Virus record (IMG/VR): IMGVR_UViG_3300036866_000026
Span: 1 to 29,514 of that record
DNA: 29,514 nucleotides
Reading direction: 5' to 3' (one strand)
DNA from: a virus
Below the pieces are notes generated by a model. That model was not told the origin of the DNA. It worked only from the letters and a program-made list of their open reading frames with translations, and made no database searches. Positions 1 through 29,514 of this stretch are shown piece after piece. Every line of letters starts with the position of its first letter. The stretch's first letter is position 1. A program made the translations under genes and the position numbers.

Positions 1-629
1 TAGGTCCGCCAGAGGCTGCGGTTCGTGACCATCGCGTCGTAGAGACAGCCCTCGATCGAGTTGCAGTTGCCCGCGATCAGGATGTGGCCCTCGGTGCCGG
101 TGCGCTGGAGACCGGCTTCCGCGGTGCGCATGATCGGGACGGGGATGCCGCCGGCTTCGTCCAGGACGAACATGACGTGTTCCGCCCACATGCCGGCGAG
201 CGTCTGACCCAACTCCTCCGCATTCTGCGATCGCGACCAGCTCTTGTGCGTCATGAACCACGTCTCGGGCCGTGCGCGCAAATGGATCGAGCGCGTGGTC
301 CACTCGAACGCCTGCTGGAGGAGTGCGGAGCGTTGCTGCCACTTCGCCATCTCCGCCCACAGGTTGTCGTCGAGGTTGGAGCCGGTGATCGAGACCGCGG
401 CGATCTTCGGGCTGTCGCGCGTGACCAGGAAGTTCCACGCGAGCCATGCTTCGACCGCAGTCTTACCCGGTCCCTTGCAGGCGCCGAGGGCTTGGCGCGG
501 GACGTGCGGGAAGTCCTGCAGCACCTCGAGCTGCCACGGGTCGGGCTCTACCTGGAACAGGTCGCGCACCATCGCATCCGGATGGCGCTTCCAGCCGATC
601 AGCGTGTCAGCCGCTACTTCCAGAGTCAT
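1..629 (-). CDS. terL: Terminase large subunit, N-terminal part (cut by window edge)
   Basis: Phage DNA-packaging motor ATPase, which drives DNA into the prohead at the portal. Reading the minus strand from the ATG at 629 gives an open frame of about 209 residues that runs off the window. A Walker A motif GACKGPGKT lies at residues 49-57. A Walker B hydrophobic strand ending in Asp157-Glu158 (VMFVLDEAGG) follows at the expected distance. The C-terminal nuclease domain is outside the window. The start overlaps the end of the small-terminase gene by 23 bases, the usual terS-terL order. The protein begins with a short adaptor segment (around LFQVEPDPWQLEVL), typical of large terminases. Identification rests on the ATPase motifs plus context. 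Confidence 0.9.
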   Translation of the reverse strand, partial: MTLEVAADTLIGWKRHPDAMVRDLFQVEPDPWQLEVLQDFPHVPRQALGACKGPGKTAVEAWLAWNFLVTRDSPKIAAVSITGSNLDDNLWAEMAKWQQRSALLQQAFEWTTRSIHLRARPETWFMTHKSWSRSQNAEELGQTLAGMWAEHVMFVLDEAGGIPVPIMRTAEAGLQRTGTEGHILIAGNCNSIEGCLYDAMVTNRSLWRT

Positions 630-1080
630 GTACGAGTCTCAGGCGGGGAGGTGGTTCAGCGGGAGGGAGAGCGGCTTCGCGCGCCTTGGCGATCGCGAGC
701 AGCTCCGCGAGCGAAGAGGTCACGTTGAGCTTCGCGTCTTTGAACAGCGCGCGGGTCTCGCCGAGCTTGGTGGCGGCCGTCATGCGTTCGCTTCGCGAGG
801 GTCCGCCTTCCTTCTCGTCGCGCGGGTCGAATGCGATCCGCTCGAAGACCCCGAGCAGTCGGTCGATGTCCCACTCCATGCGCAGTTCCATCTCCGCGCA
901 GCGCCGGTTGATTTCTTTCTTCACCTTCGGCACGCGCAGCACGCTGTAGCCGGCGTACTGCCCCTTGTAGCCGGCGAGTTCCGCAGCCTTGCAGGCATCG
1001 AACAGCGTCGGCCGCGTCAGGTAGTGCCAGACGAACCGTTTCTGGCGGACCGAGAGGTCACTGCCGGGTAGCACTTCCAT
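607..1080 (-). CDS. terS: Terminase small subunit
   Basis: This 157-residue protein fits the Terminase_2 family. The N-terminal half (about residues 8-60) has the family pattern of LSVRQKRFVWHYL, then a helical DNA-binding unit with AAELAGYKGQYAGYSVLRVP and a following KKEI. The small subunit recognises viral DNA and loads the large ATPase. The middle (about 60-115) is helical and charged, consistent with the oligomerisation region; the C-terminus is Ala/Pro-rich. It sits directly upstream of terL and overlaps it by 23 bases. Its start overlaps the preceding gene by 23 bases too. Assignment is from the N-terminal pattern and position. Confidence 0.82.
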   Translation of the reverse strand: MEVLPGSDLSVRQKRFVWHYLTRPTLFDACKAAELAGYKGQYAGYSVLRVPKVKKEINRRCAEMELRMEWDIDRLLGVFERIAFDPRDEKEGGPSRSERMTAATKLGETRALFKDAKLNVTSSLAELLAIAKAREAALPPAEPPPRLRLVHDSGSSG

Positions 1081-1438
1081 TCACACCCTCGCTTACCCGT
1101 CGTAGCTCGTACACGCGCACGCCTTCCTCCGGACCCTCGACGTAGAGCTGAGTATCGGGCGGCAGCGCGTTCAATTCCTTGCGCGTGATCACAAGCCGGC
1201 CCTGCCCCGACTGCGCGATCGCGACCGAAGCGAGTACCTTCAGTTCCTTGCGGGTTTCCTCGAATGCGTCCTTCCAGTGCAGCGCCTCGAGTTTGGCGTC
1301 GGCGACTTCGGCGGTGAGTTCGGCGAGCATCCGGCCGATCTCCGAGCCGAGCTGTCCGAGCTCGACGGCGGACTTGTTTTTGATCCACTTGATCGCGCGG
1401 AGCTGCGCGTCTGAGAGAGTTTCAGTTCGGTTTACCAT
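1058..1438 (-). CDS. Hypothetical protein with coiled-coil middle
   Basis: A 126-residue protein of unknown function. Residues about 28-70 are rich in Leu, Ala, Glu and Lys with heptad-like spacing (LGSEIGRMLAELTAEVADAK), suggesting a coiled coil. The C-terminal half is a mixed alpha/beta segment with VITRKELNALPPDTQLYV. There is no signal peptide or membrane segment. It lies between an unknown 96-residue gene (17-base overlap) and terS (23-base overlap), so it is co-transcribed with the packaging genes. A small accessory packaging or structural role is possible, but this is only an inference from position. Confidence 0.6.
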   Translation of the reverse strand: MVNRTETLSDAQLRAIKWIKNKSAVELGQLGSEIGRMLAELTAEVADAKLEALHWKDAFEETRKELKVLASVAIAQSGQGRLVITRKELNALPPDTQLYVEGPEEGVRVYELRRVSEGVNGSATRQ

Positions 1439-1712
1439 CGCTTGGCATCACCTCTGTTGCCTTGCCTTCGATCTGGTTGAGCAGATCCAGGACCCCTGCA
1501 TCGAGCCAGTCCTGGCGCTGCGCTTCCGTGACGAGTCCCTTCGCCTTCAGAAACAGCCACAGCGCGCGGTTGCCCGCTTCCGCGGAGAGACACACGATGC
1601 GGCACTCCTCGATGAGCTGCCGGTCGCCGGTCGCGACCGAGCGTTGTGCGAGTGTGGCTGCGCCCGACACGATGCGCAGTTGTCGGACTTTGCGGCGATC
1701 GTCGTACGTCAA
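1422..1712 (-). CDS. Hypothetical protein, helical, near packaging genes
   Basis: A 96-residue soluble, mostly helical protein with no recognised family. The N-terminus is basic (MTYDDRRKVRQLRIV). The centre holds two Cys (EECRIVCLS) and the C-terminus carries a Trp-Leu-rich helix (RQDWLDAGVLDLLNQI). Its start overlaps the upstream 260-residue virion-type gene by 4 bases and its end overlaps the next gene by 17, so it belongs to the same late operon. Codon third positions are GC-rich like its neighbours. Confidence 0.55.
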   Translation of the reverse strand: MTYDDRRKVRQLRIVSGAATLAQRSVATGDRQLIEECRIVCLSAEAGNRALWLFLKAKGLVTEAQRQDWLDAGVLDLLNQIEGKATEVMPSDGKPN

Positions 1713-2491
1713 AACACGAGTCTCCTTGGCGGCGGCTGGTAATCATAGACCGGTACGCCACCGTCGGACGGATTGGTGGGCACCGCTCCTGGCGGAGCCA
1801 CCTTCATCCAGCCGAAGAAGGGTCCGCCGGGGACGCCTGCGAGGTAGTCCACGGCGGAGTCGGTGAACTGGCTGCGGTGGATGTAGAACACGTCCCCTGG
1901 ACTGCGCAAGGTCATCACGCCGGTATCGAAGTCCGGCGCATAGCCGATCGCGGTCGCCACCACGAGCATTTGATCCGGAGGCGAAACGATGTCGCCGCCA
2001 TCCGTGATATACGGAATGACGTCGCTGTCGATGCCGTAGTCCGAATGCGAACCCGCGCCCGTGTACGTGTAGCCCGCACCCGCGAGCACCAGACTGTAGC
2101 GGTGGAGTGCGCCGAGGTTCGCGGCTTTGCCGACGTAGCTGTAGGGGCCGACGCCGGCGAAGACCGCGAGCTTGTTGGGCGCGGTGTACGCGGTGTTGAA
2201 GAACCAGTTGTTCCACACCGTCGCGCCGACCTGACTGCTCTGACGCTGCAGGAGCGGCCAAACCCGCGGGTAGCTGGTAAGTGGATTGGAGAGCCACGTC
2301 GAGCGCAGCAGGCGACCCTGATCGAATTGCGGCGGGACGACGAACACCCAAGGGGTGAGCCACCACGCCACCCACACCTGATCGCCGACCGAGGTGCGGG
2401 CGCCGGCCTCGATGCGCGGGTAAACGAGTTGGGCTCCGCGGTTGCGCTGCAGCCACGCATTGCTGTCGAAGGTCTGCCCGTATGCCGCCAT
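1709..2491 (-). CDS. Probable virion-associated protein, unknown family
   Basis: A 260-residue protein of unknown family. It is rich in aromatic residues, Gly, Pro and Ser/Thr, with few Lys, which is typical of beta-rich virion proteins. Aromatic patches include VWVAWWLTPWVFVVPP and VWNNWFFNTAY. The C-terminus is Pro-rich (YDYQPPPRRLVF). No signal peptide is present. The start codon directly abuts the stop of the upstream paralogous trio (ATG at 2491-2489, TAA at 2494-2492), so translation is probably coupled. Position between the trio and the packaging genes supports a structural or tail-associated role; this is inference. Confidence 0.6.
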   Translation of the reverse strand: MAAYGQTFDSNAWLQRNRGAQLVYPRIEAGARTSVGDQVWVAWWLTPWVFVVPPQFDQGRLLRSTWLSNPLTSYPRVWPLLQRQSSQVGATVWNNWFFNTAYTAPNKLAVFAGVGPYSYVGKAANLGALHRYSLVLAGAGYTYTGAGSHSDYGIDSDVIPYITDGGDIVSPPDQMLVVATAIGYAPDFDTGVMTLRSPGDVFYIHRSQFTDSAVDYLAGVPGGPFFGWMKVAPPGAVPTNPSDGGVPVYDYQPPPRRLVF

Positions 2492-3292
2492 TTAGCCCTG
2501 AGACTCGACATAGCAGCCTTGCACGCTCGCCGGCGCGGTGCCGAGGCTGTAAATCCAGAACGGCACGACGCCGTTGTACAGCCGCGCGAAGCCGCCCGAG
2601 ATGCAGTCGATCGAGCCCTGGTTCGTGTTCACCGTGACCATGGCGAGCGGACGGAACGCGACGACGTTGATGGTTCCGGAGGTCCACGCATTCGAGAGCG
2701 TGATCGACTGCACGGACTTTACCCCGACGTCCCCCGCCTGGAGGCCGATGATCCAGGTCGATCCCGCGACCGGGGCGCCAACCGTCGCCGTCATGTTCGT
2801 CCCGCTGCGACTCGCGGTGCCGGCGCTATTGGTGTAGCCGAGGGTGAAGGTCGGCGTCGCAGCGCCGACGACCGTCGCCGAGACATCGACCGCGAGCAAC
2901 ACGCCGACGCCGCTCGTTCCGCCGACGGTATCCCGCGAGGGCCACGTCGCGGACGTGATGCTCTGCGCGATCGTGGACGTGACATCGATGTTGCCGTTGT
3001 CCCATATGCGATCGCAGAGCAACGCCCAGCCGCCGGTGGTGCCGGTGAGGTGCGAGAAGTGCGCGCGGGTGAGGTAGGAGAAGAGGCCGCCGCCCGGGTC
3101 GGTATGCGGTAGTTGTCCGTTGACCGGCGCGGTGTAGGTTCCGCCATTCAGCGTGTTGTTCCACGTGCCCGCGCCGGGGATACCTGGTTGGCCCCAGGAG
3201 CTCTGCGTACGGACGATCGCGGCGGAGGGTTTGGCGAACGAGCGGACCGGCTGACAGCCCGCGAGCATTCCGTCCAAGGTGGTGATAGCCAT
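2492..3292 (-). CDS. Virion-type protein, tandem paralogue 3 of 3
   Basis: A 266-residue member of a family with three tandem copies in this window. Shared landmarks with the two upstream copies are an N-terminal MAITTLDGMLAG, a QSSWGQPGIPGAG block near residue 30, LLCDRIWDNG near 92, W-P-[SA]-R-D near 117, an LQAGD-GV-S-QSI-S-AWTSGT-N-VA-R block near 192-216, a GG/AGF/L-x-L/I-[YF]NG-VPF block near 240, and a final E[ST]QG. The composition (Gly, Thr, Ser, Asn, few Lys) fits a beta-rich exposed virion protein. This copy is the most diverged of the three. It follows the middle copy with a 3-base gap. Function is unknown; a tail-tip or decoration role is possible. Confidence 0.7.
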   Translation of the reverse strand: MAITTLDGMLAGCQPVRSFAKPSAAIVRTQSSWGQPGIPGAGTWNNTLNGGTYTAPVNGQLPHTDPGGGLFSYLTRAHFSHLTGTTGGWALLCDRIWDNGNIDVTSTIAQSITSATWPSRDTVGGTSGVGVLLAVDVSATVVGAATPTFTLGYTNSAGTASRSGTNMTATVGAPVAGSTWIIGLQAGDVGVKSVQSITLSNAWTSGTINVVAFRPLAMVTVNTNQGSIDCISGGFARLYNGVVPFWIYSLGTAPASVQGCYVESQG

Positions 3293-3295
3293 CGC

Positions 3296-4108
3296 TTACC
3301 CCTGCGTCTCGATGTAGTGGAACCCAGTGATCGGCTGCGAGACTGCGGCGGGGATCACGATGATGAACGGAACCGTGCCGTTGAAAATCTGCGGGAAGCC
3401 CGCGGTGATCGCATCGATCGCGGCCGCAGTGCCGATGCCGCCATTGTCCATCACGGCGAGTACGCGGTAGGCCACCATGTTCATCGTGCCCGAGGTCCAT
3501 GCGGTCGAGAAGTTGATCGACTGGATCGACTGGACGCCGGTGTCGCCCGCCTGGAGACTCAAGCGAAAGAACCTGCCCGCTGCGGTTGTCGCGGCGGTCG
3601 GGGCGTCGAGGAAGTTTCCGGTACGCGAGCCGGTGCCGGATTGGTTGGTGTACGTGTAATTCGTGAGCGCCGCCGCAGTGGAGGAGACCGTGGAGGCGAT
3701 TTCGATCCCGATCAGCACGCCGTCGCCATTCGTCGTTCCGGCGACGTCGCGCGCGGGCCACGCGACGCTGTTGACCGTCTGCGCGCCCGTCGTGTTGATC
3801 GCCGGGCGGCCGTCCCACAGTCGGTCGCAGAGCATGACCGTGCCGCTGTTGATCGACCAGGAGTTCTGGAAGCGCGCGAGGTAGGAGTTGGTTCCACCAG
3901 GGGGATCGAAGTGCGGGATTCCCCCGGTGACTGGAGAGGTGTAGGTCGCACCCGCGATCCCGGTGTTGAATCCCCCCGCTCCTGGCTGACCGGCGAGTCC
4001 CCACAGACTCTGCGGCATGAACGCGACGAGTGCGGGCGGGATGGGTTTGACGATCACCTGCACCGGCTGCAGGCCACCGATCACGCCGTTCAGTGTAGTG
4101 ATAGCCAT
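3296..4108 (-). CDS. Virion-type protein, tandem paralogue 2 of 3
   Basis: A 270-residue middle copy of the tandem trio. I chose the ATG at 4108 because the protein then begins MAITTLNGVIGGLQP, matching both relatives, and because the ATG shares one base with the upstream TAA (TAATG coupling). An open frame continues upstream but only as the shadow of the first copy. It shares with the first copy a long stretch around YTYTNQSG, SRTGNF, DAPTA and TG.QSIQSI.FSTAWT. The family is unknown to me. Probably an exposed beta-rich structural protein made in series with its neighbours. Confidence 0.72.
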   Translation of the reverse strand: MAITTLNGVIGGLQPVQVIVKPIPPALVAFMPQSLWGLAGQPGAGGFNTGIAGATYTSPVTGGIPHFDPPGGTNSYLARFQNSWSINSGTVMLCDRLWDGRPAINTTGAQTVNSVAWPARDVAGTTNGDGVLIGIEIASTVSSTAAALTNYTYTNQSGTGSRTGNFLDAPTAATTAAGRFFRLSLQAGDTGVQSIQSINFSTAWTSGTMNMVAYRVLAVMDNGGIGTAAAIDAITAGFPQIFNGTVPFIIVIPAAVSQPITGFHYIETQG

Positions 4109-4929
4109 TAGCCTTGCGTCTCCATGTACCAACCCTGGAAGCCCGTTGCAGTGGTGAGATTCGGGACGTGCACGAGAAAGGGCACGACGCCGTTGAAGAG
4201 TTGCGGCAGGCCGCTCGTGACCGGATCGACGAAGTTCGGCGTGGTGGCGAGCGGATTCTCGAGCACCGATAGCACGCGGTAGGCGACCATGTTGACGGTG
4301 CCGGTCGTCCACGCGGTGGAGAACTGGATGCTCTGGATCGACTGGATGCCGGTGTCTGGCGACTGGAGCGCTAGGCGGTAGAACTGCCCGGCGTTCGCCG
4401 CGACTGCGGTGGGCGCATCGATGAAGTTGCCCGTGCGCGAGGCGACTCCCGACTGGTTGGTGTACGTGTAGTTGGTGAGTGCAGCAGCGGTGGCTGAGGT
4501 CGCGGCGGAGACTTCGATCGCCGCGACGATGCCGACGCCGTTCGTGGTGCCGGTCGCATCGCGCGCGGGCCACGCCGCGGTGTTGATCGTCTGTGCGCCG
4601 GTGCTGTTGATCGTGAGCTGGTTGTCCCATATGCGATCGCACAGCAGCGTCACTCCACCGTTGCCGCCGGCGTGGATCTGAAATCGGGCGAGGTAGGCGC
4701 TCACGCCTCCGGCAGGATCCGTGTGCGGGATCTGGCCGTTGACCATTGCGCTCGAGGAGCTGTAGTTCGCGCCGGCGAGCGTGCCGTTGTAGCTGCCGGG
4801 GCCGGGAAGTCCCGCGATCGCCCACAGACTCTGCGGGCGCCCGACGACCAGTGTCGGGGTCGCGCCCTTGTAGATCAGGGTGCCGGGTTGGAATCCCGCC
4901 AGTACGCCATTCAGGGTGGAGATTGTCAT
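4108..4929 (-). CDS. Virion-type protein, tandem paralogue 1 of 3
   Basis: A 273-residue first copy of the trio, starting MTISTLNGVLAGFQPG and ending METQG. It is closest to the middle copy: both contain YTYTNQSG followed by SRTGNF, and INxTGAQT[IV]N before AWPARD. DNA-level similarity to the third copy persists in places: 21 identical bases at 4621-4641 and 2996-3016. It lies 8 bases downstream of the tail-spike gene, so it may act with the adsorption apparatus. No signal peptide, membrane segment or catalytic motif is visible. Function unknown. Confidence 0.72.
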   Translation of the reverse strand: MTISTLNGVLAGFQPGTLIYKGATPTLVVGRPQSLWAIAGLPGPGSYNGTLAGANYSSSSAMVNGQIPHTDPAGGVSAYLARFQIHAGGNGGVTLLCDRIWDNQLTINSTGAQTINTAAWPARDATGTTNGVGIVAAIEVSAATSATAAALTNYTYTNQSGVASRTGNFIDAPTAVAANAGQFYRLALQSPDTGIQSIQSIQFSTAWTTGTVNMVAYRVLSVLENPLATTPNFVDPVTSGLPQLFNGVVPFLVHVPNLTTATGFQGWYMETQG

Positions 4930-4937
4930 CGTTCGCC

Positions 4938-7900
4938 CTAGAAGGTTAGGAACCGACCGTCGCGGTCGGAGAGGGTGATGGAGCTCACTGCTAAACCGGT
5001 GTTGATTGAGCCGACGCCGAAGCCGATGTTGCTGATCGCTTTCATCCCGGCGAGTCCTATCGTCGCGAGCGTTATGGTCTGCGAGCCGTTGCCTTTCGGA
5101 TTCATGAACACGACGCCTCCCCCGAACACCCTATACCAGACTCCCACCGTTCGTGGGGCCACCTGCTGCTGCTCGAGCGGGGCGCCGAGCCAATTGCGGC
5201 CGTTCGTCTGCGAGCCGCCGGTCGTGACGCCGAACTCGTCCATCAGGTAGATGGTGGTGGGGGTGTAGGTGCCGTCGCTTCGCGAGAGCGCGTAGTGCCA
5301 GTCGTTGAGCCCGCCCATGCACGCGCAGGCCATGCCGAACCGCGCCGCCTGCCAGTCGGCGTTTGTCCACGAGGCTTGGTTGACGTTCGACCAGGAGGCG
5401 CCGTGACTCGGGCCGTTCTGCTCGAAGATTAGCGTGCCGCCCGGCGCCATCAGGGCTTCCGCCGCGCGCAGGTTCGCCATCAGTTGCGCGGTGGTCGTCA
5501 CGCCCTGGCCTTCGATCCCGCCGACGCCGATCACGTTCTGGCAATAGACCGCATCCATCGTCCCCCTGAGCGAGGGGTCGAGCGCGACTTGGTAGCTGAA
5601 ATTCGTCGTCGAGCGGATGAAGTAATCCGCGTTGCCGAGGATCAGCATGCGCGGGTTGATGGCGCGTAGCGCCGCGATCTGTGCGGCGGCGCCCTGCTGG
5701 ATCCAGGCGGAGATCGTGGAATCGGCCGAGGTGCCCCAGTGCGAGGTGTACTGTGTGGTGTCGTTCCCCCAGGCGCCCGAGACCCGTGGCTGGTCGAAGA
5801 TGTTGTCCATCTGATAGCCATCGAGGTAGGGATTCGGCGCGAACGCGACGCCCGAGGCGTAGCCCTGTGCGACGGCATTCCCCTGTCTCAACACCCCGTC
5901 GTAGTGCGCCCAGTAGGCTTGCGCGAACGTCAGTCCTCCCAAGGTGACCGTGTTCTGGCTCGAGGTCTGGAGCGTGCCGGTGTTGGTTTGCCCATCCGAG
6001 GAGGCGACGATCGCGCCGCTCGGATAGGGCGCGGTGCGCAGCCACCAGTTCGCGCTGTTGACGGACGCGATCCACTGCGTGTACGTGTTGGAGTTGCCGG
6101 AGCCGCCCGACTTCGCGAGCTCGCTCGACATGGTGTAGTGCAGGCAGCGGGTGAGGATTCCGTTTGCCTTCCCCGCCGTCTTGATCGCCGCGAAGATCGT
6201 GGCGAACGTGGCTCCTTGAGTCTGCTCGATCCCCATGTAGGGGCCGAAGTCCACGAGGTTGAAAATCCCGGCCGAGCTTTGGAACCCCGCATTCGCGTAA
6301 GTGGATCCAGAGGGCGCGATCACCTGCAGGCGCAGGCGTGGGAACTGATCCGTCGCGAGGGCGGGTCCGCCGAACTGTGCGCCGAGCGGGCCGCCGTCAG
6401 TGCCGGCGGTCAGGTAAGGGCCGCTCACCACGTTCCAGTCCGAGGGAGAGGCCGGCGTGGTCGTATTGCTGACGAAGTTAGCGAAGCCGATCGAGCCGTA
6501 GGCGCCGAGGACTTGGTAGGTCGTCGCCGGCCACGCGTTCGCGCCGCTCGAGGCATCGAGCACGAACAGATTCCGGTCCCAGGTGAGGGTGCCGGTCGTC
6601 TGGGTGGTGGTGTCCCAGCAGGCGCGCACCCACGGTCCTCCGACGGCGTTTATGTTCGGCGGATTGGTGGTGCCCCCGGGCGTCACCATCTTGCCGCCGG
6701 GGTTGCAGTCGATGATGTTGTTGGTCACTACCCAGCGATCGTTCAGCGTGTTGGTCGTGCCGCCCTGCACGGAGGTGAGGCCGAGTGCGGAGGTGCCGAC
6801 GCTGTAGCCGGTTCCCTGCGGGCGGCTGATGTAGGTGTTGTTGTGGAGATAGACGTCTGACACGAACCCCTGAAACTCCATGGCGCGGATCGGCGTCTGC
6901 AGGTTCGCATCGTCGGTCATCGCGGGATTGAGCTTGAAGAGGTTGTTGTGGATCCACAGGCGCGCGGAATAGAGCACCGGGCAGTAGTCGGCGCCGCTGT
7001 AGCAATAGTGGCCCTCGCCGACGTCGTAGACCTGATTGTCGTGGATGTGGCCGTCTGCGATGTCCATCCACATGCCGCCGGAGAGATCTGGAGATTCGTA
7101 GCCGGTGAAGGTGCCGGCGGCCGCCAGCGGGCCCGCCACTGAATACGTGAAGGAACTGGGGCCAGTCACCGTGCACAGGAAGGTGCCGTTGTAGCCGGCG
7201 ATCGGGCAGTTCTTGATCGTGGTGGTGAAGAGGGGGCCCGCCACCCCGTGGTTGAAGGTCGTATTGACGGTCACGGTACCGGAGTTCCAGGTGGCGCTCA
7301 CGATCTGCCGCACCTCGGTCAGCGACCACTGGTCGCGCGGGGTCAGCACGAACGCGCGGCCCCCCTGTCCCTGCGAGGAGGTGAGCAGCGCGTTGTTCTG
7401 GATGATGTTGCCGTACCACTCGAACCGCTGGGCGACCTTGCACTCGAAGTGGTTTTTGATCCGGCGCGAGATGCTGAGCGTGGTCGCATTCGCGGTGACG
7501 AGCACCTGCTGCCACGCCGTCGGCTTGTGCGAGGTGTTGTAGCGGATCGTCATATCATGCTGCATGACGTTCTGCGGGACGAAAGTCCCGCCCGAGATCA
7601 CGTTCTCATCGCCGGCGTCAACATAACTGTTCTGGATGCAGAACGGGCCGCCGCTGAGGATGCTGATCCCGCTCGCGTCCTGACTCGATCCGTTGCCGGC
7701 GTCGGCTCCGTAGATGTAGCACTGGTGCACGACGTTGTTGGTTCCGTTCAGCGAGATCGCGCGGATGAAGAACGACAGGGTGGCAAGGTCGGTGTTGTCG
7801 CGCCCGATTATGCAGCGATCGAGCATGTTGCCGGTGCCGCCGAGGTTCACACAGGCCTGCAGGTTCTGAGCCTGATTCAGCCAGCTCGCGATCGGTTGGA

Positions 7901-9230
7901 TGTTGATTCCGACGAAGCGCAGGTTGGTGCCGGTGATTGAGAGTCCGTTGCCGCCGTTGCCCCCTCCGCCGTTCTGGCTGAAGCGCACGGTCGGCATGCT
8001 GGGACTCGGGTTGACGTTGCCGCCGGCGATCGCTACGCCGGCGTCCCATGGAGTCACGTTGTTGCCGACGTCCACGAGGAACGCCGAGCTCCCAGTACCC
8101 AGCAGCCCAACGTTCCAGACGACGCTCGTGCTGCGGGTCTGGTAGAGCGCCTGCCGTGTCTCGATGCCTGAGGCGACGGTAGACGCGAACTTCGTGGTGT
8201 ACCAGCCGCTGCGTCCGAGGAAGGGCGCGGAGAGGGTGAGCGAGGTGGCGCCGGGGGCGACCGTGGCGGCTGCCGCCGTCGCGTAGCTCGTGTAGTAGCG
8301 GGAGGGCACGTAGGAGTACCAGGGCAGCAACCCTCCCGGCTTGAAGGCTGGGTCCTCGCTCGAGATCACGTAGATGGAGCCCGAGGAACTGCCGATGGCG
8401 CCGGTGTTGAAGGTGTAGACCGACGAGCCAACCAAGTTGCTCGTGTAGGTGGCGCCGGCGGTGAGCACGATCACATCGCCAGCGATCGCGTTCCCGAGCG
8501 CGTAACTGAAGCTGCACCCCACGCTCAACTTGTGGTTGCCCGCGACGCCGTTGTCCGTACCAGCTCCGGTGAGCGGGCCCTGGTTCGCCGCTGCCGCATT
8601 ATTGGTGGCGAGCCACACCGTCTTCGTCGCGGTCGTTACCAGCGTCGGCAGCGCATAGGGCGCGATGAATGTTTCCGGCACGGTGGGCGGGGTGGGCTTG
8701 GTCGGGGGCGTCGTGTTGCCACTCAGCGTCGTGATCGGGAGCGACACGGAGTCGGCGCTTTCGATCCCGGCGACGACCGCGCGCGCCGTGAAGGAATAGG
8801 CCGTCGAGGGAGTCATTCCCAGGTTGGATACGAAGTTGTAGAAGATCCCGGCGCCCTGTGGCTGGCGGGGGACGATCAGCGAGGTGTTGAACTTGACCCC
8901 GCTCTGGTAAGCGTTGTAACCGTCCGGGACGCTGCCGTCCGCCGGCGGCCAGATCGCGATCTGCGCTCGCGTGGAGGTCAGGAACCCCGGCCAGAGTCGC
9001 TGCGGAACCGACGGCGACGCTCCCGCCGGCGTGTAGGTGAGCGCGACAGTCGCAGGCCCCACGAGAGCGTAGTGCCCGCGCGCGACAGGCAACGCATACG
9101 CGACCGGCTGATGCCCGCTCGAATTGAGCGTGGCCGCCGACCCGCGGGTGAAGTACGTCCCGACCCCAGCCTGCACTACGTAGGATCGCGACCCCGGCGT
9201 GAACCCGAGCCTGATCCGTAGCGCAACCAT
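4938..9230 (-). CDS. Large tail spike: Fn3-like, beta-helix and glycosidase-like domains
   Basis: A 1430-residue putative adsorption or depolymerase protein. Residues about 1-80 form a beta-rich head. Residues about 85-170 resemble a fibronectin-III-type fold (STAYSFTARAVVAGIESA), followed by a Thr/Pro hinge (PPTKPTPPTVP). Residues about 200-900 carry the repeated short-strand pattern of a right-handed parallel beta-helix (for example GNMLDRCIIGRDN, IRYNTS, VVTNNIIDCNPGG). Residues about 965-1430 look like a TIM-barrel-type glycosidase: GPYMGIEQ near 993, LILGNADYF, DAVYCQNVIGVGG near 1223, LIFEQNGPSHG near 1266, then an MNPKGNG strand. This resembles the putative GHL15 glycosyl hydrolase group; I infer the match from pattern only. 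Likely role is binding or cleaving host surface polysaccharide. Confidence 0.8.
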   Translation of the reverse strand: MVALRIRLGFTPGSRSYVVQAGVGTYFTRGSAATLNSSGHQPVAYALPVARGHYALVGPATVALTYTPAGASPSVPQRLWPGFLTSTRAQIAIWPPADGSVPDGYNAYQSGVKFNTSLIVPRQPQGAGIFYNFVSNLGMTPSTAYSFTARAVVAGIESADSVSLPITTLSGNTTPPTKPTPPTVPETFIAPYALPTLVTTATKTVWLATNNAAAANQGPLTGAGTDNGVAGNHKLSVGCSFSYALGNAIAGDVIVLTAGATYTSNLVGSSVYTFNTGAIGSSSGSIYVISSEDPAFKPGGLLPWYSYVPSRYYTSYATAAAATVAPGATSLTLSAPFLGRSGWYTTKFASTVASGIETRQALYQTRSTSVVWNVGLLGTGSSAFLVDVGNNVTPWDAGVAIAGGNVNPSPSMPTVRFSQNGGGGNGGNGLSITGTNLRFVGINIQPIASWLNQAQNLQACVNLGGTGNMLDRCIIGRDNTDLATLSFFIRAISLNGTNNVVHQCYIYGADAGNGSSQDASGISILSGGPFCIQNSYVDAGDENVISGGTFVPQNVMQHDMTIRYNTSHKPTAWQQVLVTANATTLSISRRIKNHFECKVAQRFEWYGNIIQNNALLTSSQGQGGRAFVLTPRDQWSLTEVRQIVSATWNSGTVTVNTTFNHGVAGPLFTTTIKNCPIAGYNGTFLCTVTGPSSFTYSVAGPLAAAGTFTGYESPDLSGGMWMDIADGHIHDNQVYDVGEGHYCYSGADYCPVLYSARLWIHNNLFKLNPAMTDDANLQTPIRAMEFQGFVSDVYLHNNTYISRPQGTGYSVGTSALGLTSVQGGTTNTLNDRWVVTNNIIDCNPGGKMVTPGGTTNPPNINAVGGPWVRACWDTTTQTTGTLTWDRNLFVLDASSGANAWPATTYQVLGAYGSIGFANFVSNTTTPASPSDWNVVSGPYLTAGTDGGPLGAQFGGPALATDQFPRLRLQVIAPSGSTYANAGFQSSAGIFNLVDFGPYMGIEQTQGATFATIFAAIKTAGKANGILTRCLHYTMSSELAKSGGSGNSNTYTQWIASVNSANWWLRTAPYPSGAIVASSDGQTNTGTLQTSSQNTVTLGGLTFAQAYWAHYDGVLRQGNAVAQGYASGVAFAPNPYLDGYQMDNIFDQPRVSGAWGNDTTQYTSHWGTSADSTISAWIQQGAAAQIAALRAINPRMLILGNADYFIRSTTNFSYQVALDPSLRGTMDAVYCQNVIGVGGIEGQGVTTTAQLMANLRAAEALMAPGGTLIFEQNGPSHGASWSNVNQASWTNADWQAARFGMACACMGGLNDWHYALSRSDGTYTPTTIYLMDEFGVTTGGSQTNGRNWLGAPLEQQQVAPRTVGVWYRVFGGGVVFMNPKGNGSQTITLATIGLAGMKAISNIGFGVGSINTGLAVSSITLSDRDGRFLTF

Positions 9231-9231
9231 C

Positions 9232-9669
9232 TCAGCTCATCTGCAGCACGCCGTTCACGGCATCCGACTGCACCGTGAACGTATCCCCGTTCTGCATCGT
9301 CACTCCCGCTCCGTAGTCCCACCACCCGAGCAGCGGCTTATTCAGCGGCGTCGTAGGCGTCGTGTCGTACAACACTACGTACCGAAACGGCCCAATCGCT
9401 CCACTCGCACTCCAGGTCGGCGACGCACACGACGCGAGCAGGATCCACAAGCCCGCACTCTGCAAGCTCGAGATCGTCGTCACGGCCGCTCCACCCGCCG
9501 TGTACCCGTTCGCCGTCGGCATCTCGCCCGCCGAGATGTCCGAATACACCTGATTCGTCGCCACCGGCACCGTGTTGGTCAACAACACCTTCAGGGAATC
9601 GGTCGCGAGATTCAGCCCACCGTTCCACGGCAACGCCGCCACCGAATTAAACTTGTTGAATGTCGCCAT
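9232..9669 (-). CDS. Small phage structural protein (MATFNKFNSV type)
   Basis: A 145-residue protein. The N-terminus MATFNKFNSV and the block DSLKVLLTNTVPVATNQVYSD are typical of a widespread small phage protein found near tail genes. An in-frame GTG at 9762 would add 31 residues, but the ATG at 9669 has a good GAGGG Shine-Dalgarno seven bases upstream and the family-type N-terminus, so I use it. The rest is beta-rich and Gly/Ala/Thr-rich, ending with YGAGVTMQNGDTFTVQSD. It is one base upstream of the tail spike and overlaps the preceding small gene by 23 bases. It is likely a virion component; the precise role is unknown. Confidence 0.75.
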   Translation of the reverse strand: MATFNKFNSVAALPWNGGLNLATDSLKVLLTNTVPVATNQVYSDISAGEMPTANGYTAGGAAVTTISSLQSAGLWILLASCASPTWSASGAIGPFRYVVLYDTTPTTPLNKPLLGWWDYGAGVTMQNGDTFTVQSDAVNGVLQMS

Positions 9670-9814
9670 CGTGGCCCTCGGCTTGCGGCGGAATAGGTTC
9701 GCGAGCTGGCTTCCCCACCGGCTCAGCAGGTTCGTCAGGCTTCGCAGGAATCCCAAGCCCACCCCCCCTGTGGTTCATCCGCCCAGGCTCGCACGGAATC
9801 ACGTAATCGACCAT
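9647..9814 (-). CDS. Small proline-rich hypothetical protein
   Basis: A 55-residue protein starting at the ATG at 9814, preceded by a strong run of G (TAGGGGGGTTGCG) at Shine-Dalgarno distance. It begins MVDYVIPCEPGRM and continues with repeated Pro-Ala-Glu-Lys elements (PAKPDEPAEPVGKPAREP). It fills an otherwise empty space between two genes and overlaps the next gene by 23 bases, an overlap length also seen twice at the terminase end. The longer frame reading through it from 10132 is not credible because it would overlap other genes. Function unknown. Confidence 0.5.
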   Translation of the reverse strand: MVDYVIPCEPGRMNHRGGGLGIPAKPDEPAEPVGKPAREPIPPQAEGHDGDIQQV

Positions 9815-9824
9815 CGCAACCCCC

Positions 9825-10013
9825 CTACCGCTTCCGATCCCGACCGCCGTACATCCTACCCGCCGCAGCGTTGGCTTGGCGAATCGCACTGCCCTCACTC
9901 GCACCAGAGGCCAGCAACTTGTTCGCGACCGTCCGCCAAACCTTCCCCTTGCGCTTGGACTTCCCCGCCGCCTTGTTGTGCCGCGAGACGTCAGCCTGCG
10001 TGTGCCAAGGCAT
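9825..10013 (-). CDS. Small basic hypothetical phage protein
   Basis: A 62-residue strongly basic protein. I chose the ATG at 10013 rather than 10037 because a GGGGGG Shine-Dalgarno precedes it by about six bases and the protein then starts MPWHTQADVSRHNKAAGK, the usual form of this common phage family. The segment WRTVANKLLASGASEGSAIRQANAAAG looks like a helical unit seen in many small phage proteins of unknown function. High Lys/Arg content could suit nucleic-acid binding, but nothing proves it. It overlaps the preceding gene by 23 bases with the chosen start. Confidence 0.68.
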   Translation of the reverse strand: MPWHTQADVSRHNKAAGKSKRKGKVWRTVANKLLASGASEGSAIRQANAAAGRMYGGRDRKR

Positions 10014-10224
10014 CGGAGCCCCCCAGGTGCGCGGCATGCATCGCGATCTCCTCCTCCGTCATCGTCCACACGATCGGCTCGAGCAACGGTTCCTTCCCCT
10101 CGGCCTTGCACCGCACCACGTACCGGTGCCACAACCCCAGCCGCCCCAAAACCTCCCGCAGCCGCACCGCTAGAAACCCGCCGCGCAAGACCCCTTCGTT
10201 CGCAAAAAAGATCGTCTCGCTCAC
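9991..10224 (-). CDS. Hypothetical protein
   Basis: A 77-residue protein of unknown family, beginning MSETIFFANEGVLRGGFLAVRL. The middle (REVLGRLGLWHRYVVRCKAEGK) is basic and amphipathic, and the end has TEEEIAMHAAHLGG. There is no membrane segment. Its start overlaps the upstream gene by four bases and its end overlaps the next by about 23, so it is part of the minus-strand block leading from the replication genes to the structural genes. Confidence 0.5.
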   Translation of the reverse strand: MSETIFFANEGVLRGGFLAVRLREVLGRLGLWHRYVVRCKAEGKEPLLEPIVWTMTEEEIAMHAAHLGGSDALAHAG

Positions 10225-10760
10225 GATTTCACCTCCGCTCCGGCAAGCTCCAACGCACGCACCAGCCGCTTACTCGTCGGCACCGTCGGCTTCCAAGCCT
10301 CATCCGCCAACCACCGACACCACTCCCGCGTGTGCCACCCGCGTATCAGCACGTGCGCACATAACCCGTTCAACTGCCGCTCGGTCATCATGGTCCCCAT
10401 ACCGGCGAGGACCGCACGATCCCACCCGCGCACCTCGCAGTGACGCGCGAGATTCTCGATCAGCTCCCGCGGGCTCGCCCACTCGCTCGGACCTCCCATC
10501 CCCGCCGGATACTCCAACGCAAATCGACGTCGCCCCAGCTCCACAGCCCAGGCACCCGCGTCAACGCCGCTGCGATCGCGTCCTCCACCGTCGGCCCCTC
10601 CGTCACCGTCCACATCGGCGAGAAACCGATCCCATCCTCGACGAGCCCAGGCTGCCCACTCCTGACAGCTGGGGCAGCTGGCGTGATCGTGGCACTCAGC
10701 GGCAACTGCTCCGGCCTCCGCTTCCACCTCGCCCCGCGCATCAGGTCCCAACATCCGCAT
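10221..10760 (-). CDS. Hypothetical protein, start and upper half uncertain
   Basis: The frame encodes 179 residues. The lower part (from about 10499, MGGPSEW onward) is convincing: GC-rich third positions and a helical region with LCAHVLIRGWHTREWCRWL. The ATG at 10760 has an excellent GGAGG six bases upstream and the protein would carry a Cys pair (HDHASCPSCQEW). However, between about 10520 and 10640 third-position GC is clearly lower (about 62 percent by hand count over 40 codons) than in the overlapping frame (about 87 percent). Either the gene starts near 10499 or the two frames overlap. It has no recognised domain. Confidence 0.5.
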   Translation of the reverse strand: MRMLGPDARGEVEAEAGAVAAECHDHASCPSCQEWAAWARRGWDRFLADVDGDGGADGGGRDRSGVDAGAWAVELGRRRFALEYPAGMGGPSEWASPRELIENLARHCEVRGWDRAVLAGMGTMMTERQLNGLCAHVLIRGWHTREWCRWLADEAWKPTVPTSKRLVRALELAGAEVKS

Positions 10761-10816
10761 GCATCGCCTCCACGCCGTTCAGTCTCGGCCACAGCGCCGC
10801 CGCTCGCCAGTCCCAC
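10460..10816 (-). CDS. Hypothetical protein in overlapping frame
   Basis: A frame of up to 118 residues starting at a GTG at 10816 with no clear Shine-Dalgarno; the true start may be an internal GTG or the ATG at 10742. Third-position GC is high in the second half, better than in the overlapping 10221-10760 frame. The C-terminal part reads MWTVTEGPTVEDAIAAAL and then WSWGDVDLRWSIRRGWEV, which looks like a real small domain with a helix and a Trp-rich strand region. No family recognised. Its end overlaps the lower gene by 40 bases if that gene begins at 10499. Confidence 0.42.
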   Translation of the reverse strand: MGLASGGAVAETERRGGDACGCWDLMRGARWKRRPEQLPLSATITPAAPAVRSGQPGLVEDGIGFSPMWTVTEGPTVEDAIAAALTRVPGLWSWGDVDLRWSIRRGWEVRASGRARGS

Positions 10817-10856
10817 GTGTCACGCTACCCAGGGATCGTCCAACCGCTCGGGACCG

Positions 10857-11273
10857 TCATCGCGGCCCGTCCCGTAGGTATCGCATCGTGCGTTCCGCGA
10901 TCTCAGCATCGGTCATGCCCTTCGCGCGTCCCAGCTCGCGCACCTTCGGGCTCACCTGCGCCACCCATTCGTCAGGGTTGCTGACTCGCAGCTCCTCCAG
11001 GCGAGCATTCGCACGCCGCTCGCCATCGCGGAACTCGGGCGAATCTACGCGAGGCGCGTGCGGCGCCGAATCCTTTGGCCTCAACTCGTGCGGCTTCGGG
11101 AAGAATTTGCCGTGCCGCTCGTGCGACTTCGCGAAGGCTTCGACCTGGGCGAGCGGAAGGTCTTGCAAGGCATCCCAGTACGCCTGTACTAGCCCATCGG
11201 TAAGCGGACGGCTGAACACAAGCGCGATGCGCTCCATGAGCGCGCGGAAGTCAGCGAACTGGCTGCGGTACAT
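10857..11273 (-). CDS. Putative helicase loader, G39P-like
   Basis: A 138-residue protein. The N-terminal 65 residues match the pattern of SPP1 G39P-type helicase loader/inhibitor domains: a first helix FADFRALMERIALVFSRPL, then YWDALQDLPLAQVEAFAK, and the landmark KFFPKPHELRP. The rest is Arg/Glu-rich and probably flexible, as in G39P. Such proteins carry the replicative helicase to the initiator at the origin. It immediately follows the O-like initiator gene (23-base overlap), the expected initiator-loader arrangement. Identification is from pattern and context, not a search. Confidence 0.6.
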   Translation of the reverse strand: MYRSQFADFRALMERIALVFSRPLTDGLVQAYWDALQDLPLAQVEAFAKSHERHGKFFPKPHELRPKDSAPHAPRVDSPEFRDGERRANARLEELRVSNPDEWVAQVSPKVRELGRAKGMTDAEIAERTMRYLRDGPR

Positions 11274-12039
11274 CGAAGTCCTCCTGGTCGGGTGGTGGTT
11301 CCCAAGTGAGCTTAGGCGCGGCAGATCGCACCCCGTTGCCGGTCTTGGGCGGGAATAGCCCTTGCCAGCCGCCGTTAATGCTGGTGTCGATCATCTCTCG
11401 CTGAACCTCGGGCGGGTAAGGCAGGAGCGCTTTGATCTGTTTGGCGAGTGTCACCGGGTCCATGGGCATCCTGCGGCGCCTACGGTGCCCGATCCACTCC
11501 GCCCAGCTGGCTGCCTCGATGCCCTCTGGCAGCTCTTTGGGAGGCAGCAAAGGGGGATAAAGGGGGTTCTTATCTGAGTCTGAGTCTTTGTCTGAGTCTG
11601 AGAGCGGGGACTCGCGGGACTTCGCGGGACGCGTCGGGACACGTCGGGACTTCTTACTTGAGCGTAGCTGGCGCTTACGTTCTGCATCCCTGCCGGATGA
11701 GGTGCGTTGGGCATCCCAGGACTGTTTACGGGCACGTTCGCGGTAGAGCGAATGGTTCACTACCACCCAGCCCCATGGCCTGCCCTCGATTGGAACGAGT
11801 CTAGATCCTTGTTCAGCGGGAGAGCGTGAGGCGGGATCGGGTTCCATGAGCTGGGCGATGCCTTGGCGCAGTAGCTCGAGAGGCCAGCCGGTCATACCGG
11901 CGATCGCTTCGAAGCTCATATCGATCCGTCCGAGGCTATCGGCCAGCGGGAGGATCGACGCCCACACTGCGGCCATAGGCCAGCGACCGTACAGACTCCC
12001 GCCGTAGATCGACCCGAACACCGGGGTATAGCCAGCCAT
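11251..12039 (-). CDS. Phage replication initiator, O-like
   Basis: A 262-residue protein. The N-terminal domain (about 1-100) resembles a phage replication winged-helix: YGGSLYGRWPMAAVWASIL, then SFEAIAGMTGWPLELLRQGI and a PWGWVVVNHSLYR end. A long basic and Asp/Ser-rich linker (about 105-170) follows. The C-terminal part has WAEWIGHRRRRRMPMDPV and a SINGGWQGLFPPK motif common to phage initiator and DnaC-type proteins. It probably binds the origin and recruits helicase through the next gene's product. The linker is encoded by tandem DNA repeats that may themselves be the origin. It is coupled to the repressor gene by TAATG. Confidence 0.68.
   Translation of the reverse strand: MAGYTPVFGSIYGGSLYGRWPMAAVWASILPLADSLGRIDMSFEAIAGMTGWPLELLRQGIAQLMEPDPASRSPAEQGSRLVPIEGRPWGWVVVNHSLYRERARKQSWDAQRTSSGRDAERKRQLRSSKKSRRVPTRPAKSRESPLSDSDKDSDSDKNPLYPPLLPPKELPEGIEAASWAEWIGHRRRRRMPMDPVTLAKQIKALLPYPPEVQREMIDTSINGGWQGLFPPKTGNGVRSAAPKLTWEPPPDQEDFDVPQPVR
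11549..11650. repeat. Tandem repeat cluster inside initiator gene, candidate replication origin
   Basis: Three repeat types sit side by side. AAAGGGGG occurs at 11549-11556 and 11559-11566. Five tandem six-base units TCTGAG (one variant, TCTTTG) fill 11573-11602. Four tandem ten-base units ending CGGGAC fill 11611-11650: two of the form TCGCGGGAC and two of the form CGTCGGGAC. All code for the linker of the O-like initiator. In lambda-type phages the origin is a set of iterons within the O gene, in the corresponding linker region. I infer the same here. A neutral low-complexity linker is the alternative. Confidence 0.5.
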
Positions 12040-12260
12040 TAGCCCTCCATCAGCGGCTCTTGGCGTGGCCGCTTGCGCTTGACGTAGACCACCCTACGCT
12101 CGATGCCGAGCGCGCGCAGCACTGCGTCGCTGGGATTGTCCCTTAGACCGTTTCTAAGTCGTGAGAGATAGCTCACATCCAGGTCGAGCACGCGTGCGGC
12201 TTTGTTGAGTGAGCCGTAACGACGCGCCGCAGCGTCGATAGCCCTTGTCAATCCATCCAT
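12039..12260 (-). CDS. Small HTH transcriptional regulator, Cro/CI-like
   Basis: A 73-residue protein with a helix-turn-helix: RRYGSLNKAARVLDLDVSYLSRLRNGLR at about residues 13-40 has the Cro/CI spacing (helix, turn, recognition helix SYLSRLRN). The tail is very basic (VYVKRKRPRQEP). There is no C-terminal cleavage or dimerisation domain, so it is Cro-sized. The ATG at 12260 is chosen over a longer frame from 12356 because a good promoter lies immediately upstream and would place the transcription start at this codon, giving a leaderless mRNA. The stop overlaps the initiator start (TAATG). It probably binds the inverted repeats in the adjoining control region. Confidence 0.72.
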   Translation of the reverse strand: MDGLTRAIDAAARRYGSLNKAARVLDLDVSYLSRLRNGLRDNPSDAVLRALGIERRVVYVKRKRPRQEPLMEG

Positions 12261-12267
12261 GCCGTGA

Positions 12268-12296
12268 GTTATACTCGCGCCCGCCCGAGTGGGCAA
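12268..12296 (-). promoter_or_regulatory. Leftward sigma70-type promoter for the repressor gene
   Basis: On the minus strand, a -35 box TTGCCC (12296-12291) is followed by exactly 17 bases and a -10 box TATAAC (12273-12268). The expected start of transcription, about seven bases further, falls at about 12260-12261, that is at the repressor ATG. No Shine-Dalgarno precedes that ATG. This matches the known leaderless arrangement of lambda cI from PRM. Confidence 0.55.
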
Positions 12297-12327
12297 TAGC
12301 TCAGATCCAAATAAATACGCAACGCTG

Positions 12328-12343
12328 TTGCCGTAACTGGCAA
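12328..12343. promoter_or_regulatory. Inverted repeat, candidate repressor operator
   Basis: TTGCC-N6-GGCAA is a perfect 5-base inverted repeat in the divergent control region, about 70 bases from the repressor gene. It is flanked by two copies of ATAAATA (near 12310 and 12343), an AT-rich island in GC-rich surroundings. Size and symmetry suit a dimeric HTH repressor, by inference. Confidence 0.4.
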
Positions 12344-12353
12344 TAAATAGGTG

Positions 12354-12374
12354 CACAAGTTGCGTGGCGTTGTG
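12354..12374. promoter_or_regulatory. Second inverted repeat in control region
   Basis: CACAA at 12354-12358 and TTGTG at 12370-12374 form an inverted repeat with an 11-base centre. It lies between the first operator candidate and the rightward leader. It could be another protein-binding site of a different type. I could not identify a convincing rightward -35/-10 pair here. Confidence 0.28.
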
Positions 12375-12406
12375 TTAGCCTCTCAACTGGACCGACGTCC
12401 TAACCT

Positions 12407-12423
12407 AACCGCTCAGAGGAGCC
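12407..12423 (+). repeat. Repeated leader element, copy 1 (hairpin with Shine-Dalgarno)
   Basis: AACCGCTCAGAGGAGCC, identical over 17 bases to 13020-13036. GCTC and GAGC can pair around an AGAG loop, and the GAGGAG Shine-Dalgarno lies in this small hairpin, six bases before the ATG at 12428. Confidence 0.6.
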
Positions 12424-12427
12424 TCAC

Positions 12428-12679
12428 ATGTTCACCTACTCCATCCGCAAACTGCTGACCGGCGCCTATAGCGCCATCCTGATGTACGACGGCGCCATCC
12501 TGGCCGCCACACTTCCCACCCGCGACCGTAACGAAGCCGCCCGCCGCGGGGCGCGTCTCGCCCAGCTGTGCAAGGTGCAGCCGAAGCAAGCCGAGCATTG
12601 GGACGCGCACTACTCGCATGGCGCGACGGTTGAATTAGCCGCCGCCCGCGCCGCCATCGCCAAAGCGGAGGGCACGTGA
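12428..12679 (+). CDS. Hypothetical protein, first gene of rightward block
   Basis: An 83-residue soluble protein of unknown family. It begins with a beta-rich segment (MFTYSIRKLLTGAYSAILMYDGAILAATLP) and continues with an Arg/Ala-rich helical part containing NEAARRGARLAQLCKV. It is the first gene after the divergent control region and is preceded by the repeated leader element with a GAGGAG ribosome site. The next gene's GTG overlaps its TGA (GTGA), so the two are translationally coupled. Likely an early protein. Function not recognised. Confidence 0.68.
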   Translation: MFTYSIRKLLTGAYSAILMYDGAILAATLPTRDRNEAARRGARLAQLCKVQPKQAEHWDAHYSHGATVELAAARAAIAKAEGT

Positions 12680-12963
12680 CCTGCACCACCAAAAACCAGT
12701 TCGCGAACATGGTCGAGCACCGCGCGAACGGGATCCAGCAGATCCACGACCGCATCAGGAAGGAGCTGGCGGACCTCCCCGAGACCACGCCCGCCGTGCT
12801 CGAAATGCTCAACCGCGCGCTCGATGCCCTCGACAATGCGCAGGGCCTCTTGCGCGGCGGGCTCACTGCCGCCGACGTGGATCTACGCTCGCCCGCCCAG
12901 CGCGCCGCTGACGCCCACCAGCCCGGGCTCCCACCGGGAGGAGGTCAGCCCGACCTGTTCTAG
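12676..12963 (+). CDS. Hypothetical protein, helical
   Basis: A 95-residue protein starting at GTG 12676, which overlaps the previous stop. The middle is a long helical region (MVEHRANGIQQIHDRI, then TPAVLEMLNRALDALDNAQ) with coiled-coil character. The C-terminus is Gly/Pro-rich (LPPGGGQPDLF). The end motif QPDLF resembles beta-clamp-binding peptides (Q-x-x-[LI]-F type), but this could be chance. A strong hairpin follows the gene at 12976-12996. Confidence 0.6.
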   Translation: MTCTTKNQFANMVEHRANGIQQIHDRIRKELADLPETTPAVLEMLNRALDALDNAQGLLRGGLTAADVDLRSPAQRAADAHQPGLPPGGGQPDLF

Positions 12964-12975
12964 AGTTCAGCCCTG

Positions 12976-12996
12976 TGGGCTCACCCTGTGAGCCCA
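12976..12996 (+). other. Strong intergenic hairpin
   Basis: TGGGCTCAC and GTGAGCCCA are perfectly complementary around a CCT loop, a 9-base GC-rich stem. There is no following T run, so it is not a standard intrinsic terminator. It may be a transcript-processing or partial-termination structure between two gene pairs that each have the same leader. A palindrome GGGTGCACCC follows at about 13001-13010. Confidence 0.45.
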
Positions 12997-13019
12997 TGAG
13001 GGGTGCACCCTGCACCGAC

Positions 13020-13036
13020 AACCGCTCAGAGGAGCC
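13020..13036 (+). repeat. Repeated leader element, copy 2
   Basis: The same 17 bases as 12407-12423, again ending just before a start codon (ATG at 13043) and containing the GAGGAG ribosome site, here eight bases from the ATG. The repeat boundaries stop before the coding sequence, so the element and not the gene has been duplicated. Confidence 0.6.
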
Positions 13037-13042
13037 ACGACA

Positions 13043-13237
13043 ATGACTCAGCAACAGAAACTCACCGCGCTGGAACTGCGGTTCCAGCTCGCGACCGAAC
13101 TGTGCCCGCACTGGGATTATTTCGATTGGACGTGCCATCGCCTGGAATGCTGCCGGGAACGTCTCGCGGCCGAACGAGAACTGCGCCGGATCCGCCGGCC
13201 GCTCGCCACCGGTCTTACCTGGAGCACCACCCCATGA
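13043..13237 (+). CDS. Small hypothetical protein, Cys-containing
   Basis: A 64-residue protein beginning MTQQQKLTALELRFQLATEL. The centre has three Cys and clustered aromatics (CPHWDYFDWTCHRLECC), and a basic helix follows (RERLAAERELRRIRR). It overlaps the DUF932 start by ATGA and has the repeated leader upstream, so it is probably produced together with the DUF932 protein. Unknown function; the Cys/His cluster could bind metal. Confidence 0.58.
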   Translation: MTQQQKLTALELRFQLATELCPHWDYFDWTCHRLECCRERLAAERELRRIRRPLATGLTWSTTP

Positions 13238-14097
13238 ACGACTATTCAAACTTCCGCCACCTGCGCCCGCTGTCCGACGAAGATATGCAGCGCCTCGCCC
13301 CGTCGGTATTCGCGAGCGCACCTCACGAGAGCCGCTCAGCACGCTACACCTACATCCCCACCCTGCAGCTCATCGCCGGCATGAGGGAGGCGGGATTCTT
13401 TCCGGTAAGCGTGATGCAGAGCCGCTGTCGCATCCCGGGTAAGCAGCCGTTCACGAAGCACATGGTGCGCTTCGCTCGCGAGCTGGCGAGCCCTGATTCC
13501 GTGGAGCTAGATGACACCATCCCGCAGGTTTGCTTGAAGAACTCCCACGATGGCAGCTCCGCCTATGAGCTGGGCCTGGGACTCTTCCGGCCCATCTGCA
13601 AAAACGGCCTTATGGTGAGCACCGGAAGCTTCGAAGAGGTCAAGGTGCCGCACAAGGGCAACGTAATGCGTGACGTTATCGAGGGCGCGTTCACGGTCAT
13701 CCAGAGCGCCGACAAGGTGCTACAGCACGCGACCAGCTGGAAGCATCTCCAGCTCACAGGGCCCGAGCAGCACGCGTTGGCGCATTCCGCGCTGATGCTG
13801 CGTTTTGATGGATCCGAGGAGCAGCCGCCAAAGGTCACGGAGCAGCAGATCCTCGCACCGCGCCGTGACAGCGACCGCGGCTCCGACCTGTGGGCGACCT
13901 TTAACCGCCTGCAGGAGAACGTCATCCGCGGCGGACAACGGTACATCCAGCCAGGCCACCGCACCGAGGAGGGCCGCTACATCCGATCGCGCCGAATGCA
14001 GACGCGACCCGTCGGCGGTATCGACCAGTCCACCACCCTGAATCGCGCGCTGTGGGCACTGGCCGAACGGATGGCCGAACTGAAGCAAACTAACTGA
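13234..14097 (+). CDS. DUF932 family phage protein
   Basis: A 287-residue protein of the DUF932 type, common in phages and plasmids. The N-terminal third has APSVFASAPHESRSARYTYIPT and RCRIPGKQPFTKHMVRF. The hallmark central block is IPQVCLKNSHDGSSAYELGLGLFRPICKNGLM followed by VKVPHKGNV (residue about 90-150). The function of the family is not established; it is often near recombination or anti-restriction genes. I chose the ATG at 13234, overlapping the previous stop, because it gives a natural N-terminus. The longer frame from 13003 would overlap the previous gene entirely. Confidence 0.8.
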   Translation: MNDYSNFRHLRPLSDEDMQRLAPSVFASAPHESRSARYTYIPTLQLIAGMREAGFFPVSVMQSRCRIPGKQPFTKHMVRFARELASPDSVELDDTIPQVCLKNSHDGSSAYELGLGLFRPICKNGLMVSTGSFEEVKVPHKGNVMRDVIEGAFTVIQSADKVLQHATSWKHLQLTGPEQHALAHSALMLRFDGSEEQPPKVTEQQILAPRRDSDRGSDLWATFNRLQENVIRGGQRYIQPGHRTEEGRYIRSRRMQTRPVGGIDQSTTLNRALWALAERMAELKQTN

Positions 14098-14100
14098 GTC

Positions 14101-14137
14101 GTCAGACCTGCGGCATCGGAGGGTGCCGCATCCTGAC
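14101..14137 (+). other. Intergenic two-part hairpin
   Basis: TGCGGCA (14109-14115) pairs with TGCCGCA (14124-14130). GTCAG and CTGAC outside them extend the stem with a small internal loop. It lies just after the DUF932 stop and before the third leader element. It has no T tract. It parallels the hairpin-then-leader arrangement at 12976-13036. Confidence 0.42.
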
Positions 14138-14150
14138 CGCTCAGACGAGC
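14136..14150 (+). repeat. Repeated leader element, variant copy 3
   Basis: ACCGCTCAGACGAGC differs by one base from the other two copies over 15 bases. It makes a longer hairpin (CGCTC-AGAC-GAGCG) but loses the GAGGAG. The gene at 14170 instead uses a separate GGAG further downstream. Confidence 0.5.
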
Positions 14151-14169
14151 GTACAACCGGAGAGCCGAT

Positions 14170-14592
14170 ATGTTGACGTTTACTGTATCCAAAATCCTCA
14201 AGGGACATTTGTCCCCCGAGACCGCGTACGTTGTGGACGATTACCCGTACGGGTACACGCTCCGCTGCAAAATCCGCTACTGGCTGGAGGTGAACAAAAC
14301 GCACGGCGTGCGGTTCGTCTCGCAGACCACCAACCCGAAGCGCGGGCACACCTGGAACAAGCCCAAGGCCGGCACTTACTCGCGGTTCGGCGCGTGCATG
14401 TTCCTGGATGAGAAGGGCCACGTGCAGTATGCGGGACTCACCGAATACTCCGACGCCTCGGAATGCGCGCGTTGGCTGGAGGTGTACGCCGAGGGCAACC
14501 CCATCCCCGCGGTGACTGAGGCATGGCTGCGCGCCAAGGTGGCGTACGAGGCCAAGCGCGACGCCGCGCGAGCCCAGCAGGTGCAGCCATGA
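14170..14592 (+). CDS. Conserved phage hypothetical protein
   Basis: A 140-residue protein. The segment AYVVDDYPYGYTLRCKIRYWLE and the following RFVSQTTNP and WNKPKAGTY are typical of a widely distributed phage protein of unknown function often found in early regions. The C-terminal part is helical and Ala/Arg-rich. It has a GGAG ribosome site about eight bases before the ATG and sits below a hairpin-leader combination. The next gene overlaps by ATGA. No catalytic or membrane motif seen. Confidence 0.72.
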   Translation: MLTFTVSKILKGHLSPETAYVVDDYPYGYTLRCKIRYWLEVNKTHGVRFVSQTTNPKRGHTWNKPKAGTYSRFGACMFLDEKGHVQYAGLTEYSDASECARWLEVYAEGNPIPAVTEAWLRAKVAYEAKRDAARAQQVQP

Positions 14593-14801
14593 ACGCCTTC
14601 CGCGATGCTGTCGAGAAACTCCGCACGCACACCCGCGAGCAACTGCAGGACGCTCTGCAGGACGCGGTTGCGTTTGGCGATACCCTCCAGGTGGCTGCGA
14701 TCGTCGCCGAGATGAACGCGCGCGACGTCCACGACTACGAGGCCCGAGGCTACCGCCACGAGGAGAGCGAGCGCACCATCCGCGACTCGCTGGAATGGTG
14801 A
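14589..14801 (+). CDS. Small helical hypothetical protein
   Basis: A 70-residue acidic helical protein starting MNAFRDAVEKLRTHTREQLQDALQ and containing LQVAAIVAEMNARDVHDYEARG. The start at 14589 overlaps the previous stop by ATGA. It has repeated DALQDA-type turns, suggesting a short helical hairpin. Unknown function. It is part of a run of small overlapping genes leading to the recombination genes. Confidence 0.58.
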   Translation: MNAFRDAVEKLRTHTREQLQDALQDAVAFGDTLQVAAIVAEMNARDVHDYEARGYRHEESERTIRDSLEW

Positions 14802-14804
14802 ACC

Positions 14805-14987
14805 ATGAGCCACCCCACCGGCGCCCGGCCTGCACCGGGCGAACGACCCTCACGCGCGCCCTGCGGTTGCCTAGAGACCGTGACGCGCATCATCGAGTTG
14901 TGCGACGGCTGCCTCTCCACCTGGAGCGAGATCCACGAGCAGGCACGCGCCGCACACCTCGCTACCTTGCGGGAGCGGCTGCCGTGA
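14805..14987 (+). CDS. Small Cys-containing hypothetical protein
   Basis: A 60-residue protein. Four Cys occur as CGC near residue 20 and C-x2-C near 33-36 (ELCDGCLSTW), which may form a small zinc-binding site. The C-terminus is helical. It lies three bases after the previous stop and overlaps the next GTG start. Unknown family. Confidence 0.5.
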   Translation: MSHPTGARPAPGERPSRAPCGCLETVTRIIELCDGCLSTWSEIHEQARAAHLATLRERLP

Positions 14988-15106
14988 TCGCGGCAATCCT
15001 GGCGGCGCTGCGGCGGATTTTGCCGCGGCGCAAGCCGCCGCTTCTCCCTCCACCCTCCAAAGCCTGCGAGCGCGGCAAAGCCGAATGCGCCGGGAGGATC
15101 CGATGA
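14984..15106 (+). CDS. Very small hydrophobic/basic peptide
   Basis: A 40-residue frame beginning at GTG 14984, overlapping the preceding TGA, with GGGAG eight bases upstream. It has a short hydrophobic start (VIAAILAALRRIL), then a basic Pro-rich tail (PRRKPPLLPPP) and two Cys. Its stop overlaps the next ATG (ATGA). It is supported mainly by the tight overlaps on both sides. Function unknown. Confidence 0.4.
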   Translation: MIAAILAALRRILPRRKPPLLPPPSKACERGKAECAGRIR

Positions 15107-15363
15107 ATATCTCCGAACCGTTTCCTTTCACGCTGGCACAGAAGCCCGCGCGGCTCTACGTGCTCCGCAACGACGGCTATTGCTGGGGGCGCGTGATCGA
15201 TCACGCCGGCCTGGAGTGGGACGTCAGCACACACCACGACTACTACGGCGAGCCCGACGAGATAGCCGCCGAGGCATTCATCCGCAAGGCCCAGCGGTTC
15301 CAGCTCCAGCTCCCCGCAGGCTCACCGATCCTACCGACCCGTCTTCAGGAGTTACCGAAATGA
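15103..15363 (+). CDS. Hypothetical protein
   Basis: An 86-residue protein with a good GGGAGG ribosome site. It is beta-rich at first (PARLYVLRNDGYCWGRVIDH, LEWDVSTHHDYYGEPDE), ending in a helix (AAEAFIRKAQRFQL). No family recognised. It directly precedes the ERF recombinase (ATGA overlap), so it is likely in the same transcript. Confidence 0.6.
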   Translation: MNISEPFPFTLAQKPARLYVLRNDGYCWGRVIDHAGLEWDVSTHHDYYGEPDEIAAEAFIRKAQRFQLQLPAGSPILPTRLQELPK

Positions 15364-16142
15364 ACGAACCGACTGCAATCATTGACCGCCGCACGATGCG
15401 GGAGCTGGCGCCGGCCAGCTCCCCGACTGCGGTCACACCGATGGACCTGCTACGCGTCGCCACCAACCAGGGCGCCGACCTCGACAAGCTCGAAAAGCTC
15501 ATGGAAATGCAGCAGAAGTGGGAGGCGAGCGAAGCCCGCAAAGCCTACGCGGCGGCTTTTGCCGCGTTCAAGGCCGACCCTCCCAAGATCCAGAAGAACA
15601 AGCATGTGCAGTTCGCCACCAAGAGCGGCGACCGCATGGACTACTGGCACGCCACGCACGATGAAGTCTGCGGGAAGGTCGCGGCGGCTTTGGCCGCGCA
15701 CGGACTCGCCCACGCGTGGCGCATGCGCCAGGAGTCAGGCGTGATCTACGTCACCTGCCGGCTGACGCATCAGGCTGGGCATTACGAGGAGTTCGAGCTG
15801 TTCGGCAATCCCGACGGTTCGGGACTCAAGTCTCCGCTGCAAGCCGTGGCCTCGACCATCACGTTCCTGCAGCGGTACACGCTGCTGGGCGCGTGCGGAC
15901 TCTCGACGTCCGAACAGTCGGCCGCGGATACGGACGGCGGCTCGCGACCGACCGAGCCCGAGCCCGAGGGGTACGCGGAGTGGCGCGACAACCTCGACGC
16001 CGTGCCGGATGACCAGCTCGCCGAGTTCGACTTCAGCGCGTACTGGCGCAAGGCGACGCCGGCGATCCGCCGCTACGTGGTGAAGTTCGCCGAGGCATGG
16101 TGGAACGGCAAGCGCAACCTCGCCGAGAAGGGGGTGCAATGA
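15360..16142 (+). CDS. erf: ERF-family single-strand annealing recombinase
   Basis: A 260-residue protein that fits the ERF (P22 essential recombination function) family. ERF proteins anneal complementary single strands and work with a 5'-3' exonuclease. The core (about residues 40-190) contains EARKAYAAAFAAFKADPPKI, then the typical KNKHVQFATKSG, WHATHDEV, AALAAHGLAHAWR, and the LKSPLQAVASTITFLQRYTLLGACGL block with conserved SxxTYxxRY-like character. The C-terminal part (after about 205) is acidic then helical. The exonuclease gene follows with an ATGA overlap, the normal pairing. Confidence 0.85.
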   Translation: MNEPTAIIDRRTMRELAPASSPTAVTPMDLLRVATNQGADLDKLEKLMEMQQKWEASEARKAYAAAFAAFKADPPKIQKNKHVQFATKSGDRMDYWHATHDEVCGKVAAALAAHGLAHAWRMRQESGVIYVTCRLTHQAGHYEEFELFGNPDGSGLKSPLQAVASTITFLQRYTLLGACGLSTSEQSAADTDGGSRPTEPEPEGYAEWRDNLDAVPDDQLAEFDFSAYWRKATPAIRRYVVKFAEAWWNGKRNLAEKGVQ

Positions 16143-16795
16143 ACCGCTTCACCATCATCAACTGTGAGCAGCGCACTCCCGAGTGGTATCAGGCACGCGC
16201 AGGACGCGCGACCGGCTCCAAAGCCGACGCGATCCACGCCCGCTCGCGAGACCGCAAGGAGGAGGGAGTCACGCGCCGCAACTACCGGGTACAGCTAGTC
16301 GCCGAGCGGCTCACTGGTCAGCCCCAGGAGAACGATTACCAGTCGCGCGCCATGGCGAACGGCGTGGAGAAGGAGCCGAGTGCCATCGCTGCATACGAGG
16401 CAGCCACGGGGCTCCTGGTGCGGCGGACTGGGTTCCTAGCCATGTCCGAGTACGCCGCGGGGTGCTCACTCGATGGGGACGTGGACGACTTCCGCATCAT
16501 CCTCTCGGTCAAGTGCCCCGAGGCGCCGGCGCATCTCAAGTATCTGTGGGAGCGGCGCATCCCGCCCGAGTACGTCAAGCAGGCGACGCACGAGCTGTGG
16601 GTGACGGGCGCGAAGATCTACGACTTCGTTTCGTACAACGAATCCTTCCCCGAACACCTGCAGCTCCTGATCGTGCGCGCCGATCGCGGCGAGTTCGACA
16701 TTGCCGGCCACGAGATGGGCACGATCCAGTTCCTGCGCGAAGTGGATGACGAACTCCGCAAGCTCGAAAAGTGGACCCCGCCGGTGCTCCTGTGA
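16139..16795 (+). CDS. YqaJ/lambda-type exonuclease, with Ser in place of an expected Glu
   Basis: A 218-residue probable 5'-3' exonuclease partner of ERF. The N-terminus has the family pattern QRTPEWYQARAGRATGSKA. The next landmarks are GVEKEPSAIAAYE (about 75-87) and the active-site Asp in GCSLDGDV (Asp112). The last motif is normally Glu-x-Lys-Cys-Pro, but here reads LSVKCP, with Ser123, Val124 and Lys125. The Glu is therefore replaced by Ser. C-terminal features (HELWVTGAKIYDFVSYN, LQLLIVRADR) are as expected. Either another acidic residue serves, or the subfamily uses a variant site, or activity is altered. The length is normal. Confidence 0.82.
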   Translation: MNRFTIINCEQRTPEWYQARAGRATGSKADAIHARSRDRKEEGVTRRNYRVQLVAERLTGQPQENDYQSRAMANGVEKEPSAIAAYEAATGLLVRRTGFLAMSEYAAGCSLDGDVDDFRIILSVKCPEAPAHLKYLWERRIPPEYVKQATHELWVTGAKIYDFVSYNESFPEHLQLLIVRADRGEFDIAGHEMGTIQFLREVDDELRKLEKWTPPVLL

Positions 16796-17058
16796 CCGAG
16801 CGATTTGAAGCGTGGTTCGAGGACATGCGGCGCCGCGCATGGAAGAACTTACGGGCGGGGTACGAGAACGAGCCGATGGCGGAATCGTATCTCCTGCTCC
16901 TCAAGCCCTATCTCAGGGAACCATTCGACGAAATCGAGCGGCTGACGCGCTCGCGGGAGGATCACATCCACGACTGGACTCTCTGGACCGATTGGCAAGG
17001 TGGTTTGCGCTCGCGCTTCTGCCGTACCTGCGGGACGATTGAGGACCAGCAAGGATGA
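16792..17058 (+). CDS. Small hypothetical protein with C-terminal Cys pair
   Basis: An 88-residue protein starting at GTG 16792, which overlaps the exonuclease stop by GTGA. The helical N-terminal part includes FEAWFEDMRRRAWKNL. The end has HDWTLWTDWQGGLRSRFCRTCG, with a C-x2-C that could be half of a zinc site. It overlaps the next gene by ATGA. It is in the recombination block, but its role is unknown. Confidence 0.58.
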   Translation: MTERFEAWFEDMRRRAWKNLRAGYENEPMAESYLLLLKPYLREPFDEIERLTRSREDHIHDWTLWTDWQGGLRSRFCRTCGTIEDQQG

Positions 17059-17453
17059 GCAAACTCTGGCTCGCGCGCCGCGGCAAGGTCTTGATCCCAA
17101 CCGATCAGCAGTCGGAGCGATTCATCCGCAAGATGGAGCCGGGCGAGTGCGCGGTCTTCGAGGCTTCGCGCCCGCGATCCGTGCAGTGGAACCGGATGTA
17201 CTGGGCACTGTGCCGCAGCATCGGCGAGAACCAGGACCCTCCCCGCGACGAATCCTCCATCGACCTCGAGCTGCGGATCCGCGCGGGTCACTTCGAGATA
17301 TTCCTGATGGACGGGCACGAAATCCGCGTGCCGAAAACGATCCGCTTTGCGGAGATGGACGCCGACGCATGGGCGGAACTGTGGCCCTCCATCGAGCAAG
17401 CCATTACCGATCGGTTCGGCGCGGAGTACATTCAGGAGTCGCGATGGACCTAA
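17055..17453 (+). CDS. DUF1367-like phage protein
   Basis: A 132-residue protein resembling DUF1367: WNRMYWALCRSIGENQ, a DLELRIRAGHFEIFLMDG block, VPKTIRFAEMDADAWAELWPS and a helical end. This family occurs in lambdoid early regions near ninB-type genes and its function is unknown. It lies between a small zinc-type protein and the DUF1364 gene with overlaps on both sides, matching lambdoid gene order. Assignment is by pattern only. Confidence 0.65.
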   Translation: MSKLWLARRGKVLIPTDQQSERFIRKMEPGECAVFEASRPRSVQWNRMYWALCRSIGENQDPPRDESSIDLELRIRAGHFEIFLMDGHEIRVPKTIRFAEMDADAWAELWPSIEQAITDRFGAEYIQESRWT

Positions 17454-17734
17454 GAGCACTCGCGCGCGACAAACCCTGTTACCTGCGGATCCCCGCGATC
17501 TGCAACCGCGACAATAAAACCACCGTGCTCTGCCACCTAAAAGGCTGGGGCTGGTGCGGCTCGATTAAACCACCCGACCTGTGCGCCGTCCCCGGCTGTT
17601 CCGCCTGCCACGACGTGATCGACGGACGCAACACGCACCACGGCTACACGCGCGACCAACTTGCGGCATTTATCCTGCGCGCGCTGCTTGAACTACTCAC
17701 CGACTACGCCGGCAACGGCATCGTCCACTGGTAA
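17444..17734 (+). CDS. DUF1364 putative nuclease/zinc protein
   Basis: A 96-residue protein in the DUF1364 style. Visible motifs are DKPCYLRIPAICN at the start, VLCHLKGWGWCGSIKPPD in the middle and a C-x2-CHDVIDGR (about residues 50-60) near the centre-end. The Cys/His pairs make a small HNH-like or zinc-ribbon fold. The family is common in lambdoid nin regions and is often annotated as a putative nuclease or NinG-like. The ATG at 17444 overlaps the preceding gene by ten bases and avoids the long upstream frame. The next gene has its own AAGGAG site. Confidence 0.75.
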   Translation: MDLRALARDKPCYLRIPAICNRDNKTTVLCHLKGWGWCGSIKPPDLCAVPGCSACHDVIDGRNTHHGYTRDQLAAFILRALLELLTDYAGNGIVHW

Positions 17735-17744
17735 GGAGATCGCA

Positions 17745-18146
17745 ATGGACTACGAATTTACCTCCGACAACATCGTCATCGGCCCGGTCAATCCCGCCTT
17801 CCACTACTCCATGGGCCTCTCGGACTTCGCGCCCTGGTTCGACCTCGCCGTGTTCGTCGGGCCGAAGGAGTACGACCTCGGCCACCTGCCGGCGAACGCG
17901 TCCCTCACCTTCTGGAGCGCGACCCCGCTCAACCTCGGCATGATCGGCTACCTCGACGGGCGCGACTCGATCAACTACCTATGGTCCAACACCGAAATCG
18001 ACGTGCATGCCGTCAACGCCGGTGCGGGGTGGGCCCACGCCCACGCCCAACCGACCGCGGCCGTGCCCGAGCCCGCCCTGCTGGGTCTCATGGTCTGCGC
18101 ACTGTGCGCGCTGTGGTGGACACGGCGATACGCCTCCGCAACCTGA
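17745..18146 (+). CDS. Phage protein with PEP-CTERM-like sorting tail
   Basis: A 133-residue protein with a clear AAGGAG ribosome site. The C-terminus has all three parts of a PEP-CTERM sorting signal: VPEP at 107-110, a hydrophobic helix (ALLGLMVCALCALWW, 111-125), and a short basic tail (TRRYASAT). The body is beta-rich and Asn/Asp-rich (NASLTFWSATPLNLGMIG, NYLWSNTEIDVHAV) with no recognised domain. In bacteria such tails are recognised by an exosortase. No N-terminal signal peptide is visible, so export would need another route, or the tail is a simple membrane anchor. It sits in the phage early block, not in a host operon. Confidence 0.66.
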   Translation: MDYEFTSDNIVIGPVNPAFHYSMGLSDFAPWFDLAVFVGPKEYDLGHLPANASLTFWSATPLNLGMIGYLDGRDSINYLWSNTEIDVHAVNAGAGWAHAHAQPTAAVPEPALLGLMVCALCALWWTRRYASAT

Positions 18147-18238
18147 CACCGGACAACCTAGTCACGCTCTGCGTTCTCTTGGGCGCATTGGTATGGGGTC
18201 TGCTGATCATCGTGGGAGCGATCCTATGGATATTCTGA
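18116..18238 (+). CDS. Small single-TM protein overlapping the PEP-CTERM gene
   Basis: A 40-residue protein from a GTG at 18116 (or 18113). Its second half is one clear membrane helix (NLVTLCVLLGALVWGLLIIVGAILWIF, residues about 14-40) preceded by a short polar end (DTAIRLRNLTPD). It overlaps the 3' end of the PEP-CTERM-like gene by 31 bases in another frame. No strong ribosome site is seen, so translation may depend on coupling. Membrane function unknown. Confidence 0.52.
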   Translation: MDTAIRLRNLTPDNLVTLCVLLGALVWGLLIIVGAILWIF

Positions 18239-18327
18239 AGCCGCATTACCGCTATTGTTACGTCTCTGCGGTCTGGAAGCTGTGCGCGGAGTTCTCTCCC
18301 GCGATCTATCCACTGGAGTTGAAATGA
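18226..18327 (+). CDS. Tiny hypothetical peptide
   Basis: A 33-residue frame starting MDILKPHYRYCYVSAVWKLC and ending LELK. It overlaps the upstream membrane-protein gene by 13 bases (ATG inside it) and the next gene by ATGA. A GGGAG lies about ten bases before the ATG. It contains two Cys and several aromatics. Only the tight packing supports it. Function unknown. Confidence 0.35.
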   Translation: MDILKPHYRYCYVSAVWKLCAEFSPAIYPLELK

Positions 18328-18542
18328 ACGAACAGCGAACCACTGAACACCGAGTCTCCCGCATGTGCACCTGTGCCATGCACTGCGTCGAATCCTCGCA
18401 CCATGACAGCCAGTGCTGTCGAAAGGAACATTGTGACTGCTGGTGCCATAGTCGCCTACGTGTATCTAGGGCTCCTACTCCTGGCGCCGGTCTGGCTAGT
18501 GGCGGTAGTGATTTACGAGCTATGGAGCATCCTGCGCCATGA
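18324..18542 (+). CDS. Small Cys-rich protein
   Basis: A 72-residue frame beginning MNEQRTTEHRVSRMCTCAMHC. Residues about 15-43 hold nine Cys, with several His (CTCAMHCVES, SQCCRKEHCDCWCH). This is suggestive of metal binding or disulfides. The later part (SRLRVSRAPTPG and on) overlaps a membrane-protein gene in another frame, so the real protein may depend on the first 45 residues only. Its N-terminus resembles that of the gene at 18539 (MTEQRTIEQRLS), suggesting a local duplication. Confidence 0.45.
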   Translation: MNEQRTTEHRVSRMCTCAMHCVESSHHDSQCCRKEHCDCWCHSRLRVSRAPTPGAGLASGGSDLRAMEHPAP

Positions 18543-18546
18543 CTGA
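18403..18546 (+). CDS. Small membrane protein nested in the Cys-rich frame
   Basis: A 47-residue frame from ATG 18403: a polar start (MTASAVERN), then a long hydrophobic helix (IVTAGAIVAYVYLGLLLLAP, VWLVAVVIYELW) of 30 or so residues, enough for one long or two short membrane spans, and a polar end LRHD. It lies almost wholly inside the Cys-rich frame and overlaps the next gene by eight bases (ATGACTGA). Its strong hydrophobic pattern is the main support. Function unknown; a holin- or antiholin-like role cannot be excluded. Confidence 0.5.
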   Translation: MTASAVERNIVTAGAIVAYVYLGLLLLAPVWLVAVVIYELWSILRHD

Positions 18547-18742
18547 GCAGCGAACTATCGAACAGCGCCTCTCTGAATATTTGGCTCGCAAGATTTTCGA
18601 GGCGCCGTGGCCAAGGGCAACCGTTAGCCGCATTGCCTTCAGGGGTGTGCCGGTGGATGGCATAGAGCCGGACTTGGGCGGTCTCTGCGAGACTGCGCTG
18701 GCTGACCGGATTCGCGAAGCAATGGAGAAATATCCGTGGTAG
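18539..18742 (+). CDS. Small hypothetical protein
   Basis: A 67-residue soluble protein. It begins MTEQRTIEQRLSEYLARKIFE, similar to the start of the gene at 18324. The rest (PRATVSRIAFRGVPVDGI, LADRIREAMEKYPW) is a mixed helix/strand segment. It overlaps the upstream membrane-protein gene by eight bases and the next gene by seven. Unknown function. Confidence 0.55.
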   Translation: MTEQRTIEQRLSEYLARKIFEAPWPRATVSRIAFRGVPVDGIEPDLGGLCETALADRIREAMEKYPW

Positions 18743-19209
18743 AGCAGCGTCCATCGGACCTTAGCAACGGATTCCAACGAATTGTAACGATGCGCCCGGC
18801 GTTCGATAAGCGCTCGGCTGATCCCAAGAAGAACTACGGAATTCACGGGGTCGAAATGCGCATGGTGCTCAAGGGGCCGCTGGGGGCTACTCAGTTCCTG
18901 CTGTTCACGAACTGGCAGCTGCCGCACATCACCAAAGAGCACATGGCGCGATGGGCTGGCGACCCCTCGATGTCAAAGACGCTATTCCTGCCCATGCCGG
19001 CGGATAAGGGTTACCACTGGTCTACGCCACGATATGAGGATCAGAAACCGATGACCTGCGACCTCCTACCTGGCGGCCAGTGCTATTACGACGGCAGTAG
19101 TTTGAACGCCGAGCAGACGTTCGACCGCCTGCTGAGAGAGGGCGACGAGGGCGTGTGGAAGGACCTGGAAGAGTACTACCACTACCTCGCGCAGGAGAAA
19201 GCAGCGTGA
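18736..19209 (+). CDS. Conserved phage hypothetical protein
   Basis: A 157-residue protein starting at GTG 18736. It has the features of a common phage family of unknown function: GIHGVEMRMVLKGPLGATQFLLFTNW near residues 35-60, then ADKGYHWSTPRYEDQKPM, CYYDGSSLNAEQTFDRLL and a final helix with WKDLEEYYHYL. It overlaps the preceding gene by seven bases and the next by GTGA. A host-takeover or metabolic role is possible, but nothing indicates which. Confidence 0.7.
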   Translation: MVEQRPSDLSNGFQRIVTMRPAFDKRSADPKKNYGIHGVEMRMVLKGPLGATQFLLFTNWQLPHITKEHMARWAGDPSMSKTLFLPMPADKGYHWSTPRYEDQKPMTCDLLPGGQCYYDGSSLNAEQTFDRLLREGDEGVWKDLEEYYHYLAQEKAA

Positions 19210-19457
19210 TTAACAATCCGAAACAGTCCGTCGAAGTGACCTCAAAGAACCAGCTCACCCGCGACGAGTGGACGATGACCGGCGCGATAGCGACCAACCG
19301 GACAGCTCCGCCGATACCGTTTGAGTCGCATTGGGTGCGAGCCGAATGGGCCGACGCCGAAATCGAGCGGCTTAGCGCCGAGACGGCGCGATTGACGCGC
19401 GAGCGGGATGAATTGATGGATAGGCTTCATCAGCCGTGCAAGAGCTGCGGCCAATGA
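19206..19457 (+). CDS. Coiled-coil hypothetical protein with C-terminal Cys pair
   Basis: An 83-residue protein beginning at GTG 19206 (GTGA overlap). The second half is a coiled coil (WADAEIERLSAETARLTRERDELMDRL) and the C-terminus has a C-x2-C (CKSCGQ). The next gene also combines Cys pairs with a coiled coil, so the two may be related or work together. Overlap with the next gene is ATGA. Unknown function. Confidence 0.58.
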   Translation: MINNPKQSVEVTSKNQLTRDEWTMTGAIATNRTAPPIPFESHWVRAEWADAEIERLSAETARLTRERDELMDRLHQPCKSCGQ

Positions 19458-19873
19458 CCTCAACACAGCCATGCATTCACGGTGTACGGCACCGCAAGTG
19501 CCCAGACTGTGAGGTTGAGCGGCTTACGCATGAGCGGGACCAGTGCGACGATGCTGCCACAACCCTTTTCGATGAAAACGAGCGCCTGCGCCACGAGCTA
19601 GACAACGAGCGCTCTGCCATGAGGAACGTACAAGAGTGTGCCGAGAGCTACCGCAGGGAGGTGAAGGCTTGGCGTAAGGGTTTCCCTGATTGGGTGTTCC
19701 GGCAGGGTGAGATATGGGATCGGGACGATATACCCGCTGACGAGACGGCAGCGCCTCATTGCTGCCACGAGTGGCTGGTTATAGCCGGCGAGCTAGATGG
19801 CGCAGGTGAGCACTACACCGACGAGTGTAAGAAGTGCAAAGTGACACGGGTGCGGGATATTCCGCCCGTTTAA
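19454..19873 (+). CDS. Zinc-finger and coiled-coil hypothetical protein
   Basis: A 139-residue protein. An N-terminal Cys/His cluster (CIHGVRHRKCPDC, residues 7-19) looks like a zinc-binding knuckle. A coiled coil follows (VERLTHERDQCDDAATTLFDENERLRHEL, about 20-55). The C-terminal part has CCHEWLVIAG and a C-x2-C (DECKKCKVTRV), a likely second metal site. Two metal sites joined by a coiled coil suggest a DNA- or protein-binding adaptor. Unknown family. Confidence 0.6.
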   Translation: MTSTQPCIHGVRHRKCPDCEVERLTHERDQCDDAATTLFDENERLRHELDNERSAMRNVQECAESYRREVKAWRKGFPDWVFRQGEIWDRDDIPADETAAPHCCHEWLVIAGELDGAGEHYTDECKKCKVTRVRDIPPV

Positions 19874-19898
19874 CAGCAGAGAGCGAGGAAGCTGGTCA

Positions 19899-20108
19899 AT
19901 GAGTGGCTACGAAACACCCGCCGAAGCGATTACGCGCTGGTGGAATCGGGTGATGGCGAACCGCGCTAAGAAATGCGGAGAGGAAGCCTGCCCGTATCCG
20001 GCTCGTGGCAAACCAGACGCTTATCCAGCGCGTCGCTGCGTTGAGGATGGCGATTGTGGTTGTGACGCAAAAGAAAGACTCGCTGAGGGCAAGGGAGAAA
20101 GTCAATGA
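19899..20108 (+). CDS. Cys-containing small hypothetical protein
   Basis: A 69-residue protein starting MSGYETPAEAITRWWNRVM. The middle and end have CGEEACPYPARG and CVEDGDCGCDAKE, five Cys in all, perhaps a small metal site. A GAGGA ribosome site lies about nine bases upstream. Its stop overlaps the next start by ATGA. Confidence 0.55.
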   Translation: MSGYETPAEAITRWWNRVMANRAKKCGEEACPYPARGKPDAYPARRCVEDGDCGCDAKERLAEGKGESQ

Positions 20109-20260
20109 AATATCGTGGCCATGACGTGGTAGAGCTTATTATCCTGGTGCTGCTGCTTCCCGTGTTCCTTGCAGTATTCGTGTATGAGATGGGAATGCGC
20201 TGGAAGCGCGACAGGGACGCAGAGCGCGCGTGGCAGGAGAAGCTCGACAGCGGTCGCTAG
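20105..20260 (+). CDS. Small single-TM protein
   Basis: A 51-residue protein from ATG 20105 (ATGA overlap with the previous gene). After a short polar start (MKYRGHDVVE) comes one membrane helix (LIILVLLLPVFLAVFVYEMG, about 11-30), then a charged helix (RWKRDRDAERAWQEKLDSGR). The inside-positive arrangement suggests an N-out, C-in protein. No family recognised. A 50-base gap follows with no visible signal. Confidence 0.58.
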   Translation: MKYRGHDVVELIILVLLLPVFLAVFVYEMGMRWKRDRDAERAWQEKLDSGR

Positions 20261-20310
20261 CGCAGCACGGGATGCAACACCACCCCCGAGACCATCAGGC
20301 TGAGTAGCAG

Positions 20311-20496
20311 ATGACTAGCGATGAGCTTTGGATCAGCGTGTACGAGTATGTCAGGCGGCAGTGCCCTGACCTGCCGGACGCGCAGTTTGATAAGGTATGC
20401 GCCGCAGTCCGTAAAGCGATGCGTTTCCTAGTGGATGACGGGGTGAAGCGTAACACCAGATACCATCAAGCTAAGAAGCCACAGCGCCATACCTAA
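20311..20496 (+). CDS. Small helical hypothetical protein at end of rightward block
   Basis: A 61-residue protein, mostly helical (MTSDELWISVYEYVRRQCPDLP, FDKVCAAVRKAMRFL), with a basic tail (RYHQAKKPQRHT). The ribosome site is weak. Its 3' part overlaps a membrane-protein gene on the opposite strand by 69 bases, marking the meeting point of the two transcription units. No intrinsic terminator is evident here. Confidence 0.52.
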   Translation: MTSDELWISVYEYVRRQCPDLPDAQFDKVCAAVRKAMRFLVDDGVKRNTRYHQAKKPQRHT

Positions 20497-20592
20497 CCAG
20501 CCGATCGACACCTTCGAGACTGGCACATTAAGCGCAGCGCAAAACAAACAAATCAGCGCGACGATCTGCAGGATGAAACTCAGGATGGTCAT
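20428..20592 (-). CDS. Small two-TM protein, last gene of lysis block
   Basis: A 54-residue protein read from ATG 20592, preceded by a good AAGGAG. It has two hydrophobic helices: TILSFILQIVALICLFCAAL (about 2-21) and IGWLGMALWLLSLMVSG (about 30-46), separated by NVPVSKVS. This is a type of small membrane protein seen near phage lysis genes. It follows the Rz-like gene by 11 bases. The stop lies within the plus-strand gene at 20311-20496. It may be a holin-like or accessory membrane protein; the function is unproven. Confidence 0.6.
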   Translation of the reverse strand: MTILSFILQIVALICLFCAALNVPVSKVSIGWLGMALWLLSLMVSGVTLHPVIH

Positions 20593-20603
20593 CTAACTCT
20601 CCT

Positions 20604-21059
20604 TCACTTGGGCCACTGGGCTAGAACAGATCGGCAGGAAGCGAGATACGATTCGTACTTGAGTTCAAACTGATTGATGGCTGCCCGAACGTCAATATCT
20701 TTTCCAGCTCCCTCTCGAGCTCCCCCGGGGCAGGCAGGACCACTTGGGGGCGCGGCGGGAGTGCTGGGCACGGTGCCGCCACTGGACGGGATGCGCACGA
20801 TAACGGGCCGGCGCTGATCAGCGATAGCATTACCGACAGCCTGCAGATCCACAGCACGCTGAGCTTCCGCATTCTTCGACTCCTCGGCCCACTCGGCCTG
20901 TTTCTGCGCGTTGACCGCGAGTTGCTTCTGGATCGCGGCTAGATCGCGCTTGATCTCCGCGTTCTGGCCGGCGTGGTAAATGAACCAGACGAGCCACGCG
21001 ACCGCGAGCACCAGGAAGACGTCACGCGCGAGGCTGATTATCTGCAGCGGACTTAGCAC
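20604..21059 (-). CDS. Rz-like inner-membrane spanin
   Basis: A 151-residue protein. The N-terminal membrane anchor is DVFLVLAVAWLVWFIYHAG (about residues 13-31). A periplasmic coiled coil follows (EIKRDLAAIQKQLAVNAQKQ, then NAEAQRAVDLQAV). The centre is Pro/Gly/Ser-rich (about 92-118) and the C-terminus is helical. An Rz1-type lipoprotein gene is nested within it in another frame, the classical arrangement. Spanins fuse the inner and outer membranes after the endolysin has acted, so the host is Gram-negative. It overlaps the holin candidate gene upstream by 38 bases. Confidence 0.7.
   Translation of the reverse strand: MLSPLQIISLARDVFLVLAVAWLVWFIYHAGQNAEIKRDLAAIQKQLAVNAQKQAEWAEESKNAEAQRAVDLQAVGNAIADQRRPVIVRIPSSGGTVPSTPAAPPSGPACPGGAREGAGKDIDVRAAINQFELKYESYLASCRSVLAQWPK
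20621..20872 (-). CDS. Rz1-like outer-membrane lipoprotein spanin, nested in Rz
   Basis: An 83-residue frame entirely inside the Rz-like gene. It begins with a signal-type start (MRKLSVLWICRLSVMLSLIS) and Cys26 is a likely lipidation site (PLSC, an imperfect lipobox). After it comes a proline-rich stretch (CPALPPRPQVVLPAPGE) as in Rz1 proteins, then a short helix (ERELEKIL) and a polar end. This is longer than lambda Rz1 but the design is the same. The lipobox is not the best form, so lipidation is probable but not certain. Confidence 0.58.
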   Translation of the reverse strand: MRKLSVLWICRLSVMLSLISAGPLSCASRPVAAPCPALPPRPQVVLPAPGELERELEKILTFGQPSISLNSSTNRISLPADLF

Positions 21060-21252
21060 GGATAGCCTGCACCCCGCGTATCACGATGGCGATCGAGCAG
21101 AGCAGTCGCACCACGTGGTAGCCGGTCTCGGTAAAGAGTTTCGCGAGCGTGTCGTGCAGCCCCTGCACGTCGATCAGCGCGATCGCGGCGAGCACGCTGC
21201 CGAGGGAAGTCTGCAGGTAGTTGCACCAGTAATGCTTGAGCCACGCGATCAC
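21022..21252 (-). CDS. Small membrane protein, holin candidate
   Basis: A 76-residue protein from GTG 21252. Two moderately hydrophobic segments (TSLGSVLAAIALIDV near 15-29 and VVRLLCSIAIVIRGV near 47-61) are separated by a polar loop (HDTLAKLFTETGYH). The tail is basic (AIRAKSAADNQPRA). It overlaps the upstream membrane protein by GTGA and the spanin gene by 38 bases. Position next to endolysin and spanins suggests holin or antiholin activity. No holin family motif is recognised. Confidence 0.58.
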   Translation of the reverse strand: MIAWLKHYWCNYLQTSLGSVLAAIALIDVQGLHDTLAKLFTETGYHVVRLLCSIAIVIRGVQAIRAKSAADNQPRA

Positions 21253-21374
21253 AACTTGAGCTGCTTGATCTGGTTCACATCCGCGGCGAGCTTGGTGCCA
21301 AACTTGTAGTGCAGCCAGTAGCCGCCCGCGATCAGGAGAATCGCGCCGATGAAGTGCTCGATTGCGAAGATCAT
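21249..21374 (-). CDS. Small single-TM protein in lysis block
   Basis: A 41-residue protein from ATG 21374, with a strong GGAGGGG ribosome site. It has one membrane helix (IEHFIGAILLIAGGYWLHY, about 5-23) and a basic/amphipathic tail (KFGTKLAADVNQIKQLKL). It is coupled to the next membrane protein by GTGA. It could be a holin, an antiholin, or a partner of the next protein. Confidence 0.58.
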   Translation of the reverse strand: MIFAIEHFIGAILLIAGGYWLHYKFGTKLAADVNQIKQLKL

Positions 21375-21383
21375 AGACCCCTC

Positions 21384-21827
21384 CTATGCCGACATCGCCC
21401 AGTTACCCGTCTCCAACATTTTCATTTCGCGCTCTGCCCTCGCCGGCGTTTGCCGGTGCCAGTCCGAATCTAGTCCTGCGTCCGCAGCCGAGAGGTAGTC
21501 TCGCGCCTGCAGCGCCGCCATGAATTCGGGCCAGTGCAGCGGCTTGGTGCCCATCTGGAACGCCATCGAGATCAGCACGGCTTGCCGCACGTCGTTCACC
21601 TCCGCGAAGTGCGGGAACTCCGCCGCGATGATCCTGGCGGAGCGCATGTCCTCGGTGAGGAGGTTGTCGGCCTCCTCGGCCGTGATCGTGTGGCCGTCCC
21701 ATTCCTGCGTCTGCGGCAGCTTGTGCCCGTAGCCGATCGTCCAATACCCCTTCGTGTCCACGTACGCCGTCAGTCTCAAGCCCTCCGACTCTGCAACCAG
21801 TGCTTCTGGCAAGTCTCCATTACTCAT
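21384..21827 (-). CDS. Endolysin, GH24 lysozyme family
   Basis: A 147-residue T4/P22-type lysozyme that cuts the peptidoglycan glycan strands. The catalytic pattern is ESEGLRLTAYVDTKGYWTIGYGH: Glu15, Asp24 and Thr30 have the same spacing as the T4 triad (Glu11, Asp20, Thr26). The later helical part is as expected (VRQAVLISMAFQMGTKPLHWPEFMAAL). No signal-anchor sequence is present, so release depends on a holin. It lies just upstream of small membrane proteins and spanins. The start overlaps the preceding gene by eight bases. Confidence 0.88.
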   Translation of the reverse strand: MSNGDLPEALVAESEGLRLTAYVDTKGYWTIGYGHKLPQTQEWDGHTITAEEADNLLTEDMRSARIIAAEFPHFAEVNDVRQAVLISMAFQMGTKPLHWPEFMAALQARDYLSAADAGLDSDWHRQTPARAEREMKMLETGNWAMSA

Positions 21828-22077
21828 CGCCGTTGCCCTTGGCCGGAACGTCTTCCGGCTCGATCGCGTGTCCCCTCATCATTGCCCTGCGTAATTCTTC
21901 GCTCTGCAGATTCAGGTAGTCACCCTCGGCGCGTTTCTCGAGCTGGTTCCTTTGGTCCTCTTCGAGCCGTGCCTCGTGGTGGCGCGTCGAGCTCTGTTCC
22001 TTCAGCGCGCGTATGGCTGACCACAATGTCTCGACGGATACCCTCACCCATAGCATCAGTCCCTTTTTGGACATCAC
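21820..22077 (-). CDS. Hypothetical protein, charged helical
   Basis: An 85-residue protein beginning with a short hydrophobic-basic helix (MMSKKGLMLWVRVSVETLW), possibly membrane-associated. The rest is highly charged and helical (STRHHEARLEEDQRNQLEKRAEGDYLN, EELRRAMMRG). The overlap with the endolysin is eight bases and with the upstream gene four bases. A role in lysis or regulation of it is possible from position alone. Confidence 0.55.
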   Translation of the reverse strand: MMSKKGLMLWVRVSVETLWSAIRALKEQSSTRHHEARLEEDQRNQLEKRAEGDYLNLQSEELRRAMMRGHAIEPEDVPAKGNGDE

Positions 22078-22454
22078 CTTCGCCTTCGAGGTCGTTTTTC
22101 CTCATTGACCACGTGCTCGGCCCGCTCCCAGCGTTCGCGCTGCCGATCCAGTTCTTCTTTAACATCTGTTTCCGCCTGCTCGATTCTCGCAAGCCGCTCA
22201 ATAATGTTGTGCTGATCAGCCTGCATGTCCCGGACGGCGACCTTGAACTCTTTGACCGAGGCCTTGATCGAGCTGACCTCGGCATGCGCGGCGACCATGG
22301 AGTGATACATTCCGATGGCCGTCCCGAACATCGCCATAGCGGCCCCCCAAGCAGCCGCTGGCGTGAGTTGCCGCAGGATGCGCGGCATCCACGCGAGCCC
22401 TGGCGCGATGCGCCGCAGGGTTGCCGTCGTGCTGTGGTCGTCATGCGGCGCCAT
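22074..22454 (-). CDS. Membrane-anchored coiled-coil protein in lysis block
   Basis: A 126-residue protein. A membrane helix (AAAWGAAMAMFGTAIGMYHSMVAAH, about 33-57) is followed by a long coiled coil (SSIKASVKEFKVAVRDM, HNIIERLARIEQAETDVKEELDRQRERWERAE) and a basic end (RPRRRR). This layout resembles XhlA-type or phage accessory lysis/membrane proteins. It lies one base after the tail-fibre gene. Exact role unknown. Confidence 0.6.
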   Translation of the reverse strand: MAPHDDHSTTATLRRIAPGLAWMPRILRQLTPAAAWGAAMAMFGTAIGMYHSMVAAHAEVSSIKASVKEFKVAVRDMQADQHNIIERLARIEQAETDVKEELDRQRERWERAEHVVNEEKRPRRRR

Positions 22455-22455
22455 T

Positions 22456-24522
22456 TCACAGAGTCACGGCCCAGTCCGTCGTGTTGCTGTTCGACGCCGA
22501 GCAGTTGATGGTGAACCCGCTCGTGGTCTTGGAGGTCACCCAGCAGAAGCCGGCGGCATTGCCGCCGAGCGTGACCTTGTAGTTGGAGATGGTCTGGTTC
22601 GCCGGCAGGGAGACCGCGACACTAGTCGCCGCCGCAAACGTCGCCGTCCCGCTTAGCCCATTCCCGAGCCCCAATACATAGCTGCCAGTACCTTGCATGT
22701 TGCCGACGGAGGTCTGGAGCGTCCCACCGGTGTAGGTCCCCTTGTTGATGTTGTAAATGTTGCCGTTGGTGACGGTGCCCTGGCCGGCGGAGTTGAAGAG
22801 TTGCAACCCCTGCACGCCCCAGGAGAACGCGTTGACGTTGAACTCGACGAGGTGGTCGAACGTCGTAGGCGTGACGTTGTTGAGCGAGATCACGCAGCCG
22901 TAGATCCAGGCGGTTTCCTGAATCGAGAGCGGAGCGAAATTGACGTTGCACCCTTGCGGAGTCTCAATCTCGAGACCGTGGACGAACGTCCCGTACCCAT
23001 TCAGGTACACGCTATAGGCGTTGACCCCGGCGCCGAAGGCCACGATCTGCGAGAGCATGTTGCCCGCTCCGACGATCCTGATGAGGTTCTGCCCGGCGGC
23101 CTGCCCAGCAGTGCCGTAGACCGAGATCAGGTCGAAGAAAGCGACGTTACCGTTGACGTCGAGGTGCCAACCGCTGCCCGAGCAGGCGCAGTCGCGGATC
23201 CACAGTCCGCGCAGGTATCCCTCCGTCCCGAATACGGCCGCGTTGTAGCCGAGCTTGACCGCATTGGTTATCCCTGAGCAGTTCGCGCTGTTCGCGTAGA
23301 GCGCGAAGTCCTCGAGGATGATGTGTGCAGCGTTGCCGCTGTCGGTGATCCACAGTCCCGTGGTCCCGTTCTTCGCGATCAGTCCCGAGGTTTGCCGGCC
23401 GGTCCCGCGCAACGTGGTGGCGTTGGTCACGAGGAGATTCCCGACCGAGTAGTAGCCATTGTCGAGGCGGATAGAGTTCAAGCCGATGGAGGAGCCCTGT
23501 CCCCCGGCGCAGGCATATATGCAAGCCTGCATCGCAGCGGTGGAGTCCGTGCCGACAACACTCGAGGGCGAGACATCCGGCACCGCTCCCCACCATTCGG
23601 GAAAGGCATCCTGGATCGCGCCCTTGCCGAAGATCACGACGCCGGCGCCCGTGAACACGGTCTGCCGAGTCGCCGTGAAGGTCCCGTTGATCGTGAGTGT
23701 CTGCGCGTTCGCGATACTCACGGTGCCCGACTGCACTCGCGTACGGACGTTGGAGGGAATCGTCACGCTGGACGCGATCAGGTATAGATTCGCGAGCAGG
23801 AGCGGCGCCCCGCCCGTCTGCTGGGCCTGTGCGATCGCGGCGGTAAATGCCCCCGTCGCGTCCGTGGTGCCGGGCACGGCATTGACGAAGTAACGATCGA
23901 TCTGCCCCGGCGGATAGATGTAGTTGACGGGCGTGACCGCCGCCGCGAGTTCCGCCGCGGTCTGCGGGTAGAGGAACGAGCCGATCAGCCCCGCGGTCAC
24001 TGGCACGGTGCCCAGCACGCCCGGCACGGGGAGCCCCGTGACCGCATCGAAGACGATCCCCTGCCCCGCCCGTGCGGCCGGTAGCGGGAAGGGCGGCCAC
24101 GGAACCGTCTCGATGTCCTGCCCGTGGATACCGAAGGTGTACGTCTGTCGCTCGAGGTCCTGCACCGCGCGCGTGATGCGGTCGAAGGCTTCCTCGTGGA
24201 GTTCCGGCAAGAACGCGCCCTGGTTCTTGATCGAGGTGGACTGCGTGAGCGCGATCTCGGTGCGCAGGTCCAACGTCCAGCCGTTCGTCGGCGGGGAATT
24301 GAACACGACCAGACAGCCGGTATCGACGTCCACGTTCTGCACGGTGTACGAGAGGCCGAGCGCGACGTTCGCCTGATTGGTGAAGACGTGCGCGGCGCCC
24401 GTGGTATCGAGCAACGTGACGATCAGGTCCACGGCTTGGAAAATCTTGTTGTTGAACGAGAACTGCGTCGCCGAGCCGTTGCAGGGCAATTGGACCGAAG
24501 TGATCGTGGCGGCGATGGTCAC
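22456..24522 (-). CDS. T7-adaptor tail fibre/spike with beta-helix
   Basis: A 688-residue protein from GTG 24522 (overlap GTGA with the HNH gene). The N-terminal about 130 residues resemble the T7 gp17 attachment domain: NGSATQFSFNNKIFQAVDLIVTL, YTVQNVDVDTGCLVVFNSPP, then LPELHEEAFDRITRAVQDLE. After a linker comes IQDAFPEWWGAVPDVS and GTDSTAAMQACIYACAGG (about 315-345), the usual start of a pectate-lyase-like beta-helix in phage spikes; the helix runs to about 610. The C-terminal 60 residues form a small beta domain. The adaptor implies attachment to a short-tail connector. It is probably a receptor-binding or depolymerising spike. Confidence 0.82.
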   Translation of the reverse strand: MTIAATITSVQLPCNGSATQFSFNNKIFQAVDLIVTLLDTTGAAHVFTNQANVALGLSYTVQNVDVDTGCLVVFNSPPTNGWTLDLRTEIALTQSTSIKNQGAFLPELHEEAFDRITRAVQDLERQTYTFGIHGQDIETVPWPPFPLPAARAGQGIVFDAVTGLPVPGVLGTVPVTAGLIGSFLYPQTAAELAAAVTPVNYIYPPGQIDRYFVNAVPGTTDATGAFTAAIAQAQQTGGAPLLLANLYLIASSVTIPSNVRTRVQSGTVSIANAQTLTINGTFTATRQTVFTGAGVVIFGKGAIQDAFPEWWGAVPDVSPSSVVGTDSTAAMQACIYACAGGQGSSIGLNSIRLDNGYYSVGNLLVTNATTLRGTGRQTSGLIAKNGTTGLWITDSGNAAHIILEDFALYANSANCSGITNAVKLGYNAAVFGTEGYLRGLWIRDCACSGSGWHLDVNGNVAFFDLISVYGTAGQAAGQNLIRIVGAGNMLSQIVAFGAGVNAYSVYLNGYGTFVHGLEIETPQGCNVNFAPLSIQETAWIYGCVISLNNVTPTTFDHLVEFNVNAFSWGVQGLQLFNSAGQGTVTNGNIYNINKGTYTGGTLQTSVGNMQGTGSYVLGLGNGLSGTATFAAATSVAVSLPANQTISNYKVTLGGNAAGFCWVTSKTTSGFTINCSASNSNTTDWAVTL

Positions 24523-24968
24523 GTGCCTTCCCCTTGGACTAGTTCCGCCCAATTCCTGCCGGTGCGGATACGCCAGATGCTGCTGCGATGAACCTTATAG
24601 CGCCTTGCTAGCACTACCAATTTCTCCTTCGATCGCAGAATTTCCCTCACTTGCTCGGGCTTTAGGACAGACGCGCCGCGTCCCCTTCTCCTCATATCAT
24701 GAAGATTCTTTTCATGCGTCCCCAACTCCAGATGGGTTGGATTCACGCACTTTGCGTTGTCGCATTTATGCATTACGATCGCGCCCGCGGGGATCTCCCC
24801 TCGGACTAACGTCCAAACGACGCGATGAGCATGTTTCATGCTCCCGCGGAAGAAAACCATACCGTGACCACTAGCTTTCTTAATGGCTCTCAGCCATTCC
24901 CAACAACCGTTGGGCCCGATAGCGATTCTTCCCTCAAGGTCATAAACACTTCTGGTGCTTCTTCTCAT
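24519..24968 (-). CDS. HNH homing endonuclease
   Basis: A 149-residue HNH endonuclease of the free-standing phage type. Motifs are GCWEW (21-25), a HRVVWTL helix, IVMHKCDN (His67), KCVNPTHL (75-80) and LGTHEKNLHDM, followed by RGRGA. The C-terminal part has a helix-turn-helix (REILRSKEKLVVLARRYKVHRSSIWRIRTGRNW). Homing enzymes spread by cutting alleles that lack them. Local GC is visibly lower than in the neighbouring late genes, suggesting recent acquisition. It sits between the tail fibre and ejection protein genes and overlaps the fibre start by GTGA. Confidence 0.85.
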   Translation of the reverse strand: MRRSTRSVYDLEGRIAIGPNGCWEWLRAIKKASGHGMVFFRGSMKHAHRVVWTLVRGEIPAGAIVMHKCDNAKCVNPTHLELGTHEKNLHDMRRRGRGASVLKPEQVREILRSKEKLVVLARRYKVHRSSIWRIRTGRNWAELVQGEGT

Positions 24969-24975
24969 GCTTCAC

Positions 24976-27900
24976 CTATTGCAGGAGCGGATTACCCTCG
25001 CGCTCGCGTTGCTCACGGTAGTCGGCGAGTGACTTACCCGGCAAGTTGAACTGATTCCCCACCCAATCCTCCGCGTTGTCCAACGCGCGCCGCATGTACC
25101 AGACTTGGTTGTACGGCAGCATCTTGCGGATGAAGTGCATGTCGGCGCGGCGGAAGGGCAGCGGCTGTTGTCCTGGCGCTTGGCCGAACATCTCGGACAC
25201 GCGCGCTGGGAGCTGCGAGCGGTAGAGGTCCGCCGCCATCTCGGCGCTGGGCCCGAGCATGCTTACCGGATCCTTGTCGTACCATCTGGCCGAGTCCTTG
25301 AACCCGAACTGGTGCAGCCCGGGGAAGATCGCGGTGCCGAGCCAGCCCATGAGGTTCGTCCGCTCGAGTAGCTCCGTGAGCAGCTTGGTGGGATTCGACT
25401 CGACCTTCTGGCCGATCGCTTTCTGGTACGCGACATAGCCGAAGGTGGCCATCGCGAGCTGCGCGACGAGTCCCTGCGCCGCCCGCATGTCGCCGTGCGC
25501 GAGCCCCTGGAGCATAGGGAGGCCGACGATCCGACTCGCGGCGAACTCGAACGACTTGAACTGCAGCAGGAACTTCCCCGCCTCGGTGTTCATGAAGAAC
25601 GGCCGGTCGCCGATGCCGGGGCGCATCGTGATCCCGTGCGCCGCACGCTCGATCGCCGACTCGTGCGCGCGCGCCGCCTCCTGGTCGGCCCAGCGTTCGC
25701 TCATGCCGAACCGCAAGCCGTTGACCGTCTGCCCGCTCAACTTGTCCTGCTGCGCGATCCGCAGCAGCATGCCGGTGTCGAGGCCGGATGCCGCGAGTTC
25801 CGCCGCGCGGTTCTTATTCAGCACACTGGCGAGGTCCGTCACCCCACGATCCCGTGCGTTCGCCACCCGGCCGGCGGAGCGCAGGATTTCCTCCTCGGCC
25901 AGCTTGGACGCGAGCGATTGGATCCCGGTGATGAAGGGAGTCTCGCCCGTGATCGTGGTGAAGAACTTGTTGAAGGACCGCATGAACCGCTGCTCGGGGT
26001 ATTGCGAGTGGCTCGCGGTGTCCCACAGCGCGCCCGAGGTCACATTCATGATCATGTCGGTCGCGACGCCGATGCGCTTCGCTTCCGCGTAGGTGAGCTT
26101 CGCGGCGTCGAGACTCGTCGCGAGCTTCCCCATCACCTCCATGGTGCCGGGGGCGCCGAACCGCATGATCGTGTTCGCAAGATCAGGGAAATGCTTGAAC
26201 GTCGCCCCGCCCAGCATGCGCGACACGTTCACTTGCCGCAGGAGCCTGCCGGCGCGGACGTACCAACTGCCGGGATCCTTCGGCACGCCATAGTTGCCGT
26301 AGAGGATGTCGCGCACGTTCTCGAGGGTCTTGATGTCCGCCTTCTGGCCGGCGTCCAGCTCATTCATGCGCGCGTTGTCGTTCTGCGCGCGCGCCTGCTC
26401 CATGAGATGCGCGTACTCGTCCCTGATCCCCTGGAACTGATCCGCGAGGTCACGCGTGCCGAACCGCTCGGTCATGTGGACTTCAGGAACCATGCTGCGT
26501 AGGTAGGATCCCGTCAGGTGGCGCATGTCGTTCGACAGGAAGGGCTCGAGCACGGTATCGGGCATGTGGAGCGTGCGCTCCTTGACCCGGCCGCTCTTGG
26601 GCACGATGCCATCGAGCACGCGCGAGTCCATCGTCCCGCGCTCGCTCCCGCCGATCCGCCGATCGACGTCGTGCGCGATCATGGTGGCTTCGGCGGGATC
26701 CACTCCCTGTGAGATGAAGCCCCGCCGCAGGAGATCGATCCACCCGCTCTTGTTCGCGCGGATCTTCTGCTGGTCGTAGAGCCGCGTCATGTACGACTCG
26801 GCCCAAAGGTCGTGGGTCTCCTGGCCCTTGAGCATGCCGGCCGCCTGCGCACGCTTGAACCAGGGCTCGAAGATGTTCGCGCGGTGCCACTGGGCGAGCT
26901 TCGCGACTTCGGGGATGTCGCTCTTGTCCCCGCGGCGCATCGCCATCGCGATCTTGGCCTCGAAGTCCGCGCGCTTGAGGACTTGACCGCCTTCGTCCTG
27001 CACACGATTGGCGTACGCCTTGTAACCCTCCTTGAGCTTGCTGTAGCTCTTGGCGGTCATCGCTTCGATGTCCTTCCAGAGGTTCCGCTCGATGGGATCC
27101 GGACTCTTGATGTCCTGGTAGTGCATCTCGAGCGTGCCGGGGATGTTGATCAGCTCCATGGCGAGCTGTCGCGCCTTGGTCGAGATCGAGCGCATGATCC
27201 GCGCCCCTGGCGCCACCTTGCCGACCACCTTGCTGTACGCCTGCCCGCCGCGCGCGGTCGTGAGCTGTTCCCGGGTGAGCCCGTGCACCGCGGCTGCACC
27301 CATGGTGGAAGCGGACTCGGGATTCACGTACGCCGGTTCACCGGGGAGCGCGTGGAGCTCGGCGGAAGCTTTGGCCTCTTCCGCCATCTCCTTCTCGAAG
27401 GCTTCGACGTCGAACGAGGTGTCGGGCGGCGGCTCGGTCAGCGGGCCCTCAGCCTTGGGAGCTGCTGCCTCAGCCGGTGCAGCCTCGCCAGTGGCGAGCC
27501 GGTCGGCGGCTTCGGAAGCGCGCTCGTGCTCAAGGAGTGCACGGAGGTAGTCATCCGCGTGATGGGAATACTGCCGCTGCCCCCGTAGCTCTGAATCAAG
27601 CGCCTCCAGGAGCGCGTTCGGCGAGTAGTTGCCCGCCTCGTCCACCACTGGATAACCGTGCTGATGAAGGATCTGCGCCATCTCATCGAACGATGCTCCG
27701 CCCTTGGTGAATACCCGCCGGCTGCCGAACCGCAAGCCTTTCAGCTCGTCCGGATCCAGCCCCTGCTGCTCGGCTTCCTTGATGGAGAGCCCGTGGCTTT
27801 CCGACTCGGCGCCCTTCGTCACGGCGATCGCTTCCGAGAGACTCATCCGCTGCGGGTCGATGTCTGGCGTGAACCCCGGGCGCGGCTTGGCAGCTGGCTC

Positions 27901-28758
27901 GGGTTTCGGAGGGACATACGTCGGCGGGCGTCGCGGGACTTCCGGAGGGGTCGGGTCGATCTGGCCCTTGAACCCCGCCTCCTCCATCCCGTGCGTCTCA
28001 GCCATCACCTGCCGCTCGGCGTCCTCGAGCACGCTGCGCTGGACGGGACCTGCGACTTCGGATGGTTCCAGGAGTGCGGGCGGCTGTTCGGGCGGCGCAG
28101 CGTGGAGGTCTGTGCCGGCTGCGTCGGCGAGCTTGGCGAGTGTTCCACGTGGAACGCGTCGGGCGAGGCTGCCGAGTACCCCGCCAATGACTGCCGACCC
28201 TCCGACGTTCAGCAGCGAGCCCTTCATGGAGGTGTCCTGGCCCAAGGCGCCTGAGACCAGTTCCTGGCCGGAGGTGACCGCGGCATTCGCGAGACCCCAG
28301 CGCACGGCGTTCCCGATGCGGGTCGGCGCGGCTTCGGGCACGAGTGCCATCGTCGCGACGTTCATGGGATCGAGGAATCCGCCGGCCATGGCGACGGCAG
28401 TCCCCAGTGCACCCCCGCGCGCGATGATCCCCATGTTCGCCGCTCGGTGGTCGAGCTCCTCGGTCTTCGCGGCGACCTGCGCGGGGTTGTCGAGGTGCAG
28501 ATATTCGTTGGCGTGCTCAAGGTGCCGGGCCGGGATGTCCTCGATCGGGTTGTAGCCGGGCTGAGCGGCTGGAGAGACCTGCGGCCCGAAACTGCCCTCC
28601 ACGTTCTCCGCTAGGCGCGTGGTGGGCCAGAACTCCTCCATGGCTGCCGCGGTCGTGGCCAAGGCTCCGGGCCGCTCTGGCGCCTCCTGCGGCTTCTCAG
28701 CGGGGAAATGCGGTAGGGCTTCGAGGGACTCCGGCGTCGGGGTGTCGGTGAAGGGCAT
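24976..28758 (-). CDS. Large candidate DNA-ejection (internal virion) protein
   Basis: A 1260-residue protein. It begins with a polar N-terminus, then a Gly/Ala-rich hydrophobic region (GIIARGGALGTAVAMAGGFLDPMNVATMAL, about 110-140, and SAVIGGVLGSLA near 190) that may insert in membranes. A Pro-rich linker (PPTYVPPKPEPAAKPRPG) follows. Then a segment with FTKGGASFDEMAQILHQHGYPVVDE resembles domains of large polyvalent phage proteins. A long helical body ends with FIRKMLPYNQVWYMRRALDNAEDWV, typical of podovirus internal proteins. It is TAATG-coupled to the next upstream gene. No transglycosylase motif was recognised. Role is inferred. Confidence 0.6.
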   Translation of the reverse strand: MPFTDTPTPESLEALPHFPAEKPQEAPERPGALATTAAAMEEFWPTTRLAENVEGSFGPQVSPAAQPGYNPIEDIPARHLEHANEYLHLDNPAQVAAKTEELDHRAANMGIIARGGALGTAVAMAGGFLDPMNVATMALVPEAAPTRIGNAVRWGLANAAVTSGQELVSGALGQDTSMKGSLLNVGGSAVIGGVLGSLARRVPRGTLAKLADAAGTDLHAAPPEQPPALLEPSEVAGPVQRSVLEDAERQVMAETHGMEEAGFKGQIDPTPPEVPRRPPTYVPPKPEPAAKPRPGFTPDIDPQRMSLSEAIAVTKGAESESHGLSIKEAEQQGLDPDELKGLRFGSRRVFTKGGASFDEMAQILHQHGYPVVDEAGNYSPNALLEALDSELRGQRQYSHHADDYLRALLEHERASEAADRLATGEAAPAEAAAPKAEGPLTEPPPDTSFDVEAFEKEMAEEAKASAELHALPGEPAYVNPESASTMGAAAVHGLTREQLTTARGGQAYSKVVGKVAPGARIMRSISTKARQLAMELINIPGTLEMHYQDIKSPDPIERNLWKDIEAMTAKSYSKLKEGYKAYANRVQDEGGQVLKRADFEAKIAMAMRRGDKSDIPEVAKLAQWHRANIFEPWFKRAQAAGMLKGQETHDLWAESYMTRLYDQQKIRANKSGWIDLLRRGFISQGVDPAEATMIAHDVDRRIGGSERGTMDSRVLDGIVPKSGRVKERTLHMPDTVLEPFLSNDMRHLTGSYLRSMVPEVHMTERFGTRDLADQFQGIRDEYAHLMEQARAQNDNARMNELDAGQKADIKTLENVRDILYGNYGVPKDPGSWYVRAGRLLRQVNVSRMLGGATFKHFPDLANTIMRFGAPGTMEVMGKLATSLDAAKLTYAEAKRIGVATDMIMNVTSGALWDTASHSQYPEQRFMRSFNKFFTTITGETPFITGIQSLASKLAEEEILRSAGRVANARDRGVTDLASVLNKNRAAELAASGLDTGMLLRIAQQDKLSGQTVNGLRFGMSERWADQEAARAHESAIERAAHGITMRPGIGDRPFFMNTEAGKFLLQFKSFEFAASRIVGLPMLQGLAHGDMRAAQGLVAQLAMATFGYVAYQKAIGQKVESNPTKLLTELLERTNLMGWLGTAIFPGLHQFGFKDSARWYDKDPVSMLGPSAEMAADLYRSQLPARVSEMFGQAPGQQPLPFRRADMHFIRKMLPYNQVWYMRRALDNAEDWVGNQFNLPGKSLADYREQREREGNPLLQ

Positions 28759-29514
28759 TAGAAGTGCGGCATGCGCGATTGCGCGATGTCGCCCCCCTCT
28801 TCTGCGGTCTCCTCTTCCCGCGTGCGCTGTACGGACGCTGCCTGTCGCTGACTCTGCTCCCGTTCAGCCGCTGCGGTCTCATCCGCTTCCTGCGTCCGGA
28901 CTCCAGTCACCCTGCTCCGGCCCGTCGAGCGGGAAACCGGGAGCTGGTAGACGCGGGGAATACCGTTGTCCCCGAGGACGGGCGCCCAGGCGCCGAGCTT
29001 GTCCGGCTCCATCACCCACCAGTCGCGACCCTGCGAGGGTCCGGTTCCCGGAAACTCCTGTAGCCGGCCGGCGCCGACGCCGGATGCCGCCATGTCCTCG
29101 CGGATGTCTGCAGTCGGCAGGTTCGGGTACATCCGATCCGGCGCGTACTTCATGATCTGTCGCGAGCCGTTCACCTCGCTCACCCCCCACACCCGCTTGA
29201 GGTCTTGGATGGCGAGGTCGCGCGCCTGCTGGGCGTTCCCATCCCGCAGGTAGTAGTACTGCTTCATGCTCTGGGCAAACTCCCCCAGCATGGCCCCCGG
29301 GATTTCTGGTACGTCGCTGATCGTCCCGTGGAACCAACCCTGCTTGGCGAAGTTCGGGTCCGAGGCGAGCGAGGTCTGGAGCACCCGCCGGTCGAGCGAG
29401 TCCCAGGTGTCGCCGCGCGTCTTGAGCTTGCCCCAGCTTTCATCGAGCAGCTTCTTCCGTGCGGGGTCGAGCTTCGCCAGTTCCCGCTCGTGCTCGACGG
29501 CCGCTTCGTCCACC
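28758..29514 (-). CDS. Candidate internal virion protein, C-terminal part (cut by window edge)
   Basis: About 251 residues, open to the window edge; the GTG at 29513 is probably internal and the true start lies outside. Visible are an acidic-helical start (KLDPARKKLLDESWGKL), GWFHGTISDVPEIPG, a helical middle (QQARDLAIQDLKRVWGVSEVNG) and a Gln/Arg/Glu-rich end. The block LKRVWGVSEVNGSRQIMKYAP resembles a segment in podovirus internal core proteins. The stop overlaps the next start (TAATG). Probably a partner of the 1260-residue protein in DNA delivery. Confidence 0.55.
   Translation of the reverse strand, partial: VDEAAVEHERELAKLDPARKKLLDESWGKLKTRGDTWDSLDRRVLQTSLASDPNFAKQGWFHGTISDVPEIPGAMLGEFAQSMKQYYYLRDGNAQQARDLAIQDLKRVWGVSEVNGSRQIMKYAPDRMYPNLPTADIREDMAASGVGAGRLQEFPGTGPSQGRDWWVMEPDKLGAWAPVLGDNGIPRVYQLPVSRSTGRSRVTGVRTQEADETAAAEREQSQRQAASVQRTREEETAEEGGDIAQSRMPHF

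Follow-up and report, generated by a model that had tools for sequence, protein, structure and literature searches.

The gene and its neighbourhood

The window, that is, the whole stretch of 29,514 nucleotides of the virus record IMGVR_UViG_3300036866_000026, carries a run of recombination genes on one strand. An Erf-like single-strand annealing protein (15360..16142, +; phrog_155, E 5e-30) is followed by a phage exonuclease (16142..16795, +; phrog_149, E 1.4e-30), a NinB/Orf recombination mediator (17055..17453, +; phrog_319, E 7e-13) and an HNH endonuclease (17444..17734, +; phrog_131, E 2e-24). The next gene in this order (17745-18146, +) codes for P0001, a product of 133 amino acids, and is the subject of the present work. 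Between the end of the HNH gene at 17734 and its own ATG at 17745 lie 10 bases. A Shine-Dalgarno motif recognized in the sequence, AAGGAGA (17733..17739, +), overlaps the stop codon (TAA) of the HNH reading frame, with 5 bases left between it and the ATG. This ribosome site, together with a GC3 of 0.90, as in neighbouring and other genes of the phage, tells us that the gene is real. It is presumably translated from the same early transcript as the HNH gene. Its place behind these four genes, all on its own strand, justifies calling it an 'early gene', as the original prediction did. A scan of positions 15000-19300 of the window for promoters and terminators gave nothing above chance.

The closest phage that we found, L001 (IMGVR_UViG_3300043788_000069), shares the Erf (61%), exonuclease (55%), NinB (64%) and HNH (55%) proteins. 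What follows the HNH gene there is not the gene of P0001 but a small gene and another that, from a reading of its sequence, is integrase-like. Two further phages, L024 and L016, share the HNH gene, with yet other unrelated genes behind it. As unrelated genes thus follow the same HNH gene in these three phages, P0001 sits in a variable cargo slot. Relatives of the protein itself did not turn up. A tblastn search of phages and plasmids gave no homologue, and neither did a comparison with the PDB. The same was true of short peptide patterns in viral and genome contigs, and of three DNA patterns run against viral contigs, one for the tail and two degenerate ones for the N-terminus, all of which reach close relatives only. 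A genome scan for prophages and host with the Erf alignment gave no result.

Other features of the window deserve mention in their own right. Three consecutive small open reading frames (ORFs) on the plus strand, at 18325, 18539 and 18736, have similar starts (MNEQRTTEHR, MTEQRTIEQR and MVEQRPSD), and look as if the start region had been duplicated. If translation began at a GTG behind GAAAGGAA, the region at about 18430-18546 (+) would yield a membrane peptide of less than 40 residues, with an ATGA overlap with the next gene. On the minus strand, at 2492-4929, three adjoining genes of about 270 codons each, with starts MAITTLDGMLAG, MAITTLNGVIGG and MTISTLNGVLAG, have the appearance of tandem paralogues; they are probably virion appendages.

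Architecture and charge of P0001

The three-part carboxy-terminal tail announced by the original prediction is exactly there. An N-terminal region (residues 1-106; 17745..18062, +) is followed by VPEP (residues 107-110; 18063..18074, +). Then comes a predicted membrane helix, a hydrophobic stretch of 16 residues by hydropathy (residues 111-126; 18075..18122, +), and finally the basic end RRYASAT (residues 127-133; 18123..18143, +). The layout thus reads VPEP-ALLGLMVCALCALWWT-RRYASAT, with Pro-Glu-Pro, membrane helix and basic cluster in this order, the arginine pair (R127-R128) directly after the helix and only 5 residues beyond it. It was also rightly stated that no N-terminal signal peptide is visible: none of the possible starts between 17619 and 18146, the limits of the frame from stop to stop, gives a hydrophobic N-terminus. 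The idea that an upstream signal peptide was lost by frameshift was rejected, the HNH gene being intact to its stop at 17734.

The charge of the N-terminal region is out of the ordinary. It comprises 1 lysine and 1 arginine, with 8 aspartates and 3 glutamates. Two K+R in 106 residues has a binomial probability of 0.0003-0.001 at an expected content of 10-11.5%. For comparison, the K+R content is 9-20% in early genes of this phage that come close to it in size, and 3-6% in the phage's own virion appendage proteins. As a control, we considered ORFs that also combine a transmembrane segment with a basic end: only 1 of 52 has 2% K+R or less before the helix. There is no basic residue in the 30 residues preceding the helix of P0001, and two arginines come after it. 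With its single-sequence input, AlphaFold2 gave a model of mean pLDDT 47, in which a helix at 109-130, with a core pLDDT in the 70s, is the sole moderately confident part; this low-confidence model suggests beta strands at 9-79 and a disordered linker.

These data bear on one view of the protein, that of an ordinary tail-anchored product with a cytoplasmic N-terminal domain, its VPEP motif being there by chance. The lack of a signal peptide is in keeping with it, while the distribution of charges is the opposite of that which the positive-inside rule asks of a cytoplasmic N-terminus. As for chance, a helix with a basic end (two basic residues) is found in about 1.5% of ORFs of at least 60 codons in viral loci not chosen by PEP motif, and chance should put a [VIALT]PEP[ASTG] in the proper position in about 2.4e-6 of ORFs, or about 1 per 400,000. 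Over the 48 or so genes of a contig, this amounts to about 1e-4. A chance VPEP tail is therefore rare for a single window but possible when very many contigs are read, and large collections should hold some cases. All in all, we regard a cytoplasmic tail-anchored protein as distinctly unlikely.

Resemblance of the tail to PEP-CTERM signals

The PEP-CTERM model PF07589 matches P0001 over its full length (1-24/24; residues 106-128 of 133), with 16.0 bits and an E value of 0.013, against a curated cut-off of 20.7 bits. TIGR02595 gives 12.5 bits, under its cut-off of 16 bits. Weak matches come from five more subfamily models, PEP-CTERM or exosortase-related, making six PEP-CTERM models with TIGR02595. 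A model made from 37 phage-borne tails, narrow since it is built around VPEP[AS]T, gives 11.7 bits, versus at least 28 for genuine tails. The expected match to the PEP-CTERM family thus exists, yet it falls short of both thresholds. Moreover, a VPEPATLA that lies within phage proteins of about 678 amino acids, and is no tail, reaches 15.8 bits on PF07589, so that 16 bits alone is no proof of a sorting signal; this, too, speaks for a motif met by chance.

Does the match simply reflect any helix followed by arginines? A control set speaks against this: 54 ORFs, taken from viral loci, that end in a helix and basic residues but have no PEP. Each PEP-CTERM model matches at most 1 of the 54 control tails at E≤1 (best E 3e-5). 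Judging by the tails, the one that matches is most probably L079 (3160-3798; tail VAEPVSLAILGTGLLGLGLVRNRRR), which is itself a variant of the PEP-CTERM motif; this variant apart, motif-less control tails give no PEP-CTERM match. As the controls yield almost no matches, P0001 owes its own to the combination of VPEP and helix rather than to having a tail of the general kind.

Other features go along with the family (TIGR02595 and PF07589, substrates of exosortase/EpsH). Besides PEP motif, helix and basic end, P0001 shares a spacing of 16 residues between PEP and RR, equal to that of genuine tails such as VPEPATLALLGVGLLGLGLVRQRR. The tail also lies at the extreme C-terminus, defined by fewer than 10 extra residues (PMC1569441), and the scarcity of lysine and arginine in the ectodomain is typical of genuine PEP-CTERM proteins (PMC1569441). 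P0001 differs from them in that both models score under cut-off, that no homologue was found, and that it has no signal peptide, a feature present in 97% of PEP-CTERM proteins (Haft 2006; PMC1569441). With a sub-threshold tail and two defining features failing (model cut-off and signal peptide), we do not file P0001 as a PEP-CTERM protein. The tail, the early position and the existence of phages that carry PEP-CTERM proteins (see below) uphold part of the original prediction. Its central claim, that the tail is a signal recognized by exosortases, is left unsupported by scores below cut-off, the lack of a signal peptide and the lack of a homologue keeping the tail. Part of what it had named as speaking against itself was indeed found, namely a weak model match and no homologues.

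PEP-CTERM proteins carried by phages

In the course of this survey, genuine PEP-CTERM proteins, complete with signal peptides, emerged as cargo of phages, lying inside phage modules in L118 and L101. Erf-related records, when searched, gave one 36-bit match to PF07589, a 195-residue protein with a signal peptide (L118, 9522-10109, −), whose gene lies between helicase/methyltransferase genes and terminase/portal genes. Another (L101, 2437-3093, +) has genes for a major head protein and a tail spike close by; the surroundings of both were checked by family search only. Two more proteins with signal peptides come from virus records (L115, 6494-7168, +; L083, 12218-12862, −). These four, of about 195-224 amino acids, reach 25-27 bits on TIGR02595, and all eight phage-borne PEP-CTERM proteins tested pass this model (20-28.6 bits). 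They have in common with P0001 their presence in a virus record, the tail architecture and a low-K/R ectodomain; they differ from it in their signal peptides and their scores, and are unrelated to it in sequence. Searching viral contigs with a DNA pattern that codes for VPEPAT[LF]A brought up 74 stretches; in 45 of them an ORF passes a simple tail test, and among these that of L087 looks like chance. Some of the contigs with PEP-CTERM tails may include host flanks.

Some side observations belong here. At least 15 viral contigs contain members of a family whose signal peptides resemble MKHALL..AGAMFFHAPAYA, with ILSFGQT coming next. Two records that were not picked for a PEP-CTERM tail have tails over the cut-off: L120 (1488-2390, −; tail TPEPGSILLLGSGALGAAGMLRRR) and a 157-kb record, that of L129, with two such genes. 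PEP-CTERM genes may thus be common in environmental phages. In the open-access literature searched, we found no description of phages carrying genuine PEP-CTERM proteins as cargo.

By a simple rule, 33 of 37 distinct full-length tail ORFs from all fetched loci have a signal peptide. The four without it are L085, L095, L119 (chance) and P0001. L095 (2618-3004, +) is a shortened copy of an L050-type phage PEP-CTERM gene, which has kept its tail. With this example, and with its composition and tail architecture, P0001 might be seen as decayed PEP-CTERM cargo, a gene of host origin that lost its signal peptide and is no longer sent to exosortase. A good ribosome site, a GC3 of 0.90 and an intact frame are no signs of decay, and we found no relative with a signal peptide; decay is accordingly a very unlikely explanation.

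Alternatively, P0001 might be a working substrate that does without a signal peptide: its N-terminal tail would be translocated, VPEP would come to the periplasmic face, a host exosortase would cut there and the protein would go to the surface or matrix. The full-length PF07589 match with the six further models, the spacing and position of the tail, an ectodomain with 2% K+R (mostly 0-5% in the genuine phage set) and the presence of genuine PEP-CTERM genes in such phages would all fit. Against it stand the two sub-threshold scores, the 11.7 bits on the phage-borne tail model and the signal peptides of 33 of 37 tail ORFs and 97% of the family (Haft 2006; PMC1569441). We consider it possible, though on the whole improbable. 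Neither the window nor any of 39 virus records selected for PEP-CTERM-like genes contains an exosortase gene, so that the enzyme would have to come from the host.

A proposed periplasm-facing membrane protein

The likeliest account, to which we give about an even chance, is that P0001 is a C-terminally anchored inner-membrane protein, encoded in a cargo slot and facing the periplasm. We infer its topology (from charge only), its insertion route and its role. A moron-like early cargo gene would make a small inner-membrane protein anchored by a single C-terminal helix. With 2 positive residues in the 106 before the helix and RR just after it, the positive-inside rule predicts an N-out, C-in orientation, in which the acidic N-terminal domain would face the periplasm. 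This is the orientation that a PEP-CTERM protein needs, here without a signal peptide, which would in principle solve the puzzle raised by the original prediction. Insertion would proceed by N-tail translocation, in the way of ProW. Whitley is said to have reported, in 1994 and 1995 (cited in PMC6110835), translocation of a 100-residue N-terminal tail in E. coli ProW, and the construction of a C-terminal translocation signal. If the topology is right, P0001 would resemble ProW in having a tail of about 100 residues without signal peptide before a membrane helix; ProW is polytopic while P0001 would have a single helix, and no sequence relation is expected.

Such a protein might serve, for instance, to exclude superinfecting phages or to modify the envelope, working from the periplasmic side of the infected cell. 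The VPEP of P0001 would be there by chance, or as a relic or variant of a PEP-CTERM tail, and exosortase cleavage would not be needed. In favour of this account are a real gene beside recombination genes, a variable slot with an integrase close by in L001, and scores under cut-off for both PEP-CTERM models. Against leaving PEP-CTERM aside is the match of six such models, which shows a VPEP signal exceeding that of a generic helix with arginines, and the presence of low-K/R ectodomains in genuine PEP-CTERM proteins as well.

That P0001 enters the exosortase pathway by N-tail translocation, displaying a phage domain on the surface of the infected cell or blocking exosortase, seems unlikely to us. 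If true, it would reveal a phage exploiting or blocking this pathway, and an exosortase substrate that dispenses with the signal peptide, which the present model does not foresee. PEP-CTERM genes as phage cargo, a by-product of our survey, are maybe weightier than P0001 itself: they lead to the testable idea that phages remodel the surface and floc proteins of their hosts.
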